64,000 nucleotides of DNA, taken from assembly GCA_016210115.1 (NCBI GenBank), contig JACQUW010000292.1:1-64000 (forward strand). The letters are read 5' to 3'. Numbering within the stretch: position 1 is the first letter of the stretch; every line of letters starts with the position of its first letter. Below, one piece after another: positions 1-64,000 of the stretch. The notes under the pieces were generated by a model. It saw only the letters and a list, made by a program, of their open reading frames with translations, ran no database searches and had not been told where the DNA came from. Source of the DNA: Deltaproteobacteria bacterium. Its GTDB lineage: Bacteria; Desulfobacterota; Binatia; UBA9968. The translations under genes and the position numbers were made by a program.

Positions 1-900
1 AAGATTTTGCAGGATGAATACGGCGCCAAGCTCTACTGCCGGCTGGATAGCGGCGGAATCAGCCTGACAGAAGAGGGGCAGGCTTTCGTACGACACGTCA
101 ACGTCTTTCTCGCTGAGACCCCGTTCCTAAAAAAGAGGACCAATGATGGCAGCGTCGCGCAGCGCTCGAAGCCTCTGATCGTTGGAGCAAGCTACGGTCT
201 CTCATCGCCCCTTTTGCCTTCTCTTCTTGCGCTCTTCAAAAAGAGTCATCCTGATGTCCGGGTAACCCTTCGGACCCACTCGACCAGGCATCTTGAGCAG
301 CTGATTGTCAAGCGCCGGATTGACCTTGCAGTGATACCGAGAGCGCCGGTTTCCGCGCACATCATGGCCGAGCCTTACGTTGCCCTGGAGGTGGCATGTA
401 TCGCGGCCCCTGACTACCCGATAAAGCGGGATTTGAGCTTGCCCGATCTGGCAGCCACCCACTTGATCATAAGATCAGAGCAGGGAGCCTGGAGCACAAC
501 GGAGATCATTCTAAGGAAATTGAGAGAAGAGGGATATAAACCGAATATTGCGATGCGCTGTGATTCGCCCGAGGCGGTAAAGACGTCCGTTAGGAAAAGA
601 CTAGGAGTAGGAATTCTGTTCCGTGATGCCGTAAAGGCCTCTCTTAAGAGAGGTGATTTTAAGACACTCCGGATTCCCTGGCTTGAGCCGGCAAGAACAA
701 GCTTCATCATCTACTCAAAAGACAGGCTCTTATCGGCGAACGCAGAAGCTTTTCTAAACTTCCTTCGGCGCTCGAAGGAGAAGAAGGAGAGGATCAAATC
801 AGTGAGGAGTCTCCAAGCTCCCGCTGTCTCTTTCTTCCCGTTTGTCTTTCTTGGTCCAGTCGTCAAATTTCTGTCCATGAACGTCTGCTACGCTGCTTAA
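1..900 (+). CDS. LysR-family transcriptional regulator, 5'-truncated by the window edge
   Basis: The frame is open from base 1, so the ORF-track start at base 7 is internal. The first residues (KILQDEYGAKLY, then ISLTEEGQAFVRHV) match the end of a LysR winged helix and its following linker helix; about 40 N-terminal residues with the helix-turn-helix lie outside the window. The rest is a type 2 periplasmic-binding-like effector domain (PLIVGASYGLSSPLLPSLLA, then LIVKRRIDLAVIPR). The C-terminal tail after FLNFLRRSKEKKE is longer than usual and ends in a hydrophobic stretch. Target genes and ligand cannot be inferred; the downstream gene is co-directional. Confidence 0.85.
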   Translation, partial: KILQDEYGAKLYCRLDSGGISLTEEGQAFVRHVNVFLAETPFLKKRTNDGSVAQRSKPLIVGASYGLSSPLLPSLLALFKKSHPDVRVTLRTHSTRHLEQLIVKRRIDLAVIPRAPVSAHIMAEPYVALEVACIAAPDYPIKRDLSLPDLAATHLIIRSEQGAWSTTEIILRKLREEGYKPNIAMRCDSPEAVKTSVRKRLGVGILFRDAVKASLKRGDFKTLRIPWLEPARTSFIIYSKDRLLSANAEAFLNFLRRSKEKKERIKSVRSLQAPAVSFFPFVFLGPVVKFLSMNVCYAA

Positions 901-923
901 CTTTATTGACGGGAGTTTGGCCT

Positions 924-1619
924 GTGCTTAATCGTTCTGCGCTACTGAGTCTAGCTCTCCTTTCAACCAACATCTTCGTCGGGGTAAGGATCTATCGGAT
1001 CTGGCAGGACGGGCCTTGGGAGTTGCCGTTGCCGAGCCAAGCAAAAACACAAACAGCGTCGGAAGAACGAGCTGTGGAGACAAAAAAGCTGAGTGAGCGG
1101 ACGCCTCAGCCGCTGCAGCTCGCAAGCACAAAGGCCATCATCGAAAAAAATCTCTTTGATCCCCAGCGACACACTGTGGAAAGCACAGAGAAGCAAAGAG
1201 AGGCTGAGGCGTTGGCCAAAGCCGCGCAGCGGATACGGAGCATGGTTCTTTTGGGAACGGCGATTCTCGGGGAGAATCGGTACGCGATCGTTGAAGATGG
1301 TGCGGATTCTCGCGCAGCAGGTCCGAGACCGCAGACCGGACAGCCGGTTCAAATTCGCCGGCTGAAGCTTGGAGAGATGGTGGACGGGTTTAAGATCTCC
1401 GAGATTGATGAGAGGAAAGTAGTTTTTACCAAGGGAACTTCTACGGTGGACCTTGCGCTCGATTATTTCAGGAAGTTCGATCAAACCAAAACAGGAGTTT
1501 CTGCCTCAGCTCCCGCCGGACCGCAAGTGAGGGCGAGTTCTGCGGCATCAGTTCCAGGAGCCACACAGCCCGGAACGCCGCTTATGCCGCGATATCCGAG
1601 AAGGGATATGCGGAATTGA
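924..1619 (+). CDS. GspC-like type II secretion protein (orphan)
   Basis: A 231-residue bitopic inner-membrane protein: one N-terminal membrane segment (LLSLALLSTNIFVGVRIY), a polar linker, an IIEKNLFDPQR motif, then a small beta domain (MVLLGTAILGENRYAIVEDG ... LGEMVDGFKISEID). This matches the homology region of GspC/PilP-type proteins that contact the secretin. No PDZ domain follows; the tail is Pro/Ala-rich. The ORF track starts at a TTG at 906, but the GTG at 924 has GGGAG about 9 nt upstream and is preferred. No other gsp genes are in the window, so it is either an orphan or the end of a system lying to the left. The family call is from motif memory. Confidence 0.6.
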   Translation: MLNRSALLSLALLSTNIFVGVRIYRIWQDGPWELPLPSQAKTQTASEERAVETKKLSERTPQPLQLASTKAIIEKNLFDPQRHTVESTEKQREAEALAKAAQRIRSMVLLGTAILGENRYAIVEDGADSRAAGPRPQTGQPVQIRRLKLGEMVDGFKISEIDERKVVFTKGTSTVDLALDYFRKFDQTKTGVSASAPAGPQVRASSAASVPGATQPGTPLMPRYPRRDMRN

Positions 1620-1790
1620 TCGGCGCGCATCTTCGATTTTGGGTTGACATGCAGTCCTTCTTTGTGCCGATCGCGACTCTGGCGCTTCAAGCGTTCTGTT
1701 AACCATGAACCCCTGTGAAGCAAATAAACAGTTAGGCAGCTATGGTCGGCGATGGCGAAAGGGCGGAAGCTTTAAAGCCGACCCCGGAGG

Positions 1791-2726
1791 TCAGTCGAGC
1801 AGCTCTAAGGCTTTGGCGGCGATGTTTTCTGCCGAAAGGCCGTATTTGCGGTATAAGCCTTCGGGATCCCCGGACTCCGCGTAATCCTCTACGGCAACGC
1901 GCCTGAGCCGGCCTTTCCCGATTTCCGCCAGAACTTCTGCGACAGCGCTCCCGAGACCCCCGGAGATCCCGTGATCTTCTACAGTGACGATTTTTCCGTG
2001 GCTGAGAGCCGCTTCGGTTATGAGTTCTTTGTCAATCGGCTTTATCGTGTGGATATTCGCGACCTGCGCTTCCACTCCCTTGCGAGCAAGAATCTCCGCT
2101 GCCCTCAGCGTGTTTTCAAGTACGCCCCCTGTTCCCATAAGGGCTACATCCTTGCCGGGCCTGAGGATTACTCCTTTACCGCACTGGAACTGATAATCGG
2201 GCGGATTAAGATCATTCACCTTCTGTCGCATCAAGCGGAAGAAAACGGGTCCCTGGTGGCGTACGACAAACTCCAGCGCTCTCTCGGTTTCGACGGCGTC
2301 CCCCGGCTGGATAACAACCATGCCGGGAAGGCTGCGCATCAGGGCGATATCCTCCAGCGCCATCTGGCTATAGCCGTCTTCGCCAATGCCTATCCCGGAA
2401 TGAGTGCCGACGATTTTCACATTCGCACGGCTATATCCGACCGACATCCGAATTTGCTCGAAGCGACCAACCAGGAAGCAGGCGAAGCTGCAAATAAACG
2501 GGATCTTCCCCGCAAGCGCCATTCCCGCGCCCGCGCCCACCAGGTTTCCCTCGGCTATCCCCATGTCGAAGAACCGATCCGGATACTCCTTGGCAAAATA
2601 TTCGGTCATGGTCGACTTGCTGAGGTCCGCGTCCAGAACAACAATATCCGGGTTCCCGGCGCCTAATTTTACCAGGGCCTCGCCGAAGGCCACGCGTGTC
2701 GCTTTAGCTGCCATTTCCTTGGTCAA
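1791..2726 (-). CDS. Transketolase, C-terminal subunit
   Basis: A 311-residue protein covering the pyrimidine-binding and C-terminal domains of transketolase. The catalytic Glu lies in DMGIAEGNLVGAGAG, followed by the loop GTHSGIGIGEDGYSQMALED. The C-terminal domain contains VTVEDHGISGGLGSAVAEVL. It transfers two-carbon ketol units in the pentose phosphate pathway together with the N-terminal subunit encoded just upstream on the same strand (gap about 97 nt). Such split transketolases are common in archaea and many bacteria. Length is normal for a split subunit. Confidence 0.92.
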   Translation of the reverse strand: MTKEMAAKATRVAFGEALVKLGAGNPDIVVLDADLSKSTMTEYFAKEYPDRFFDMGIAEGNLVGAGAGMALAGKIPFICSFACFLVGRFEQIRMSVGYSRANVKIVGTHSGIGIGEDGYSQMALEDIALMRSLPGMVVIQPGDAVETERALEFVVRHQGPVFFRLMRQKVNDLNPPDYQFQCGKGVILRPGKDVALMGTGGVLENTLRAAEILARKGVEAQVANIHTIKPIDKELITEAALSHGKIVTVEDHGISGGLGSAVAEVLAEIGKGRLRRVAVEDYAESGDPEGLYRKYGLSAENIAAKALELLD

Positions 2727-2758
2727 TCGTTAAGAGTCAAGGGAAATTTCTTTGGCCC

Positions 2759-2820
2759 ATAGTCATTCAATAATTATCCGGCTCCCAACTATTCACAATT
2801 GACGAATGACTATTGACCAT
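2759..2820. repeat. Inverted repeat and TTGAC-type short repeats between the transketolase genes
   Basis: The arms ATAGTCATTC (2759-2768) and GAATGACTAT (2804-2813) are perfect 10-bp reverse complements. The right side also reads as consecutive units caattgac, gaatgac, tattgac, cattgac. The block fills most of the gap between the two transketolase subunit genes and runs up to the stop of the N-terminal subunit. It could form a hairpin in the shared transcript, but there is no U-tract, so a terminator is not claimed. Confidence 0.55.
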
Positions 2821-2823
2821 TGA

Positions 2824-3642
2824 CTAAGCTCCCGCGAGGATTTCCTTTATGGCCCTTTCTCCCTCTTCGCGATTCGGAGCTTTTCCATGCCATTCCCATT
2901 TTCCTTCCATAAAAGAGACGCCTTTGCCCTTGGTAGTATGGCAGAGGATCATCGTCGGGTTCTGCTTTATCTTTTCGGCGGCTTCGAGCGCCTGGATTAT
3001 GGCGGCAAAATCGTGTCCAGCGATCTCCAGCGTGTGCCAGTTGAAGGCCCGCCACTTGTCGAGCAGAGGCTCCAAATCCATAATGTCTTTGATTTCTCCA
3101 CTGAGCTGGATCTTGTTGTAGTCGAGGAGGACGCACAGGTTATCGAGCTTGAATTTCGGCGCCGCCATCGCAGCTTCCCAAATCTGACCGGCCTGGCACT
3201 CGCCGTCGCTGTTGACACAGTAAACGCGATACTCTTTCTTCGAGACTTTTCCCGCCAGCGCCATTCCTAGCGCGACAGAAAGACCCTGTCCCAAAGAGCC
3301 GGTAGACGCCTCTATCCCCGGGAGGCGGTTTCGATCCGGGTGGCCTTGCAGACGGCTGTTAAGTTTTCGTAGGCTCAACAACTCTTCTCTGGAAAAGTAA
3401 CCGGCCTTGGCCAAAACTGCATAAAGAGCGGGAACACAGTGGCCTTTGGACAGGACGAGCCGATCCCGGTCCGCCCAGTTGGGGTCTGCGGGTCTATGCC
3501 GCATCTTGTGGAAAAAAAGCGTGACGAGCATGTCGATGCAGGAGAGCGAACCTCCGGGATGGCCGGAGCCGGCTTCGACAAGCATGCGAATGATATCGAC
3601 CCGTAGCTCGTTCGCAATCCCCCTGAGTTGAGAAATTTCCAT
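2824..3642 (-). CDS. Transketolase, N-terminal subunit
   Basis: The thiamine-diphosphate-binding half of transketolase, 272 residues from the preferred start MEISQLRGIANELR. Seen: EAGSGHPGGSLSCIDMLV, the substrate and TPP loops SKGHCVPALYA and GSLGQGLSVALG, and the Mg/TPP motif NSDGECQAGQIWEAAM followed by LLDYNKIQLSGE. The ORF track extends 28 residues upstream (to 3726), but that extension has no family similarity. The gene is upstream of, and presumably cotranscribed with, the C-terminal subunit gene. Confidence 0.92.
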   Translation of the reverse strand: MEISQLRGIANELRVDIIRMLVEAGSGHPGGSLSCIDMLVTLFFHKMRHRPADPNWADRDRLVLSKGHCVPALYAVLAKAGYFSREELLSLRKLNSRLQGHPDRNRLPGIEASTGSLGQGLSVALGMALAGKVSKKEYRVYCVNSDGECQAGQIWEAAMAAPKFKLDNLCVLLDYNKIQLSGEIKDIMDLEPLLDKWRAFNWHTLEIAGHDFAAIIQALEAAEKIKQNPTMILCHTTKGKGVSFMEGKWEWHGKAPNREEGERAIKEILAGA

Positions 3643-3900
3643 CTTGCTTCTATCCGCTAAAACCACTGTGATCGAGATCAATCGCGAGGTTGGACGATAA
3701 GTACCTATTTTCTTCCGAAAACGCAAGCAGCGCCTGCGATTCTGGACCGTGGTTCCGGGATCATCGAGCCGAGAGACGGGTGCACGTTCCCTGCCTGTTC
3801 GGAAAATTGACAGGAGGCGCCGGATCGGGTAGTTTGGCCGTTTTGATATTGGACATTATCACAGTTTTTGACCTGGAAGAAAAAAGAAAGGGAAAGGATT

Positions 3901-4989
3901 ATGGCAGAACCAAAAATTTCCAATCAGCAGATCGCGGAGAAGAAAAGCTCCTATCGCAAGTGGGTTGAGGCCGAGGGAGTCCCCCTCATCGAAGGTTTTT
4001 TCGTCGACGATATCAACACGCTTCCGCTTAAGCCATGGGACCGAAAGGGCGGGCTCGGAACGCTGATCTGTTTGGAGGGGACCGGCGAAACGAACGATGC
4101 CTATGTGTGTGAAATTGCTCCCGGGAAAAGCTTAAAGGCGGAGAAGCATCTTTTTGAAGAGCTGATCTACATCGTGAGCGGCCGCGGGGCTACGACCATA
4201 TGGCCGGAGGGCGGTCCGAAGCAAACCTTTGAATGGCATGAAGGTTCGCTCTTTTCGCCGCCGTTAAATACCTGGCATCAGCTTTTCAACGGGAGCGGAC
4301 ATCAGCCGGCGCGCTACATCGCGGTGACCAGCGCGCCCATCATGATCAATTTGATCCATAACCTCGATTTTATTTTCAACTGCGATTATGTGTTCAAGGA
4401 CCGGTACAATTCGCAGGACGATTACTTCACCTCGGAGGGCACCTGGTACGCGGGCAGGGTCTGGGAAACGAATTTTGCCTCCGATGTAAAGAATCTCAAG
4501 CTGATCGAATGGAAAGAGAGAGGCGCCGGCGGATCTCAGGTGCGCTTTCAGATAGCGGAAAACACCATGTGCGGCCACGTCTCGCAATTCCCTGTGGGTA
4601 CCTATAAGAAGGCCCATTATCACGGGCCGGGGGCGCACGTCATTATTCTGAGCGGGCAGGGGTATTCTCTGATGTGGCCCAAGGGGCAAGCCATCCAGCG
4701 CTTCGATTGGAAACCCGGAAGCCTGGTCGTCCCTCCCGCGAATTGGTTTCATCAGCATTTTAACGCCGGCGCGGAGCCGGCGCGCTACCTCGCGCTGAGA
4801 TGGGGCAGCAAGAAGTATTACGGCATCATGGGTGAAGGGGGAGGAGAGACCGACGTGGATATCAAGCTTGGCGGGCACCAGATCGAATACGAAGACGAAG
4901 ACGCGATTGTGCGGCAAACGTTTGAAGAAGCCTGTGCCAAGGCAGGGATCAAAAACCAGATGGAGAAATACTACAAGAAGGCGGTGTAG
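3901..4989 (+). CDS. Bicupin protein of unknown substrate
   Basis: A 362-residue protein with two cupin barrels. The first has EKHLFEELIYIVSGRG, then GSLFSPPLNTWHQLFNGSG. The second has KKAHYHGPGAHVIILSGQG, then GSLVVPPANWFHQHFNAG. The second repeat keeps an HxH metal-binding motif, while the first has a weaker set of ligands. The start at 3901 has GGGAAAGG about 8 nt upstream; the ORF-track start at 3868 adds a basic stretch without homology. Related bicupins include gentisate-dioxygenase-like and other ring-cleavage or isomerase enzymes; the substrate cannot be read from sequence. It is divergent from the transketolase pair. Confidence 0.75.
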   Translation: MAEPKISNQQIAEKKSSYRKWVEAEGVPLIEGFFVDDINTLPLKPWDRKGGLGTLICLEGTGETNDAYVCEIAPGKSLKAEKHLFEELIYIVSGRGATTIWPEGGPKQTFEWHEGSLFSPPLNTWHQLFNGSGHQPARYIAVTSAPIMINLIHNLDFIFNCDYVFKDRYNSQDDYFTSEGTWYAGRVWETNFASDVKNLKLIEWKERGAGGSQVRFQIAENTMCGHVSQFPVGTYKKAHYHGPGAHVIILSGQGYSLMWPKGQAIQRFDWKPGSLVVPPANWFHQHFNAGAEPARYLALRWGSKKYYGIMGEGGGETDVDIKLGGHQIEYEDEDAIVRQTFEEACAKAGIKNQMEKYYKKAV

Positions 4990-5036
4990 CAGTTACTAAC
5001 ATCCAGAAGTAAGACCCCGTGCCCATACCAGGCTTG

Positions 5037-5156
5037 GAAAGCCGCCGCCCACTCTCCGAGCCCGCGCAATGGGCCAGTGGTTATTCCCACCGCCGGTTAC
5101 CTGCCTGCCGGCAGGCAGGTCGGATGCGCGGGCTCTCCGACCGGACGGCGGCTTTC
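5037..5156. repeat. 120-bp inverted-repeat element with a central perfect palindrome
   Basis: The left arm 5037-5068 and the right arm 5125-5156 are reverse complements at 26 of 32 positions, with perfect ends (GAAAGCCGCCG and GAGCCCGCGCA). The space between them holds a perfect 22-bp palindrome at 5099-5120 (11+11, centre TGCCGGCA). This looks like a MITE- or REP-type non-coding element. A diverged copy of the right arm occurs at 8578-8617 (33 of 40 identical), so it is probably dispersed in the genome. No transposase is present. Confidence 0.7.
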
Positions 5157-5350
5157 ATCTGGGCCGAGGGGCGGAAGGAAGAGGGTCGCGGCCCGACCCC
5201 TTGTGCTCGAGGCCTTCGACCAAGCAATGCGAGGTGCTTTCGGAGGAACGACGCCCGGTAACTGGGGATAAGGCTTGTCTTAGCTATCTGGGTCACACAA
5301 ACACCAGGGAAGAAACCTTTGGCGCTGAGTGCGATTCTACAAAACTCCGC

Positions 5351-5379
5351 TTGAACGCCACACATGAGCTATATATGTT
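5351..5379 (+). promoter_or_regulatory. Possible sigma-70 promoter for hisS-aspS
   Basis: TTGAAC (5351-5356), a 17-nt spacer and TATGTT (5374-5379), located about 30 nt before the hisS ATG. The match is partial and found by eye only. Confidence 0.3.
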
Positions 5380-5409
5380 GTATCAAAACGGGAATTTATC
5401 GCTGTAACG

Positions 5410-6678
5410 ATGAACATCACCGCCATCAAGGGATTCTCCGATATTCTTCCGGGTGAAATCGAGACCTGGCAGTTTGTCGAGGAAAAAGCACGCGAGGTAT
5501 TTGGCCTCTACAACTTTTCCGAGATTCGCATTCCCATCCTGGAGAAAACGGAGCTCTTCCGGCGCTCCATTGGAGAGACAACGGATATTGTCGAAAAGGA
5601 GATGTATACCTTCGCCGATCAAGATGCCGAAGGCACGTTGCTGACGTTGAGACCCGAAGGGACAGCCGGTGTCGTGCGCGCTTATCTGGAGAGGAAGCTA
5701 TATCAGGTCGAGCCCGTGCGGAAACTTTTTTATCTCGGTCCGATGTTTCGTCGGGAGAGACCTCAAAAAGGCCGGCTGCGCCAGTTCTATCAGATCGGCG
5801 CGGAAGTTCTGGGCCGGGCCGACCCTTACGTCGATGCCGAGATTCTACTGCTTCTGAGCGATTTCTTTGCAAAGGTAGGGCTCGAAGGTTTGCTTTTGGA
5901 GCTCAATACTCTCGGAGACCGGCAGTGCCGGCCCGGGTATCGGCAGAAGCTTCTCGCATTTCTTCGGGAAAGGCAGGATCAGCTGTGTCCGAATTGCCGG
6001 CGTCGTCTCGAACGAAACCCGTTGAGGGCTCTGGATTGCAAAGAGAAGGGCTGCATCAGCGCAACGAGCGATGCGCCGTCTATCGTGGGATATCTCTGCG
6101 AGCCTTGCCAGGGCCATTTTGGGACGGTCCAGCGGTTGTTGCGCGAGACGGGTTTGGACTACCAGCTTAATTCCCGCATGGTGCGGGGACTGGACTACTA
6201 TTGCCGGACGACTTTCGAGTGGACCAGCGACCGCCTCGGCTCTCAGAACGCTGTCGCGGCCGGAGGGCGCTACGATGGTCTTGTAGAAGAGCTGGGAGGC
6301 CCTCCCACGCCGGGCATTGGTTTCGCGTTGGGGATGGAGAGGATGGTTCTTCTTCTGAAGATGGCACGCACTCTGGAGCCGCCTCGTCCCGATCTCTACA
6401 TTGTCTGGATCGGAAATCAGGCGCGTTCCTGGGCATTTCCCATTGCTCGCCGGCTGCGTGGCAAAGGAATCAATGTTGAAATGGAAGGAGAGGAGAAGAG
6501 CCTTAAAAGCCAGATGAGGCGGGCGGATAAAATGCGGGCGAAACTTGTTTTGATTGTCGGCGAAGAAGAGCTGGTGCGCGGGAAAGCGATTCTACGGAAT
6601 ATGGATGACAAGGAACAAAGGGAGACGGCGCTCGACCGCGTCGAGGAGGAGTTGCTGGCAGGGAGGGGGAGTTTTTGA
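5410..6678 (+). CDS. hisS: Histidyl-tRNA synthetase
   Basis: A class II synthetase of 422 residues, the usual length, that charges tRNA-His in the cytoplasm. Motif 1 lies around FSEIRIPILEKTELF. Motif 2 is FRRERPQKGRLRQFYQIGAE. The histidine signatures are RGLDYYCRTTFEW and GGRYDGLVEELGG, and motif 3 is GIGFALGMERM. The C-terminal anticodon-binding domain begins near RPDLYIVWIG. A CxxC pair and a further Cys pair (LCPNCRRR and YLCEPC) occur in the insertion domain. The gene is followed 3 nt later by aspS, a common pairing. Confidence 0.97.
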   Translation: MNITAIKGFSDILPGEIETWQFVEEKAREVFGLYNFSEIRIPILEKTELFRRSIGETTDIVEKEMYTFADQDAEGTLLTLRPEGTAGVVRAYLERKLYQVEPVRKLFYLGPMFRRERPQKGRLRQFYQIGAEVLGRADPYVDAEILLLLSDFFAKVGLEGLLLELNTLGDRQCRPGYRQKLLAFLRERQDQLCPNCRRRLERNPLRALDCKEKGCISATSDAPSIVGYLCEPCQGHFGTVQRLLRETGLDYQLNSRMVRGLDYYCRTTFEWTSDRLGSQNAVAAGGRYDGLVEELGGPPTPGIGFALGMERMVLLLKMARTLEPPRPDLYIVWIGNQARSWAFPIARRLRGKGINVEMEGEEKSLKSQMRRADKMRAKLVLIVGEEELVRGKAILRNMDDKEQRETALDRVEEELLAGRGSF

Positions 6679-6681
6679 GTT

Positions 6682-8472
6682 ATGGAAAGAGTCTTTAGCG
6701 ATCAGCTTGGCGACTGGAAAAGAAGTTGTTATTGCGGCGAGCCCCGCTCTGACTCTGTGGGTCGTGAGCTGGTTCTCATGGGGTGGGCCCAGCGGCGTCG
6801 CGATCACGGCGGGTTGATCTTCGTAGACCTGAGGGACCGAACTGGAATTATTCAGGTCGTTTTCAATCCGGAGATCAATCAGCCTGCTCATGAAAGGGCC
6901 AAGCAGATTCGCGCAGAGGACGTTCTGGCTGTGCGAGGCCGGCTGACTCCCAGGCCCGCAGAAACGCTCAATCCTAATCTTGCCACCGGTGAGGTAGAGC
7001 TCCAGGTTCACGATGTACGGCTTCTTAACGCGTCCGAGCCGCCTCCTTTTCCCATCGAAGACGAATCCGAGGCGAGCGAGAACACCCGCTTCAAGTACCG
7101 GTATCTGGACATGCGCCGGCCCCAGAGCCTGGGACCCCTTCACCTCCGGTATCGAATGACGAAGAGAATCCGGGATTATCTCGATAGCAAGGGTTTCATG
7201 GAGGTTGAAACCCCGATGTTGACGAAGAGCACCCCGGAGGGCGCGCGGGATTATCTTGTTCCGAGCCGGGTTTATCCGGGGAAATTTTACGCTCTGCCTC
7301 AATCACCGCAGCTCTTCAAACAGATCCTGATGGTCGGCGGCGTTGACCGATATTTCCAGATCGTGCGCTGTTTTCGAGACGAGGACCTCAGGGCCGACCG
7401 GCAACCCGAATTTACTCAGCTCGATATCGAAATGTCCTTTATTCAGCGTCAGGACCTCGTCGAGATTATCGAAGGAATGATCTACCTGCTATTTCAGGAA
7501 CTTAAAGGGATAGAACTAAATAAGCCCTTTAAGGTCCTCACGTGGCGCCAGGCAATGTCGCAGTACGGCACGGACAAGCCGGATCTGCGCTTTGGTCTCG
7601 AGCTCAAAGATTTTTCCTCAACGTTTCAGGAATCCCAGTTCAGGGTTTTCAGCAGTGCGCTGGAGCGAAAAGGGGTGGTGAAGGGAATCTCAATTTCCGG
7701 TGCGGATTTATCCCGCAAGGAACTGGATGATATGACTCCTTTCGTTGGAAATTACGGAGCGAAGGGGCTCGCCTGGGTGCGGATCACCGAGAGCGAATGG
7801 CAATCCCCCATAGCCAAATTTCTTTCTGACCAAGAGCGACAGGAGATTCTCAGGATCACTGCGGCGGGAGCCGGCGATCTCATTTTTTTTGTTGCTGATG
7901 AGGAAAAGATCGTAAACGAAGCTTTGGGCAATCTTCGCCTGCATTTGGGCGAGAGATTGGGCCTCATTCGAGAGGGGGATTACGCCATCGCGTGGGTGAT
8001 CGAGTTCCCGTTATTCGAGTACAGCCCGGAGGAGAAGCGCTACCAGTCAGTAAACCACCCGTTTACCGCTCCGATGGAGGAGGATCTGCCGCTGCTGGAT
8101 ACGGAGCCTCTGAAGGTTCGGGCTAAGGCTTATGATCTCGTGTTAAATGGAACGGAGATCGGCGGCGGGAGCATCCGTATTCATCAGCGGGCTTTGCAGC
8201 ACAAGATTTTTGAGCAACTCGGGATAAGTCAGAGCGAGGCGGAAGCGAAGTTCGGGTTTTTTCTGGAGGCACTTGGCTTCGGCGCTCCACCTCATGGTGG
8301 AATAGCCTTCGGAATTGACCGGCTCGCTATGATCCTGAGCGGCAGGACGTCAATCCGTGAAGTCATTGCCTTTCCGAAAAGTCAAAGGGCTGTATGTCTG
8401 CTCACCGACGCGCCTGCGCCTGTCGATCCAAAGCAGCTCAAGGAATTGGGAATCAAATTGGTTTTAGACTAG
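6682..8472 (+). CDS. aspS: Aspartyl-tRNA synthetase, bacterial type, probably non-discriminating
   Basis: 596 residues with the full bacterial layout: an N-terminal OB anticodon-binding domain, class II core and inserted GAD domain. Core motifs are FRDEDLRADRQPEFTQLDIE (motif 2), GTEIGGGSIRIH and GIAFGIDRLAMILSG (motif 3). The anticodon-domain motif reads RRRDHGGLIFVDLRDR. A His after RRD, instead of the Leu of E. coli-type enzymes, is known from non-discriminating AspRS that also charge tRNA-Asn for repair by GatCAB. That functional reading is inference. It starts 3 nt after the hisS stop. Confidence 0.97.
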   Translation: MERVFSDQLGDWKRSCYCGEPRSDSVGRELVLMGWAQRRRDHGGLIFVDLRDRTGIIQVVFNPEINQPAHERAKQIRAEDVLAVRGRLTPRPAETLNPNLATGEVELQVHDVRLLNASEPPPFPIEDESEASENTRFKYRYLDMRRPQSLGPLHLRYRMTKRIRDYLDSKGFMEVETPMLTKSTPEGARDYLVPSRVYPGKFYALPQSPQLFKQILMVGGVDRYFQIVRCFRDEDLRADRQPEFTQLDIEMSFIQRQDLVEIIEGMIYLLFQELKGIELNKPFKVLTWRQAMSQYGTDKPDLRFGLELKDFSSTFQESQFRVFSSALERKGVVKGISISGADLSRKELDDMTPFVGNYGAKGLAWVRITESEWQSPIAKFLSDQERQEILRITAAGAGDLIFFVADEEKIVNEALGNLRLHLGERLGLIREGDYAIAWVIEFPLFEYSPEEKRYQSVNHPFTAPMEEDLPLLDTEPLKVRAKAYDLVLNGTEIGGGSIRIHQRALQHKIFEQLGISQSEAEAKFGFFLEALGFGAPPHGGIAFGIDRLAMILSGRTSIREVIAFPKSQRAVCLLTDAPAPVDPKQLKELGIKLVLD

Positions 8473-8573
8473 CGAAGCTTCGCCATAAAATCACCAAGGT
8501 ATAAGCAGGTATAAGAGAGAAGAAAATTTGCGTCTTGGTGGCTTAGCGGCGAGAACGTTATTCTCGGTGCCGG

Positions 8574-9203
8574 TCATCGGATGCGCGAGCTCTTCGCTCG
8601 GGCGGCGGCTTTTACCTCAAGTCCGAGCGGCGCGGAGGAGAGGCCGCGGACGCCGCCGCTGTTGGTCGGCGGGGGCTCGCTGACACCGAAGCGTCGCGCG
8701 ACGCTTATCCAGAGACTTTCGTCCAGTTCGGGCGCTTTCTGTCCGGCCTTATTCATTTCTCTTCGGATAGAGTCCAGACAGGCCTTCGCATTACCGCGCG
8801 AAGCGCGGGGAAGCGCCAGTAACTCCTCTATCTCGCGACGAATTGCCGCAAACCAATCTGCGGCAAAGCCATGCTCGGTTGCAGCCTGTCCGGGCCGAAG
8901 GAACGTCTGGAGTCCGGCCAGGACGGCGGCCAAGATGCTCACCGTGCCGGCGATCAGGCGGACAGGGATGCTTAGCTTATCCTGGCCAATGTCCGCGAAG
9001 ATCGTGGTTCCGACGATGCTGGACAGAATAACCGTCGGTATTCCCAGATAATAGTAGTGCTGTCGCCGCAACCGTTCGGCCATAATGTAATAGGCGGATT
9101 GAGCGGCGTAAACTCTTTTGCGCCACTCCTCCAGGAGACGCTCGGCCTCTGTGGTCCAGCCGTCTCCGTTCGGCACGATGATTCTGTCAGTCTCTGCCTC
9201 CAT
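8574..9203 (-). CDS. SLATT/DUF4231-type two-transmembrane protein, standalone
   Basis: 209 residues. A helix rich in Trp, Arg and Glu (LLEEWRKRVYAAQSAYYIMA) precedes two membrane segments (about residues 52-70 and 81-101), then a helical cytoplasmic part (EHGFAADWFAAIRREIEELL). This is the pattern of SLATT domains, 2-TM proteins often found with nucleotide-signalling defence systems. No cGAS-like synthetase, SLOG or TIR gene is nearby, so a defence role is not shown here. The last dozen or so codons lie in a diverged repeat copy, and the C-terminus (EVKAAARAKSSRIR) looks unrelated to the domain. An ORF on the other strand (8581-9051) is a shadow. Confidence 0.65.
   Translation of the reverse strand: MEAETDRIIVPNGDGWTTEAERLLEEWRKRVYAAQSAYYIMAERLRRQHYYYLGIPTVILSSIVGTTIFADIGQDKLSIPVRLIAGTVSILAAVLAGLQTFLRPGQAATEHGFAADWFAAIRREIEELLALPRASRGNAKACLDSIRREMNKAGQKAPELDESLWISVARRFGVSEPPPTNSGGVRGLSSAPLGLEVKAAARAKSSRIR
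8578..8617. repeat. Diverged half-copy of the 5-kb inverted-repeat element
   Basis: Aligned by eye to 5121-5160: 33 of 40 positions identical, starting CGGATGCGCG and including CGGCGGCTTTT. It lies at the 3' end of the SLATT gene and encodes its final residues. No left arm was found beside it. Confidence 0.6.
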
Positions 9204-9505
9204 GGTGTCCTCCCCTCAAAGTAATTCAATCAAGGGTAGGGCACGGCCACTGAAGACCCTGTAATCGCCTCAACGACCGCCCGCCAGAAAGAGTGACGTG
9301 CCCGAAACTTCGGCCACTAGACTATCCAATAAGCACCTCGTAGTCAATTCAGAGGCGCGGGCGGTTTCAAGGCAAAGATGGACTCTGCTCCCGCTCTGGG
9401 GTATCAACTCTGTCAAACTCACCGGCTCTGCAGGTGTCGCATTCTTAAGGGGGATTCGCTAACTCTTGTGGCACAGAAGCGGTTCTGTTAATCTCACGAA
9501 AATTT
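9204..9505. other. Divergent 302-nt intergenic region
   Basis: Lies between the SLATT gene (leftward) and a lipoprotein gene (rightward), so it should hold both promoters. I see no clear -35/-10 pair, tRNA, hairpin or conserved short ORF in it. Confidence 0.5.
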
Positions 9506-10171
9506 ATGCTGAATACGCTGAAAATACTATTCTTGGTTTTTCTGTTTTTCTCGTGCAGTCTGCCCAATACTTTTGACAGCAGGCATTCGGGTGACTTGGG
9601 AGCGAGGAAAATCAGACGGATCGCGGTTTTTCCTTTGGATCCTGTTTCGCAAGCGGAGAAGGACAAGATCGCCTATTCTGCTGCCCCTAGACCCGAAGAG
9701 AAGCCCCTCCAGGAGGGGGCGCCAGTGGTTGTTCAGAACCACCTGTATTTCACAATGTCGTCGCTGCCTCATTGGCAGATTATTTCAGAGCGGGAGGTGC
9801 GGGAGATTATTTCTGCTGTTCCTCCTGGACCGGAAGGCAATCGGGCCAAGAGGTTGGGCGAGCTTGTCTATGCCGATGCAGTCATTTTTACGCGACTCAT
9901 CCGGTACCGGGAAAGGGTTGGCGAAGAATGGGGAGCTAAGAGCCCCGCTTCAGTCGCCTTTGTCCTTGATTTGTGGGATGTCCGCAGGGGGGACCTGATT
10001 TGGTCCGGTCGTTTCGACGAGACGCAGAAATCCCTGAGCGAGAATATTTTTGCCATCGGGGACTACTTCCAAAGGGGCGTCAAGTGGCTGACGGCTGAGC
10101 AACTAGCTCTTGAGGGCATCAAGAAGGCGGTCAATAACCTGCAACAAACTCTCTATCGCGGAGCGAGCTAA
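9506..10171 (+). CDS. Predicted outer-membrane lipoprotein of unknown function
   Basis: 221 residues with a lipoprotein signal peptide (MLNTLKILFLVFLFFSC; lipid-modified Cys at 17). The mature part starts with a low-complexity linker, then RRIAVFPLDPVS, a segment SLPHWQIISEREVREII, GELVYADAVIFTRLIRYRER, and FVLDLWDVRRGDLIWSGRFDE. This order (a strand with AVFPL, a helix for a protein-name-like lookup, then strands around DA..V and W.G) recalls the LpoB/CsgG/GNA1162 lipoprotein folds, but the match is too weak for a name. No partner gene is adjacent. Confidence 0.6.
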   Translation: MLNTLKILFLVFLFFSCSLPNTFDSRHSGDLGARKIRRIAVFPLDPVSQAEKDKIAYSAAPRPEEKPLQEGAPVVVQNHLYFTMSSLPHWQIISEREVREIISAVPPGPEGNRAKRLGELVYADAVIFTRLIRYRERVGEEWGAKSPASVAFVLDLWDVRRGDLIWSGRFDETQKSLSENIFAIGDYFQRGVKWLTAEQLALEGIKKAVNNLQQTLYRGAS

Positions 10172-10208
10172 AGCGGTCCCCCTCTCCCTCGCGCCCCCTC
10201 GACCAGGC

Positions 10209-10688
10209 TCAGGGCACGCTTTCGGGTAAATGACGGGAGGCTTGTCTGCCGTTGTCCGAAGCGCGACAGTCGCTGAGCGCCAGGAAAGATTTCAACGTGA
10301 TGATGAGCGCTCGCAGCAATTCCTTATCCTGCGAATGGAGCAGAAAATTGCAGAGCCGCAGGGCCTCCAGTTGTTGCGGCGAGTAGCCTTCAACGGCTAT
10401 TTTCGGCTTTCGGCCGCGGCCAACAAACAACTGGTCGAGGATGCAGTTGCCGGAAACGCTCACCGGGCAGCGGTCCGTCTCTTCGAGTACTGCTCCTGAT
10501 TCAAAGAATGAGGTGACAGGCACCCCGAGCGCGCCGGCGACTTTCGACAGGGTGCGTACGGTAGGCGCGATGCGGTCATTCTCCAACCGAGAGAGATAAG
10601 AAACCGCCATTCCTGTTGCCGCTCCCAATTCGTGCTGGGTCTTTTTCGACTGCAAGCGCAGTTTGAGGAGTTTCTTCCCAACGCTCAT
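10209..10688 (-). CDS. XRE-family transcriptional regulator
   Basis: 159 residues. An N-terminal Cro/C1-type helix-turn-helix occupies residues 2-62 (VGKKLLKLRLQSKKTQHELG, then GMAVSYLSRLENDRIAPTVR). The C-terminal half is a helical region (PQQLEALRLCNFLLHSQDKE) without a recognisable ligand-binding domain; it has CPVSVSGNCILDQ in the linker. A strong Shine-Dalgarno (GGAAGGAGG on the minus strand) precedes the ATG. It is divergent from the secreted protein gene at 10927 and may control it and itself. Confidence 0.85.
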   Translation of the reverse strand: MSVGKKLLKLRLQSKKTQHELGAATGMAVSYLSRLENDRIAPTVRTLSKVAGALGVPVTSFFESGAVLEETDRCPVSVSGNCILDQLFVGRGRKPKIAVEGYSPQQLEALRLCNFLLHSQDKELLRALIITLKSFLALSDCRASDNGRQASRHLPESVP

Positions 10689-10741
10689 ATCAGCCAGCCT
10701 CCTTCCGAGATGTTAACGTCAGGGCATCCTATTAACATAAA

Positions 10742-10794
10742 AGTCAATCCGCCGCACATATTTTCCTTGACTTTCCTGGTAGAGGGGTAGTCAA
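10742..10794. promoter_or_regulatory. Three AGTCAA/TTGACT half-sites, possible XRE operator
   Basis: AGTCAA at 10742-10747, TTGACT at 10767-10772 and AGTCAA at 10789-10794 lie in the divergent region between the XRE gene and the next gene. The last two form a dyad with a 16-nt gap. A TTGACT can also serve as a -35 box, so operator function is speculative. Confidence 0.25.
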
Positions 10795-10827
10795 ATCGCC
10801 TGTCTCTCTCCACGCGAGTCGGGCCCC

Positions 10828-10868
10828 CCTCCTTTTTCCTCCCCCGCAAGGGGGGAGGAAAAAGGAGG
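10828..10868. repeat. Perfect 18-bp inverted repeat, strong hairpin
   Basis: The arms CCTCCTTTTTCCTCCCCC (10828-10845) and their exact reverse complement (10851-10868) flank a 5-nt loop GCAAG. It sits in the XRE/secreted-protein divergent spacer, about 60 nt before the start of the latter. There is no T-tract in the plus direction, so a simple terminator is unlikely. It resembles the purine/pyrimidine-rich hairpin repeats that are dispersed in many genomes. Confidence 0.75.
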
Positions 10869-10926
10869 GAACGGGGAAGGTAAGGCTGGGAGGACGGAAA
10901 TACCTGACGCAAAGGAGAAAGTTATC

Positions 10927-11607
10927 ATGATCGCAAAACTATCCGCATTGAGTTTCCTGGGTTTCTTTTTTCTGACTGCCAACGCGCCTCAGTCGGACGC
11001 TCAGCAGCCGCCGGCGCCGCCGGTGAAGATCAATGCAAAGTTTCGCTATTCGGTCAAGTTTGTCTGCGGCCACGCGCAGGAGCCCAAGCCATGCGAGCAA
11101 TTCCGGCAAGGCGGCGATAGCAGTGGCGAAGTCATCTGGATTTGTCCCGGCTCTACAGTGCCTGCAGGAGCCAATGGCGCTCAAGTTGTCAGCGGTCTTT
11201 ACGCTACGGCAATCAATGTGAGTAATCCGGGAGGGCCGAGACGAGGTGAAACGGGGACGGCCGTTTTTGCAAAAAAATTCGCCATCGCATTGCCATGGCA
11301 GAATTCGGGTCCGGTGTCTCGTTTTGAGAGGGCAATTCTCGAGGCCGATCATGCCTTCGAGATCGATTGCGAGGAGATTGCGGCAAAGTTCTCGCGGCCG
11401 TCCTCTGATAGCTCGACTCCCACGCCGTTCCCGGTCTTTCTCAAAGGGTTCCTTCTGATTGTGAGCCCGGTTGAGCTGGATATCACCGCCGTTTACACGG
11501 CGCGGGGATCGGGCGGAGTTTCGACCATGGACGTTGAAATCATTCAGCCGCGGAAGCAGGAGCAGGTTGTCATAGCGGAGATCCCCGCTGAGATACCGAC
11601 GGATTAG
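10927..11607 (+). CDS. Secreted protein of unknown function
   Basis: 226 residues with a Sec signal peptide (MIAKLSALSFLGFFFLTANAP) followed by a Pro-rich segment (QQPPAPPVKINAKF). The mature protein is beta-rich with two Cys close together (FVCGHAQEPKPCEQF) and later IWICPG and FEIDCEEI, so disulfides are possible in the periplasm or outside. It contains VSGLYATAINVSNPG and a C-terminal LIVSPVELDITAVYTARG. I recognise no family. The start has AAAGGAG about 10 nt upstream. The upstream XRE regulator is divergent. Confidence 0.6.
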   Translation: MIAKLSALSFLGFFFLTANAPQSDAQQPPAPPVKINAKFRYSVKFVCGHAQEPKPCEQFRQGGDSSGEVIWICPGSTVPAGANGAQVVSGLYATAINVSNPGGPRRGETGTAVFAKKFAIALPWQNSGPVSRFERAILEADHAFEIDCEEIAAKFSRPSSDSSTPTPFPVFLKGFLLIVSPVELDITAVYTARGSGGVSTMDVEIIQPRKQEQVVIAEIPAEIPTD

Positions 11608-11658
11608 AAAACCGGAAAAACGGGAAATGGAGGAGTGGGGGGGACAGCCTGTCACCTC

Positions 11659-12660
11659 TCATTTTCCGTAGAGCTTCTGAATGAACCCTTCCCGCTCGAT
11701 CTCGTTCAGAAGAGTGAAATCCGTGAACTCCGCGATGTCCTTGTGTGGGACTCCAAGCTCTTCCAGGATGTTTTTCACCCCTTCCAGTTCCGCGCGGGGA
11801 ACGCGAGGCATCCGTTGGGAAAAGAAATCGTAGGTTGCTGCAATGGTCTCGGCATCACCGACCCGTAGATATCTTCTGAGAACGTTGATGGTTCCGGCTT
11901 TGTTGGTCTTGATGTAGTGAATGGCTTCGATCTGGGCCTTGATCATGTTCTTGGTTAGAGTCCGGTTTTGCTGCAGGTAGGGTCGGGTCATTATCAGAGA
12001 AGTATTCGTGTAGGCGCCGAAATCCCCGATATCTGCTAGAACATTCATCCCTAGCTTGCGAGCCTGGAAGATTTCCGGATAGGACTGCACGGTGGCATCG
12101 ATGCCCCCGCTCATCAAGGCTGCCATTCGCGCCGCGGTCCCGCCGGATTGGATAATCGTTACCTCGCGGGGATCGATCTTCCAGGTCTTGAGGGCCATCC
12201 TGACGGCAGTGTCGTTAGACCCTCCGAAGCGTACGATTCCGATTTTCTTTCCGCGAAGCTGCTGCGGGTCTTTGATTTCCGGGCGGGAAATCATTTGGAA
12301 AGGGATCTTATTGTCCGATGTCGCGACGATCACAGTCGGCGCCCCGCGCGATGAAGCCTGAATTGCTGCCGAGGCGGCTGTCTGAGTCATGTGGAGGCTT
12401 CCTCCGAGCAGCGCCTGGAGGTTGGCTGAGCCACCACCGATCAACAAGATTTCCAGATCGATGCCGTATTTCTTGTGGATTCCCGCTTCCTTATTAACCC
12501 AGAGAGGAAGTTGATACCCGGCGGTACCGCCATAGCTTACCCGAAGAGAGGCGGTGTCGGCGCCATACGCAAGCCTGAAGAGTGAGGCCACGGCCAAGAC
12601 AAAGAACACCACAGTCCGTTTGAAGCTGTTTGTTGCGTGCAGAAACACTCTCTCTGTCAC
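11659..12660 (-). CDS. NMT1/SsuA-like ABC substrate-binding protein, orphan
   Basis: 333 residues: a Sec signal peptide (RTVVFFVLAVASLFRLAYGA) and a type 2 periplasmic-binding fold with the NMT1/TauA/SsuA pattern (LRVSYGGTAGYQLPLWVNKEAG, then the GGGSANLQALLGGSLHM region, LRGKKIGIVRFGGSNDTAVR, and AALMSGGIDATV). These bind small sulfonates, pyrimidine precursors or aromatic acids in the periplasm. No permease or ATPase gene lies nearby, so transport partners are elsewhere or the protein is a sensor. Ligand unknown. Confidence 0.85.
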   Translation of the reverse strand: MTERVFLHATNSFKRTVVFFVLAVASLFRLAYGADTASLRVSYGGTAGYQLPLWVNKEAGIHKKYGIDLEILLIGGGSANLQALLGGSLHMTQTAASAAIQASSRGAPTVIVATSDNKIPFQMISRPEIKDPQQLRGKKIGIVRFGGSNDTAVRMALKTWKIDPREVTIIQSGGTAARMAALMSGGIDATVQSYPEIFQARKLGMNVLADIGDFGAYTNTSLIMTRPYLQQNRTLTKNMIKAQIEAIHYIKTNKAGTINVLRRYLRVGDAETIAATYDFFSQRMPRVPRAELEGVKNILEELGVPHKDIAEFTDFTLLNEIEREGFIQKLYGK

Positions 12661-12740
12661 CTGACAGCGCGTTACACTATAGCATCTATGATTCGATCGG
12701 CCAGATTGTCAAATGACCCGCCCCTCGTTCTCGTGCGATT

Positions 12741-13334
12741 TTACTGAGGCGCTTCCTCCGCGAGCTGCAAGGGCTTTCCTAAGACCTCGCCGAGATGCTT
12801 TGCCAGCGGCTCCAATCTCCTCTTGCTTCCACGATCGAGAAGGACGGTCTCGCCGTTTTTCACGACCAACCGCAGGGACGGCACAGGAAACCGTTCGGCA
12901 GCCGATGAGCCCGCCACGGCGAAACCGCTGTAGACGCGATCGATTCCCATCCTGATGGCAGACAACTCATCGTAATTCAGATGGAGTCTGGTTCTGCCAA
13001 AAATGCTTTGTCTTTGGAGCTCTACCCTTTGCTTCTTATGATCGAAGACGATCAGGCGCTTCAGCGAAAAGAGAAAAACGGAGATACCAAGGAGGATCAG
13101 ATTCATGACCGGAAAATACCACAGCGACGCAGCGGGACCTTCCAATCCTCTTTGCCGGATCGCCTCCACAATCGGCACGGAGATAAAAAGCAGAGCGGTC
13201 GCGACTCCAAAGCAGAGAAACGCTGGAAAACGGGCGCCTCTCCAAACAAGAACAAACCTCTCTGCATCCTCTGCGGCGACCCGAAATCCCAGCCGATTTC
13301 CTATCGCCTCGAAATCGGCTGGGTTGCCGTCCAT
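12741..13334 (-). CDS. Two-transmembrane protein with a PH-like C-terminal domain
   Basis: 197 residues. Two membrane segments (FPAFLCFGVATALLFISVPI and WYFPVMNLILLGISVFLFSL) are followed by a beta-rich part (LIVFDHKKQRVELQRQSIFG, then LRLVVKNGETVLLDRG), as in bacterial PH-like membrane proteins. No known role. The gene is alone between the binding-protein gene and cofH, all on the minus strand. Confidence 0.6.
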   Translation of the reverse strand: MDGNPADFEAIGNRLGFRVAAEDAERFVLVWRGARFPAFLCFGVATALLFISVPIVEAIRQRGLEGPAASLWYFPVMNLILLGISVFLFSLKRLIVFDHKKQRVELQRQSIFGRTRLHLNYDELSAIRMGIDRVYSGFAVAGSSAAERFPVPSLRLVVKNGETVLLDRGSKRRLEPLAKHLGEVLGKPLQLAEEAPQ

Positions 13335-13342
13335 AGTAAAAA

Positions 13343-13392
13343 ACGGAAGTCAGAGATAGGAGGTCGGAAGTCGGAAGTCAGAGGTCAGGAAA
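13343..13392. repeat. Short direct repeats of the GGAAGTC/GAGGTC type
   Basis: The stretch contains gaagtcagag, gaggtcg, gaagtcg, gaagtcagag and gtcagg in succession, so a 7-10 nt unit is repeated several times with drift. It lies between the stop of cofH and the start of the membrane protein gene, both on the minus strand. Confidence 0.5.
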
Positions 13393-13457
13393 TCTGAGCG
13401 GGAGACAGAATTTAGAATGTAGAGGGCAACCTCCGCCCTCCAACCTCAAACCTCCAA

Positions 13458-14750
13458 CTATAGCCCGCTCTTTTTCCTGGCCTGATAAAAGTCCTTGAAA
13501 CGATAGTCCTTCTGCCGGATCAGCTCATGGTAGGAGCCAAATCGTTCCGCCGGGTTTGTCACTTTGTCCAGTGGGTCCGGTCCCTGATCGACTTCAAAAA
13601 CTCTGAGCGTTTTATAGGCGGTCGACCGCTCGGCTGGCGTTCGGCCCATCTCGCGGATCACGTGGCGCATTTCGGACGGTCTCATCAACTGGCCGTGAGC
13701 CGCCCCCGCCGCTGTGGAAATGCTCTCGTTCATCAACGTTCCGCCGAAATCGTTCGCTCCCGCCATCAGGCTGATCTGCGCAAATTTTGGTCCTTCTTTG
13801 ACCCAGGAAACCTGCAGGTTAGGAATCCAGTTGTTAAGCATGATCCGCGATACGGCGTACATCTTGATCACTTCCGCGCCGGTAGCTCCCGCTCGCAGAT
13901 CCAAGATTCTTTTTCTGAAATAAATGGGCGCCTCTTCAAAGACAAAACTTAAAGGAACGAATTCCGTGATCCCTCCCGTGCGCTTTTGAATCGCCCGCAG
14001 CAGCGCGAGATGCGTGGCTTTCTGATATGAATTTTCGATGTGGCCGTACATAATAGTGGAGGTCGTCGGAATACCCAGTTCATGCGCGGTCTCGATGATT
14101 TCCGTCCATTGAGCCGTTGAAATGCGCCCCGGTGAGATTCTCTCCCGAATTTCATCGACCAGGATTTCAGCAGACGTTCCGGGGAGACTGCCGACGCCGG
14201 CTTTCTTAAGCGCGCTGAGATAATCCCGCGCGGAAGCACCGGTTAGGTTACAGCCGTATAAGACTTCTTCCGGAGAAAAGCCATGGATATGAATATCGGG
14301 CAACGCGTTCTTTATGGCCTCACAGATTCGAACGTAATGCCACCCGTCCATGGCCGGAGCCAGTCCGGCCTGAACACACACCTCCGTGGCGCCCAGGTCC
14401 CATGCTTCCCGGGCGCGCCGCACGACTTCCTCGGTCGGCAGAAAATAGCCCTCCTCCCCCAGGTGTCCCCGGCTGAAGGCGCAGAAACCGCAGGCTTTCA
14501 CACAGACGTTCGTAAAATTGATATTCCGGTTGACCACATAGGTTACGAGATCCCCGACGGTCTTTTTGCGCAGATGATCGGCCGCAGCGACAATGCTCAT
14601 AAGGTCCTGTCCCTGCGCGTCAAATAGCGTGGCGCCCTCTTCGATTGAAATATCAGCTCCCCCAAGGGCGCGATCCAGAGCAAGCCCGACAGCCGGGCTC
14701 ACGCCGGAAAGAAGAGCATCAAAGGATTTTTGAAGATTCGTTGTATCCAT
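13458..14750 (-). CDS. cofH: CofH-type radical SAM enzyme, F420 (deazaflavin) biosynthesis
   Basis: 430 residues. The radical SAM motif is NFTNVCVKACGFCAFSRG (CxxxCxxC). Further CofH-like blocks: FLPTEEVVRRAREAWDLGAT, EVCVQAGLAPAMDGWHY, GTSAEILVDEIRERISPGRI and the end ANDFGGTLMNESISTAAG. CofH couples 5-amino-6-ribitylaminouracil with tyrosine-derived fragments to build the Fo chromophore. MqnE and MqnC are relatives, but the first motif and the middle region fit CofH better. CofG is not in this window. def lies upstream on the same strand. Confidence 0.85.
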   Translation of the reverse strand: MDTTNLQKSFDALLSGVSPAVGLALDRALGGADISIEEGATLFDAQGQDLMSIVAAADHLRKKTVGDLVTYVVNRNINFTNVCVKACGFCAFSRGHLGEEGYFLPTEEVVRRAREAWDLGATEVCVQAGLAPAMDGWHYVRICEAIKNALPDIHIHGFSPEEVLYGCNLTGASARDYLSALKKAGVGSLPGTSAEILVDEIRERISPGRISTAQWTEIIETAHELGIPTTSTIMYGHIENSYQKATHLALLRAIQKRTGGITEFVPLSFVFEEAPIYFRKRILDLRAGATGAEVIKMYAVSRIMLNNWIPNLQVSWVKEGPKFAQISLMAGANDFGGTLMNESISTAAGAAHGQLMRPSEMRHVIREMGRTPAERSTAYKTLRVFEVDQGPDPLDKVTNPAERFGSYHELIRQKDYRFKDFYQARKKSGL

Positions 14751-14797
14751 ATGAACAAATCGTCCTTATTTCTGATTTCCCCAAAAGCGCTTTGTGA

Positions 14798-15331
14798 TTA
14801 CTTGTTCGTCCAGTAGCGCGCGAGTTCCAGCGTGTAGGTGAGGGTCAAAAGGTCTTTCATGCGATCCAGGTAAACGTTCCCTTGGAGATGATCCCACTCA
14901 TGTTGGATCACTCGCGCATGAAAGCCGGACGCCGCAAAATCTAAGTCCCGGCCGCTGCGGTCGACCGCCTGCACGCGGATATCTTTGTGCCGGGGTACCC
15001 GGCCCCGGAGATCGGGAATGCTAAGGCATCCCTCCCAGTCTTCCTCCATCTCATCGGAGACGGGAGTAATCTGCGGATTGATCAGGACCGTCAAAGGCAC
15101 ACTGGGTTTTTGCGGGTAGCGCGGGTTGTCCGCCACCTCCAAAACCGCGATTTGCTGGGATTCATGGACCTGTACGGCAGCGAGCCCGACCCCGTCGTAT
15201 TCTTTCATGGTCCCGATCATGTCGTCGATTAGCTTCTGGATTTCAGCAGCATGGATGCGATCTTTGGGCAAAATGCCGGCGGTTCGGCGCAAAACGGGAT
15301 GTCCCAGCCTTGCCACTTTGAGAATCGACAT
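14798..15331 (-). CDS. def: Peptide deformylase
   Basis: 177 residues with the three deformylase motifs in order: GVGLAAVQV (GxGLAAxQ), EGCLSIPDLRG (EGCLS; Cys is a metal ligand) and QHEWDHLQG (HExxH plus Glu). It removes the N-formyl group from nascent proteins using a catalytic metal. Standard length. It stands upstream of cofH on the minus strand and is not next to fmt, its usual partner. Confidence 0.96.
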   Translation of the reverse strand: MSILKVARLGHPVLRRTAGILPKDRIHAAEIQKLIDDMIGTMKEYDGVGLAAVQVHESQQIAVLEVADNPRYPQKPSVPLTVLINPQITPVSDEMEEDWEGCLSIPDLRGRVPRHKDIRVQAVDRSGRDLDFAASGFHARVIQHEWDHLQGNVYLDRMKDLLTLTYTLELARYWTNK

Positions 15332-15501
15332 TGCACGTTTTTAGCATAGGTGGAAAGCTAGCGGAAGAGGTTCGTTCTCCGCGACGGATTTAAATTGCTC
15401 CGGCGCGAAACACTGAGACGCCGAGCGAGCGTCTCCCGACGCGAGGAGACATCGCCTGCTGAAGTGACTTCAGGGTAGCAAAGCCCAGAGCCGCATCTCG
15501 C

Positions 15502-15531
15502 TTGACAAAATGGACCTTTTAGGTCTATAAT
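15502..15531 (+). promoter_or_regulatory. Consensus sigma-70 promoter of the suf operon
   Basis: TTGACA (15502-15507), an 18-nt spacer and TATAAT (15526-15531): both hexamers are perfect. It lies about 45 nt upstream of the Rrf2 start. This is the best promoter match in the window. Confidence 0.85.
15513..15525. promoter_or_regulatory. Dyad operator inside the suf promoter
   Basis: GACCTTTTAGGTC is a perfect inverted repeat (GACCT-TTT-AGGTC) placed entirely within the -35/-10 spacer, ending just before TATAAT. A dimeric repressor here would block RNA polymerase. The Rrf2-family regulator encoded immediately downstream is the obvious candidate, which would make the operon autoregulated. The pairing of site and protein is inference. 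Confidence 0.6.
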
Positions 15532-15576
15532 TTTTTTGAATTTATGAAAACCGGGAGAGTAGAGAGAAGCTCTCTA

Positions 15577-16098
15577 ATGAATGTGGGGCGGCGTGTCGAC
15601 TATGCGGTTCGCGCCCTTTCTTACCTGGCGGGGCAGCCGCAGGGAAAGATCGTGAGCAGGGCGGATATCGAGGAAAAGCAAGGCATACCTTCCTATTATC
15701 TTTCCAAGATTATGAAGGACCTTGTGGCTGGAGGACTCGTCCAGTCCCACGTGGGATCCAAAGGAGGCTTCACTCTGGCGAAGGCTCCGGACAAAATAAG
15801 CATCAAAGAGGTTTACGAAGTTGTTGAAAGACCTCTGGTGCTCATGGAATGTCTGGAGATGGGAAAGAGTTACTGCTCCTATTGCTCGGTCTGCACGCAA
15901 ATTTCGATTTGGGAACAGGCGCAAATCGTGCTGGCCAATTTCCTCGCAACCATTTTTATTGGAGACATTGCCGACCGCGATGGGCTGCAGGAGCGCCTGG
16001 TGAGGGAACGCCAAGAATCGAGGGGTGGCAGGAGCATTTTGGGGCGCCTTGCGGTTTCGGCGAGGGCGGCAAGCACAACGAGAATGCCAAAGGAGTGA
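15577..16098 (+). CDS. Rrf2-family Fe-S-responsive regulator
   Basis: 173 residues from the preferred start MNVGRRVDYAVRALSYLAG, which matches the N-terminus of the family; the ORF-track start at 15544 adds 11 residues. The winged helix includes SYYLSKIMKDLVAGGLVQS and the wing GSKGGFTLAK. Cysteines for an Fe-S cluster are C-x7-C-x2-C-x2-C in the MECLEMGKSYCSYCSVCTQ region, a spacing unlike E. coli IscR. A GAGAGAAG Shine-Dalgarno precedes the start. It sits 2 nt before sufC, and it likely senses Fe-S status and represses the suf promoter. Confidence 0.88.
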   Translation: MNVGRRVDYAVRALSYLAGQPQGKIVSRADIEEKQGIPSYYLSKIMKDLVAGGLVQSHVGSKGGFTLAKAPDKISIKEVYEVVERPLVLMECLEMGKSYCSYCSVCTQISIWEQAQIVLANFLATIFIGDIADRDGLQERLVRERQESRGGRSILGRLAVSARAASTTRMPKE

Positions 16099-16100
16099 AG

Positions 16101-16871
16101 ATGCTGGAAATCAAGAACTTGCGGGCTGGAATCGGCGGGAAGGAGATCCTGCGAGGAATCCACCTGAAGGTGAATGCGGGAGAGGTCCATGCGGTCATGG
16201 GTCCGAACGGTTCGGGTAAAAGCACTCTGGCGCATGTTCTGTCGGGGCGGGAGAGCTATGATATAATCGGCGGAGAGATCATTTATAACGGCCGGGATCT
16301 CCTTGGAATGTCTCCCGAAGAAAGGGCGCGCGAGGGGATTTTTCTCGCTTTTCAATATCCGGTAGAGATTCCCGGCGTAAGCACCACATATTTCCTTAAG
16401 GCCGCTGTCAACGCTGTCAGAAAACACCGCGGGATGGAAGAGCTGGATGCCATGGAGTTTTTATCGCTGATCAGGGAAAAGATGAAGCTCGTGGAAATGG
16501 ATCAGGCTCTTCTGAACCGGCCGGTGAATGAAGGCTTTTCCGGAGGGGAAAAAAAGCGGAACGAGATTCTGCAAATGGCCGTGCTGGATCCGACGCTGGC
16601 CATTTTAGATGAGACCGATTCCGGCCTTGATATCGACGCCCTGAGGATCGTCGCTGGCGGCGTGAATGCGCTGAGAAGTCCCGAGCGCGCCATGATCGTA
16701 ATTACTCATTACCAGAGGCTGCTTAACTATGTCGTGCCGGACTTCGTTCACGTGCTTTTCGAGGGAAGGATCGTGAGATCGGGCGGTCGGGAGCTGGCTC
16801 TGGAACTCGAAGCGAGAGGATACGATTGGGTCAAGGAACAGGTTGCGGCTTCCGCGCCGGCAGCACCGTAA
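16101..16871 (+). CDS. sufC: SufC, Fe-S assembly ATPase
   Basis: 256 residues, a stand-alone ABC ATPase. Walker A is MGPNGSGKSTLAHVL, the signature region is FSGGEKKRNEI, and Walker B is LAILDETDSGLDIDAL, all typical of SufC. It energises the SufBCD scaffold complex. The ORF-track start at 15849 runs through the regulator gene in another frame. The ATG at 16101 has AGGAG upstream and begins MLEIKNLRAGIGGKE. The gene starts 2 nt after the regulator stops; sufB, the usual neighbour, is absent. Confidence 0.96.
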   Translation: MLEIKNLRAGIGGKEILRGIHLKVNAGEVHAVMGPNGSGKSTLAHVLSGRESYDIIGGEIIYNGRDLLGMSPEERAREGIFLAFQYPVEIPGVSTTYFLKAAVNAVRKHRGMEELDAMEFLSLIREKMKLVEMDQALLNRPVNEGFSGGEKKRNEILQMAVLDPTLAILDETDSGLDIDALRIVAGGVNALRSPERAMIVITHYQRLLNYVVPDFVHVLFEGRIVRSGGRELALELEARGYDWVKEQVAASAPAAP

Positions 16872-16944
16872 GTTCGTTGAGCCCGTCGGTCGGCAGCGGC
16901 AAAGTTATGCCCGAATATCTTTTGAGGTGACCTCAGCAGCGGCC

Positions 16945-18282
16945 ATGGAACAGGAACTGGCAGAAAAGAAACATTATCTTTCGGCTTTTGACCAGTGCGC
17001 CAAGGCGCGGAGAGGAAGCCAGGCTCGTTGGCTCGAGTCCATCCGCCGGGAGGCTATGGATCGTTTTTCCGAACTGGGTTTTCCGACAATTCGGGATGAG
17101 GAATGGAGATTTACCAACCTGGCGTCTCTCAGAAAGATTCCTTTCCTTCCAAGCCCGCCAGAATTTGATGGCGCGACTCGGGAGCGAATCGCAAGCGCGA
17201 TTTCGGAAAGTCCGCAGGGGCATCGGTTGGTCTTCATCAATGGCCACTATTGCCCCGAGCTTTCGGCCGCTGCCTCCTCCGGCAAAGGTGTCCGGGCGGG
17301 AAGCCTTAAAGAGGTTTTGGGGAACGACCCGGAGAGTTTGCGGCCGCACCTGGCCCGCTATGCGGCGCACCGGGATCATGCGGTCATGGCGCTCAATACG
17401 GCTTTCATGGAGGATGGAGGGTTTTTGTACATTCCAGAGGGTCTGGTTCTGAAAGAGCCGATTGTCCTTCTCTTCGTCTCGACCGCTGGCAAGAACCCGA
17501 CCATGTCCTTCCCCAGAAATCTCATTGTGGCGGACCGCTCCAGTGAGGCGAACATCCTGGAGTGGTACACGGCTTTGGATTCTGAAGTTTACTTTACGAA
17601 TTCCGTAAGCGAAATCGTTGCGGGAGAAAACTCCGTGCTGCGCCATTATAAGCTGCAACAGGAGAGTCTTGGTGCTTTTCACATCGGCACGGTCCAGGCG
17701 CATCTTTCGAGCAACAGCTCGTTTTTGTCCTGCTCCATCGCTCTGGGGGGGGCGCTCGTGCGAAACGAAATCAACGGGGTGTTGGACGGAGAAGGGATCG
17801 AATGCGTCCTTAACGGCCTCTACATGATCGCGGGGCGACAGCATGTAGACAATCATACGCGAATCGATCATGTCCGGCCTCGTTGCAACAGCCGCGAGCT
17901 CTACAAGGGAATTCTGGATGGGCACGCCAGAGGCGTTTTCAACGGCAAAATCTACGTCCACAAAGATGCCCAGAAGACCGATGCCAGGCAAACCAATAAA
18001 AACCTACTCCTCTCACCGGACGCTCTGATCGATACCAAGCCTCAGCTGGAAATCCACGCCGATGATGTGAAGTGCTCCCATGGTTCCACGATCGGCCAGC
18101 TCGACCAGGATTCCCTATTTTATCTCCGGTCCCGCGGGATCGGTCTGGAGGATGCCCGCCGGCTGCTGACCTATGCTTTCGCCAGTGATATCATTGGCGG
18201 CGTCCAGATCGAGTCCGTTCGATGCCGGCTTGATCGTTTGCTCGTGAGTCGATTAGGAGAACAGTCCCAGGATAGTTTATGA
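16945..18282 (+). CDS. sufD: SufD, Fe-S scaffold component
   Basis: 445 residues from [15 protein letters not shown]. The C-terminal beta-helix shows [57 protein letters not shown] and [17 protein letters not shown], the SufD/SufB core. The Cys-Ser-His of KCSHGST is the conserved SufD interface residue set. The N-terminal part ([10 protein letters not shown]) is the SufD type, so I call it SufD and not SufB. It overlaps sufS by 4 nt (ATGA). Start at 16945 is by family similarity; a Shine-Dalgarno is not obvious. Confidence 0.92.
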
Positions 18283-19550
18283 AAGTTGCGCGCGATACAG
18301 TTTTGGAGAATGCCTGGAGTCGAACTGAAAATCGGTTTGACGTCCGCAGAATCCGCGAGGATTTCCCGATTTTGAAACGGCGGGTGCATGGCAGGCCGCT
18401 GGTGTATCTCGACAACGCGGCCACCAGCCAGAAGCCTCAAGTCGTGATCGATGCCTTGACTCGGTATTACGCGGAGGAGAATTCGAACATCCATCGGGGA
18501 GTCCACTTCTTAAGCGAGCAGGCCACGAATGCTTATGAGAGCGCTCGCGCCAAGGCGCGCGATTTCATCAACGCAAAGGAGGCCCGGGAAATTATTTTCG
18601 TCCGCGGCACGACAGAAGGCATCAATCTCGTGGCCCAGAGCTATGGCGGAAAGTTTGTGAGAAAAGGGGATGAAATCGTCATCTCCGCTATGGAGCATCA
18701 CTCCAATATCGTTCCGTGGCAGATGCTGTGTGAGCAGGTGGGGGCCAAGCTTCGCGTCATCCCGATCAATCCCGAAGGCGAGCTTCTGGTGGATGAATAC
18801 AAGGCGGTCCTGAACAAGAGAACGAAACTGGTGTCCGTGGCCCACGTCTCTAACGCCCTGGGCACGATCAACCCGGTCAAAGAGATTATTGAGATCGCGC
18901 ATGCCTGGAATGTTCCCGTGTTAGTCGACGGCGCGCAGGCAGCGCCCCACCTGACGGTTGATGTCCAGGATCTCGATTGCGATTTTTATGCCTTTTCCGG
19001 TCACAAGCTCTACGGTCCGACGGGGATCGGAATTCTCTACGGGAAGGAGCGATGGTTGGAAGCCATGCCGCCATACCAGGGTGGGGGCGACATGATCAGC
19101 CTGGTCACTTTTGAAAAAACTCACTACAACGTTCTGCCGTTTAAGTTTGAGGCCGGGACCCCGCACATTGCGGGGGGCATTGGTCTGGGAAGCGCGATCG
19201 ATTATCTTCGCGCAATCGGCATGGACGCGATTGCCGCCCACGAGAGGGAGCTCCTGGCCTACGGCACGACGGCGCTTTCGGCGATCAAAGGTTTGAGGAT
19301 TATCGGAACAGCCAAAGAGAAGGCCGGCGTTATCTCCTTCGTGCTCGACGGCGCCCATCCCCACGACATCGGGACGATTCTGGATCAACAGGGCGTCGCG
19401 ATCCGGGCCGGGCATCACTGTGCCATGCCGGTGATGCAGCGTTTTGCGTTGCCGGCGACGGCCAGGGCTTCATTCGCCATGTACAATACGCAAGAAGAAA
19501 TCGATTTGCTGGTTGAGGCGATCGATAAGGTCATTGAGGTATTCGGCTGA
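18279..19550 (+). CDS. sufS: SufS cysteine desulfurase
   Basis: 423 residues, a class V PLP-dependent aminotransferase fold. The PLP-binding Lys is in [18 protein letters not shown], the GGGDMI segment follows, and the catalytic Cys loop is [14 protein letters not shown], a group II (SufS) pattern. It takes sulfur from cysteine as a persulfide and passes it to the SufU encoded next. The first 25 residues are an extension. The start overlaps the sufD stop as ATGA; the stop overlaps the sufU start as TGATG. Confidence 0.97.
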
Positions 19551-19999
19551 TGTCGGAACTGGACGATCTCTACCAGGAAGTTATTCTTGATCACAATCGC
19601 AGCCCGCGGAACTTCAGGAAACTGCAGGACGCCAACCGAACCGCGGATGGTTACAATCCTCTCTGCGGTGATCAGATCACCGTCTATTTGAAGCTCGAGG
19701 GGAATCTGATTAAGGATGTCACGTTTCAGGGTTCCGGGTGCGCGATATCCAAGGCGTCGGCGTCCATGATGACGAGCAGCCTGAAGGGAAAAAGCGTCGA
19801 TGAGGCGGAGGCGCTTTTCGAAAAAGTTCATAAGATGCTGAAGGGAGAGTTGGACGGGAAAGTCAATCCCGGGGACCTGGGAAAACTGGAGGTGCTGTCA
19901 GGAGTCTGTAATTTTCCGGCCCGGGTTAAATGCGCGAGTCTCTCCTGGCATACCCTTCACGCGGCGCTCCATGGGGAGGGCGTCACAACCACGGAGTAA
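19550..19999 (+). CDS. sufU: SufU-type sulfur transfer protein
   Basis: 149 residues, an IscU-like fold with the SufU layout. The three Cys are NPLCGDQ, GSGCAISKASASMM and RVKCASLSWHTL. The spacing between the second and third Cys is larger than in IscU, which is the mark of SufU. It accepts persulfide sulfur from SufS; zinc usually bridges the pair. SufU with SufS and no SufE is a Gram-positive-like arrangement also common in deep lineages. Overlaps the sufS stop. Confidence 0.93.
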   Translation: MSELDDLYQEVILDHNRSPRNFRKLQDANRTADGYNPLCGDQITVYLKLEGNLIKDVTFQGSGCAISKASASMMTSSLKGKSVDEAEALFEKVHKMLKGELDGKVNPGDLGKLEVLSGVCNFPARVKCASLSWHTLHAALHGEGVTTTE

Positions 20000-20005
20000 A
20001 CGCTC

Positions 20006-20581
20006 ATGAACACGACCAAGTCGGTAAAGCAGAGTGACCGCACGATAGCTCTTTTCCGCGAGTGCGAAGCCATACTCATTCCCACTGGAGAACGGGTCAG
20101 GCTTCCTGCGGGAAGCCGGGTGAGGGTGACTCAGTCTCTCGGAGGCAGTTTCACGGTTATGACCGATCGTGGTTCTGTGGCGCGGATTTCGGGCAGAGAT
20201 GCGGACGCCCTCGGCGTTCAGAATCCAGAAATGCCGCCGGGGCCCCCTCCGGCGCACGAAGACCTGAGCACGGTGGAAAGCCTCGTATGGGAAAAGCTAA
20301 AGACGTGCTTCGATCCCGAAATACCCGTGAACATAGTTGACCTGGGACTGGTTTATCGGTGCCAGGTCTCCGCGCTGCCAGATGGCGGATACCGGGCGGA
20401 GGTGCGCTTTACTTTGACCGCGCCCGGGTGTGGCATGGGAGATGTGTTGAGGGAGGATATTCGCAATCAAGTGGCGGCGGTGCCCGGGATCAGGGAGGTT
20501 GACGTGGAGATCGTGTGGGAGCCGCCCTGGGACCAGAGCCGGATCTCCTACGAGGCGAAGATCGAATTGGGGATCGTGTAG
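20006..20581 (+). CDS. sufT: SufT-like DUF59/MIP18 Fe-S maturation factor
   Basis: 191 residues in two parts. The N-terminal 90 (ALFRECEAILIPTGERVRLP, then SFTVMTDRGSVARISG) match the SufT-type extension. The C-terminal DUF59 domain has LKTCFDPEIPVNIVDLGLVY, TAPGCGMGDVLREDI and VEIVWEPPWDQSRIS. SufT assists Fe-S cluster delivery to target proteins. It begins 6 nt after sufU, so it is in the operon. Confidence 0.9.
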   Translation: MNTTKSVKQSDRTIALFRECEAILIPTGERVRLPAGSRVRVTQSLGGSFTVMTDRGSVARISGRDADALGVQNPEMPPGPPPAHEDLSTVESLVWEKLKTCFDPEIPVNIVDLGLVYRCQVSALPDGGYRAEVRFTLTAPGCGMGDVLREDIRNQVAAVPGIREVDVEIVWEPPWDQSRISYEAKIELGIV

Positions 20582-20662
20582 TTCCCCGCCGAAGGCTTCG
20601 TTGTCCTACATTGGCGCAGTCGAGTCCAGCTTTCGTTAGAGCTTTGCTGGTAGAGTGGAGCC

Positions 20663-21010
20663 ATGCCCATGGCAGAGAACAAGAACCGTATGAACTCAAT
20701 TGATACGCTGGTTGTGGAATCACAGGTGGTCGATGCCTTGCGAACCTGCTTTGATCCGGAGATCCCGGTCAACGTTTATGATCTTGGTTTGATCTACGAG
20801 GTTAAGGTGGATGAGAAGGGATCAACTGAGATCCGGATGACTCTCACAACCCCTCATTGTCCGGCGGCGCAAATGCTGCCTTCTGAAGTGGAGGCGAAGG
20901 CCCGAACTGTTCCAGGAGTGAGCGACGTTCAGGTCGAGGTCGTCTGGGACCCGCCGTGGGACCCGAGCAAAATGTCGGAAGCTGCGAAGCTACAGCTGGG
21001 GATGTTGTAG
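20663..21010 (+). CDS. Second DUF59/MIP18-family protein
   Basis: 115 residues, little more than the DUF59 domain: LRTCFDPEIPVNVYDLGLIY, TTPHCPAAQMLPSEV and VEVVWDPPWDPSKMS. It is a clear paralogue of the C-terminal half of the preceding gene. The N-terminal SufT extension is missing. The start could be one of three close Met codons; 20663 has TGGAG upstream. Probably a partner or backup in Fe-S delivery. Confidence 0.88.
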   Translation: MPMAENKNRMNSIDTLVVESQVVDALRTCFDPEIPVNVYDLGLIYEVKVDEKGSTEIRMTLTTPHCPAAQMLPSEVEAKARTVPGVSDVQVEVVWDPPWDPSKMSEAAKLQLGML

Positions 21011-21185
21011 CTCGGGCTTCTTCTGCTCAGCCAGTTTGCGATGTCCGCGGGGAAGTGTTTCCCTTCCACTTGCGGTAAGTCACCATGGGAGGTCATCCGG
21101 CTACGCAGACTTACTTCAGGCCCGTCGCGCCAACGATAACTCTCTTTCTCTTTTCTCCCGGACCGTTGACGTTGAGGTTGCAGAT

Positions 21186-21608
21186 ATGCCCGAGACACTT
21201 TTCGATCAGCTCGGTGGAGAAGCCAGACTTCGGGAAATTATTGACTCTTTCATCGACCGGGTATTTGATGATCCGATGATCGGCTTCTTTTTCCGGAAAG
21301 CTGATCGAAAGCGGCTTAAGGAGATGGAATATCAATTCACTGCCCGGTTTCTCGGCGCAGATGTGACTTATGCGGGGCGTCCCATGGATCAGGCTCACGC
21401 CCGGCATCCCATCATGGGCGGGCAATTTGCCCGCCGGCAAAAGATTCTCCGGGACACGCTCAAAGCGTACAACGTACCCGCGGAGATTCAGGAGGCCTGG
21501 ATGCAGCATACGGAGAGTCTCAGATCTTTGATTACGGGAGATGCGGGATCGGAGTGCGATCCCCAGAGAGCGCGCGAGCGCGTTGACGACATGTCCAAAA
21601 GATCATAA
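21186..21608 (+). CDS. Truncated-hemoglobin-like protein without the proximal His
   Basis: 140 residues from MPETLFDQLGGEARLREIID, with the TrHb pattern DRVFDDPMIGFFF and a YAGRPMDQAH segment. When aligned without gaps to the M. tuberculosis HbN segment PMKQVHQGRGITMHHF (from memory), the heme-ligand His falls on Gln in PMDQAHARHPIMGGQF. A normal heme-iron bond is therefore doubtful. A neighbouring His (RHP or QAH) might substitute. The ORF-track start at 21036 is not supported. A protein of this subfamily may serve as a sensor or non-heme fold. Confidence 0.75.
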   Translation: MPETLFDQLGGEARLREIIDSFIDRVFDDPMIGFFFRKADRKRLKEMEYQFTARFLGADVTYAGRPMDQAHARHPIMGGQFARRQKILRDTLKAYNVPAEIQEAWMQHTESLRSLITGDAGSECDPQRARERVDDMSKRS

Positions 21609-21678
21609 AGCCCGTTGCACGGGGCTGGCGTTGTGAGAGTGAAACAACCTGGAGTCCATCGAGAGGAGATTTGCTTCT

Positions 21679-22542
21679 GTGAGATTGCGTGATCTCTATG
21701 CCCGGCCTGGTTTGAAAGTGTCGTTCGAGTTCTTTCCCCCCAAGACTGAAAAGGGAGAAGAAACTCTGTTCAGTGAGGTCGAATTTCTAAAAGCGCTCAA
21801 GCCGGCTTTTTGTTCGGTGACCTATGGAGCTGCAGGCAGCACGCGAGACAAGACGGTGGAGCTGGTGGATCGGCTTCACCGAGACTGCGGCCTAGAAGTG
21901 ATGTGTCATCTGACCGTAGTTGGGCAATCCAAGGATGAGGTCAGAGGCGTTCTTCTCAGGCTAAAACAAAAAGGCATTGAAAACATCATTGCTCTCGGAG
22001 GCGATCCTCCCCAGGGCATTGTCGACTGGACTCCTCACCCCGATGGTTTTCATCATTCGGTGGAACTGGTCAGGGAGGCCGTGAGTTACGAGTGGTTCTC
22101 AATTGCCGTAGCGGGGTTCCCGGAGGTGCATCCCAGGGCGTTGAGCAGGGAACACGATCTAAATTATTTGAAGGAGAAGGTGGATGCGGGAGCGGACGTG
22201 GTGATCACGCAGCTTTTTTTTGACAACGAAGATTTCTATCGCTACGTGAAAGATCTGCGCGATTTGGGCGTCCGGGTGCCGATCGTCCCGGGCATTTTAC
22301 CCGTGCTTTCGGTCCCTCAGGTCCGACGTTTTGCGTCTCTCTGCGGAGCAAAAATCCCGCCTCGATTGGAGTCTCTGCTGGCGAAGGTGGAAAATGACGA
22401 GGAGGGAGCCGTACAGGTGGGCATCGACTATGCTACTGAACAATGCAAGGAACTTCTGCAATACGGCGTACCGGGAATCCATTTTTATTGCCTCAATAAG
22501 CGCCATTCCGTAAAAGCCATTCTCGAAAATCTCTCGCTTTAG
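21679..22542 (+). CDS. metF: Methylenetetrahydrofolate reductase
   Basis: 287 residues, FAD-dependent reduction of 5,10-methylene-THF to 5-methyl-THF for methionine synthesis. Motifs: VSFEFFPPKTEKGEETLF, FCSVTYGAAGSTRDKT, MCHLTVVGQSKDEVR, NIIALGGDPPQG, KEKVDAGADVVITQLFFDN and PGILPVLSV. The start is GTG with GGAG about 10 nt upstream. Stands alone between the globin-like gene and lysS; no metH here. Confidence 0.96.
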   Translation: MRLRDLYARPGLKVSFEFFPPKTEKGEETLFSEVEFLKALKPAFCSVTYGAAGSTRDKTVELVDRLHRDCGLEVMCHLTVVGQSKDEVRGVLLRLKQKGIENIIALGGDPPQGIVDWTPHPDGFHHSVELVREAVSYEWFSIAVAGFPEVHPRALSREHDLNYLKEKVDAGADVVITQLFFDNEDFYRYVKDLRDLGVRVPIVPGILPVLSVPQVRRFASLCGAKIPPRLESLLAKVENDEEGAVQVGIDYATEQCKELLQYGVPGIHFYCLNKRHSVKAILENLSL

Positions 22543-22673
22543 TATTCCTTTCAGACGCGCGTCTTCTTGAGTCCGTTTGCATTTCCGCGGATTTATCATT
22601 GCATTGAAATCCCGCACCGGGGATAGTAAGGTAATCGGCAATATGCCCTCTAGGCGACACCGAAGGATGGATC

Positions 22674-24155
22674 ATGGATGAAGTGACTCAGCAGATGGAG
22701 GTGCGGCGGCAAAAGCTCCAACGACTTCAGGAAAGCGGAGTTTCGCTCTATCCAAACGATTTCAAGCCTACCCATCTCACTTCGGAGATCATCGCCGGCT
22801 GCGGCGCCCTGGCGGCGGATCAACTCAAGGCCGAGCCGATCCGCTGTTCGCTTGCCGGCCGCATCATGACGCTTCGGTCCTTTGGCAAAGCGGCTTTCTT
22901 TCATTTGCAGGATCGGAAGGGACGCTTGCAGGTATATGTCCGCCAGGACGTCCTCGGGGAAGAAGCCTATCGCGTTTTTAAGGATCTGGACCTCGGCGAC
23001 ATAGTCGGTGTGTGGGGCCATCTGTTCCGAACCCGAACTAACGAGCTCACCCTGGAAGGGGAAGGACTCCGGCTCCTCTGCAAATGTTTGAGACCTTTGC
23101 CTGAGAAGTGGCATGGGCTGGCCGATGTCGAGGCGCGCTACAGGCAGCGCTACGTGGACTTGATGGTTAATCGGGAGGTGAGGGACGTCTTCGAAAAAAG
23201 ATCCCGAATCGTTCGAATCATCCGCCGGTTTTTCGAGGAGCGCGATTTCCTGGAAGTTGAAACGCCCATGATGCAGCCGATCCCGGGAGGGGCGGCGGCC
23301 AGGCCTTTTATCACGCATCACAATACGTTGAGCATGGATCTTTACTTGAGGGTAGCGCCTGAGCTTTTTCTGAAGCGGCTTCTGGTAGGAGGACTGGAGA
23401 GAGTTTTTGAGCTCAATCGTAATTTTCGGAATGAGGGCATCTCGGTCCGGCATAATCCGGAATTTACCATGCTCGAGTTTTACCAGGCTTTCGCCACATA
23501 CGAGGATCTCATGGGGCTCACCGAAGAGCTTTTCGTCACGGTTGCGACGGAAATCCTGGGAACTCTTGAGGTTCCGTGGGGCGATCACACAATTAATCTG
23601 CAATCGCCGTGGAGGCGGCTTTCGCTGGTAGAAGCAATTGAACGCTACGGCGACGCGAGCAAGAATGAGCTATCGAGCTTTGAGGGGCTTCGCGCCTTCG
23701 CTCAGAGGAAGAATTTAGGGGTGGATTTGGGACAACCTTACGGCGCCCTTCTGGTGGAAGTCTTCGAAGAAATCGTTGAGCCGCAACTTATCCAACCCAC
23801 TTTTATCGTGGGATATCCTCTGGAAGTCTCACCGTTGGCCAGGAAGAACGACGCCAACCCGCGCATGGTCGACCGATTCGAACTTTACATCGGGGGTCGG
23901 GAGCTCGCCAATGCCTTTTCGGAATTGAATGACCCTATGGATCAACAGGAGCGGTTTCTGCAGCAGGCCGAAGCCAGAAAGGCCGGGGACGAGCTTGCAA
24001 GCCCGATGGATGAAGACTTTGTGCGGGCGCTGGAGTACGGCATGCCGCCCGCAGCCGGGGAGGGTATCGGCATCGACCGGATGGTTATGCTTTTCACCTC
24101 CTGCTCCTCCATCAGGGATGTGATCCTCTTTCCGTTGCTCCGGCCGGAACGATGA
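22674..24155 (+). CDS. lysS: Lysyl-tRNA synthetase, class II
   Basis: 493 residues with an OB anticodon domain (SLAGRIMTLRSFGKAAFFHL) and class II core: FLEVETPMMQPIPGGAAARP, NFRNEGISVRHNPEFTMLEF (motif 2) and GEGIGIDRMVMLF (motif 3). The N-terminus begins MDEVTQQMEVRRQKLQRL as in bacterial LysRS. The start has GAAGGA about 7 nt upstream. It is followed by the Lol exporter genes, an order often seen in deltaproteobacterial genomes. Confidence 0.97.
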   Translation: MDEVTQQMEVRRQKLQRLQESGVSLYPNDFKPTHLTSEIIAGCGALAADQLKAEPIRCSLAGRIMTLRSFGKAAFFHLQDRKGRLQVYVRQDVLGEEAYRVFKDLDLGDIVGVWGHLFRTRTNELTLEGEGLRLLCKCLRPLPEKWHGLADVEARYRQRYVDLMVNREVRDVFEKRSRIVRIIRRFFEERDFLEVETPMMQPIPGGAAARPFITHHNTLSMDLYLRVAPELFLKRLLVGGLERVFELNRNFRNEGISVRHNPEFTMLEFYQAFATYEDLMGLTEELFVTVATEILGTLEVPWGDHTINLQSPWRRLSLVEAIERYGDASKNELSSFEGLRAFAQRKNLGVDLGQPYGALLVEVFEEIVEPQLIQPTFIVGYPLEVSPLARKNDANPRMVDRFELYIGGRELANAFSELNDPMDQQERFLQQAEARKAGDELASPMDEDFVRALEYGMPPAAGEGIGIDRMVMLFTSCSSIRDVILFPLLRPER

Positions 24156-24212
24156 GGCCGCTCTAGCGCAAGTTATTCATTCATACCTCTTGTCGTCCGC
24201 AGTGGATATTCT

Positions 24213-25463
24213 ATGAGATACGAGCTTTTCATCGGGCTGCGCTACCTTCAATCTCGGCGACGCGAGACGTTTATTTCTCTGATCACGGTCATCTCCGTTT
24301 TAGGAGTGATGATCGGAGTTATGACGCTTAACGTCGTGATGGCTGTCATGACCGGTTTTGAGGAAGTTCTCCGTGACCGGCTTCTGGGCTTCAATGCTCA
24401 TATTGCATTGGTCAAGCCGGGAGATCACATCGAAGAATATCGCGCGTTGCTCTCGCGGGTGATGCGGGACAAGGGAGTTTTAGCGGCGGCACCGTCTGTT
24501 TATGGACAAGTCATGGTCACTTTCGGGCGGCGTCTATCCGGGGTGGTGGTGCGAGGAATCGATCCCGACCTGGCCAATCGCGTAGTCGAAATCCAGCGGT
24601 ATCTAAAGGAAGGGACTTTGGCAGGGCTCAAGAGCCAGCAGGCCATTGAGGTTGAAGGGAGGCCCGTATCTCTTCCGGGCGTCATTCTAGGAATGCGGCT
24701 GGCTGCGCAGCTCGGCGCTACGATCGGCGACCCGGTTCAGATCATCTCGCCCGTCGGTACTCCGTCGGCGGTTGGCGTCCTGCCGCGGATCAAGCGATTT
24801 ATCGTTGTGGGGCTTTTCGAGTCCGGGATGCATGAATACGACAACACCTTGATTTACATGAACATTTCCGACGCCCAGCTTTTTTTCGAGTTGGGCGACG
24901 CGGTGAGCAACATTGAGATTCGGGTCCGGGACGTTTACCAGGCCCGAGACGTTGCCAAAAGGATCCAGCAGGAAGTAGGTTTACCGTACTGGGCGGAGGA
25001 CTGGTCTCGACTCTGGCCGAATCTTTTTTCCGCATTGAAGCTGGAAAAAACCGTCTATTTCCTGGTGCTCCTTCTCATGGTGCTGGTGGGGGCGTTCAAC
25101 ATCATATCGACTTTAATCATGGTCGTCATGGAAAAAAGAAAAGATATTGCGGTGCTTCAATCCATGGGCGCCACACGCCGGAGCATACGGGCCATTTTCA
25201 TGATCAAAGGCTGTATTATCGGAGCCCTCGGCACATCGCTCGGAATGTTGCTGGGCTACGGGATCTGCTTGCTGATAGCGCGTTATGAGTTCATCGAGCT
25301 GCCCAAGGATGTATTCCTCATTTCCACTGTCCCTGTGCGTATCTATCCGGGCAACTTTCTGCTGGTCTCAGTGGCTTCTTTTCTGATTTGCTTGGTTGCA
25401 AGTATTTATCCGGCCCGACACGCCGCCAAATTGGATCCGGTGGAGATCATTCGCTATGAATGA
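24213..25463 (+). CDS. lolC: LolC/LolE-type lipoprotein-releasing permease
   Basis: 416 residues in the inner membrane: an N-terminal membrane segment (FISLITVISVLGVMIGVMTL), a large periplasmic MacB-like domain, then three C-terminal segments (YFLVLLLMVLVGAFNIISTL, GCIIGALGTSLGMLLGYGIC and FLLVSVASFLICLVASIYPA). It hands outer-membrane lipoproteins to LolA. Only one LolC/E homologue is present, so the complex may be a homodimer (LolF-like) or a second gene lies elsewhere. It overlaps lolD by 8 nt. Confidence 0.92.
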   Translation: MRYELFIGLRYLQSRRRETFISLITVISVLGVMIGVMTLNVVMAVMTGFEEVLRDRLLGFNAHIALVKPGDHIEEYRALLSRVMRDKGVLAAAPSVYGQVMVTFGRRLSGVVVRGIDPDLANRVVEIQRYLKEGTLAGLKSQQAIEVEGRPVSLPGVILGMRLAAQLGATIGDPVQIISPVGTPSAVGVLPRIKRFIVVGLFESGMHEYDNTLIYMNISDAQLFFELGDAVSNIEIRVRDVYQARDVAKRIQQEVGLPYWAEDWSRLWPNLFSALKLEKTVYFLVLLLMVLVGAFNIISTLIMVVMEKRKDIAVLQSMGATRRSIRAIFMIKGCIIGALGTSLGMLLGYGICLLIARYEFIELPKDVFLISTVPVRIYPGNFLLVSVASFLICLVASIYPARHAAKLDPVEIIRYE

Positions 25464-26148
25464 TCTCCTGCGGGTGGAGGACCTTCAGAAATCTTTCTAT
25501 GAGGGAGGCCGCGAGATCCGGGTCCTGCAAGGCCTCAGCTTAGAGCTTTCAGAAGGAGAGCGGCTGTCCGTTGTGGGGGAGTCGGGGGTAGGGAAAAGCA
25601 CGCTCCTCCATATTCTGGGAACCCTCGACCGGCCCACCAGCGGTCAGATGACCTACAAGGGCAAGGACCTGCTGGCTCTCACCCCTGAGGAGATCTGCCA
25701 ATTTCGGAATCGCGAGATCGGCTTTGTATTCCAGTTTCATTACCTGCTGCCTGATTTCAGTGCTCTCGAAAATGTCGTACTTCCCGCCTTGATACAGGGT
25801 TGGGAGTGGGAGAGGGCAAGGGAGGCGGCCGAGAGGCTCTTGGCTTTGGTGGGATTGAAGGATCGAATGGCCCACCGGCCGGGGAAGCTCTCCGGTGGTG
25901 AGCAGCAACGCGTGGCGGTGGCCCGATCGATGATTTTGGAGCCTCGGATAATTCTCGCGGACGAGCCGACCGGGGATTTGGACCCCGGTACGGGAGAGGA
26001 GGTGCAGAATCTCCTTTTTCAGTTGAATGAGGAAAGAAACGTGGCGCTCGTGGTCGCGACCCATAATCGTCGCTTCGCCGCCAGATTTGGACGGCAAATG
26101 GAGCTTCGGGCGGGTAAGCTATACCCGCTCCAACAGCCGGTTTTTTAG
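25456..26148 (+). CDS. lolD: LolD, ATPase of the lipoprotein exporter
   Basis: 230 residues from [20 protein letters not shown]; the longer ORF-track start lies in the lolC reading region. Walker [16 protein letters not shown]-loop: [13 protein letters not shown], the LolD-specific form. Signature: [14 protein letters not shown]. Walker [14 protein letters not shown]-loop: VVATHNRR. It powers LolC and overlaps its gene by 8 nt. Confidence 0.95.
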
Positions 26149-26210
26149 CTTTACAAGCAAAGGCGGATTTGTTAGAAAAAATAGCCGGCTGGCTGAGGGC
26201 CAACAAGTCA

Positions 26211-28601
26211 ATGAAATACAAAGGTCTTTTTTTGACCGGAGTTTTTTACCCGTTAACTCTCGTTTCTCTCCTGATGGGCCATTTCTCGCTGCTGCAAGCC
26301 CAACAACCCGTCATCATTAAGGAAATTAAAATCCAGGGCAATGCGAGAGTCGAGGTCGATGGCATCAAGCTGCATACCAAGGTTCGGGCTGGAGAGCCGT
26401 TGGACCCGGGCGTGGTCGATCAGGACGTGAAATCGATCTATCGCATGGGTTTCTTCGATGATGTGAAAGCGGAGCTTTCTCCGGAAGGGGTTCTGACCTA
26501 TACGGTGAAGGAAAAGCCCTATGTTCGCGAAGTTAAGATTCAGGGCAGCAAAGAGCTTGCCAAAGAGAAAATCCAGACGGCCTTTGGCATCAGCCCTCGA
26601 ACTATTCTGGACCGCGACAAGATCTCCGAGGGCGTCGAGAAAGTGAAAAAGCTTTACGCCGAGCAGGGATATGTCAACGCCCAGGTGGATTACGCGCTAT
26701 CCGTCATGGAAAACAATCAGGCGGAAATTCAGCTTTCCATCACCGAGGGCGCCCGTGTATTGATCCAGAAGATCAGCTTCAAAGGGAACAAAGCCTTTTC
26801 GGAAAGTGAGCTTAAGGGCTTGATGTCCACCAAAGAGCAATGGTTCCTGTCATTCATCACGAACCGAGGAGTTTTGGAGCAGGACACGCTCACGAACGAT
26901 GTCGCCACTCTATCCGCCCACTACTACGACCACGGGTACATCAACCACAAGATCGATGAGCCCGTGGTTGTGAAGCGCAGAGACGGAATCGAGGTTGTGA
27001 TTCGGGTTCACGAAGGGGAACAGTTCAGGGTAGGAAAGGTGGAGATCGGCGGTGACTTGATCGAGGATGGCGGGACGCTTCTCAAAAAGATCGAGATGAC
27101 GACCGGGCAGATATTTAGGGGCAGCCGGTTGCGGAACGACATCACGATGCTGAATGACTTATATTCCGATAAGGGTTTTGCTTTCGCCCAAATTGAGCCG
27201 GTCACGAAGGTAAACCAAGAAGATAAAAACGTCGATGTCGCCTTGGTCATCGCGCGCGGCCCGCCGGTTTTTTTCAATCACGTCCTTGTTGCGGGAAACA
27301 CAAAGACGCGGGACAGGGTCATCCGCAGGGAAGTTCTGGCGGGCGAGCAGACGCTCTTTTCCAGCAACAAAATCCGGCAGAGCCGGGACGCGCTGCAACG
27401 CACGGGTTATTTCGAGGACGTTCAGTTGACCACGAAAAAAACGGAGCAGCCGGATGCCGTGGATTTGCTGGTCGACGTTCGGGAAGGCCCGACCGGAGCG
27501 TTCAGCGTTGGAGCCGGGTATAGCAGCGGAGACCAATTTGTCTTCACGAGCTCCATCACTGAAAAAAACCTTTTTGGTCTTGGCCAAGCCATTAGCGCGA
27601 ATTTTGCCCTTGGCAGCAGCCGCCAGGACTTTGTCTTGAGTTTTACGGAGCCCTATCTCTACAATACACCTCTAAGCTTCGGATTCGATGCCTTTAATAC
27701 GCAGCGCGAGTTCAATGATTTTGACGACCGCAAAACGGGTTTTGGATTGCGCACCAGTTATCCACTCAGGCGTTTGGGCCTCCCTTTCTTAAGGACTCCG
27801 GTTCCCAATCCGGCCTCGGACACACCCGACTGGGCATATCATCCCTTCATCGCCTACACGCGCGTGGGAGCAGGATATGACCTGGTTCGGGAAAAAGTCA
27901 GCGACATCAACGAAAGCGCCCCGGATTCGATTAAGAACTCGGAGGGAAGTTCCTGGACCAGCGCGATGACGCCGAATTTCACTTATGACAGCAGGGATCA
28001 TTTTTTCAATCCCACGCGAGGCACGTCTTCCGGTCTTGCGTTTAAATTTGCCGGTTTGGGGGGCGACAATAAGTTCATCAAATCCGACCTCCGGACGCGG
28101 TGGCATTATTCCGTGCTCAAGGATCCAAACTGGGGCGGCACGTATACGATAGCTCTCGGCGGCGCGTTCGGCTATGGTGTTCCACTGGGTGCCCAACCAA
28201 GCGGCGATAAGCACCTCCCTCTTTTTGAAAGATACTTTCCAGGCGGCATCAACTCTATCAGGGGCTTCAAGGATCGTAGTTTGGGGCCCCGGGACGGCGA
28301 TGATGTCGTCGGGGGGGATAAGCAGATTGTTTTTAACGCTGAACTGTTGTTCCCGCTTCTGGAGAAATACGGCGTGCGCGGCGTTACGTTTTTCGACATG
28401 GGCCAGGCTTTCGGCGACGTAGGGCAGAACAGCGATGAACTCAAGAACATCTCGTTTAGCGAGTTTCGTATGTCCGCAGGCCTGGGCGTACGCTGGTTAT
28501 CGCCTTTCGGTCCCCTTCGAGTAGAGTTGGGTTTTCCGATTAAGAAGAAATCGGGCGACGATACCTCCGTGCTGGGCTTCTCCGTCGGCAATCTGCCTTA
28601 A
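26211..28601 (+). CDS. bamA: BamA outer-membrane protein assembly factor
   Basis: 796 residues. A signal peptide (MKYKGLFLTGVFYPLTLVSL, then HFSLLQAQ) precedes about five POTRA repeats (VIIKEIKIQGNARV, VREVKIQGSKELAKEKI, IQKISFKGNKAFSESELKGL, and so on) and a C-terminal 16-strand barrel. The L6 motif RGF occurs in GGINSIRGFKDRSLGPRDG. It folds outer-membrane proteins. The ORF track begins at TTG 26169; the ATG at 26211 is preferred because it starts the signal peptide. Followed by skp. Confidence 0.95.
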   Translation: MKYKGLFLTGVFYPLTLVSLLMGHFSLLQAQQPVIIKEIKIQGNARVEVDGIKLHTKVRAGEPLDPGVVDQDVKSIYRMGFFDDVKAELSPEGVLTYTVKEKPYVREVKIQGSKELAKEKIQTAFGISPRTILDRDKISEGVEKVKKLYAEQGYVNAQVDYALSVMENNQAEIQLSITEGARVLIQKISFKGNKAFSESELKGLMSTKEQWFLSFITNRGVLEQDTLTNDVATLSAHYYDHGYINHKIDEPVVVKRRDGIEVVIRVHEGEQFRVGKVEIGGDLIEDGGTLLKKIEMTTGQIFRGSRLRNDITMLNDLYSDKGFAFAQIEPVTKVNQEDKNVDVALVIARGPPVFFNHVLVAGNTKTRDRVIRREVLAGEQTLFSSNKIRQSRDALQRTGYFEDVQLTTKKTEQPDAVDLLVDVREGPTGAFSVGAGYSSGDQFVFTSSITEKNLFGLGQAISANFALGSSRQDFVLSFTEPYLYNTPLSFGFDAFNTQREFNDFDDRKTGFGLRTSYPLRRLGLPFLRTPVPNPASDTPDWAYHPFIAYTRVGAGYDLVREKVSDINESAPDSIKNSEGSSWTSAMTPNFTYDSRDHFFNPTRGTSSGLAFKFAGLGGDNKFIKSDLRTRWHYSVLKDPNWGGTYTIALGGAFGYGVPLGAQPSGDKHLPLFERYFPGGINSIRGFKDRSLGPRDGDDVVGGDKQIVFNAELLFPLLEKYGVRGVTFFDMGQAFGDVGQNSDELKNISFSEFRMSAGLGVRWLSPFGPLRVELGFPIKKKSGDDTSVLGFSVGNLP

Positions 28602-28643
28602 CGCAAGAACTATCATCTTCTAAACTCAGTGTCGGAGGTTACT

Positions 28644-29171
28644 GTGAAACGGAATATTCTTACTTTGTTCATTCTTTTTCTGGCCTGGCCCTCCTGGGCT
28701 CAGGAAAAGGTGAAGATCGGCTTTGTTGATATTCAGCGAGCCATTAACGAATCGCAGGCAGGCAAAAAGGCGAAAGAGAGATTTCAGAGTCAGGTGCAAA
28801 AAATGGAAGGTGAGCTCCTGAAGGAAAAGAGCGAAGTGGAGCGGCTCAAGGCGGATTTTGATAAGAAGAGCGCCCTTTTGAAGGAAGAAGAGCGCAGAAA
28901 CATGGAGAAGGAATTTCAACGGCGCTACCTGGGTTATCAGCGCACGATGCGCGACTCCCAGGAAGAGCTGCGCCAGCGAGAAGGCGAGATGACTGCGGAG
29001 ATTCTGAAAGATCTGGAAAAAATCGTTGTCGAAATCGGCAAGAGCGAAAAATTCACGCTGATTCTCGAGCGCTCCCAGATGCTCTACAGTGATCAGGGCG
29101 TGGATATCACCAACAAAGTCATCGAACTTTACAATAGCCGGACCGCGGGAAAGGCACCCAAGGGAAAGTGA
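28644..29171 (+). CDS. skp: OmpH/Skp-family periplasmic chaperone
   Basis: 175 residues. Signal peptide [20 protein letters not shown], then the family opening [20 protein letters not shown], a long charged coiled coil (about residues 50-125) and the closing strand [28 protein letters not shown]. It holds unfolded outer-membrane proteins for BamA. GTG at 28644 is preferred over GTG at 28629 because GGAGG lies 5 nt before it. Its stop overlaps the lpxD start (GTGA). Confidence 0.92.
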
Positions 29172-30244
29172 CCGCCGCAGCCAGAACGCTCTCGGAGCTG
29201 GCCCATCTCGTTGGCGGCGAGGTGGTTGGTGATGGCGGGGTGCGGATTTGGAAGGCTGCTTCGATTGATGAGGCGGGCCCCGGCGACATTACTTTTTTAG
29301 CTCACCCCCGTTACAATTCTCTTCTCAAGGGTTGCAAGGCAAGCGCGGTTATTCTCAGCTCTGGAACAGACTATGCAGAGCTGATGAAGGCCGGGAGAAG
29401 CGTTCTCGTGGCCGCGCAGCCCTATCTTGCTTTCGCGAAGATACTGCAGTTGCTTACCGAGCCGCCGCGCTACGACGGCGTGGTGAGCGATCGCGCGACC
29501 GTCGATCCGACCGCAACTCTGGGAGACGGGGTGACCGTTTTCCCTTATGTTTATATCGGGAAGAGGGTCAAAGTGGGCGCCCGCGCGGTTTTATTTCCAG
29601 GAGTGTTTTTGGGGGACGAGGTTCAGGTGGGAGACGATTGCATTCTCCATCCGAACGTTGCGGTGCGTGAGGGTTGCCGGCTCGGCCAGCGTGTCATTCT
29701 TCACGCGGGCGTGGTGATTGGCGCGGACGGCTTCGGCTATGCGGGGGAGGGCGGCGGGCGGATCAAGATACCTCAGGTGGGGATTGTGGAAATCGAGGAT
29801 GATGTAGAGATCGGGGCCAACACGACCGTGGACCGCGCCACCTTGGGCCGAACCGTTATCGGCCGCGGGACGAAAATAGACAATCTGGTTCAGATTGCTC
29901 ACAACGTGGTGGTGGGTGAGCATGCGGTTATCGCGGCGCAAGCAGGAATCGCCGGAAGCACCCGCATCGGCAGAGAGGTCGTCCTCGCCGGACAGGTTGG
30001 TATCGTCAACCATATTGAGATCGGCGACCGGAGCATGATCGGGCCTCAGTCCGGGGTTGCTCGTTCTGTGTCTCCGGGCTCTTTGCTTTCCGGAGGGCTG
30101 GAAGCTGCGCCCCATAGGGAATGGCTCAGAGTTATGACGTTGATTCCTCAACTTCCAAAAATCTGGCGCAAAGTGCGGCTTCTCGAAAGAAAAATTTCCA
30201 CCCTGAGGCGAAAAGCCGGAAAAGGAGTCAAGGATCATGCTTGA
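29168..30244 (+). CDS. lpxD: LpxD, UDP-3-O-acylglucosamine N-acyltransferase
   Basis: 358 residues. N-terminal uridine-binding domain ([20 protein letters not shown], then [11 protein letters not shown]), then left-handed beta-helix hexapeptide repeats ([20 protein letters not shown]). The catalytic His segment is [16 protein letters not shown]. It adds the N-linked hydroxyacyl chain in lipid A synthesis. GTG start overlapping the skp stop; stop overlaps the fabZ start region by 8 nt. Confidence 0.96.
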
Positions 30245-30674
30245 CGTTAGAGAGATCTTCAAGTCCATACCCCACCGCTATCCTTTTCTTCTGGTTGATA
30301 AAATACTCGAAGTCGACGGCGATCAGAAAATCATCGGAATTAAGAATGTCACCATTAACGAAAGTTTTTTTCAGGGCCATTTTCCTAACAGGCCGCTTAT
30401 GCCCGGGGTCCTGATCTGCGAAGCTATGGCTCAAGTCGGGGCTATTTTCGCATATAGTGCCAGAGGCGGGACGAACGGCGAAAAGGTCTTCCTTTTGACA
30501 GGCCTGGATCGAGTGAAGTTCAAACGCCCCGTGGAACCCGGGGATCAGTTGCGTTTGGAGCTGACCTCCCTCAGGCGGCGGGGCACTTTCTGGAAAATGA
30601 AAGGGGTGGCGACTGTGGACGGAAAGCTCGTTGCCCAGGCCGAAATATCCGCGATGGAAGTGTCCGTGAGCTGA
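30237..30674 (+). CDS. fabZ: FabZ, 3-hydroxyacyl-ACP dehydratase
   Basis: 145 residues, hot-dog fold. The active site shows [15 protein letters not shown] and [20 protein letters not shown] with the catalytic His and Glu. It dehydrates 3-hydroxyacyl-ACP for fatty acid elongation and so competes with LpxA/LpxD for hydroxyacyl-ACP; the operon position is typical. Confidence 0.97.
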
Positions 30675-30693
30675 GGGACGAATACACGCTGAA

Positions 30694-31470
30694 ATGGCCA
30701 AAATTCATAAAACAGCGCTGGTGGACCCGCGGGCTGAATTGGATGCCGATGTCGCAGTCGGGGCCTACTGTGTGATCGGCCCCCAGGTTAAAATTGGTAA
30801 AGGGACGGAAATGAGGTCGCACGTGGTTATTGAGGGAAATACCACGTTGGGCGCGGACAACGTCGTGTTCCAGTTCGCTAGTGTGGGTTCCCGTCCGCAA
30901 GACCTGAAATACAAAGGTGAAGAAAGTCGATTGATTATCGGCGATCACAACACCATTCGCGAGTTTGTGTCGATCAATCCGGGCACGGCAGGAGGGGGGA
31001 TGGTGACCCAAATCGGGAATCACAATCTCCTGATGATGTATTGCCATATCGCCCATGACTGCATTCTGGGTAACTGTAACATCATCGCCAACGGGGCGAC
31101 CCTCGGAGGTCATGTCCAGATCGAGGACTATGTTATTGTTGGCGGGCTTGTCGGTATCCACCAGTTCGTCAAAGTGGGAACGGGGGCGATTTTGGGCGCG
31201 GGCTCCATGGTCTCCAAAGATATTCCCCCTTATTGCAACGCGACGGGCGATCGAGCCAAGCTCAGGGGACTCAACCTTGAAGGTCTCAGAAGGAGAGGTT
31301 TCACGAGGGAGCAAATCGACGCGCTCAAAAGAGCTTACCGGATCATTTTCCGCTCGGGTCTAAAGACCAAAGAAGCGCTCACAAAAGTGTGCCGGGAAAT
31401 TCCCAACTCCGCGGAGGTGCAGTATCTGGCACGGTTCATCGAGAACTGCCAGAGAGGGATCTGCCGGTAA
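30694..31470 (+). CDS. lpxA: LpxA, UDP-GlcNAc acyltransferase
   Basis: 258 residues, hexapeptide beta-helix followed by a helical C-terminus (GLRRRGFTREQIDALKRAYR). Substrate segments: FASVGSRPQDLKYKGEESRL, TIREFVSINPGTAGGGMVTQ, and LLMMYCHIAHDCILGNC with the catalytic His. First step of lipid A synthesis. Lies 20 nt after fabZ. Confidence 0.97.
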   Translation: MAKIHKTALVDPRAELDADVAVGAYCVIGPQVKIGKGTEMRSHVVIEGNTTLGADNVVFQFASVGSRPQDLKYKGEESRLIIGDHNTIREFVSINPGTAGGGMVTQIGNHNLLMMYCHIAHDCILGNCNIIANGATLGGHVQIEDYVIVGGLVGIHQFVKVGTGAILGAGSMVSKDIPPYCNATGDRAKLRGLNLEGLRRRGFTREQIDALKRAYRIIFRSGLKTKEALTKVCREIPNSAEVQYLARFIENCQRGICR

Positions 31471-31480
31471 AACCAATCAC

Positions 31481-31560
31481 AGCGTTCAAGCAGTTCAAAT
31501 GTTCAAACGGTTCGAAGGCTCCGTCCTTGAACATCTTGAACGTTTAAGCGATTGAACGCT
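31481..31560. repeat. Hairpin-like inverted repeat of GTTCAA units
   Basis: Arms AGCGTTCAA (31481-31489) and TTGAACGCT (31552-31560) are exact reverse complements, and the inner parts (ATGTTCAAACGG against the complement of CCGTCCTTGAACAT) pair with small bulges. The block is full of GTTCAA/TTGAAC units. It lies between lpxA and lpxI and may be a dispersed repeat or a transcript hairpin. Confidence 0.6.
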
Positions 31561-31565
31561 TCTTT

Positions 31566-31593
31566 ATTTGTTGAATGCGATTTGTTGAATGCG
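31566..31593. repeat. 14-bp perfect tandem duplication across the lpxI start
   Basis: ATTTGTTGAATGCG occurs twice head to tail, at 31566-31579 and 31580-31593. Each copy contains an ATG (31575 and 31589), and only the second is in frame with LpxI. Confidence 0.85.
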
Positions 31594-32395
31594 CAAACTC
31601 GGGCTTATCGCGGGAAACGGCAAGTTTCCATTGATCTTTGCCGAGCAGGCCAGGCGGGAAGGAGTCTCCCTGGTTGCTGTAGCTCATCGCGGCGAGACTC
31701 CAGAAGAGATCGAACGATGGCTCGACGCGGTGACCTGGGTTTACGTGGGTCAGTTGGGCAAGATTATTCGGACCTTTCATCGGGCCGGGGTGAAGGAAGC
31801 GGTGATGGCGGGGGGCATCCGCAAGGCTAAACTCTTCTCCAATTTCCGGCCGGATTTCCGAGGCGCCGCTTTCTTGGCTCGCGTCAAGAGTCGAGAGGAT
31901 GATCAACTCCTGAGAGGAGTGGCCGAAGAGTTGGAGCGCGAAGGGATCAGGGTTTTGGAATCGACTCTTTTTCTTTCGCATATTGTCGCGCCCGGCGGCG
32001 TTCTATCCCGGCGCGCGCCAACGCCCGCTCAGTGGGAGGACATCCGGCTTGGATTTCGCGTCGCAAAGGAAATGGGCCGGCTGGGAATCGGGCAGAGCAT
32101 TGTCGTTAAGCATGGCGTTGTTCTCGCTGTTGAAGCGGTAGAGGGAACGGACGCGGCGATTCGCCGGGGCGGCGACCTGGGAAAACAAGGTTTTCTTGTG
32201 GTTAAGGTGAGCAAGCCGCAGCAAGACTTGCGCTTTGACGTGCCGGCCATCGGGGTCGATACCATTCGGCTGTTGCATGAATTGAGGGGTGCTGGAGTCG
32301 CGGTTGAGGCGGGAAAAACGATTCTGCTGGAGAAAGAACAACTGCTTGAAGAGGCGGACCGCTGGGGCATCGTGGTAACTGGAATCAGCGCGTGA
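31589..32395 (+). CDS. lpxI: LpxI, UDP-2,3-diacylglucosamine pyrophosphatase
   Basis: 268 residues with the DUF1009/LpxI pattern: MRKLGLIAGNGKFPLIFAEQ, VYVGQLGKIIRTFHRAGVKE, AGGIRKAKLF, then the catalytic domain SIVVKHGVVLAVEAVEGTD and KVSKPQQDLRFDVPAIG. It makes lipid X and UMP from UDP-diacylglucosamine and replaces LpxH. The first ATG of a 14-bp duplication is out of frame, so 31589 is the start; no good Shine-Dalgarno is visible. The stop overlaps the next ORF. Confidence 0.94.
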   Translation: MRKLGLIAGNGKFPLIFAEQARREGVSLVAVAHRGETPEEIERWLDAVTWVYVGQLGKIIRTFHRAGVKEAVMAGGIRKAKLFSNFRPDFRGAAFLARVKSREDDQLLRGVAEELEREGIRVLESTLFLSHIVAPGGVLSRRAPTPAQWEDIRLGFRVAKEMGRLGIGQSIVVKHGVVLAVEAVEGTDAAIRRGGDLGKQGFLVVKVSKPQQDLRFDVPAIGVDTIRLLHELRGAGVAVEAGKTILLEKEQLLEEADRWGIVVTGISA

Positions 32396-32415
32396 GAGAA
32401 CAGCAGGAAAGCAAA

Positions 32416-33348
32416 ATGGGAGTTCGAGAAAGAGTTTCGGTCGCCGTCGTCGGCGTCGGCTACGTGGGGCGGTTTCATGCGGAAAAATATGCCGCCTCCC
32501 ACAACGCTCGTTTGGTCGCTGTCGCGGATATTGACCAAAGTCGCGCAACGGAAGTCGGCGGGCGGTTGGGCGTGGGCGCCTTCACCGATTACCGGGAGCT
32601 GTATGGGCGGGTTCAATGCGTGAGCGTTGCCGTTCCGACGCGGCTTCACTACCAGGTCGCCAGGGATTTTCTAACGGCGGGGCTGGACGTTCTCGTGGAA
32701 AAGCCGATGGCGGCGACGCTGGAAGAAGCCAGGGAATTGGCCGCGGTGGCGAGCGAAAAAAATCTCATCCTGCAGATCGGGCACCTGGAGAGATTTAATC
32801 CGGCCATTCGGAGACTGGAAGGAGTGGTTCGAGAGCCGAAATTCGTCGAGTGTCACCGTCTGGCTCCGTTTATAGAGCGAGGGACGGACGTTGACGTCGT
32901 TTTCGATCTTATGATCCATGATCTCGACGTCATCGGCAGCCTGGTTCGTTCCCCGGTCCAGAGAGTCGAAGCCGTGGGGGTTGCCGTTTTAACCGACAAG
33001 CCGGATATTGCGAACGCTCGCATCGCATTTTCGAACGGCTGCATCGCCAACATAACGTCGAGTCGGGTCTCAATGAAGCGCGAGCGTAAAATTCGGATCT
33101 TTCAGCCTGATGCCTACATCTCGATTGACTACGACCGGAGGAGCGCTCAGATCTATCGCAGGCCGGAAAAAGGCGCAAAGTGGGAACAGATTCGAGGAGA
33201 AACAATTGAGATCCCGGAGGGAGACGCGCTTTCTGACGAAATAGAGTCGTTCTTGACAGCCGTTCAGCAGCGCAGCCGTCCTCTTGTAAGCGGCGAGGAT
33301 GGGCTGAGAGCGCTGGAAATTGCGGCGATGATCAGCGACCAATTGTGA
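32416..33348 (+). CDS. Gfo/Idh/MocA-family oxidoreductase in the lipid A operon
   Basis: 310 residues. A Rossmann domain opens RVSVAVVGVGYVGRFHAEKY, the NAD site is followed by VEKPMAATLEEARELA (the EKP motif), and a C-terminal beta domain follows. The ORF track begins with a GTG at 32392 overlapping lpxI; the ATG at 32416 has AGGAAA upstream and is preferred. Members of this family are regularly found between lpxI and lpxB in deltaproteobacteria. A possible role in making a 3-amino sugar for lipid A (as GnnA does) is inference; no GnnB aminotransferase is adjacent. Confidence 0.88.
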   Translation: MGVRERVSVAVVGVGYVGRFHAEKYAASHNARLVAVADIDQSRATEVGGRLGVGAFTDYRELYGRVQCVSVAVPTRLHYQVARDFLTAGLDVLVEKPMAATLEEARELAAVASEKNLILQIGHLERFNPAIRRLEGVVREPKFVECHRLAPFIERGTDVDVVFDLMIHDLDVIGSLVRSPVQRVEAVGVAVLTDKPDIANARIAFSNGCIANITSSRVSMKRERKIRIFQPDAYISIDYDRRSAQIYRRPEKGAKWEQIRGETIEIPEGDALSDEIESFLTAVQQRSRPLVSGEDGLRALEIAAMISDQL

Positions 33349-34514
33349 CCAGTGTGAGGCAGATTCCAGGAGATCGCAGGGGCGGAGCCAGACGGATCAT
33401 GCTTGTTGTCGGCGAGGCCTCCGGAGACCTGCACGGAGCGCACCTCGTCAGATCGCTTTACGAAAGGGATCCAACGCTCGAGCTATTCGGGGTCGCAGGA
33501 GAACACCTCAAAGAGGCCGGGATCCGAGTCGTGCTGGAGGTGAGCTCGCTGACCGGAATGGGATTGGCGGAGCTGGCCGGTAACGTAAGAGCTCTGTGGA
33601 GCGCCTACCGGCTGCTGCAAAGCGTCTTGCGTGAACAGAGGCCGGATCTGCTGATTCTGATCGATTTCCCTGAATTTAACCTGCGCCTGGCCCGTTCAGC
33701 CAAGAACATGCGGATCCCGGTACTTTACTACATTAGCCCTCAAGTTTGGGCATGGCGAAAGCGGCGCATTCGAAAGATCGCTCAACGGGTTGATCATATG
33801 GCCGTGGTTTTTCCTTTTGAAGCCCAACTCTACGAGAAAGCGAAGCTGAGGGTGACTTTCGTCGGCCATCCTTTGTTGGATGTGGTCCGTGCGACGTTGC
33901 CGCGCGAAACCGCTTTGATGCAGTTGGGTCTGGATCCATCCAAGCAGACGATCGCCCTCCTGCCAGGCAGCCGGGAGCGGGAGGTTCATTATCATCTTGG
34001 GGCCATGTTAGAGGCGGCGCGCCGCCTGCAGCTCTCCGGCGGGTTTCAGTTTGTGCTGGTTCGCGCCACCACGGTGGACCGTCTCCTGCTGGAAAAGACG
34101 CTTGCGCAGGCCGCGTTGCGGATCCCGATTTCGGACGGGAACGCTTATAATGTGATCAACGCCTGCGAGCTGGTATGGACTGCCTCCGGAACGGCGACCC
34201 TGGAAACGGCTCTATTGTTGCGTCCCATGGTGATTGTCTATCGTCTGGCATGGTTGACCTATGGGCTCGCGAGACTTTTGGTGAGGGTGAGTCACATCGG
34301 GATAGTGAACATTATCGCCGGGGAGAGGGTAGTCCCGGAATTGATTCAGTCCCAGGTGACTCCCGGCAGAATCGTTTCCGAGAGCGAGCGGATTCTGCGG
34401 GAGCCAAACAGGCGCCGCCGCATGGTGGAAAAGCTGTCGCTGGTTCGGGACAAGCTGGGTCTCCCCGGCGCGGCCGGCCGGGTCGCGGACATCGCTCTGG
34501 CGATGATGAGATAG
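33345..34514 (+). CDS. lpxB: LpxB, lipid A disaccharide synthase
   Basis: 389 residues, GT19. Opening IMLVVGEASGDLHGAHLVRS, then GVAGEHLKEAGIRVVLEV, IDFPEFNLRLARSAKNM, PVLYYISPQVWAWRKRRIRK, GHPLLDVVRA and IALLPGSREREVHYHL. It joins UDP-diacylglucosamine and lipid X. The GTG start overlaps the stop of the oxidoreductase gene. An alternative start nearer MLVVGEASGD is possible. Confidence 0.96.
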   Translation: MTSVRQIPGDRRGGARRIMLVVGEASGDLHGAHLVRSLYERDPTLELFGVAGEHLKEAGIRVVLEVSSLTGMGLAELAGNVRALWSAYRLLQSVLREQRPDLLILIDFPEFNLRLARSAKNMRIPVLYYISPQVWAWRKRRIRKIAQRVDHMAVVFPFEAQLYEKAKLRVTFVGHPLLDVVRATLPRETALMQLGLDPSKQTIALLPGSREREVHYHLGAMLEAARRLQLSGGFQFVLVRATTVDRLLLEKTLAQAALRIPISDGNAYNVINACELVWTASGTATLETALLLRPMVIVYRLAWLTYGLARLLVRVSHIGIVNIIAGERVVPELIQSQVTPGRIVSESERILREPNRRRRMVEKLSLVRDKLGLPGAAGRVADIALAMMR

Positions 34515-34538
34515 AATCTCGGACTGAGGAAAAAAGGG

Positions 34539-36293
34539 TTGAAGCTCTATCGACGTCTGCTCCAATTTCTTAGGCCGTATATCTGGCCATATTTTTCGTT
34601 AGGGATGCTCTGCATGCTTGGTTACAGCGCCACGAGCGGCGCGATTCCATTTCTCGTGCAAAGCATCTTCGACGACGTTTTCGCCCGGAAGGACCGGGAG
34701 ATCCTCGTCTATCTTCCCGTGGTCATCGTGGCGGTTTTTGGGTTTCGCGGCCTTACGAATTTCGGGCAAACCTATTTCACGGATTATGTCGGGCTTCGGA
34801 TCATCAATGATATCCGAAATGCTTTGAACCGGCATCTCCAGTATCTCTCGCTTTCATTTTTTCAGAGGCATCCAACAGGAACCCTGATTTCCCGTGTTAG
34901 TAGCGACGTGACATTGGTTCGCTCCGCTCTGACGGATTCCGTGGCCTCTCTGATGCGCGACACTACCTCGTTGATCGCCTTGATTGCGGTTGCCTTTGCG
35001 AAAGATTGGGTCCTGGCGACCATCGCTTTTCTCGTTTTTCCCGCATCGGTTTTGCCGGTGACCCGGATGAGTCGAAGAGTAAAACGATTTACAAAGAGAG
35101 GGCAGGTAACAACGGGCACGCTCACCAGCCTGCTGCAGGAAAGCATTCAAGGCAACCGGATCGTCAAGGCCTTCGGCATGGAAAAATACGAAGGCGAGAG
35201 ATTCGCTCACGAAAACCAGAGACTTTTCAAACAATCGATCCGGGCGACCCGCATGCGGGCGTTGGTCACCCCGGCGATGGAACTTTTGTCTTCTCTGGCG
35301 ATCGGGGCCGTTGTCTGGTATGGCGGCTCCGCTGTTATCGAAGGAGGGCGCACGCAGGGCGAATTTATGGCGTTCATGGCGGCCATGTTTCTCATGTACC
35401 AGCCTTTCAGACAGTTGGCTAAGACCTATACGATGCTTCATCAGGGCATGGCCGGGGCGGAACGGATCTTCGAAATCTTGGACACAGAGCCGGAAATCAG
35501 GGATCGTCCAGGCGCAGTGCCGGCGCCCGCGTTTTCCCGGGCGATTGAGTTTCACAATGTCAGCTTCGGTTATGGCCACAGATTGGTTTTGAAAGATATC
35601 GGCCTTAAGATCAGGGCCGGAGAGGTAGTGGCTCTGGTGGGCGTAAGCGGCGTCGGTAAGAGCACTCTCGCCGATTTGATTCCAAGATTTTATGACGTCA
35701 CTTCTGGAAAAATCACGATCGATGATGTGGATATCAGGGACGTGACGGTGGAGTCGCTGCGGTCGCAAATCGGCATCGTCACCCAGCACACCTTTTTATT
35801 TAACGATACGGTGAAGAACAACATCGCGTATGGAGATCCGTCCCAGGACATGGGCCGGGTGGTGGAAGCCGCGAAGGCGGCCCACGCTCATGATTTTATT
35901 CTCGCTATGCCCCAGGGCTATGATACGATGGTTGGCGAGATGGGGATGAAGCTTTCGGGCGGCCAGCGTCAGAGGTTGGCCATTGCCCGGGCCTTGTTGA
36001 AGAACGCTCCGATTCTCATCCTGGACGAAGCAACGTCATCTTTGGATGCGGATTCCGAGCGCCTCGTGCAGGAGGCACTGGAACGTCTGATGATGAAGCG
36101 GACGACGCTGGTGATCGCGCATCGCCTGTCAACAATCCGCAAGGCCCACCGGATCGTGGTGGTGGTCGGTGGATCCATCGTCGAAGAGGGCACGCACGAA
36201 GAGTTGCTGGCGCGAAAAGCGGAATACAGCCGGCTTTACACGTTGCAACTTCTTGAGGGCGTTGGGAGCGCCCGGGGAAAGACTTTACACTGA
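34539..36293 (+). CDS. msbA: MsbA-type lipid A flippase
   Basis: 584 residues: a six-helix exporter domain (residues 1 to about 310) and an ABC domain. Walker [15 protein letters not shown]; signature: LSGGQRQRLAIARAL; Walker B: PILILDEATSSLD; H-loop: VIAHRLST. It flips lipid A-core to the periplasmic face. The start is TTG, 24 nt after the lpxB stop. Genome context (lpxB, waaA, lpxK) supports MsbA among ABC exporters. Confidence 0.92.
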   Translation: MKLYRRLLQFLRPYIWPYFSLGMLCMLGYSATSGAIPFLVQSIFDDVFARKDREILVYLPVVIVAVFGFRGLTNFGQTYFTDYVGLRIINDIRNALNRHLQYLSLSFFQRHPTGTLISRVSSDVTLVRSALTDSVASLMRDTTSLIALIAVAFAKDWVLATIAFLVFPASVLPVTRMSRRVKRFTKRGQVTTGTLTSLLQESIQGNRIVKAFGMEKYEGERFAHENQRLFKQSIRATRMRALVTPAMELLSSLAIGAVVWYGGSAVIEGGRTQGEFMAFMAAMFLMYQPFRQLAKTYTMLHQGMAGAERIFEILDTEPEIRDRPGAVPAPAFSRAIEFHNVSFGYGHRLVLKDIGLKIRAGEVVALVGVSGVGKSTLADLIPRFYDVTSGKITIDDVDIRDVTVESLRSQIGIVTQHTFLFNDTVKNNIAYGDPSQDMGRVVEAAKAAHAHDFILAMPQGYDTMVGEMGMKLSGGQRQRLAIARALLKNAPILILDEATSSLDADSERLVQEALERLMMKRTTLVIAHRLSTIRKAHRIVVVVGGSIVEEGTHEELLARKAEYSRLYTLQLLEGVGSARGKTLH

Positions 36294-36309
36294 GTGTCAT
36301 CAGCCGCAC

Positions 36310-37605
36310 ATGCTGTACTGGATTTACAATTGCGTTCTCGTTTTATTCGTGGTCGTCAGCCTTCCGCTCCTCCCCATTTTTCCGTTTTTGTCCAAGCGCT
36401 TTCGGGAAGGCTTTTTCCAGCGGCTGGGTTTCTACCCGCGTAACATCAGGAAAATCGTGGGAGGATCCCGTCCCGTCTGGATTCATGCGGCCTCAGTGGG
36501 TGAAGTTCTGGCTGCAAGGGTGCTGGCCGGGAGCATCAAAGAGCGCTTCCGCGAACGCAAAATCATCGTATCCACTTTCACCTCGACAGGATTGGACATG
36601 GCGCGGCGCACCATTGAGACGGCCGACGCGTGCATTTTTTTGCCGCTGGACTTCTTTTGGGTTGTGCGGCGCGCGTTGCGGTTTTTTGATCCGTGCTTGT
36701 TGCTGTTCGTTGAAACCGAGATTTGGCCTAATTTGTTGCAAGTGGCGCACCGCAGGGGTGTCCCCACACTCTTGCTGAGCGGCCGTCTTTCGGCAAAAGC
36801 TTTTCGCCATTACCGTTTTTTTCGCGTCTTTTTCTCTCGAGTCCTGCGCCACTTTACTGCGATTGGCATGCAAAGCCGGGAGGACGCCGAGAGGCTGATG
36901 CGCCTGGGCGCGGCGCCGGAAAAGATCTCGCTTACCGGAAACCTGAAGTACGCGCTGGCAGGAGCCTCCGATTCCGGAGCCAAATCGACCCTGGAGCGCA
37001 GCATCGCAGACCACGGAAAAAAGAGAAGACCTGTTGTTGTGGTGGGGAGCAGTCACAGGGGAGAGGAAGAAGTTCTACTGGATGTTCTTGAGTTGCTCAA
37101 GACGCCTTTTCCGGAGCTCTTGATGGTGCTCGCGCCGCGGCATCCGCAACGCTTTTCTGAAGTGGAAAGGCTGGTCAAGAAAAGGAAATTCCGCTACGAG
37201 AAAAAGAGTCAGATGAATGGCCGGGTGGCAGGGCAAACCGATGTGATTTTGCTGGACACGATGGGAGATCTCTCGCTCTTTTATTCGATGGCGGACGTCG
37301 CCTTTGTGGGGGGGAGCCTTGTGGATGCCGGGGGACATAATCTTGTTGAGCCGGCTCGTTTTCGGAAGCCGGTCCTTTTCGGGCCTTACGTGGAAAATTG
37401 CGCCGCTGTGGCAAAAGCAATGAAACAAAGAGGCGGCGGAATCGAGGTGCATGGCAAGGAGGATCTGGTTCGAGAGATCAGAGGACTCCTGAGCGACCGG
37501 GAAAAGGCCGAGAGGATGGGGGAGATGGCACACGGGGTTGTTGAGGGAGACCGACCCGCGGTGCAGCGAACGATGGATCTTGTTTCGCTTTATTTGCAGC
37601 CATAG
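36310..37605 (+). CDS. waaA: WaaA, Kdo transferase
   Basis: 431 residues from MLYWIYNCVLVLFVVVSLPL, an N-terminal membrane anchor. GT30 motifs: PVWIHAASVGEVLAARVL, KIIVSTFTSTGLDMARR, CLLLFVETEIWPNLLQ, TGNLKYAL, VVVGSSHRGEEEVLLDV, APRHPQRF and GGSLVDAGGHNLVEPARFRK. It adds Kdo to lipid IVA. The ORF-track start at 36169 lies inside msbA. Whether it adds one or two Kdo residues cannot be told. Confidence 0.95.
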   Translation: MLYWIYNCVLVLFVVVSLPLLPIFPFLSKRFREGFFQRLGFYPRNIRKIVGGSRPVWIHAASVGEVLAARVLAGSIKERFRERKIIVSTFTSTGLDMARRTIETADACIFLPLDFFWVVRRALRFFDPCLLLFVETEIWPNLLQVAHRRGVPTLLLSGRLSAKAFRHYRFFRVFFSRVLRHFTAIGMQSREDAERLMRLGAAPEKISLTGNLKYALAGASDSGAKSTLERSIADHGKKRRPVVVVGSSHRGEEEVLLDVLELLKTPFPELLMVLAPRHPQRFSEVERLVKKRKFRYEKKSQMNGRVAGQTDVILLDTMGDLSLFYSMADVAFVGGSLVDAGGHNLVEPARFRKPVLFGPYVENCAAVAKAMKQRGGGIEVHGKEDLVREIRGLLSDREKAERMGEMAHGVVEGDRPAVQRTMDLVSLYLQP

Positions 37606-37689
37606 CGTTTCGGTCACGATCGAGCCTTCCCTTCCGGTCCATCGACCCTGGCCGCTTTCTTGGCGACAGGGCCTTCTCGCTAACGCTTA

Positions 37690-38775
37690 ATGAACGAATT
37701 TTTGATTCGCAGGGTCTGGAAAAGAGGCGGTTTTTGTGCGCGCCTTGTCTGGACTTTGACTTTACCTCTGTCTTTCCTCTATTGCGGCGGTGTTCTCGTC
37801 CGCAATCTCCTCTATGCCCGGCGCTGGCTGCCGAGAAGGAGCCTTCCGGTGCCGGTCGTCAGCGTAGGAAATCTAGTGGTCGGAGGAACCGGGAAAACCC
37901 CGACGACTTTGTGGCTCGCGCGAGAGCTGGCGAAGCGCGGTCACAAAGTGGCGGTTCTCAGTCGAGGTTATAAGGGCGTTCGAAACGGACCTGCTGTCTT
38001 GCAACCGGCATTCGCAATGGATTTGGTGGCAAAGAACGGCGCCTGTCTGGAGGCAGGGGACGAGCCGGCGATGATGGCCGGACTTTTCAACGTGCGGGTT
38101 GGAGTGGGGCGAAACCGCTACCAGACTGGGAGCCTTCTGCTGCGCAAAAATGAGGCGGATGTCTTTCTTCTGGATGACGGTTTTCAGCACCGGCAATTAA
38201 ACCGCGACCTGGATCTTGTCCTTCTGGGCTCAGATTGGGAGGGGTGGTTGCTCCCCGCCGGGCCATTCCGTGAACCGAGGCGCTCGCTCCGGCGGGCACA
38301 GTATTTTTTGATCACCGGGGCGCGTAAAAAGTGGGCGTCCTATTTGGGGCACTTTTCGCAGGAGACGGTTTTTATCGGCGCCCTCGAGCCCAGATGCCTG
38401 CTCAGCCTGGACGGCAATCAATGGAAGGAATCTCCTCTCAGCATCCTGGATAGAAGCAAGATTCTGGCAGTTTCCGCCATTGCGAACCCGCGGCGCTTCT
38501 ATCGCCTCATTCACGATTGGGGAGGGGAGATTGTCCGCGCCATTGAGTTTCCCGATCATTACACCTATTCGGTCAAGGACTGGCAGAGAATCAATCGGGC
38601 GGGTCGTGACGTGGATTTTATCGTTACGACGGAAAAAGATATCGTGAAGCTGGTGCAATTTCCATTTGCGCGCGACAAGCTCCTGGTTCTGCGAGTAGAA
38701 ATGGTAATCGAAAACGGAGACTTGTTGATCCGAGCGATTGAAGATGCGATTCAAAAAAAAGCCCCCCGGGCCTGA
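37690..38775 (+). CDS. lpxK: LpxK, lipid A 4'-kinase
   Basis: 361 residues, membrane-associated by a hydrophobic N-terminal segment (LVWTLTLPLSFLYCGGVLVR). Walker A: VGGTGKTPTTLWLARELAKR, then VAVLSRGYKG, and the active-site region DVFLLDDGFQHRQLNRDLDL. It phosphorylates the 4' position of tetraacyldisaccharide 1-phosphate. The preceding 84-nt gap shows nothing. Overlaps a possible longer start of gmhB. Confidence 0.95.
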   Translation: MNEFLIRRVWKRGGFCARLVWTLTLPLSFLYCGGVLVRNLLYARRWLPRRSLPVPVVSVGNLVVGGTGKTPTTLWLARELAKRGHKVAVLSRGYKGVRNGPAVLQPAFAMDLVAKNGACLEAGDEPAMMAGLFNVRVGVGRNRYQTGSLLLRKNEADVFLLDDGFQHRQLNRDLDLVLLGSDWEGWLLPAGPFREPRRSLRRAQYFLITGARKKWASYLGHFSQETVFIGALEPRCLLSLDGNQWKESPLSILDRSKILAVSAIANPRRFYRLIHDWGGEIVRAIEFPDHYTYSVKDWQRINRAGRDVDFIVTTEKDIVKLVQFPFARDKLLVLRVEMVIENGDLLIRAIEDAIQKKAPRA

Positions 38776-38803
38776 GAAGGCCGCTATCGACATAAGAACT
38801 AGA

Positions 38804-39376
38804 ATGCCCGGGGTTTTCGTCGATAGAGACGGGACCTTAATCCGAGACGTCGGCTATTTGAGGCGCGTGGAACAACTAGAGGTGCTTCCCCGGGTTCCGG
38901 AAGCCCTTCAGCTTTTGCATCGCCATAGGCTGAAGGTGGCGGTCATTACCAATCAGTCGGCCGTTGCGCGGGGATTTCTGAGCGAGAGAGAGTTGCAAGA
39001 GATTCACGATCATCTGAAGGAACAACTCGGGAGACAGGGGGGCTCTGTGGATGGGATCTATTACTGCCCGCACCATCCCACTGAAGGCGCGGAGTCTTAT
39101 CGGATCTCCTGTGAATGCCGAAAACCGAAAGTGGGACTAATCGAACGCGCCGCTCTGGAGTTGGAGCTGGATCCCGCGCGGTCCTACATGGTGGGCGACC
39201 AGGCAATCGATATGGAAGTTGCGGAAAGGGTAGGCGCGAAGGGGATTCGCATTGACAAAATGCAAGCTGATTCGAATGATCGAGAGACGAAGGGCGCTAT
39301 CCCGGTGGTCAAAGATCTATGGGAGGCGGCTCAATGGATCATTGGAGATCTCGAAAGAACCCTGAAGGCGGTGTAG
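38804..39376 (+). CDS. gmhB: GmhB, heptose 1,7-bisphosphate 7-phosphatase
   Basis: 190 residues, HAD superfamily: nucleophile motif GVFVDRDGTLIRDVGYL, motif II VAVITNQSAVARG, zinc loop YYCPHHPTEG with CECRKPKVG, and motif IV YMVGDQAIDMEVAERVGAKG. It dephosphorylates heptose bisphosphate for ADP-heptose. The start at 38804 (MPGVFVDRDGT) is by family match; the ORF track begins at 38738 within lpxK. Its partner genes hldA and hldC lie at 55 and 60 kb. Overlaps the next gene. Confidence 0.93.
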   Translation: MPGVFVDRDGTLIRDVGYLRRVEQLEVLPRVPEALQLLHRHRLKVAVITNQSAVARGFLSERELQEIHDHLKEQLGRQGGSVDGIYYCPHHPTEGAESYRISCECRKPKVGLIERAALELELDPARSYMVGDQAIDMEVAERVGAKGIRIDKMQADSNDRETKGAIPVVKDLWEAAQWIIGDLERTLKAV

Positions 39377-40110
39377 GCGGAATTTCGAGGCGGCGCTATA
39401 TTTTGCTTTCCCCGGCCAGCTCCATTGAAGGCAAGGTTATTCATGTGAGGCGGCTGGGTCCGCAACCGGCGGACCAGCCCGCTGAATGGACCGCCGTGCG
39501 TGAAATTTGTTGCCGGACCGGAAATGACGGAAAGCCGGTTGCGGGCGAGCGCTGGAATTTTTTCGCAAGGCTGTGGATTGAGCCTTATGAAAAGATTTGT
39601 CCGGGATGGACCTACATTGCTGAAGGCGACGGGGCCATTGTCGGGTATCTGACGGGGTGCCCGGATACCCGGGCTTTTGCCAGGAAGAAACTTTGGCGGT
39701 TCACTTTTCCGCTGCTCTGGAATATCGCCCGGGGTGCTTATCCCGATAATAAAGACGCGGGCAGGTTTCTGAGGCAGTTTTTCTATCTTGATAGGGAGAC
39801 GGAGCGGGGTTTCCCGCGGCGGTTTCGTTCCGAACTCAAGCGCTTCTACCCGGCGCATCTTCATATCAATGTGCAAGCGGAGTGGCGCGGGCTGGGAATC
39901 GGTAAGCGGTTGGTGGATCACTTTCGGGAAAACCTGAAATCCGTGGGGGTTGCCGGTGTTCATCTCTACTGCGGCGAGCGCCCTGTCAAGTTTTATTTGA
40001 AGATCGGATTTTCAGAGCTGGCCAGGGTCGAGTTTCACGGCCGGCCGGTCTTTGCGTTGAGTTGGCGCCCTGGAGACCCCACCCTTGACCGCCCCCCATC
40101 GCTTGTTTAA
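39319..40110 (+). CDS. GNAT-like acetyltransferase of unknown substrate
   Basis: 263 residues as tracked. The acetyl-CoA motif is seen as LHINVQAEWRGLGIGKRLVD, followed by GVAGVHLYCGERPVKFYLKI and a GFSELARVEFHG end. The middle contains KICPGWTYIAEGDGAIVGYL. The tracked start overlaps gmhB by 58 nt; a TTG at 39403 (with GAGG before it) is an alternative, so the first 28 residues are uncertain. It lies where an LpxL acyltransferase often sits, but it is not one. Confidence 0.72.
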   Translation: MGGGSMDHWRSRKNPEGGVGGISRRRYILLSPASSIEGKVIHVRRLGPQPADQPAEWTAVREICCRTGNDGKPVAGERWNFFARLWIEPYEKICPGWTYIAEGDGAIVGYLTGCPDTRAFARKKLWRFTFPLLWNIARGAYPDNKDAGRFLRQFFYLDRETERGFPRRFRSELKRFYPAHLHINVQAEWRGLGIGKRLVDHFRENLKSVGVAGVHLYCGERPVKFYLKIGFSELARVEFHGRPVFALSWRPGDPTLDRPPSLV

Positions 40111-40148
40111 ACTCATCCCTGACCTCGTGTCTGAAAAGTTCGTTGAAT

Positions 40149-41516
40149 ATGCGTCTTTCGCTTAAAGTCAAACTCAGTCTGTTGATTACGTCCCTGCTCG
40201 TGCTCACGGTGCTATTGGTGAGCGCTTTTCTTCTGCGCCAGCAGCAGAGCAGCCTGACAGCCGAAATGATCAAGCGTGGCCTTACCATTGCCCAGGATAT
40301 GGCGGCCAGCGCCAAGAATCCTCTCCTGACCAATGACGAGCTTACCCTGAACCTTCTGGTTCAGGATAGCATGAAGGATGAGGATGTGGCCTACGTCGTG
40401 ATCACGGATCAGGATGAGAAGATTCTCGCGCATCGAGACGTCACCCTGATCGGGAGGCCGCTCGAGCGAGCGAAAGAACTTAAGCCCGTCAATTCCACCA
40501 CTGTCGTGCAAACGTACACCGATCCCAAGGAGGGCAAGCTTATCGATTTCGGCGTTCCCCTCGAGTTCAGGAAAGTTCGTCTTGGCGCGATCTATCTGGG
40601 GTTCAGCCAGAAATCAATCGAGCGAAAGCTCTCCCGGTCGAGGAATCAGACGATTCTGATTACCTTGGCGATGATTCTCGTCGGAATTGGAGGCGCGGTG
40701 GGCCTTTCCGCGTTCCTCTCGCGGCCTATTCTTCGGCTTCTGGAGGGGACCCAGGCCATCGGCAGGGGCAATTTTCAGGTCGCTCTCTCGATCCCGTCGA
40801 GGGATGAAATCGGCGATCTGACGGCCTCTTTCAATCAGATGGCGAAGAGTCTTAGGGAAAAAGAAATGATCAAACTGGCGTTCAGCCGGTACGTGGCGCG
40901 AGAGGTCGTGGATGAGATCCTCAAGAATCCCGAGCACACCGCTCTTACCGGAGAGAGAAGGGATGTCACTGTCCTGTTTTGCGATATGCGCGGTTTTACG
41001 CCGCTATGCGAGCGCCTTCCGCCGGAAGAGGTTTTGCACCTCCTTAATGAATTCTATACACTCATGATCGACACAACGTTCGCCAATGAAGGAACACTGG
41101 ACAAATTCCTCGGTGATGCCGTCATGGCTATTTTCGGGGCTCCTATCGCGTACCCGGACCATTCCATGAGGGCAATCCGGACGGCCGTCGCAATGAAAAC
41201 CGGCATCGAGCAACTGAGTCGAAAGAGAGTGGAGCAAGGCAAGGAGCCCATAGCCGTCGGGATCGGCGTCAGCGCAGGAGAGGCGATCGCGGGAACCGTG
41301 GGGACTGAGAATCGAATGGAGTATACGGTCATCGGCGACAGAGTGAATCTGGCCGCGCGATTGGAGTCAAACGCGGCCGCCGGTCAGATATTGATCAGCC
41401 AGTGGACGTACGATAAGGTAGCATCGCAAGTGGATGTGCGATCACTCGGCACCGTGAGAGTAAAAGGCAAGGAAGAGAACGTGGAGGTCTATGAGGTTCT
41501 GGGGCTCGTTCCATGA
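40149..41516 (+). CDS. Membrane-bound class III adenylate/guanylate cyclase with HAMP domain
   Basis: 455 residues. TM1 (LLITSLLVLTVLLVSAFLL), a periplasmic sensor region of about 135 residues, TM2 (ILITLAMILVGIGGAVGLSA), HAMP (ILRLLEGTQAIGRGNFQVAL) and a class III cyclase domain. Catalytic residues: metal Asp in VLFCDMRGFTPL, substrate Lys in EGTLDKFLGDAVMAIFG, and GDRVNLAARLES with the transition-state Asn and Arg. The Lys supports ATP use, making cAMP. The start at 40149 (MRLSLKVKLSL) is preferred over a TTG at 40143. The sensor ligand is unknown. Confidence 0.92.
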   Translation: MRLSLKVKLSLLITSLLVLTVLLVSAFLLRQQQSSLTAEMIKRGLTIAQDMAASAKNPLLTNDELTLNLLVQDSMKDEDVAYVVITDQDEKILAHRDVTLIGRPLERAKELKPVNSTTVVQTYTDPKEGKLIDFGVPLEFRKVRLGAIYLGFSQKSIERKLSRSRNQTILITLAMILVGIGGAVGLSAFLSRPILRLLEGTQAIGRGNFQVALSIPSRDEIGDLTASFNQMAKSLREKEMIKLAFSRYVAREVVDEILKNPEHTALTGERRDVTVLFCDMRGFTPLCERLPPEEVLHLLNEFYTLMIDTTFANEGTLDKFLGDAVMAIFGAPIAYPDHSMRAIRTAVAMKTGIEQLSRKRVEQGKEPIAVGIGVSAGEAIAGTVGTENRMEYTVIGDRVNLAARLESNAAAGQILISQWTYDKVASQVDVRSLGTVRVKGKEENVEVYEVLGLVP

Positions 41517-41535
41517 CGATCGTTCGAGGGAAACT

Positions 41536-42561
41536 GTGCTGGCACGTCTTCTGAGCGTATTATTTTTGTCGACCGTGATCGCCGGCTGCGCGACTACGGC
41601 GCCTATGAGTCCGACGTCCGAGGAGCTTTCACAGGCCGTAAAGCCCCCCGCGGTGCCGGATGTGTTCGAATCGGAAGAATTTATCGTCGTGATGGCAAAG
41701 CCCGGGGACAACCCGCAGAGCCTCGCCGCCAGATTCCTGGGTGCTGCGGGAAAAAGCTGGATGATCGAAGAGTATAATGGAGCCGCAAGCTTCTCGCCTG
41801 GTCAGCAGGTTGTGATCCCCAGGCGCTACTGGAAGCTGGCCGGCGTTGACCCCACTGGGTACCAACTGGTTCCTGTTCTCTGTTATCATAACATCGCGCC
41901 CCAGGCGAAGGGGCGGTTAACGATCGCCGTCAAGACTTTCGAAGAGCAGATGCGGTATCTCAAAAACGAGGGATATCGCGTTTTGAACTTTGCTGAATTT
42001 TACGAGTTTTTATCTCTCAAGAGGCAGCTCCCGCAAAGAGCCGTACTCCTCACCTTCGATGACGGCTACAAATCTTTTCTTCAATATGCTTACCCCATCC
42101 TCAAAGAATTTGGCTTTACGGCGACCCTTTTTGTCTATACGGATTACGTTGGAACGGGGCGAAACGCGCTGAGCTGGCCCGAGCTAAAAAAACTTGCCCA
42201 AGAGGGGTTTCAGATCGAGGCTCACACGAAAAGCCACTCTGATCTCAGGCGAGCCTCGGGAGAATCGGAGAACGACTATCTCCGCAGGATGAAGGCCGAA
42301 CTGGACCAGCCCAGGAGTCTCTTTGAGCGAAACCTGGGAAGCGTTCCGCGGATGCTTGCCTATCCGTTTGGGGCGCAAGACGACGAGGTCGCGCGCCGTG
42401 TTAGAGACACGGGATATTCGGCGGCCTTTACGGTCCGTCGTCAGGGCAATGCTTCTTTCGTGGACCCTTTTCGCATCCACCGCAGCCAGATCTATTCCGA
42501 CATGAGCCTCGATGACTTCCTCAGGAATCTTACTCTCTTCAGCCGGGAAGACCTGAAATGA
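41536..42561 (+). CDS. LysM-containing polysaccharide deacetylase lipoprotein
   Basis: 341 residues from a GTG with GAGGG 5 nt upstream; the ORF track extends 15 residues earlier inside the cyclase gene. Lipoprotein signal MLARLLSVLFLSTVIAGC. A LysM-like stretch (VVMAKPGDNPQSLAARFLG, then GQQVVIPRR) is followed by a NodB-type CE4 domain: LLTFDDGYKSF (metal Asp pair) and EAHTKSHSDLRR (HxxxH ligands), then LAYPFGAQDDEVARRV. It deacetylates a glycan, probably peptidoglycan or an exported polysaccharide. Overlaps the next gene by 4 nt. Confidence 0.9.
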   Translation: MLARLLSVLFLSTVIAGCATTAPMSPTSEELSQAVKPPAVPDVFESEEFIVVMAKPGDNPQSLAARFLGAAGKSWMIEEYNGAASFSPGQQVVIPRRYWKLAGVDPTGYQLVPVLCYHNIAPQAKGRLTIAVKTFEEQMRYLKNEGYRVLNFAEFYEFLSLKRQLPQRAVLLTFDDGYKSFLQYAYPILKEFGFTATLFVYTDYVGTGRNALSWPELKKLAQEGFQIEAHTKSHSDLRRASGESENDYLRRMKAELDQPRSLFERNLGSVPRMLAYPFGAQDDEVARRVRDTGYSAAFTVRRQGNASFVDPFRIHRSQIYSDMSLDDFLRNLTLFSREDLK

Positions 42562-43709
42562 GCTGGCGCACGCAATACTACGGGCTCCCGGCCTCTATGG
42601 CGTTGTGGCTGTCGGCTTGCGCCACAGTGCCGGCGCCTGAGGTCGGTCCTCCCTTATCAAAGCCATCCGTGCGAGCGCCTGTCGTGTCTCCGTTCGAGCC
42701 TCTGGTCGCGCCGCACAGAGAAAAAGCCGAAGCGCTGGAGCGGGAGGGTCATCTCAGGGGAGCGCTTAACGAATGGAAGGTCGCCCTCACCATTCATCCC
42801 GGAGACCCAGTGGCGCTGGCCGAGAAGACGAAACTGGAGCGTCGGATCGAGCAAGTCATTGCGGATCGTCTCAAGCAAGGAAGAGACGCGTTGGGACGCG
42901 GCAACCACCCGGAAGCGCGGCGCCATTTTCTGGCCGTCCTTGCCGTGGATCCAGCAAACGATGCAGCGTTTCAAGCCCTGCGGAGCGAAACGAGAGAAGT
43001 CCGGTTTGTTAATCATAAAGTGCGCAAGGGAGAAACGCTGGCCTCCATCGCCGAGTTTTATTATGGCGAGCGCTCGCGCTCGGAGGTGATTTGGGAGACC
43101 AATCAACTCCCGCCGAATCCACGGCTGGCGGCGGGTTCGGTGCTTAAGATACCGGAAATTCCGGGAGTGCCTTTCCTCCGTCCCGATGTTTCTCGAGAGA
43201 CGCGAGCGCGAGAAACTCCGCCGCCTGTCTCCAAAGCAGAAGACGGGAAGGAGGAGCAGATCTACGCCAATCCCACCCTTGTCGAGGCAAAAGAGGCGCT
43301 TGAAAGAGGAGAATTTGCGATTGCTCTGGCCGACGTGGATAGATTTCTCGCGACCGATCCGCGCAATGCTGAAGGGGTGGACCTAAAAAAGGCGGTTCTT
43401 TACCAGCAGGGTCGGCTGTTTCTAAAGGAAAAAAACTACGCGCAATCCTACCGCGCTCTCAGTCAACTGGCAAAGCTCGCCCCTAATTATCAGGATGCCG
43501 GTTCACTCATGGGTCAGGCGCGGACGCGTTTGATCCAGGATCACTACAATCAGGGAATCCGGCTGTACCGGGACGAAAAGCTCGAGGCCGCCATTGAGCA
43601 ATGGAGGATGGTTCTGGAGTATGATCCCGCGCACGGGGCGGCGCAGCGGAATATTCAACAGGCGGAGCGGCTGCTCAAGGGTCTCCAGCAGCGGCAGAAG
43701 AGAAAGTAG
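42558..43709 (+). CDS. TPR/LysM lipoprotein
   Basis: 383 residues. Lipobox around LWLSAC (Cys 21), an N-terminal TPR-like pair (LEREGHLRGALNEWKVAL, then GNHPEARRHFLAVLAVD), a LysM domain in the middle (VRKGETLASIAEFYYGER, then GSVLKIPE) and two further TPR-like repeats (LERGEFAIALADVDRFLATD and YRDEKLEAAIEQWRMVLEYD). It likely binds peptidoglycan and scaffolds other proteins. It is coupled to the deacetylase gene by ATGA overlap, so a joint role in glycan remodelling is plausible. Confidence 0.85.
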   Translation: MSWRTQYYGLPASMALWLSACATVPAPEVGPPLSKPSVRAPVVSPFEPLVAPHREKAEALEREGHLRGALNEWKVALTIHPGDPVALAEKTKLERRIEQVIADRLKQGRDALGRGNHPEARRHFLAVLAVDPANDAAFQALRSETREVRFVNHKVRKGETLASIAEFYYGERSRSEVIWETNQLPPNPRLAAGSVLKIPEIPGVPFLRPDVSRETRARETPPPVSKAEDGKEEQIYANPTLVEAKEALERGEFAIALADVDRFLATDPRNAEGVDLKKAVLYQQGRLFLKEKNYAQSYRALSQLAKLAPNYQDAGSLMGQARTRLIQDHYNQGIRLYRDEKLEAAIEQWRMVLEYDPAHGAAQRNIQQAERLLKGLQQRQKRK

Positions 43710-43715
43710 TCACTC

Positions 43716-44672
43716 ATGACGAGCAGCCCGCACGAATACTCATCATCCGCTCGGCCACGGCCCGAAAACTCCCGCCCTGAGGAACCGCCCGTCGAGGAGG
43801 CTCAGGACATGGTTTTGCAGGAATACTCTGAAGAGGATGTGGGGAATATCCTCCTGTTGGAGCACGTCAACCTCGGAGTTCCCGACCAGGGTACTGCAAC
43901 TCTTTTTTATGTCGTCGGCCTCGGCCTAACCCGCGACCCGTATCTGTCGGTGAGTGTCGAGAACATGTGGATCAACGCAGGGGAGCAGCAATTTCATCTT
44001 CCAACCCGGGCCGCGCAGGTGGTTCCGGGCCATATTGGAGTGGTGGTTCCCAGCCTCAAACTCCTGGAGGCCCGACTCGAGTCCGTGCGGGAGCGACTCT
44101 CAGGAACCGGTTTCGGCTGGACCGTAAAGGCAGACCACCTGGAAATCTCATGTCCCTGGGGAAACCAACTGCGGTGTTATGAGCCGAGTCCCGAATTCGG
44201 GAGCGCGATTTTGGGAATTCCGTACGTGGAGCTTCGCGTGAGACCGGGGAGCGCTGATGGCATTGCGCGTTTCTACCTGGAAGCCCTGAAAGCCCCTGCG
44301 ACGGTTTATTCTGAAGGCGGCGCGCGTGTGGCTCGGGTCTCCGTTGGATGCAACCAGTGGCTCTCGTTCCGTGAATGGCATGGCGAAATACCGCCATACG
44401 ACGGGCATCATATTGCAATATACATCGCTGATTTTTCCGGTCCATACGGTTTCCTTAAGCGGCGCGCGAAGATTACGGAGGTCAGGCGGCATCAGTTTAG
44501 GTTTCAGGAGGTGCTGGATCCACGAAGCGAAGAAACGCTGCTCATTTTAGAGCACGAGGTGAGGAGCCTGCGTCATCCGATGTACCGTCGTTTTCTGATC
44601 AATCGAGAGCCGACCCAAATTCAGCGAAACTACAGGCGCGGAAGGGATTCCCTGAACCCTTTCGGGTTCTGA
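43716..44672 (+). CDS. VOC (glyoxalase-fold) family protein of unknown function
   Basis: 318 residues. A disordered N-terminus (PRPENSRPEEPPVEEAQD) precedes two betaalphabetabetabeta halves: LLLEHVNLGVPDQGTATLFY with HIGVVVPSLKLLEARLES, and IPYVELRVRPGSADGIARFY with HHIAIYIADF. The C-terminus ends NYRRGRDSLNPFGF. It keeps some typical metal ligands, but the substrate is unknown. It starts 6 nt after the TPR/LysM gene. Confidence 0.75.
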   Translation: MTSSPHEYSSSARPRPENSRPEEPPVEEAQDMVLQEYSEEDVGNILLLEHVNLGVPDQGTATLFYVVGLGLTRDPYLSVSVENMWINAGEQQFHLPTRAAQVVPGHIGVVVPSLKLLEARLESVRERLSGTGFGWTVKADHLEISCPWGNQLRCYEPSPEFGSAILGIPYVELRVRPGSADGIARFYLEALKAPATVYSEGGARVARVSVGCNQWLSFREWHGEIPPYDGHHIAIYIADFSGPYGFLKRRAKITEVRRHQFRFQEVLDPRSEETLLILEHEVRSLRHPMYRRFLINREPTQIQRNYRRGRDSLNPFGF

Positions 44673-44821
44673 TCGATTTCTAACGGCTCTCTACCCGCCT
44701 ACGACCGTTTAAAAAGGCTTGCCCGAGGGAACTGTCAGCCGTGAACAATCCGGGATAGAATAGGCTATTTCGTCCGATGAAAGAATAAGTTCAAGTGCCT
44801 GCTTGTAGCGGAGGTGAAACG

Positions 44822-44989
44822 ATGGCCCTGAGTCAGGACTTATTGGATATTTTGGCTTGTCCCAAATGCAAAGGAGACATCCATCTCAACGAAGGTGGCG
44901 ACGGACTCATTTGCGATGCGTGTCACTTAATGTATCCGATCCGGGATGACATTCCCATCATGTTAATCGACGAGGCGATCAAAATATAG
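44822..44989 (+). CDS. Trm112-like zinc-ribbon protein
   Basis: 55 residues from MALSQDLLDILACPKCKGDI, with CxxC (CPKC) and CDAC pairs for zinc and the closing YPIRDDIPIMLIDEA; this is the YcaR/UPF0434 form. The ORF-track start at 44795 is replaced by the ATG at 44822 because GGAGGTGA precedes it. Members of this family occur beside LPS genes (for example near lpxK and kdsB). Its exact role is unclear. Confidence 0.92.
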   Translation: MALSQDLLDILACPKCKGDIHLNEGGDGLICDACHLMYPIRDDIPIMLIDEAIKI

Positions 44990-45052
44990 GATCGTGCAGG
45001 AAGCGGCTTGCCAGCGGCCAGCCGAACGGGAGGAGCTAAGGCCGGAATCCTG

Positions 45053-46150
45053 ATGCCCCAATTTTTTGCAGGGGAAAAGATCCTCGTGGTTCAGACGAGC
45101 TTTCTGGGGGACGTGGTTTTGACGACGCCCGTTTTCTCGGAGATCCGAAGTCGTTTTCCAAAAGCATGGCTGGCTGTTCTCTGCAAGCCGGAAGCCAAAC
45201 CTTTGCTGGAGGGGAATCCCGACATCAATGAAATCATCGTTGATGACAAGAGAGGGACCGCGAAGGGACTGAGAGGACTCTGGCGGAAGGCCGCAGATCT
45301 CAGGCAGCGCGGTTTTTCGGTGGCTCTTTCTCCCCACAAATCGTTTCGGACGGCTTTGCTTCTTTTCGCGGCGCGGATTCCGTTCCGCGTCGGGTTTCGC
45401 CAAAGCGCAGGTTGGTTTTTATATCATTCGTTGGCCGAACGGGATCCGGATCTGCACGATGTCGAACGAAATCTCTCGATCTTGAAGCCGCTCGGTGTGG
45501 GAACGCAGTCCTGTCATGGAGCGCTCCGAGTCGAGGTGCTTCCAGGCGCGCGCGAAAGTGTGGATCGTCTGTTCGCTTCTCTGGGAATCGGAGACGGCCG
45601 GATCACTTTCGGCTTGAATCCCGGCTCCGTGTGGCCCACGAAAAGATGGCTTCCGGAAGGTTACGCGGAGTTGATGGTCTCTTTGAAACGGAAATATTCC
45701 TGTGACCTCTGTCTTTTTGGTGGTCCGGGTGATCAGGAAATCACGGATAGAATACAACGGCTTTCCGGTAATCTCGGGATCAATCTGGCGGGCAAGTTGT
45801 CTCTCGCCGAACTCGCCTGCGCCTTCGAGAAATGTGATCTCCTTATCACCAACGACAGCGGACCTATGCACATCGCTGTCGCCAGGCAGGTCCCGGTGGT
45901 CGCTATTTTTTGCGCGACTACACCGTCTCTGGGATTTTATCCTTACTCTTCCGCGGCTGTTGTCGTCGAAAAAAATCTGCCCTGCCGTCCATGCAGTTCG
46001 CATGGAGGACGTCGTTGCCCCCTCGGCACGGGGGATTGCATGCGTTTAATAAAGGCGGAGGATGTGCTTAAAGCCGTTGATCGGCTTTTGAACGGAAGCA
46101 GGAGAGGCGCTCAAAAAGAATCCCGGCTGCCGGAATTCCTCGTTCTCTAG
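45053..46150 (+). CDS. waaF: GT9 heptosyltransferase (WaaF-like)
   Basis: 365 residues from MPQFFAGEKILVVQTSFLGD. GT-B fold: GDVVLTTPVFSEIRSRFPKA, the C-terminal nucleotide site LNPGSVWPTKRWLPEGYAEL and NDSGPMHIAVARQVPVVAIF. The Cys-rich tail (CRPCSSHGGRRCPLGTGDCM) is a conserved GT9 feature. Adds heptose to the LPS inner core; type II over type I is by the overall pattern only. The tracked start at 45008 is upstream without support. Confidence 0.9.
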   Translation: MPQFFAGEKILVVQTSFLGDVVLTTPVFSEIRSRFPKAWLAVLCKPEAKPLLEGNPDINEIIVDDKRGTAKGLRGLWRKAADLRQRGFSVALSPHKSFRTALLLFAARIPFRVGFRQSAGWFLYHSLAERDPDLHDVERNLSILKPLGVGTQSCHGALRVEVLPGARESVDRLFASLGIGDGRITFGLNPGSVWPTKRWLPEGYAELMVSLKRKYSCDLCLFGGPGDQEITDRIQRLSGNLGINLAGKLSLAELACAFEKCDLLITNDSGPMHIAVARQVPVVAIFCATTPSLGFYPYSSAAVVVEKNLPCRPCSSHGGRRCPLGTGDCMRLIKAEDVLKAVDRLLNGSRRGAQKESRLPEFLVL

Positions 46151-46159
46151 CCAGTCTCC

Positions 46160-46936
46160 ATGCCCACCCTTGGCGTTGTCATTCTAACTTTGAATGGAAT
46201 GAAGCACGTTGCGCAGTGCGTGGAAAGCGTCAAGTGGGCAGATCGAATCATGGTGCTGCACGTCGGAGACGGCGCCCCCGCCATACTTGCGGGAGAATGC
46301 TCTTGTCTTGTTTATCGCCGGGTTGGATCCACAGAAACCCTCGATGGGCTGCCTCAAGAAATGAACACAGACTGGATTTTGAATCTTTGGGGCGAGGAGA
46401 CGGTCGATGCGGCGCTCAGGGATGAACTGGCAGCTCTTTGCCGGAAGCCAGTCCAGAGGGACCTGGATTCGTATCGAATTCCCATTCGTTCCTTGTTGAT
46501 GGGCCGGTGGGTGGACGGTAGTGTGTGGGAACCCAGCCCTGCGACTCGTCTGGGCCGCCAGTTCAGCCTTTTTCCGGCCGGCTGGCGCAGCGGGTTGGGC
46601 AACGGCAAAAGGAGGATCCCTCTGCTGGGACGAGGGTCGATTTGCGACCACACCTTATCCGAGCTTGATTATGGACTGCGGCAGATTCAAAACGTGTCGG
46701 ATCTTTGGGCAAGGCTGTCGCAAGGCCGGAGTCCCGGCTCATTCGCGATGATCGGTTCTCCCCTCCGCACATTCTTTCGACTTGTGTTCCGGAACCGCGC
46801 TTTGTCAAACGGAATAGCGGGCTTGACCGTTGCCACGCTGGCTGCCTACGCGACCTTCTTGAGCATGGCCAAACTGTGGGAGGCGCAAAAAGGCAAGGAG
46901 GGGAAAGACCACAAGGATCGCGGCTGTGATCTCTAG
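46160..46936 (+). CDS. Degenerate WaaE-type GT2 glycosyltransferase, probably not catalytic
   Basis: 258 residues, paralogous to the intact GT2 at 53459: shared stretches are LTLNGMKHVAQCVESVKWAD, MNTDWILNLWGEETVDAALR, IPIRSLLMGRWVDGSVW and a hydrophobic C-terminus. In the intact gene the DxD segment reads VDADERV; here it is LWGEETV, so the metal-binding Asp residues are lost. The early acidic motif (DSFSTD) is also changed to HVGDGA. It may be a pseudoenzyme, a chaperone-like subunit or a decaying gene. Reading frame intact. Confidence 0.72.
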   Translation: MPTLGVVILTLNGMKHVAQCVESVKWADRIMVLHVGDGAPAILAGECSCLVYRRVGSTETLDGLPQEMNTDWILNLWGEETVDAALRDELAALCRKPVQRDLDSYRIPIRSLLMGRWVDGSVWEPSPATRLGRQFSLFPAGWRSGLGNGKRRIPLLGRGSICDHTLSELDYGLRQIQNVSDLWARLSQGRSPGSFAMIGSPLRTFFRLVFRNRALSNGIAGLTVATLAAYATFLSMAKLWEAQKGKEGKDHKDRGCDL

Positions 46937-47195
46937 CTGCCCTAACCGCGTTATTCACGGCGCCCGGCGCCTGAGAGGCGAGCCTTTCCGGTCGAGAGCA
47001 AAAGGCCTTTGCCTTGAAGCGGTCTTCGTAGCTTCAGATCTGGAGCGAACGCTTGAGAGAAATGGCCAAGTACCAGAGAAGTCATCGAAGCTGCACGGTC
47101 CCTTCGACTCTGCTGCTCAGGACAGGCCTGTGCCCTCTCTCTTCAAGGCTTACCCTCAGGCTTCACCGTTACGGCTTTTCCTCGGTCGGTGAATA
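46937..47195. other. 259-nt gap between core genes
   Basis: An 88-codon ORF (46926-47192) overlaps the GT2 stop, but it has atypical composition and no recognisable domain. The stretch shows short palindromes such as GGCGCCCGGCGCC and a CTTCGACTCTGCTGCTCAGG motif of the type found in dispersed repeats. No gene is supported. Confidence 0.5.
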
Positions 47196-47972
47196 ATGTG
47201 GGTTAGCTGTGTTTGGGGTGAAACGCCGGCGGGTTTTGAGAGGGTCTGCGCCGGTTCGAAACGGCTAATGGTGGTCAGGCGAGGACTGGAGGGCTACCTG
47301 GACTTAGAAGCTCTTATAAGCCAGAGAGAAACAGCTCAACCGGCGAGTCCGTTTCACGGGCGAAGTCGCCTCTCATTTCTCCGGCTTGGCAATGGCGAGA
47401 CGGCTCTGGCGCGCGCGTATCATCATGGAGGCGTCTTGCGCCATCTCACCGGCGACCTTTTTTTTACGTGGCCGCCGCGGCCTTTCAGGGAATTGGCTAT
47501 TACCGAGGAGGCGCGTCATCGAGGGGTATCGACGGTGGAGGTTTTGGGGGCGGGTGTGCAAAGATTATGGGGGCCTCTTTACCAGGGCTGGCTCTTTACC
47601 CGAGAGCTCACGGGAGCCAGAGATCTCTGGGCCGCGGTGCAGAGCGGGTTTGCCCTGCCGGCGATGGATCCTGTCTTGAAAGCAGTGGCCCAAAGTGTTT
47701 GCGCCATGCATCGCAAGGGGATCTATCATCGGGACCTGAATCTTAAGAACATTCTCGTGCGTTGGGAAGAAGACCGGATCAGAAGCTACTTGATCGATTT
47801 CGATAAAGCGAGGCTTTTCCCCGGGGAAATCCCGGCATCAAAGGCCCGTCACAACCTGAGGCGGCTGCAGCGTTCGGCCCATAAACTGGATCCCGAGAGC
47901 CGTTTTTTCGGCCCCTCGGAATGGGATCGTTTTTTCCGGTTCTATCAGGAAGCCCGTGGAGATGAAGATTAA
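47196..47972 (+). CDS. KdkA/InaA-type LPS kinase, first copy
   Basis: 258 residues with a small-molecule kinase fold: GDLFFTWPPRPFRELAITEE, the catalytic loop MHRKGIYHRDLNLKNILVRW and a DFD-type metal motif SYLIDFDKARLF. This fits the Kdo-kinase/InaA group, which phosphorylates inner-core sugars. The HRDLNLKN loop has all catalytic residues. It overlaps the next GT9 gene by 11 nt. Confidence 0.85.
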   Translation: MWVSCVWGETPAGFERVCAGSKRLMVVRRGLEGYLDLEALISQRETAQPASPFHGRSRLSFLRLGNGETALARAYHHGGVLRHLTGDLFFTWPPRPFRELAITEEARHRGVSTVEVLGAGVQRLWGPLYQGWLFTRELTGARDLWAAVQSGFALPAMDPVLKAVAQSVCAMHRKGIYHRDLNLKNILVRWEEDRIRSYLIDFDKARLFPGEIPASKARHNLRRLQRSAHKLDPESRFFGPSEWDRFFRFYQEARGDED

Positions 47973-49008
47973 GCCCAGCAAAATCCTCATCGTCCTTCAT
48001 GGCTCTATCGGGGATGTGACGCGGGCCATTCCTTTGGCGAATTTGATCAAGCGCGCTTACCCAAAGGCCGTTCTGGCATGGGCTGTAGAGCCATTGGCGT
48101 TTCCGCTTCTCCAGAATCTCCCGGCTATAGACGAGATCATCCTGTTTGACCGGCGCTGCTGGTGGAGGAGTGCAATCCCTTTCTTGCGTGAGATCCGTTC
48201 AAAGGGTTTTGAAATGGTCCTCGACCTGCAAAGACATTTCAAGAGCGGTCTCGTCAGTTGGTGCTCAGGGGCCCCTTATCGTTTGGGTTTTCATCGCCGG
48301 GATGCGAAGGAATTCAACTGGCTCTTCAACAACCTCCATATTCCGGCGTCCGATCATGAGATCTCAAAGTTTGACCACTACTTGAGATTTGCGGCGTTTC
48401 TGGACATTGAGCCGCGGCCGATCGAATGGGGATTTGAGTTGACGATCGAAGAGGAGAAGAGCGTGCGGGGCCTTTTGCGGGGAGTGAACGCTCCGTTCGC
48501 TGCGATTTTCGTCGGAAGCAGTTGGAAGAGCAAACAATGGTTTCCCGGGCAGACCGCCAAAACCGCCGCGCTGCTTCATGACCGCTTTGGGTTGGACATT
48601 GTTCTTCTGGGTGGAGAAGGAGATGTGAGTTTTGCCGGCGAAGTAGCGGGTTTTGTCTCCGCGGGGCTTCGAAACCTTGTTGGGCGAACCTCCCTCCGCG
48701 AAGCCATCGGGGTTCTTCGACGAGCGGAGCTCGCCGTAGGACCCGATACCGGTCTCATGCATCTTTCCGCGGCCGTGGGAACGCCTGTCGTGTCCTTGTG
48801 GGGCGCGACCAGCCCCGTCCGTACAGGCCCTTATGGCAACGAACAGTACGCGATACGGGGAAAGGCTGATTGCTCCCCGTGTTACCTTCGGGATTGTCCT
48901 ATTGGCCGGATCTGTATGCAATCGATCGGGATAGACGAGGTGGCGACGAAAGTCGAAAAAATCCTCTTTCAGAAAACTAGAGTCTATGGGAGCCAGAAGC
49001 AGGTTTGA
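47962..49008 (+). CDS. GT9 heptosyltransferase (WaaC-like)
   Basis: 348 residues from MKIKPSKILIVLHGSIGDVT; the GTG at 47956 is an alternative, but AGGAAG is better spaced for the ATG. Donor-site blocks: AIFVGSSWKSKQWFPGQTAK, VGRTSLREAIGVLRRAELAV and GPDTGLMHLSAAVGTPVVSL. Second GT9 of the cluster, so a two-heptose core is likely, as made by WaaC and WaaF. The Cys-rich tail (CSPCYLRDCPIGRICM) matches other GT9 ends. Coupled by overlap to kinases on both sides. Confidence 0.88.
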   Translation: MKIKPSKILIVLHGSIGDVTRAIPLANLIKRAYPKAVLAWAVEPLAFPLLQNLPAIDEIILFDRRCWWRSAIPFLREIRSKGFEMVLDLQRHFKSGLVSWCSGAPYRLGFHRRDAKEFNWLFNNLHIPASDHEISKFDHYLRFAAFLDIEPRPIEWGFELTIEEEKSVRGLLRGVNAPFAAIFVGSSWKSKQWFPGQTAKTAALLHDRFGLDIVLLGGEGDVSFAGEVAGFVSAGLRNLVGRTSLREAIGVLRRAELAVGPDTGLMHLSAAVGTPVVSLWGATSPVRTGPYGNEQYAIRGKADCSPCYLRDCPIGRICMQSIGIDEVATKVEKILFQKTRVYGSQKQV

Positions 49009-49888
49009 GTTCCGGCGGGAAGGGTCATGGAATCTCCTGGTCTCTCCGGAAAGCTGGAGTCAGGATCTTTGGGAGGAAGTCCTCAGTCAAATCAAAAGAA
49101 TTGCCCCCTCCGGCCATCCGCAAACGACGCGATTCCGGCTTGATCAGGTCGTCTCCGCCGAGGAATATTACCTCAAGGTCTATCATGACTTGGACCTCTG
49201 GACGGGTCTCAAGGACGCGCTCCGAGACTCCAAAGCCTTGCGTGCGTTGAAGCAGGGCGAGGCTTTGAGATGTCGAGGATTTGATGTTCCACTCGCCGTT
49301 GCTGCAGGGGAGAAGAGGCAATTCGGGTGGCTTCAAAAAGCTTTTTTGTTGACCCGCGCCGTAAAGGCATTGCCGCTGCCTGATTTTCTGCGGGAGCAGG
49401 CGTGCATGCCGGCCCGAGTGATCGGGATGCGAATCAAGAGGGAGCGCGTCAAAAAGCTTGCGCTGGAAGTTCGTCGCCTCCACCAGGACGGCTTTGTTCA
49501 TGGCGATTTGATTCCAAGCAATATTATGGTGCAAACTGACGCTGGGAGATTTATCTTTTACATCATCGATCACGACCGCACTCGCCGCTATCCGCGTTGG
49601 GTTCCCCACCAGCTGTGGAAGAGAAATCTGGTCCAGTTGAACCGTATGGTTTTACCGGGAATCTCCCTGCAGGACCGGATGTGGTTTCTTAAGTGTTATC
49701 TCGGGAAAAAGTCCTGGGAGAAACGGGACCGCCGGCTGATCCGCTGGCTGGAATGGAAGACGCGTAAGCGACGGCAGGAATGTGAACGCATCCAGGCTCA
49801 GGTGAGTTTCAGAGAGTTAATGCGGTGGAACGGCCCGTTCAGCGGGTCGGCGCCGCAAAAGGATAACAGGTTGATCCAGTGGCATTGA
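48986..49888 (+). CDS. RfaP/InaA-type LPS kinase, second copy
   Basis: 300 residues. VVSAEEYYLKVYHDLDLW carries a Lys typical of the N-lobe, the catalytic loop is LHQDGFVHGDLIPSNIMVQT (HGD form) and the metal motif is FYIIDHDRTRR. The C-terminus is basic (KTRKRRQECERI). It overlaps the GT9 gene by 23 nt and the methyltransferase gene by about 10 nt. Likely phosphorylates a core heptose, as RfaP/WaaP does, though the specific sugar is not shown. Confidence 0.85.
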   Translation: MGARSRFEFRREGSWNLLVSPESWSQDLWEEVLSQIKRIAPSGHPQTTRFRLDQVVSAEEYYLKVYHDLDLWTGLKDALRDSKALRALKQGEALRCRGFDVPLAVAAGEKRQFGWLQKAFLLTRAVKALPLPDFLREQACMPARVIGMRIKRERVKKLALEVRRLHQDGFVHGDLIPSNIMVQTDAGRFIFYIIDHDRTRRYPRWVPHQLWKRNLVQLNRMVLPGISLQDRMWFLKCYLGKKSWEKRDRRLIRWLEWKTRKRRQECERIQAQVSFRELMRWNGPFSGSAPQKDNRLIQWH

Positions 49889-50634
49889 TGATTAAACAGG
49901 GCGGCAAGCGCGTTGACCTATTTTCGTTTATGACGCCCGGCAAGATTTTGGATTTTCCCGCCGGGGAGGGAAAGGAGTCTAACGATCTACTTGAAATGGG
50001 CTTCCGGGTAATTGCCGCGGATCTTTTTCGGCCAAAAGAGAATGCGCGACCGGAGTACGTTCTCGCCGATGGCAACACTGTTTTTCCCTTCCGGGCCGTG
50101 GCCTTTGATTATGTTCTCTCCAGAGAAGGAATCGAGCACCTGGAAAACCAGGCGCAGTTTCTGAGGGAGTGCGCCCGGGTGCTCAAGACGGGAGGAAAAC
50201 TGGTTCTTACGACTCCGAACGTGCTTCACCTGAATGGCCGCGTGAGCTGGCTGCTTACGGGCCAGAGGATACTCAAACGGGGGCTGATTAATGAGGTGCA
50301 GACCGTCAGGAAAATCGACAACGGCAAGATCTACCATGGTCACGCTTTTCTGATTGATTACTTTCGTTTGCGCTACTTGTTACGGCTCTCAGGATTTGAC
50401 GGCATAGAGGTCTATACCGACCGGTACAGCCTGTCGTCCATAATCTTTCTTTGGTTGGTGCCGCTTCTGTTCACGGCTGCGCTGCTGTCCGTGAGGATGT
50501 CAATGACAAAGGATCGTAAAAAGCGGAAATTCTATGCCTACAAACCGCCTTTTAAAGAGATCTTGACGCACGTTTTTTCTCCAGCATTGCTTTTTGGCAA
50601 GAGAATGATGGTGGTGGCGGAAAAGAGGACATGA
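49879..50634 (+). CDS. SAM-dependent methyltransferase, LPS cluster
   Basis: 251 residues. Class I motif I: GKILDFPAGEGKESNDLLEM; then IAADLFRP, AFDYVLSREGIEHLENQA, and the post-motif GGKLVLTTPNVLHLNG. A hydrophobic stretch (SSIIFLWLVPLLFTAALLSV) may anchor it to the membrane. Start is GTG at 49879 or ATG at 49888 (within 9 nt). A sugar methylation role is inferred from context. Confidence 0.82.
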   Translation: MALMIKQGGKRVDLFSFMTPGKILDFPAGEGKESNDLLEMGFRVIAADLFRPKENARPEYVLADGNTVFPFRAVAFDYVLSREGIEHLENQAQFLRECARVLKTGGKLVLTTPNVLHLNGRVSWLLTGQRILKRGLINEVQTVRKIDNGKIYHGHAFLIDYFRLRYLLRLSGFDGIEVYTDRYSLSSIIFLWLVPLLFTAALLSVRMSMTKDRKKRKFYAYKPPFKEILTHVFSPALLFGKRMMVVAEKRT

Positions 50635-51776
50635 AAATTGCCTTGGCCCATAAGCGCCTCGACCTTAGGGGAGGTACGGAAAGGGTTCTCTTTCGTACGG
50701 CGGAAGGTCTCAGGGACCGGGGTCACGAGGTGCACCTCTTTTGCGGAGAATTCCGCCTGCCGCCGCCGGCAGGAGTTATCGCCCATGAGGTTCCTTATCT
50801 GCCGTGGCCGCGAACCGCGCGCCTGCTGAGTTTTGCTCTGTGGGCTCCAAAGATCATTGCCCGCCATTCCTGCGACGTGGTGATGAGTTTTGACAAGATG
50901 GCGCGGCAGGATGTTTTTCGCAGTGGCGGAGGACCTCATCGACTCTTCCTGGAGAAGATGAAGAAACAAAGCAGTTGGTGGCGGGCACTCGGGTATCGGT
51001 TGAGCCCCTACCATCGCTCCGTTCTCCGCATCGAAAGGAGACAACTCGGACCAGCCGGAACTCGAAAGATTATTGCTGTTTGCGACCAGGTGAAGCGGGA
51101 CTTGATGGAGGCTTACGGCCTGTCCGATGAGAAGATTAGGGTTATCCATAACGGGGTGGACCTTGAACGGTTTCACCCTAAGCGCCGCTGTGAGATTGGG
51201 ACAAAACTGCGGGATGATTTGGGAATGCTTCCCGGCCGGCCCGTCGTCTTGTTTGTCGGGACCGGTTTCCGTCGCAAAGGGCTGGACCGGCTTCTCTCTC
51301 TCTGGGACCGGGATGACTTTCGGGAAACTTATCTGTGGGTTGTCGGCAATGATGCCCACCTTCCTCGTTACCGCCATCGGTGGGGACGTAAAGAAATCCT
51401 TTTCCTGGGAGCGCAATCTCGGGTGGAAGACTATTATGCCGCAGCGGACCTGCTCGTCCTGCCCTCTGTTCAGGAAGCTTTTGGAAATGTCGTGTTGGAG
51501 GCGCTTGCATCGGGCCTTCCCATAGTTACGATCCGGGGAGTAGGAGCGACCGATCAGATGGATGGGCCCCTAAGAGAGGGTATTCTCAAAGATTCTGAGA
51601 ACCCGGAGGAGTTAAGGGGAACAATCCTGAAGCTGCTCGACCCTAGCCAGTGGCCTTTCCTTTCCCGGGAGGCGAGGCGGATAGCGGAAAAATTTTCGTG
51701 GGAAAAATATCTCAACCAAGTCGAGTGGGCTCTGCGCGAAGTTTCGAGCGGCTCGCCTTCTTATGAGCCTCTCTGA
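50631..51776 (+). CDS. GT4 glycosyltransferase (WaaG-like)
   Basis: 381 residues, GT-B fold. N-lobe start MKIALAHKRLDLRGGTERVL; C-lobe IRVIHNGVDLERFHPKRR, VLFVGTGFRRKGLDRLLSLW, and VLPSVQEAFGNVVLEALASG with the catalytic Glu region EALASGLPIV. This matches the WaaG group that adds the first outer-core glucose. Starts with an ATGA overlap of the methyltransferase gene. Confidence 0.88.
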   Translation: MKIALAHKRLDLRGGTERVLFRTAEGLRDRGHEVHLFCGEFRLPPPAGVIAHEVPYLPWPRTARLLSFALWAPKIIARHSCDVVMSFDKMARQDVFRSGGGPHRLFLEKMKKQSSWWRALGYRLSPYHRSVLRIERRQLGPAGTRKIIAVCDQVKRDLMEAYGLSDEKIRVIHNGVDLERFHPKRRCEIGTKLRDDLGMLPGRPVVLFVGTGFRRKGLDRLLSLWDRDDFRETYLWVVGNDAHLPRYRHRWGRKEILFLGAQSRVEDYYAAADLLVLPSVQEAFGNVVLEALASGLPIVTIRGVGATDQMDGPLREGILKDSENPEELRGTILKLLDPSQWPFLSREARRIAEKFSWEKYLNQVEWALREVSSGSPSYEPL

Positions 51777-52587
51777 AACCGTTTGCGATCTCGAATTCGC
51801 CTATTTGAATCGGTCTTTAATGGATCAACTTCAAATTGACGTTTCGACCGTCGCGGAGGCTTTCCGCGAAGAGGCAGACAATTGCATCGCGAAAACGGGG
51901 CAAAAAACCTTGGTGCGGCTCATTTCTCTTGGCTCCCAAAGGCTCTTTTTGAAGTTCTACACCGCGCGCGGCCCGTCTCGCTGGATCCGCGGCTCGGCGC
52001 GAAGGCGTGTTTTGCGCGCCTACGCCAATGCCTGTCGGCTGAACGTTCTGGGAATCAAGACGGCGCCTATCCTGGCAGTGATTCTGCGGGATGTGGAGAG
52101 GACAGGCGGCTGCAGCGGGCTCGTGACGCTCTCCTTGTCTCCGGCCAAGACTCTCACGCTTTTTTTTATGGAACAGCTTCCGGTTCCGGGTCATGAGGCG
52201 GCGCGACGTGTCCTTATCAAGCGGCTCAGCGACTTTCTTTGCGGACTGCACGATCGTGGAGTATACCCAAAGGACTTTAAAGACACGAACGTCCTGGTTC
52301 GTCAGTGCGGCGATGACCACCGGTTCTATATCGTGGATTGCGACGGCCTCTTGTTTTTGCGATCTCTCTCGCGGAGGCGGCGGATGAAAAATCTCGCTCA
52401 GATCGGCATCACGCTCGGAGAGGCTTTATCGCCGGCTGAGCGTCTTCTGTTCTTGAGCGCCTATGCCAATCGCTATCCCGAGCTAAAGATGGATCTCGAA
52501 CGAGTGGAACTGGGCTGGAAAAAAGCGATCGAGCGGCGCCAACTCCAGAGGGATCGTTTGACCACCATTCGCTCCAGGGGGCTGTAA
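51763..52587 (+). CDS. KdkA/InaA-type LPS kinase, third copy with altered HRD motif
   Basis: 274 residues. N-lobe SQRLFLKFYTARGPSRWIRG; catalytic loop DRGVYPKDFKDTNVLVRQCG, in which the usual His-Arg/Gly-Asp is replaced by Pro-Lys-Asp while the Asp and Asn are kept; metal motif FYIVDCDGLLF. It overlaps the GT4 gene by 14 nt. It could be active with a modified loop or could be a pseudokinase. Confidence 0.82.
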   Translation: MSLSETVCDLEFAYLNRSLMDQLQIDVSTVAEAFREEADNCIAKTGQKTLVRLISLGSQRLFLKFYTARGPSRWIRGSARRRVLRAYANACRLNVLGIKTAPILAVILRDVERTGGCSGLVTLSLSPAKTLTLFFMEQLPVPGHEAARRVLIKRLSDFLCGLHDRGVYPKDFKDTNVLVRQCGDDHRFYIVDCDGLLFLRSLSRRRRMKNLAQIGITLGEALSPAERLLFLSAYANRYPELKMDLERVELGWKKAIERRQLQRDRLTTIRSRGL

Positions 52588-52632
52588 CGGGGTCGCAAGT
52601 GTCGGGCACCCCCTGCGATTCTGAGAAAAGTT

Positions 52633-53400
52633 GTGGAAGAGATCAGGTCCTACTCGCACCGAACTACCAACCAGAAGATTTTCCGGCTTCTGGCCAGCGG
52701 TGACCTGGCGCGCCAGAAAATCGTGGACGTCGGCGCCGGCGAGGGATATTTCACCGGGATCTTGGGTGAGTATTTGAAGGAGACCTACGCCATCCGGCCG
52801 GCCGATGTATTGAGAGCGTGCGACCTGTATCCGGAGCATTTCAAGTATCGAGAGGTTCCCTGCGATCGCATCGATCTGGCAATGAATCTGCCCTATGAAG
52901 ATAACATCTTCGATTCCGTCTGCTCCATAGAAGTGATCGAACACATAGAGGACCAGTTCCGTCTGATCAGGGAACTTTACCGGATCGCCAGGCCAGGCGG
53001 AAAGGTGATCGTAACGACGCCTAACATTATGAACGTCAATTCGAGAATTCGATTCATGCACTCGGGTTTTGGCCTCCTGTACAATCCTCTTCCCCTGCGC
53101 ACGAAAGATCCGGTTCGGCTTTCCGGGCACATCCATCCCATCGGATTTTACTATCTTGCGTATATGTTTTATCGTTGCGGATTCAGAGAGGTGCGAGTCC
53201 ACTTTGACAAACGGAAAAGGTCGGGAGTCTTGTGGGCGCTATTCCTGTATGGGATTATTTTGCCGGCTCATTGGAGCTTTCTCTGGCACATGAAGCAAAA
53301 AAACCGTTCGTTGTTTGAGGAAAACCGGCCCTTGCTGGAACAAATCAACCGCTTCGATATGCTGACTTCTAGAAGTTTGATTGTCGAGGGCGTGAAATGA
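52633..53400 (+). CDS. SAM-dependent methyltransferase, second LPS-cluster copy
   Basis: 255 residues with a GTG start. Motif I KIVDVGAGEGYFTGILGEYL, acidic loop LRACDLYPEHF, motif II FDSVCSIEVIEHIEDQFRL, post-motif GGKVIVTTPNIMNVNSRIRF. A hydrophobic stretch (SGVLWALFLYGIILPAHWSF) follows near the C-terminus. Similar to the methyltransferase at 49.9 kb in layout. Substrate unknown. Confidence 0.82.
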   Translation: MEEIRSYSHRTTNQKIFRLLASGDLARQKIVDVGAGEGYFTGILGEYLKETYAIRPADVLRACDLYPEHFKYREVPCDRIDLAMNLPYEDNIFDSVCSIEVIEHIEDQFRLIRELYRIARPGGKVIVTTPNIMNVNSRIRFMHSGFGLLYNPLPLRTKDPVRLSGHIHPIGFYYLAYMFYRCGFREVRVHFDKRKRSGVLWALFLYGIILPAHWSFLWHMKQKNRSLFEENRPLLEQINRFDMLTSRSLIVEGVK

Positions 53401-53458
53401 TAATGAGTCGAGGTGTTCTCCGACGGGTTTGTTACGCAGATGGCGATAGGGTAAGGCG

Positions 53459-54259
53459 TTGACGAAGAGTCTCGAACTTCCGGCGAAATCGGAAATCTCC
53501 GCGATCGTGGTTTGCTTCAACGAAGAAGATAACATCCGGGAGTGTCTGGAGAGCCTGAAGTGGTGCAACGAAATCGTGGTCGTGGACTCCTTCAGCACCG
53601 ACCGGACCTTGGAAATTTGCCGGCGCTATACGGATCGGGTGTTCCAGCGACCGTGGGCGGGCTATCGTGATCAAAAATCTTTTGCGCATTCGCAGGCAAC
53701 GAAGGATTGGGTTTTCCTGGTGGATGCGGATGAGCGTGTGACGCGCGAGCTCAGAGCTGAAATTCAGGCTGCGCTAAGCCGGTTCGGGAACCGGGTGGCC
53801 GCCTTCTCTGTGCCGCGTCTCGTCTACTATTTAGGCCGGTGGTGGTGGAGAGGCGGGTGGTACCCGGATTACGACATCCGTTTGTTCCGTCGCGATCGCG
53901 CCCGATGGGGAGGCCTGGATCCCCACGAAAAAATCCTGGTGGATGGAGAAATTCGACGCTTGAGCCATCCGCTGCATCACTTTTCCTACAGAAATATTCG
54001 GGACCATATCGAGCGGATCAATCACTTTACCACCGTTTCATCCAAAGAGCTGAAGCTCCAGGGAAGGCGATGGCGGTGGTCCGATAATCTGCTCAGGCCG
54101 CCTTTCCGCTTTTTCAGGTCTTATCTCTGGAAGAGAGGTTTTCTCGAGGGGTTTCCGGGTTTCTTTGTCGCCGTGACAGGTGCGGTGTACGTCTTTCTCA
54201 AGTATGTGAAGCTCCGCGAGCTGGAGCTAAGAGAGCGGGAGCAAGAAGGACGTGCGTGA
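53459..54259 (+). CDS. WaaE/KdtX-type GT2 glycosyltransferase (intact)
   Basis: 266 residues, TTG start. GT-A fold with VVCFNEEDNIRECLESLKWC, VVDSFSTDRTLEICRRY, the DxD segment DWVFLVDADERVTRELRAEI, YYLGRWWWRGGWYPDYDIRL and a C-terminal membrane-associated helix (FLEGFPGFFVAVTGAVYVFL). It matches the WaaE LPS-core beta-1,4-glucosyltransferase type. The intact paralogue of the gene at 46160. Its stop overlaps the next gene by 8 nt. Confidence 0.88.
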   Translation: MTKSLELPAKSEISAIVVCFNEEDNIRECLESLKWCNEIVVVDSFSTDRTLEICRRYTDRVFQRPWAGYRDQKSFAHSQATKDWVFLVDADERVTRELRAEIQAALSRFGNRVAAFSVPRLVYYLGRWWWRGGWYPDYDIRLFRRDRARWGGLDPHEKILVDGEIRRLSHPLHHFSYRNIRDHIERINHFTTVSSKELKLQGRRWRWSDNLLRPPFRFFRSYLWKRGFLEGFPGFFVAVTGAVYVFLKYVKLRELELREREQEGRA

Positions 54260-55349
54260 TAAACGGCGCCTCAAGATCCTGCATATCGATCCGGAAAAGG
54301 GATGGGGGGGTGGAGAGAGTCAGGTTGTCGGGCTGGTGGACCATCTTTTCTCTTGGGGACATCACAACGATATCGGTTGCGATCCCGAAGGGCGGTTGTT
54401 TGAAGAGACCGTGAAGAGAGGACTGGCCCCGTTTCCGATGCCGATTCGAAACGAGCTGGATCTGAGACCGGTTTGTTCGCTAAGAGAAAGGATACGCCGG
54501 GAGACGTATGATGTGGTTCATTTCCATACCAAGAGAGCTCATGCACTCGCTCTCTGGTTGGGCCGGAGGCGCCCCGGAACTCGATATGTGGTGACCCGGA
54601 GGATGGACTATCGGCTGAATCGAAACTGGTATAACGATCGTCTCTATAATCGGAGAGTGGACGGAGTGGTCGCGATCTCTGAAATAATCGCGCGTTTGCT
54701 GGTGGAAGGCGGCGTGCGGCGCGAGAAGATCCGTGTCATCCACAGCGGCGTGGACTTGGCTCGCTTTCAAACGGGTTCGCCCCTCGAGGTAAAGGACGGC
54801 CCGCCGGTGATTGGCACTGTGGCCGTTCTGGAAGAAAGAAAGGGCCACCATTTTTTGCTTGAGGCGGCTCACCTTCTGAAGGAGCGGGGCCATCATCCAA
54901 TTTATCGTTTTGCCGGAGATGGTTCTCAAAGAGGCCGGTTGGAGCAGATGATCAAGCGCATGGGGTTGGCGGACGATGTGGTTTTAACCGGGTTTGTCGC
55001 AGATATCCCGACGTTCCTTTCCACTGTGGATATTTTCGTGCTGCCTTCGATCAAGGAGGGTTTGGGGGTGGCGGTTCTTGAGGCTATGGCGGCCGGGAAA
55101 CCGGTCATAGCGACTCAAGTCGGAGGTATTCCGGAGCTGGTTCTTGATGGGATCACAGGGCTTCTGATCCCGCCTGAAGACCCGCGGTCACTCGCGGACG
55201 CTATTTCTTGCCTTCTCAAGCGGGCAGACCAGGGAAGGGAAATGGGCCGGAAGGGTCGGGAGATCGTTGAGCGCAATTTCACAATGGAGGCCATGGCGAG
55301 AAAGAATGAAGCTTATTACTATGATTTGTTGCAGGATAATTCGTTGTAA
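54252..55349 (+). CDS. GT4 glycosyltransferase
   Basis: 365 residues, GTG start. GT-B: KILHIDPEKGWGGGESQVVG, DVVHFHTKRAHALALWL, EKIRVIHSGVDLARFQTG, then FAGDGSQRGRLEQMIKRMGL, DDVVLTGFVADIP and LPSIKEGLGVAVLEAMAAGK with the catalytic EAMAAGKPVI. A retaining enzyme of outer-core or capsule assembly; donor unknown. Followed by hldA. Confidence 0.88.
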   Translation: MRDKRRLKILHIDPEKGWGGGESQVVGLVDHLFSWGHHNDIGCDPEGRLFEETVKRGLAPFPMPIRNELDLRPVCSLRERIRRETYDVVHFHTKRAHALALWLGRRRPGTRYVVTRRMDYRLNRNWYNDRLYNRRVDGVVAISEIIARLLVEGGVRREKIRVIHSGVDLARFQTGSPLEVKDGPPVIGTVAVLEERKGHHFLLEAAHLLKERGHHPIYRFAGDGSQRGRLEQMIKRMGLADDVVLTGFVADIPTFLSTVDIFVLPSIKEGLGVAVLEAMAAGKPVIATQVGGIPELVLDGITGLLIPPEDPRSLADAISCLLKRADQGREMGRKGREIVERNFTMEAMARKNEAYYYDLLQDNSL

Positions 55350-55365
55350 AGAGGGGTGAAGGTTA

Positions 55366-56364
55366 TTGCCATCGGGTACATTGAAACGATTTCTGGCGCT
55401 CACCGGGAAATTCCGACGCAGGCACCTTCTGGTCGTCGGCGATTTGATGCTGGATCGGTTTATTTGGGGCGATGTGGAGCGGATCTCGCCGGAGGCGCCG
55501 GTGCCGGTGCTCAGAGTGACGTCGGAAAGTTACCGGCTGGGCGGCGCCGCCAACGTCATCCACAACATCAGATCTCTGGGTGGCGCCGTAACCGCGTGCG
55601 GTGTTATAGGGAAGGACGAATCCGGAAGGAGACTGCTGCAGCAGCTCCGACGGATCGGGATCTCGACGTCTGGCGTTTTTCTTCAAAGGGGATTCCAGAC
55701 AACGCAGAAGAGCCGCATTATTGCCCGGCCCCGGCATCAGCAGATCGTGCGGCTGGATCGAGAGAACCACGAAGAGATCGACAGGAAAGTGTTGCAGGAC
55801 ATCCGTCGCTATGTGGCGCGATTCGCCGTGAAGTGTGACGGCGTTGTTATCTCCGATTACGGAAAAGGAGTTATTCACCCCGAACTTCTCGAGACGGTCT
55901 CTGAGCTGGCTGAGCGCCAAAACATCCTCTGCGTGGCCGACCCAAAAAAAAAGAATTATCAGAGATACCGGAACGTCACGTTGCTCACGCCCAATAAAGA
56001 GGAGGCGAGCCAGGCTTCGGGTGTAGAGATCCGGGATGAGGAAACACTGAAAGAGGCGGGAAGACGGCTCCTTCAGATGTGGAGAGCCAAGGCGGTGCTG
56101 ATTACCAGGGGCCCCGATGGTATGAGTCTTTTCCGGCCCGGCCGGGAGGTCAGCCATTTCTCCACAGAGGCCCGCGACCTGTTCGACGTTACGGGCGCGG
56201 GAGACACGGTCGTCGCCGTTTGTGCTCTTGCCCTGGCCAGTGGCGCCAGTTATGACGAGGCTGCGGTAATGGCCAACCTTGCGGCGGGGCTGGTCGGCGA
56301 CGAAGTGGGGACCGTTGCCGTTCCCGCGGACCAACTCAAAGAAGCGATTCGAGAACGACGATGA
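55366..56364 (+). CDS. hldA: HldA, D-glycero-beta-D-manno-heptose-7-phosphate kinase
   Basis: 332 residues, TTG start, PfkB-type ribokinase fold: LLVVGDLMLDRFIWGDVERI, RLGGAANVIHNIRSLGGAVT, LLTPNKEEAS and the signature DLFDVTGAGDTVVAVCALAL with the catalytic Asp. It makes heptose 1,7-bisphosphate, the substrate of GmhB. It is only the kinase half of the bifunctional HldE; the nucleotidyltransferase half is a separate gene at 60.3 kb. Its stop overlaps the yicC start as ATGA. Confidence 0.93.
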   Translation: MPSGTLKRFLALTGKFRRRHLLVVGDLMLDRFIWGDVERISPEAPVPVLRVTSESYRLGGAANVIHNIRSLGGAVTACGVIGKDESGRRLLQQLRRIGISTSGVFLQRGFQTTQKSRIIARPRHQQIVRLDRENHEEIDRKVLQDIRRYVARFAVKCDGVVISDYGKGVIHPELLETVSELAERQNILCVADPKKKNYQRYRNVTLLTPNKEEASQASGVEIRDEETLKEAGRRLLQMWRAKAVLITRGPDGMSLFRPGREVSHFSTEARDLFDVTGAGDTVVAVCALALASGASYDEAAVMANLAAGLVGDEVGTVAVPADQLKEAIRERR

Positions 56365-57227
56365 AAAGCATGACCGGTTATGGGGAGGCTGAGGCTCATG
56401 GAGCAAGGGCGAAAATCGCCGTCCAGGTGCGCACGTTGAACCACCGCCATCTGGATATCCAGCTGAGGGTTCCGCGGGAATATCTTTCGATAGAAGAAGA
56501 CTTTCGGAAAATGATCCGCCAGAGAATCTCGCGAGGCCGGGTCGAGCTGTTTATCAACCGCTCGGCTCTGGCCCAGACCCAGGATCGCAAGCTCGAGCTG
56601 GATGAACGGCTGCTGCGGCAATACTTGCGCTCGCTGCGGTCAGCGAGAAAACGATTTGGTTTAAAAGGGGAGGTTGAGATCTCGCTCCTCTGCAGTCTTC
56701 CCGAGCTCTTTCACGTCCGGGAGGGAGAACCGAAAGAGGGCGAAGAAAAAGGCTTGGTCCTTCGGATGTTAGGCGCGGCTCTCAAGAATCTCGAAGCATC
56801 CAGAGAACGGGAGGGGCGGCAACTCAAAATTGATATCGAGCGCCAGGTCGGACAGCTGAAAAAAATCTCTTCCCGTTTACACGCAGAGACCCGCAAAGTT
56901 GCCCGTCAGGCCAAAGAATCTCTGATTTTTGCGGAGCGGGGAAATTCATTGGAGACCTCGCCGGGAGAGGGCGAAACGGGGGTCCGAATTTTCAAGGGAG
57001 ACGTCAATGAGGAATTGGTGCGCCTGGAAAGCCATGTCAAGGAGTTGGCGCGTCTAAGCCGGGAGCGTGTCCCCACCGGAAAAAGAATCGATTTCCTTCT
57101 CCAGGAAGTGCAGCGCGAACTTAACACGATAAGCTCCAAAGCCCCACAGCTCGAAATCGTGCGCCTGGTGCTGGCGGGGAAGGAGAGCGTCGAAAAGATC
57201 AGGGAACAGGCGCAGAATATAGAGTAA
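56361..57227 (+). CDS. yicC: YicC-family protein
   Basis: 288 residues with MKSMTGYGEAEAHGARAKIA, QVRTLNHRHLDIQLRVPREY, VELFINRS and the C-terminal KRIDFLLQEVQRELNTISSK. YicC proteins act as RNA endonucleases or adaptors in E. coli; function otherwise open. It directly precedes gmk (TAATG overlap), a widely conserved pairing. Confidence 0.93.
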   Translation: MKSMTGYGEAEAHGARAKIAVQVRTLNHRHLDIQLRVPREYLSIEEDFRKMIRQRISRGRVELFINRSALAQTQDRKLELDERLLRQYLRSLRSARKRFGLKGEVEISLLCSLPELFHVREGEPKEGEEKGLVLRMLGAALKNLEASREREGRQLKIDIERQVGQLKKISSRLHAETRKVARQAKESLIFAERGNSLETSPGEGETGVRIFKGDVNEELVRLESHVKELARLSRERVPTGKRIDFLLQEVQRELNTISSKAPQLEIVRLVLAGKESVEKIREQAQNIE

Positions 57228-57886
57228 TGACACCGAGCCAAGCGCCTACGAAGCGTGAAGGGATCATTTTTATCCTGTCCGCTCCTTCGGGGGCCGGGAA
57301 GACGACGCTGACTCGCGGTCTCATGCAGATTTTTCCGGAGATCGCGCTTTCGGTCTCCTGCACGACGCGACCGCGCAGGCCTGGGGAAGTCTCTGGACAG
57401 GACTACCGATTTGTGAGCCAAAGCGCGTTTACTGAAATGCAGGCCCGAGGAGATTTTGCCGAATGGGCCAACGTGCACGGGTTTCTCTACGGCACGCCCC
57501 GCGCGCCCCTCGAGCGAAAGATTAAGAAAGGGACAGACGTTCTCCTGGATATCGACGTTCAGGGAGCGAAAAAGATCAAGCCGCAATACAGGCAGGCAGT
57601 CTCGATCTTCCTGATTCCTCCGACCTGGAAAGACCTGGAAACGCGCCTGGCTCTTCGGGGGACCGATGGCCGCGAAGCGATTCGCCAGCGGTTGGCGAAC
57701 GCCCGGCGTGAAATGCGCGAGATCGTGAGGTATGATTATTACGTAGTCAATCGCGAAGTCCAGGAGGCGCTGGCCTCTTTGAAGGCGATTGTGGTGGCGG
57801 AGCGGTTGAAGATTTCCCGCGTCAAGGAGTGGCGGGTTCCCTCTCTGCGAAAGCTAGAGCTGGGATCGGCCAAAATGCATGAGTAG
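57227..57886 (+). CDS. gmk: Guanylate kinase
   Basis: 219 residues. P-loop SAPSGAGKTTLTRGL, guanylate-binding VSCTTRPRRPGEVSGQDYRF, then WANVHGFLYGTPRAPLERKI and LLDIDVQGAKKIKPQY. It converts GMP and ATP to GDP and ADP. The stop lies 8 nt into rel, so the two genes are coupled; rpoZ, which often sits between them, is absent. Confidence 0.97.
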   Translation: MTPSQAPTKREGIIFILSAPSGAGKTTLTRGLMQIFPEIALSVSCTTRPRRPGEVSGQDYRFVSQSAFTEMQARGDFAEWANVHGFLYGTPRAPLERKIKKGTDVLLDIDVQGAKKIKPQYRQAVSIFLIPPTWKDLETRLALRGTDGREAIRQRLANARREMREIVRYDYYVVNREVQEALASLKAIVVAERLKISRVKEWRVPSLRKLELGSAKMHE

Positions 57887-60041
57887 AGAGCCCAGAATCA
57901 ATGAGCTGACCGAAAAGGTGCAGTCCTATTATCCGTCGGCGGATGTCGAGCTAATCCGGCGCGCCTACGAGTTCTCCGCCAAAGTCCACAAGGGACAAAA
58001 AAGGGCATCCGGAGAGCCCTATTTGATCCATCCTATGGCGGTGGCCGACGTGATTGCCGACCTCAAGCTCGATGTGCCAAGCATCGTCGGCGGCCTCTTG
58101 CACGATACCGTCGAGGATACGCTCACGACTCTCGACGAAGTGAAGAATCTCTTCGGCGGCGAAATCGCATCCCTCGTGGACGGGGTGACCAAACTGAGCC
58201 AGGTCAACTTCAGAAGCCGTGAGGAGAAACAGGCGGAGAACTTCCGGAAGATGATTTTGGCGATGGCCAAGGATATTCGCGTGATTCTGATCAAACTGGC
58301 TGACCGTGTCCACAACATGCGAACCCTGGCTCATCTTCCCATAGACAAGCAGATCCTTACGGCTCAAGAGACATTGGATATTTATGCTCCCTTATCCCAC
58401 CGGCTGGGGATCGCGTGGATCAAGTGCGAGTTGGAGGACTTGGCGCTCAAGTACCTTCATCCTGAGATCTACTACCAGCTCAAGAGGAACGTCGCCAAGA
58501 GAAAAGTTGACCGGGAAAAATACATCAATGAGGTCATTTCCATTATCAGCAAGAAGCTTGAGGAGGAGGGCATCGATGCCGATGTGACGGGTCGGCCCAA
58601 GCACTTTTTCAGCATCTATCAAAAGATGGAGAGCCAGAATCTTCTTTATGACCAGATTTATGACCTGGTGGCTTTTCGCATCCTGGTGGACACCATGCGT
58701 GAGTGTTACGAGGCTCTGGGGGTCGTGCATGCTCACTGGAAGCCGGTTCCCGGCCGATTCAAGGACTATATCGCTTTACCCAAACCTAATATGTACCAGT
58801 CTCTTCACACCACTGTAATCGGCCCTTACGGCGAGCGGATGGAAATACAGATCCGGACGCAGGAGATGCATCGGGTTGCGGAGGAGGGCATTGCGGCGCA
58901 CTGGCGATACAAAGACGGCAAGGACTTTCAATTCAATGATATCCAGAGGTTCGCCTGGTTGCGCCAGCTTCTGGAGTGGCAGCAGAATCTCAAGGACCCG
59001 CAGGAATTTCTTCATAGCATCAAGGAGGATCTTTTTTCCGACGAGGTTTACGTTTTTACGCCGAAGGGCGATCTGCTGAGCTTCCCGAAAGGCTCGACCA
59101 TTATTGATTTCGCCTATCGAATTCATTCGGAAGTGGGCCACCACTGCACCGGCGCCCGCGTCAATGGCCAGTTGTTGCCCTTGAAATATCTCCTGCGCAG
59201 CGGCGATACGGTCGAAATCATTACGACCCGCCAGCAGACTCCAAGCCGCGATTGGCTTAAGCTGGCCAAGACGCCGCGGGCCAAATCAAAGATCCGCAAC
59301 TGGATCAAATCCCAGCAGAGAGAGAGAAGCGTGGCTCTCGGGCGAGAGATCCTGGAAGGCGACCTGGGTCGCTATCATCTCGATTACCCGACGCTTCACC
59401 GCCAGGAGAAGATCGAGGCGATCGCCAAAGAACTGGGGATGAAGGACGAAGAGACGCTGCTCGCGAGCATCGGCTACGGAAAAATTACGCCGCGCCAGGT
59501 TTTATCCAAACTCGTGCCCCCGGAAAAGCTTGACGGTGAAAAGAAGCCGGCAGAAGGAGCGCTGGAGCGCATTTTTCGCCTGGTCTCCGGCCAAAAGCGG
59601 GATTTGAGCGTCAAGGTGAACGGAGTCGAGGATGTCCTGGTCCGCTTCGCCCGTTGCTGCCATCCTCTTCCGGGTGAGAACATCATTGGCTTCATCACGC
59701 GGGGGAGAGGAGTTACCGTTCACGTGAGTAGTTGCGCTACGGTCCTGGAAAGCGATCCGCAGCGAAAGGTTGACGTGAGTTGGCAGGATAACGGACAGGC
59801 CCCCAGGCCGATCAAAATCGAAGTTTCCTGCATCGACCGCCCGGGACTCCTGGCGGCGATCAGCGCGGCCATCACCAGCGCCGATGTCAACATCGCCCGG
59901 GCCCAGGTCCGGACCTTTCCGGATCAGAAGGCCCTCAACACATTTGAAGTGATGATTACCAATTCAGATCAACTCAAGAAAGTCTTGAGGAATGTCTCTC
60001 GCGTCAAAGGGGTCTATAAAGCCATGAGAGCAAAGGGGTAA
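57879..60041 (+). CDS. Bifunctional (p)ppGpp synthetase/hydrolase (Rel/SpoT)
   Basis: 720 residues, full long RSH layout: HD hydrolase (LIHPMAVADVIADLKLDV, GGLLHDTVEDT), synthetase (GRPKHFFSIYQKM, FKDYIALPKPNMYQSLHTTV), TGS domain (EVYVFTPKGDLLSFPKGST), a conserved-Cys region (RFARCCHPLPGENIIG) and a C-terminal ACT domain (IKIEVSCIDRPGLLAAISAA). With both HD and synthetase motifs intact it should make and degrade ppGpp in the stringent response. Confidence 0.95.
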   Translation: MSREPRINELTEKVQSYYPSADVELIRRAYEFSAKVHKGQKRASGEPYLIHPMAVADVIADLKLDVPSIVGGLLHDTVEDTLTTLDEVKNLFGGEIASLVDGVTKLSQVNFRSREEKQAENFRKMILAMAKDIRVILIKLADRVHNMRTLAHLPIDKQILTAQETLDIYAPLSHRLGIAWIKCELEDLALKYLHPEIYYQLKRNVAKRKVDREKYINEVISIISKKLEEEGIDADVTGRPKHFFSIYQKMESQNLLYDQIYDLVAFRILVDTMRECYEALGVVHAHWKPVPGRFKDYIALPKPNMYQSLHTTVIGPYGERMEIQIRTQEMHRVAEEGIAAHWRYKDGKDFQFNDIQRFAWLRQLLEWQQNLKDPQEFLHSIKEDLFSDEVYVFTPKGDLLSFPKGSTIIDFAYRIHSEVGHHCTGARVNGQLLPLKYLLRSGDTVEIITTRQQTPSRDWLKLAKTPRAKSKIRNWIKSQQRERSVALGREILEGDLGRYHLDYPTLHRQEKIEAIAKELGMKDEETLLASIGYGKITPRQVLSKLVPPEKLDGEKKPAEGALERIFRLVSGQKRDLSVKVNGVEDVLVRFARCCHPLPGENIIGFITRGRGVTVHVSSCATVLESDPQRKVDVSWQDNGQAPRPIKIEVSCIDRPGLLAAISAAITSADVNIARAQVRTFPDQKALNTFEVMITNSDQLKKVLRNVSRVKGVYKAMRAKG

Positions 60042-60101
60042 AAACAGAGGGGAACTGGCTCGCGGAATACGCTGGCCTGAATCTCTAAAAGCTGTGGCGC
60101 C

Positions 60102-60293
60102 TCACGCGACTTTTTCGATACGGCCGGAGTGGATGCAATCGGTGCAAACGAGAACCCGTCTTACGCTCCCCTCGACTCTGGCCCGCACCTTTTGCAAATT
60201 GGGTTGCCAGGTTCTTTTGGTTTTGTTATTGGCGTGACTGATGTTGTGCCCTACCGAACGCTTTTTTCCACAGATTGAACACATTCTTGCCAT
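60102..60293 (-). CDS. rpmB: 50S ribosomal protein L28
   Basis: 63 residues: [56 protein letters not shown]. The CxxC pairs make it the zinc-binding (C+) form. It overlaps hldC by 43 nt on the same strand, and its start codon lies inside hldC. It is convergent with rel (60-nt gap). Confidence 0.96.
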
Positions 60294-60769
60294 GATGACT
60301 TCCCGCGCATCCTTTCGATAATCTGAGTAGTCGAGTAACCTTCGAGATAGGGAATCGTCGCCACGACGCCCCCGTCGCCTCTGACGATATCGGCGCCTAC
60401 GATTCTGTTCCTGTCCCAGTCGCCGCCCTTGACGAGCACATCCGGCCTTACGGCTTTGATCAGATTATATGGATCGGTCTCGTCAAAGACGGTGACGCAG
60501 TCTACCATTTCCAGCGCCGCAATCAAACTGGCGCGGTCTGTTTCTGGAAAGATGGGGCGGTCGGATCCCTTGATCTTCCGCACTGAGTTGTCGCTGTTGA
60601 GAGCGACAACCAGTAGATCCCCGAGCTTTTTTGCCTCCTCCAGAAGGTGCAGGTGCCCCCGGTGAAGCACGTCAAAGCAGCCGTTCGTGAAAACAACGCG
60701 CTTGCCGTCATGTTTGGCCTTTTCGACGGCCTCTTTCAAGTCTGTACCTTGCTTGATTTTGCCCTGCAC
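60251..60769 (-). CDS. hldC: HldC, heptose 1-phosphate adenylyltransferase
   Basis: 172 residues, GTG start, a cytidylyltransferase-type fold: [20 protein letters not shown] (HxGH), [20 protein letters not shown] and [20 protein letters not shown], then STTQIIERM. It makes ADP-heptose. It corresponds to the C-terminal half of HldE; the kinase hldA is 4.4 kb away on the other strand. No clear Shine-Dalgarno precedes the GTG. Reads into rpmB. Confidence 0.92.
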
Positions 60770-60917
60770 GTTGAATGGTTAGCATGTCACTGGCGCTGAT
60801 TCAATCCTATAACCCGGGTAAACGTCGCCTCTATCAGCGGAATCGCTTCGCGGAGCCAGTCGCCGATCCGTATAGAGCCCTTGATTCCGTTAGACCTAAA
60901 CGCTAGGAAAGAGAGCG

Positions 60918-61769
60918 ATGGCGCCCCTGGTAAGTGTGATCATCCCCACCTGCAACCGCTGGCCTATGGTGGCCGAGGCCGTAGAGTCTGTGCTGGGGCA
61001 GAGCTTCAAGCGATTCGAGCTCATTGTGGTAGATGATGGCTCAGAAGATGGAACCGCTATGAATCTTCGCCAATATGGCTCGCGGCTGCGTGTGATTTTT
61101 CAGCCGAGGCGGGGTGTTGCCGCGGCCCGGAACGTGGGTGTTCGCGCTTCCGCCGGCGAATATCTCGCTTTCCTCGACTCGGATGACCTATGGAAAAGGC
61201 GAAAGCTGGAGATTCAGCTCGATTTCATGCAGGCGCATCGGGAGATTCAGATTTGCCAGACAGACGAGATTTGGATACGCAGAGGGATTCGAGTCAATCC
61301 CAAGTTAAAACACCGCAAACCCTCGGGAGACATTTTTCGGGCCAGCCTGGATCTATGCCTGGTCAGTCCCTCGGCCGTCATGATAGCCCGCGAGCTGTTC
61401 GCGAGAGCCGGCGGTTTCGACGAGACCCTGCCAGTATGCGAGGACTATGATCTCTGGCTGCGAATCGCAGTGGATACGCCGGTTCTGCTCATCCCCATGC
61501 CCCTTGTCATCAAAAGGGGAGGCCACGAAGATCAGCTCTCCCGGTCCACCTGGGGGTTTGATCGCTTTCGAGCGCTGGCCCTTCGCAAGTTGCTCGATTC
61601 GGGCCTGGCAGGCGAAAAAAGACGCTGGGTGCTTGAAGCTTTAGGCAGAAAAGTCGCAGTTCTCGCTCAGGGGGCGAGAAGACGCGGCAGAGAGGCGGAA
61701 GCCAGGAGTTATGAGGCGCTTGCGGAACCGCGGAGCGATTTTGTCGCTCCCGGCGAAAGGGCGGACTGA
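60918..61769 (+). CDS. GT2 glycosyltransferase
   Basis: 283 residues. GT-A fold: SVIIPTCNRWPMVAEAVESV, LIVVDDGSEDGT, GVAAARNVGVRASAGEYLAF and the DxD-type LDSDDLWKRRKLEIQL, then ARAGGFDETLPVCEDYDLWL (a conserved ED motif). Acceptor and donor unknown; likely cell-surface glycan. Preceded by GGAAAGAGAG. Confidence 0.88.
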   Translation: MAPLVSVIIPTCNRWPMVAEAVESVLGQSFKRFELIVVDDGSEDGTAMNLRQYGSRLRVIFQPRRGVAAARNVGVRASAGEYLAFLDSDDLWKRRKLEIQLDFMQAHREIQICQTDEIWIRRGIRVNPKLKHRKPSGDIFRASLDLCLVSPSAVMIARELFARAGGFDETLPVCEDYDLWLRIAVDTPVLLIPMPLVIKRGGHEDQLSRSTWGFDRFRALALRKLLDSGLAGEKRRWVLEALGRKVAVLAQGARRRGREAEARSYEALAEPRSDFVAPGERAD

Positions 61770-61778
61770 AAATCTGAT

Positions 61779-62324
61779 ATGCTGGAACGGGCTATACGGG
61801 AATACGCCGGAGAGAAGGGTTTTCGACAAGAGACATTGGACCGGTGGGTGCGTTTAAAAGAGGATGAGGCTCAGGCACTGCTGGAGCTCGCCCGCGAATT
61901 TAAGCTCGGCGAGAATCATTTCCGGGATTTTATGGATTGGCTCGAGGAAATTGCGCTCCGAGACGGCAAAAGCCTGCGCGAAGTCCTGCAGGCAGAGCCC
62001 ATTGCGAGCATAAGGACGGATCCCCGTCTCGGCCGAAACGATAAATTAAAGCGCGTGAAGGAAGAGGTGCGCCGCCGGCGCTTTCCCCGCCTGGCCCGCA
62101 TTCAGGACGAAATTCAAAAACGCATCCGGGAGCTGAAGCTCAATCCGAAACTCCAGATTTCGGTTTCGGCTTCTCTTGAAGGAAGCGATGTCACGATTCA
62201 ATTCAAGGCTGTCACGCTCGACGAGCTGAGGCGGCGGATACGGGAATTGGAGGAGATTGTGGAGAAGGAAGCCACGAAAGAGATCTTTACGCTTCTCAGA
62301 GGTGAGGGAGATGCGGGAATTTAA
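61779..62324 (+). CDS. Protein of unknown function coupled to a radical SAM gene
   Basis: 181 residues, largely helical and charged: ETLDRWVRLKEDEAQALLEL, DFMDWLEEIALRDGKSLREV, LKRVKEEVRRRRFPRLARIQ, and a C-terminal strand-helix segment ISVSASLEGSDVTIQFKAVT followed by LDELRRRIRELEEIVEKE. That end has a ParB-C-terminal-like rhythm but no HTH or nuclease motif, so I do not assign a family. The stop overlaps the radical SAM start by 14 nt. Confidence 0.6.
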   Translation: MLERAIREYAGEKGFRQETLDRWVRLKEDEAQALLELAREFKLGENHFRDFMDWLEEIALRDGKSLREVLQAEPIASIRTDPRLGRNDKLKRVKEEVRRRRFPRLARIQDEIQKRIRELKLNPKLQISVSASLEGSDVTIQFKAVTLDELRRRIRELEEIVEKEATKEIFTLLRGEGDAGI

Positions 62325-63402
62325 GCCGCTCGAAATCATCGTTGAGCGGGGCTCCGAAGAGAGCCCTGCCTTTAAAAATCTCTGGCGGGCTTTTCCTGAG
62401 GTCCCTTTTGTCCTGGTAGAACCGGAACGGGTGGCCGGGTTTCTATTTTCCTCTTTCGACGATCCCTTGGGAGAGGGAAAAAAGCGCCTTGTGCTCATGC
62501 GCCACAAAGGGGAATTCTTGAAAAAGTGTCCGGGCAGCGACGGACAGGTCTGCTGCAATTATTTTGTGATTAATTTCGCGAGCAACTGTCCGATGGAATG
62601 CAGCTATTGTTACCTCCAGGACTATCTGGCCAGTAATCCCGCGCTTAAATTGTTCAGCAACGTGGGCGATCTCATCGATGAGGCGCAGGCGCTTCTCAGC
62701 CGCCACCGTAAATCGTTCTTTCGCATCGGCACCGGTGAGATTACGGACAGCCTCGCTCTCGATCCTTACGTCGGCACCAGCGCCGATTTGATCCCGTTCT
62801 TTGCGGAGCAGCCCAATGCGCTGCTGGAGCTGAAGACAAAGAGTGACCGAGTGGAGGGCCTTCTGGCGCTGGACCCGAAGGGACGCGTGGTAGTTTCCTG
62901 GTCCATGAACCCGCCTGGAGTCATAGAGCAAGAGGAGCATCTGACCGCCTCTTTCGAGGAGCGGCTTGCGGCGGCGCGCCGCTGCCAGGAGACGGGTTAC
63001 AAGTTGGGGTTCCACTTTGACCCGATCGTAGAGTATCCTGGTTGGGAAGAGGATTACCGGACGATGGTGGAAACTATCTTTGCGGTCATCGACCACCGCA
63101 GGGTAGCCTGGGTGAGCATGGGTGTCCTCCGCAATACGCCCGCTCTGAAAAGAATCATGCGGCAAAGATTTCCGTCATCGAGACTCATATGCGGGGAACA
63201 GATCCTTTGCCCGGATGGCAAGATGCGCTATTTCCAACCGTTGCGCGTGAGCATGTATCGGAAAATGCTCGGGTGGATTCGCGCGGCCTCGCCAACGGTG
63301 TTCGTCTATCTTTGCATGGAATCGAAAGACGTCTGGAACCAAGTGTTCGGTTTTTTCCCGAGCTGCGAGAAAGAACTGGGCAGGCAAATGGTTTTGGAAT
63401 AA
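62311..63402 (+). CDS. Spore-photoproduct-lyase-like radical SAM protein
   Basis: 363 residues from MREFKPLEIIVERGSEESPA; the ORF-track start is 18 residues earlier. Radical SAM motif NFASNCPMECSYCYLQDYLA (CxxxCxxC). Then FRIGTGEITDSLALDP, VVVSWSMNPPGVIEQEEHLT and YKLGFHFDPIVEYPGWEEDY, as in SPL. SPL repairs spore thymine dimers in Bacillus; nothing else here suggests sporulation, so another substrate, perhaps DNA or a related photoproduct, is possible. Coupled to the unknown gene before it. Confidence 0.85.
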   Translation: MREFKPLEIIVERGSEESPAFKNLWRAFPEVPFVLVEPERVAGFLFSSFDDPLGEGKKRLVLMRHKGEFLKKCPGSDGQVCCNYFVINFASNCPMECSYCYLQDYLASNPALKLFSNVGDLIDEAQALLSRHRKSFFRIGTGEITDSLALDPYVGTSADLIPFFAEQPNALLELKTKSDRVEGLLALDPKGRVVVSWSMNPPGVIEQEEHLTASFEERLAAARRCQETGYKLGFHFDPIVEYPGWEEDYRTMVETIFAVIDHRRVAWVSMGVLRNTPALKRIMRQRFPSSRLICGEQILCPDGKMRYFQPLRVSMYRKMLGWIRAASPTVFVYLCMESKDVWNQVFGFFPSCEKELGRQMVLE

Positions 63403-63432
63403 ACGTGAACCAAATTTCATGAGCCATCACGC

Positions 63433-64000
63433 ATGAGCAGAGCAAAGAGTACGGCACGCGTCGACGGACGCGCTTTGACGCACGAGCTTGCGAGCCGGGA
63501 AAGCGCCATAGGTGTTTTCGATTCCGGTATCGGCGGCCTTACGGTTTTGCAGAGGATCATTGAAGCCCTGCCCAGAGAGAATACGATTTATCTTGGAGAT
63601 ACCGCCCGCTCTCCTTATGGCACGAAGTCGGTTGAGACCGTATTGCGGTATTCGTTTGAAAACGCCGAGTTTTTGCTGGAAAAAGGCGTCAAGCTCGTGG
63701 TGGTTGCCTGTAATACTTCGACGGCCGTGGCTCTGGAAGCCCTCGCAGAAAATCTTTCGGTCCCGGTGATCGGGGTTATCGAACCCGGAGTTCGAAGAGC
63801 TCTTGAAGCGACCAGGAACAGAAAGATCGGCGTGATAGGCACCGAAGCGACGATCCAGAGTGGGGCTTATACCCGGGCGTTGAAAATGCATGACGCCAAA
63901 ATCGAGGTATACAGTCGCTCCTGCCCCTTATTTGTTCCTCTCGTGGAAGAAGGCTGGGTGGATAACGTGGTGGCCGAGACGACCGCAGAGGCGTATCTGG
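63433..64000 (+). CDS. murI: Glutamate racemase, 3' end cut by the window
   Basis: The frame is open to the last base, so it is missing from the ORF track as a closed ORF. 189 codons are visible: the active-site start AIGVFDSGIGGLTVLQRIIE with the DSG motif, IYLGDTARSPYGTKSVETVL and the first catalytic Cys in LVVVACNTSTAVALEAL. The second Cys lies in the missing part. It makes D-glutamate for peptidoglycan. The ATG at 63433 gives a 26-residue extension before the DSG strand. Confidence 0.95.
   Translation, partial: MSRAKSTARVDGRALTHELASRESAIGVFDSGIGGLTVLQRIIEALPRENTIYLGDTARSPYGTKSVETVLRYSFENAEFLLEKGVKLVVVACNTSTAVALEALAENLSVPVIGVIEPGVRRALEATRNRKIGVIGTEATIQSGAYTRALKMHDAKIEVYSRSCPLFVPLVEEGWVDNVVAETTAEAYL

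Follow-up and report, generated by a model that had tools for sequence, protein, structure and literature searches.

A radical SAM enzyme related to spore photoproduct lyase (SPL) and a partner protein derived from the ParB family were found to be conserved together, and we consider it very likely that the two act together. We read them, with an associated GT2-family glycosyltransferase, as one radical SAM system in which the ParB-derived partner is obligate, and we place this reading as a whole only slightly below even chances. It is built on the gene order, the overlap of the reading frames, the homology, the co-occurrence, the loss of a domain and the missing SPL cysteine, and it would include a physical complex between partner and enzyme, a DNA or RNA substrate and a role for the glycosyltransferase. 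The three-gene system probably represents a new route by which DNA or some other component of the cell is modified or repaired.

To our knowledge, no substrate has been settled for the SPL-like radical SAM enzymes of organisms that do not form spores. One such clade is now defined by its motifs (GTGE where the catalytic cysteine would stand, CPG..CC and CME) and gains both an obligate partner of recognisable origin and a glycosyltransferase of like phyletic pattern, which turns the question of its function into a directly testable one. It also brings to light a ParB-type protein which apparently serves an enzyme rather than chromosome partition. In the open-access literature, to which this search was confined (subscription papers fall outside it), no paper was found to link SPL-like enzymes with ParB-like proteins apart from one chance co-mention, and nothing pertinent came from combined searches on ParB-like proteins, radical SAM, DNA modification and glycosyltransferase.

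Gene order and conservation of the pair

The window, the whole stretch of 64,000 nucleotides that was analysed, belongs to a metagenome-assembled genome of 8.3 Mb (99% complete, with 9% contamination) whose nearest named relatives are Candidatus Binatia or 'Deltaproteobacteria' MAGs. Three genes follow one another on the forward strand. The GT2-family glycosyltransferase (60918-61769, 283 aa; PF00535, E 1e-33) is separated by a gap of 9 nt from the start of the partner gene (61779-62324, 181 aa), which encodes the C-terminal module of a ParB-like family. The SPL-like radical SAM enzyme follows (363 aa; PF20903, E 7e-35) and runs from an ATG at 62311 to a stop at 63402. The partner and enzyme frames overlap by exactly the 14 nt (62311-62324) that the earlier note had reported, and a Shine-Dalgarno-like sequence, gaggtgaggg (62299-62308), lies within the partner gene ahead of the ATG of the enzyme. 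Both ORFs are real genes because they are conserved at the protein level in dozens of genomes.

We surveyed 247 genomes drawn from the phylum of the window, Desulfobacterota, where the enzyme subfamily was counted at E<=1e-45 and the partner by profile. The enzyme was observed in 139 genomes and the partner likewise in 139, with both present in 134, five genomes holding each gene alone and 103 holding neither (Fisher p 3e-56, uncorrected for shared ancestry). In most of the single-gene cases the genome is incomplete or the gene lies at the end of a contig. The partner lies directly upstream of the enzyme in 88 of the 134 genomes with both; in the other 46 the two genes are apart or on different contigs and therefore the association is more than one of gene order. 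As a control, DNA photolyase was scored across these 247 genomes, and its presence showed no association with that of the enzyme (OR 1.4, p 0.29).

The same pattern was observed among 199 Acidobacteriota genomes, with the enzyme in 41 and the partner in 35, all 35 of which also carry the enzyme (p 4e-33, uncorrected for shared ancestry); the genes are adjacent in 27 of these 35. The partner was found immediately 5' of the enzyme at all 18 Binatia-type public loci, and the pair is adjacent at one locus in the Spirochaetes. At three loci in the Leptospirales, homologues of the partner appear to be unlinked from the SPL-like gene and have a divergent N-terminus in which ParB_N is unrecognisable. 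The earlier note had named conservation of the pair as the point on which its proposal would stand or fall, and the pair is indeed conserved across several phyla. No partner was found beside the more distant, out-of-clade SPL paralogues in the neighbourhoods that were fetched, and genome-wide searches of two Methylococcaceae genomes returned only ParB-type matches that stop short of the C-terminal domain.

Two further observations concern copy number and paralogues. One Acidobacteriota MAG carries three copies of the pair on different contigs, reflecting either duplication or mixed strains. Several Desulfobacterota genomes (six loci) encode a second SPL-like paralogue with an LNLGExxDPLAVD motif, and no partner occurs in the fetched stretch around it.

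The SPL-like enzyme and its ParB-derived partner

The enzyme matches the Pfam SPL family PF20903 with 120.9 bits (cut-off 27), but its score of 139.7 bits against TIGR04070, the SPL equivalog, lies below the cut-off of 400 and its score of 67 bits against TIGR03886 lies below that of 437. In an alignment of 85 rows the three cysteines of the CxxxCxxC cluster motif (C93, C97 and C100) are invariant, and so is Y99, which corresponds to Y97 of the Bacillus subtilis enzyme. The whole motif, C93-x3-C97-x-Y99-C100-Y101, is encoded at 62587-62613. Its last residue, Y101 (Y99 in B. subtilis), is a tyrosine in the window enzyme and I, V or F in most of the clade.

The H-donor in SPL is C140 in the Gt enzyme and C141 in the Bs enzyme (PMC3742179, PMC5368176). 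Alignment to PDB 4fhg and to B. velezensis SplB places E143 at this position, and 84 of 85 relatives also have glutamate there. This residue belongs to an almost invariant R-x-GTGE-x2-DS motif, in which GTGE (residues 140-143, 62728-62739) stands where SPL has the cysteine in ASC (140/141). The GTGE resembles what we take to be the ordinary 'GGE' SAM-contact motif of radical SAM enzymes. Other cysteines are specific to the clade: C73 (85/85), C81 (79/85) and C82 (85/85) form a CPG...CC motif (62527-62556) and C335 (63313-63315) is present in 84 of 84 rows within an invariant Y-x-CME motif. In the tree, the enzyme falls in a clade of its own (SH-aLRT 97-99) that is separate from canonical SPL, from the TIGR03886 rows and from the other sampled groups of paralogues. 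On these sequence features the missing H-donor cysteine, the score below the equivalog cut-off and the separate clade all mark the enzyme as a relative of SPL, and therefore it should not be called an SPL. The assignment to the SPL type made in the earlier note holds at the level of the family (PF20903) and fails at the catalytic cysteine, which is replaced.

Taken alone, the window partner reaches no Pfam or NCBIfam family at curated cut-offs. Sub-cut-off matches to HTH_32, Pcc1 and MotB were rejected as they vanish over 45 relatives. In the AF2 model of the partner (pLDDT 91) a helical body is followed by two strands and a pair of C-terminal helices, in agreement with the helical body and strand-helix end described before. 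The same description had left the protein without a family, and here its relatives led to a different answer. Most of these relatives, which come from Desulfobacterota and Acidobacteriota, have a length of about 330 aa and consist of ParB_N, a ParB-type HTH and a C-terminal domain. The window partner is homologous to residues ~158-329 of such proteins encoded next to SPL-like genes, and thus corresponds to the C-terminal half of these ParB-like proteins. It begins after the recognition HTH and comprises the C-terminal region, preceded by the helices at the distal end of the ParB HTH domain.

The ParB origin of the long partners was observed at several levels. They match PF02195 with E-values down to 2e-13, above the cut-off in several cases, and their positions 7-200 match PDB profiles of Noc and ParB down to 1e-26; Foldseek returned ParB, Noc and KorB structures, including 7bnk/7nfu. 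The NTP motifs are retained among 26 long partners, with GxxR in all 26 and (E/D)NxxR with N102 in 26 and R106 in 25. The ParA-binding motif [LFI]G[KR]G[LFI] was found in none of the 26 and no parA was seen beside the long partners. The C-terminal domain occupies the last ~130 residues, carries the signature LRxxRFPxL...LPPxI...PPxFEG and gave no match in the PDB by profile or by fold.

ParB_N is missing from the window partner and from all Binatia-class partners that were checked, and it is present in most relatives. Relocation of this domain to another place in the host genome was ruled out, as the only matches there are a single full one on another contig (C106), presumably the chromosomal ParB, and a sub-cut-off fragment. 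Short partners comprise all the Binatia-class proteins checked and those of a second family group (five loci), which is nested among long forms; two further short partners were left out as contig-end truncations. Mapped on the SPL tree, the short forms require two changes, and a topology that unites all of them in one clade was rejected (AU p 0.009), the group having been named after the tree was seen. The ParB/HTH part has been lost at least twice and the C-terminal module was kept each time, and therefore this module is the part which always stays with the enzyme.

The glycosyltransferase and other neighbouring genes

The GT2 gene directly upstream of the partner, which was passed over in the earlier note, belongs to one conserved family. 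The protein has a Glycos_transf_2 domain with an FLDSDD motif, in which D87, D89 and D90 are invariant in the family alignment, and members of the aligned set share 43-71% identity with the window protein. Among the Binatia loci examined it lies directly 5' of the partner with a single exception (L071), a sequence that begins only 164 bases ahead of the partner frame, and it was found in this position in 44 genomes of the phylum sample as well. It also adjoins the partner in several Desulfobacterota families, where the order glycosyltransferase-partner-SPL was seen in two genomes (G031 and G075).

At E<=1e-70 the GT2 family was present in 139 of the 247 genomes, in exactly one copy each. All three genes occur together in 127 genomes and none of them in 98 (p 4e-46, uncorrected for shared ancestry); in most of the three-gene genomes the glycosyltransferase is located elsewhere. 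Furthermore, unlinked copies were observed in all seven Acidobacteriota genomes tested and in two Spirochaetes genomes. Seven genomes of the phylum sample, and the Leptospirales, have the pair without this glycosyltransferase. Phages gave only weak, generic GT2 matches and plasmids gave none for the family, and therefore it has a chromosomal function. On balance we favour, with moderate confidence, a glycosyltransferase that works in the same pathway as the pair.

A viral or plasmid origin of the system was rejected, since searches with the enzyme and the GT2 returned nothing beyond remote relatives of SPL and GT2s of a generic kind. A known anti-phage defence system was also rejected, as PADLOC gave no match for the three window proteins or for a long partner.

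Other genes recur near these loci. The gene purC (SAICAR synthetase) takes the place of the GT2 directly 5' of the partner, sometimes overlapping it, in several Desulfobacterota families (nine loci). Unlinked copies of the GT2 were found in a series of a dihydrouridine synthase (Dus), a LytB(IspH)-UbiA fusion and the glycosyltransferase (five loci), and murI and secA recur near Binatia loci. All of these were considered as a further conserved component and set aside because they recur within lineages only; they look like inherited gene order.

A different arrangement was seen in a genome of the same class that has no partner (G243). There, positions 2093-4895 of locus L204 (contig C60, 58000-65500) hold an overlapping series of a speD-like gene, speE, a glycosyltransferase of the same family, a phosphorylase/nucleosidase-like gene and, last, an SPL paralogue that belongs to a different clade. 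The nucleosidase-like gene may stand in for the ParB-like partner or may remove 5'-deoxyadenosine.

Proposed function and relation to known systems

The ancestral partner would have been a ParB-like protein, with its NTP-binding fold and HTH, that carried a new C-terminal domain. The most likely role of this domain is to bind the radical SAM enzyme or to offer the substrate to it. In the long forms, the ParB part would act as an NTP-gated clamp that recruits the complex to DNA; the Binatia have lost this DNA-clamp part, and there the C-terminal module alone would serve the enzyme. The enzyme is expected to cleave SAM, and the resulting 5'-deoxyadenosyl radical would attack the substrate, for which a nucleobase of DNA or RNA is the likeliest candidate. 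The glycosyltransferase probably works on the same product or pathway.

By this scheme the system probably modifies or repairs nucleic acid, and for nucleic acid as the substrate we regard the chances as evenly divided. SPL acts on thymines in DNA (PMC3742179), and DNA is favoured because both this nearest characterised enzyme and the ancestor of the partner act on DNA. The Binatia dispense with the DNA-binding part; therefore DNA targeting is not essential in them, and RNA or a small molecule is also possible. The genes of the neighbourhood (purC, Dus, IspH/UbiA and murI/secA) point nowhere clear, which counts against the scheme. Its most far-reaching form is a phylum-spanning machine for nucleic-acid modification or repair in which a ParB-type clamp delivers the enzyme, the GT2 glycosylates the product and some lineages have shed the clamp while keeping the enzyme-binding module; we put this forward only tentatively, as a rather doubtful extension.

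A rival to this scheme is a hypermodification pathway for nucleic acid, where the enzyme would functionalise a base (at the thymine methyl, for example), the GT2 would add a sugar and the ParB-like protein would pick the sites, as an anaerobic counterpart of base J. The common phyletic pattern of the GT2, ParB-like and SPL-like genes agrees with this, as do the three-gene operons in distant lineages and a GT2 that is single-copy, strongly conserved and chromosomal. As a rule, however, GT2 enzymes synthesise polysaccharides or sugars linked to lipids, and no gene for a base hydroxylase or a nucleotide pathway lies consistently near; moreover, some lineages have the pair and lack the GT2. We judge this pathway unlikely.

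Much the same standing is given to small-molecule or cofactor biosynthesis, in which the ParB fold would be an NTP-using kinase-like or carrier unit (compare SerK/SbnI) and the radical SAM enzyme and GT2 would yield a glycosylated metabolite. Serine-acting enzymes of the ParB fold (SbnI and a free serine kinase) do occur among the profile matches, the GT2 is conserved like a housekeeping enzyme, metabolic neighbours are frequent (purC by the partner, IspH/UbiA by the glycosyltransferase) and the NTPase part is gone in the Binatia. The long forms nevertheless keep the ParB HTH, their best profile matches are to Noc and ParB over 160-190 residues and not to SerK, and no conserved biosynthetic cluster surrounds the genes.

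Direct repair of the spore photoproduct, or of a related dithymine lesion, in non-spore-formers with C81/C82 as the H donor appears less probable still. Membership in the Pfam SPL family, the invariant Y99 and the extra invariant cysteines just 5' of the cluster motif would suit such a reaction, and an alternative H-donor cysteine, C74, is documented in the SPL of C. acetobutylicum (PMC5368176). Set against these are the glutamate at the H-donor position in 84 of 85 rows, the variable second relay tyrosine and the score far under the equivalog cut-off (139.7 against 400 bits). Moreover, repair by SPL is not known to require either a ParB partner or a glycosyltransferase. Coincidental vertical inheritance of three unrelated genes, which the phylogenetically uncorrected statistics and the varied contexts would allow, is highly improbable (and already unlikely for the pair) in view of the same-order adjacency in several phyla, the almost one-to-one presence that recurs in Acidobacteriota and to some extent in Spirochaetes, and a photolyase control without such a pattern.

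The radical SAM system with a ParB-derived partner shares features with several known ones. The window enzyme resembles SplB (PF20903, TIGR04070) in its radical SAM fold, its CxxxCxYC motif and its equivalent of B. subtilis Y97, and it can be aligned with PDB 4fhg over about 210 residues (E 5e-26). Its clade differs in having glutamate for Cys141, a non-conserved Tyr99 equivalent, the extra invariant C73, C82 and C335, and a ParB-like partner. The TIGR03886 'Spore photoproduct lyase family protein' of Deinococcus, cyanobacteria and Aureimonas likewise represents the SPL superfamily outside spore formers, but these proteins group with canonical SplB, have no partner gene in their annotated neighbourhoods and, in the case of Aureimonas and Nostoc, retain the cysteine (SCYTD).

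Similarly, the long partners share ParB_N, the HTH, GxxR and (E/D)NxxR with the CTPase clamps ParB, Noc and KorB (PF02195, PF17762), whereas a new C-terminal domain replaces the ParB dimerisation domain and the window partner lacks both ParB_N and HTH. Orphan proteins of the ParB-CTPase fold, surveyed in PNAS in 2025 (PMC12704722), likewise lie outside parAB operons and carry the fold together with lineage-specific domains; the main text of the survey makes no mention of radical SAM or photoproduct. The partner described here differs from these orphans in being a separate gene whose ParB part can be lost. Finally, the SOS operons of ImuB-C and a SplB-like radical SAM protein (PMC3765255) also combine a SplB-like enzyme with an accessory protein, but ImuB-C is a domain of ~80 residues made mostly of beta-strands, whereas the partner described here is helical and derived from ParB.
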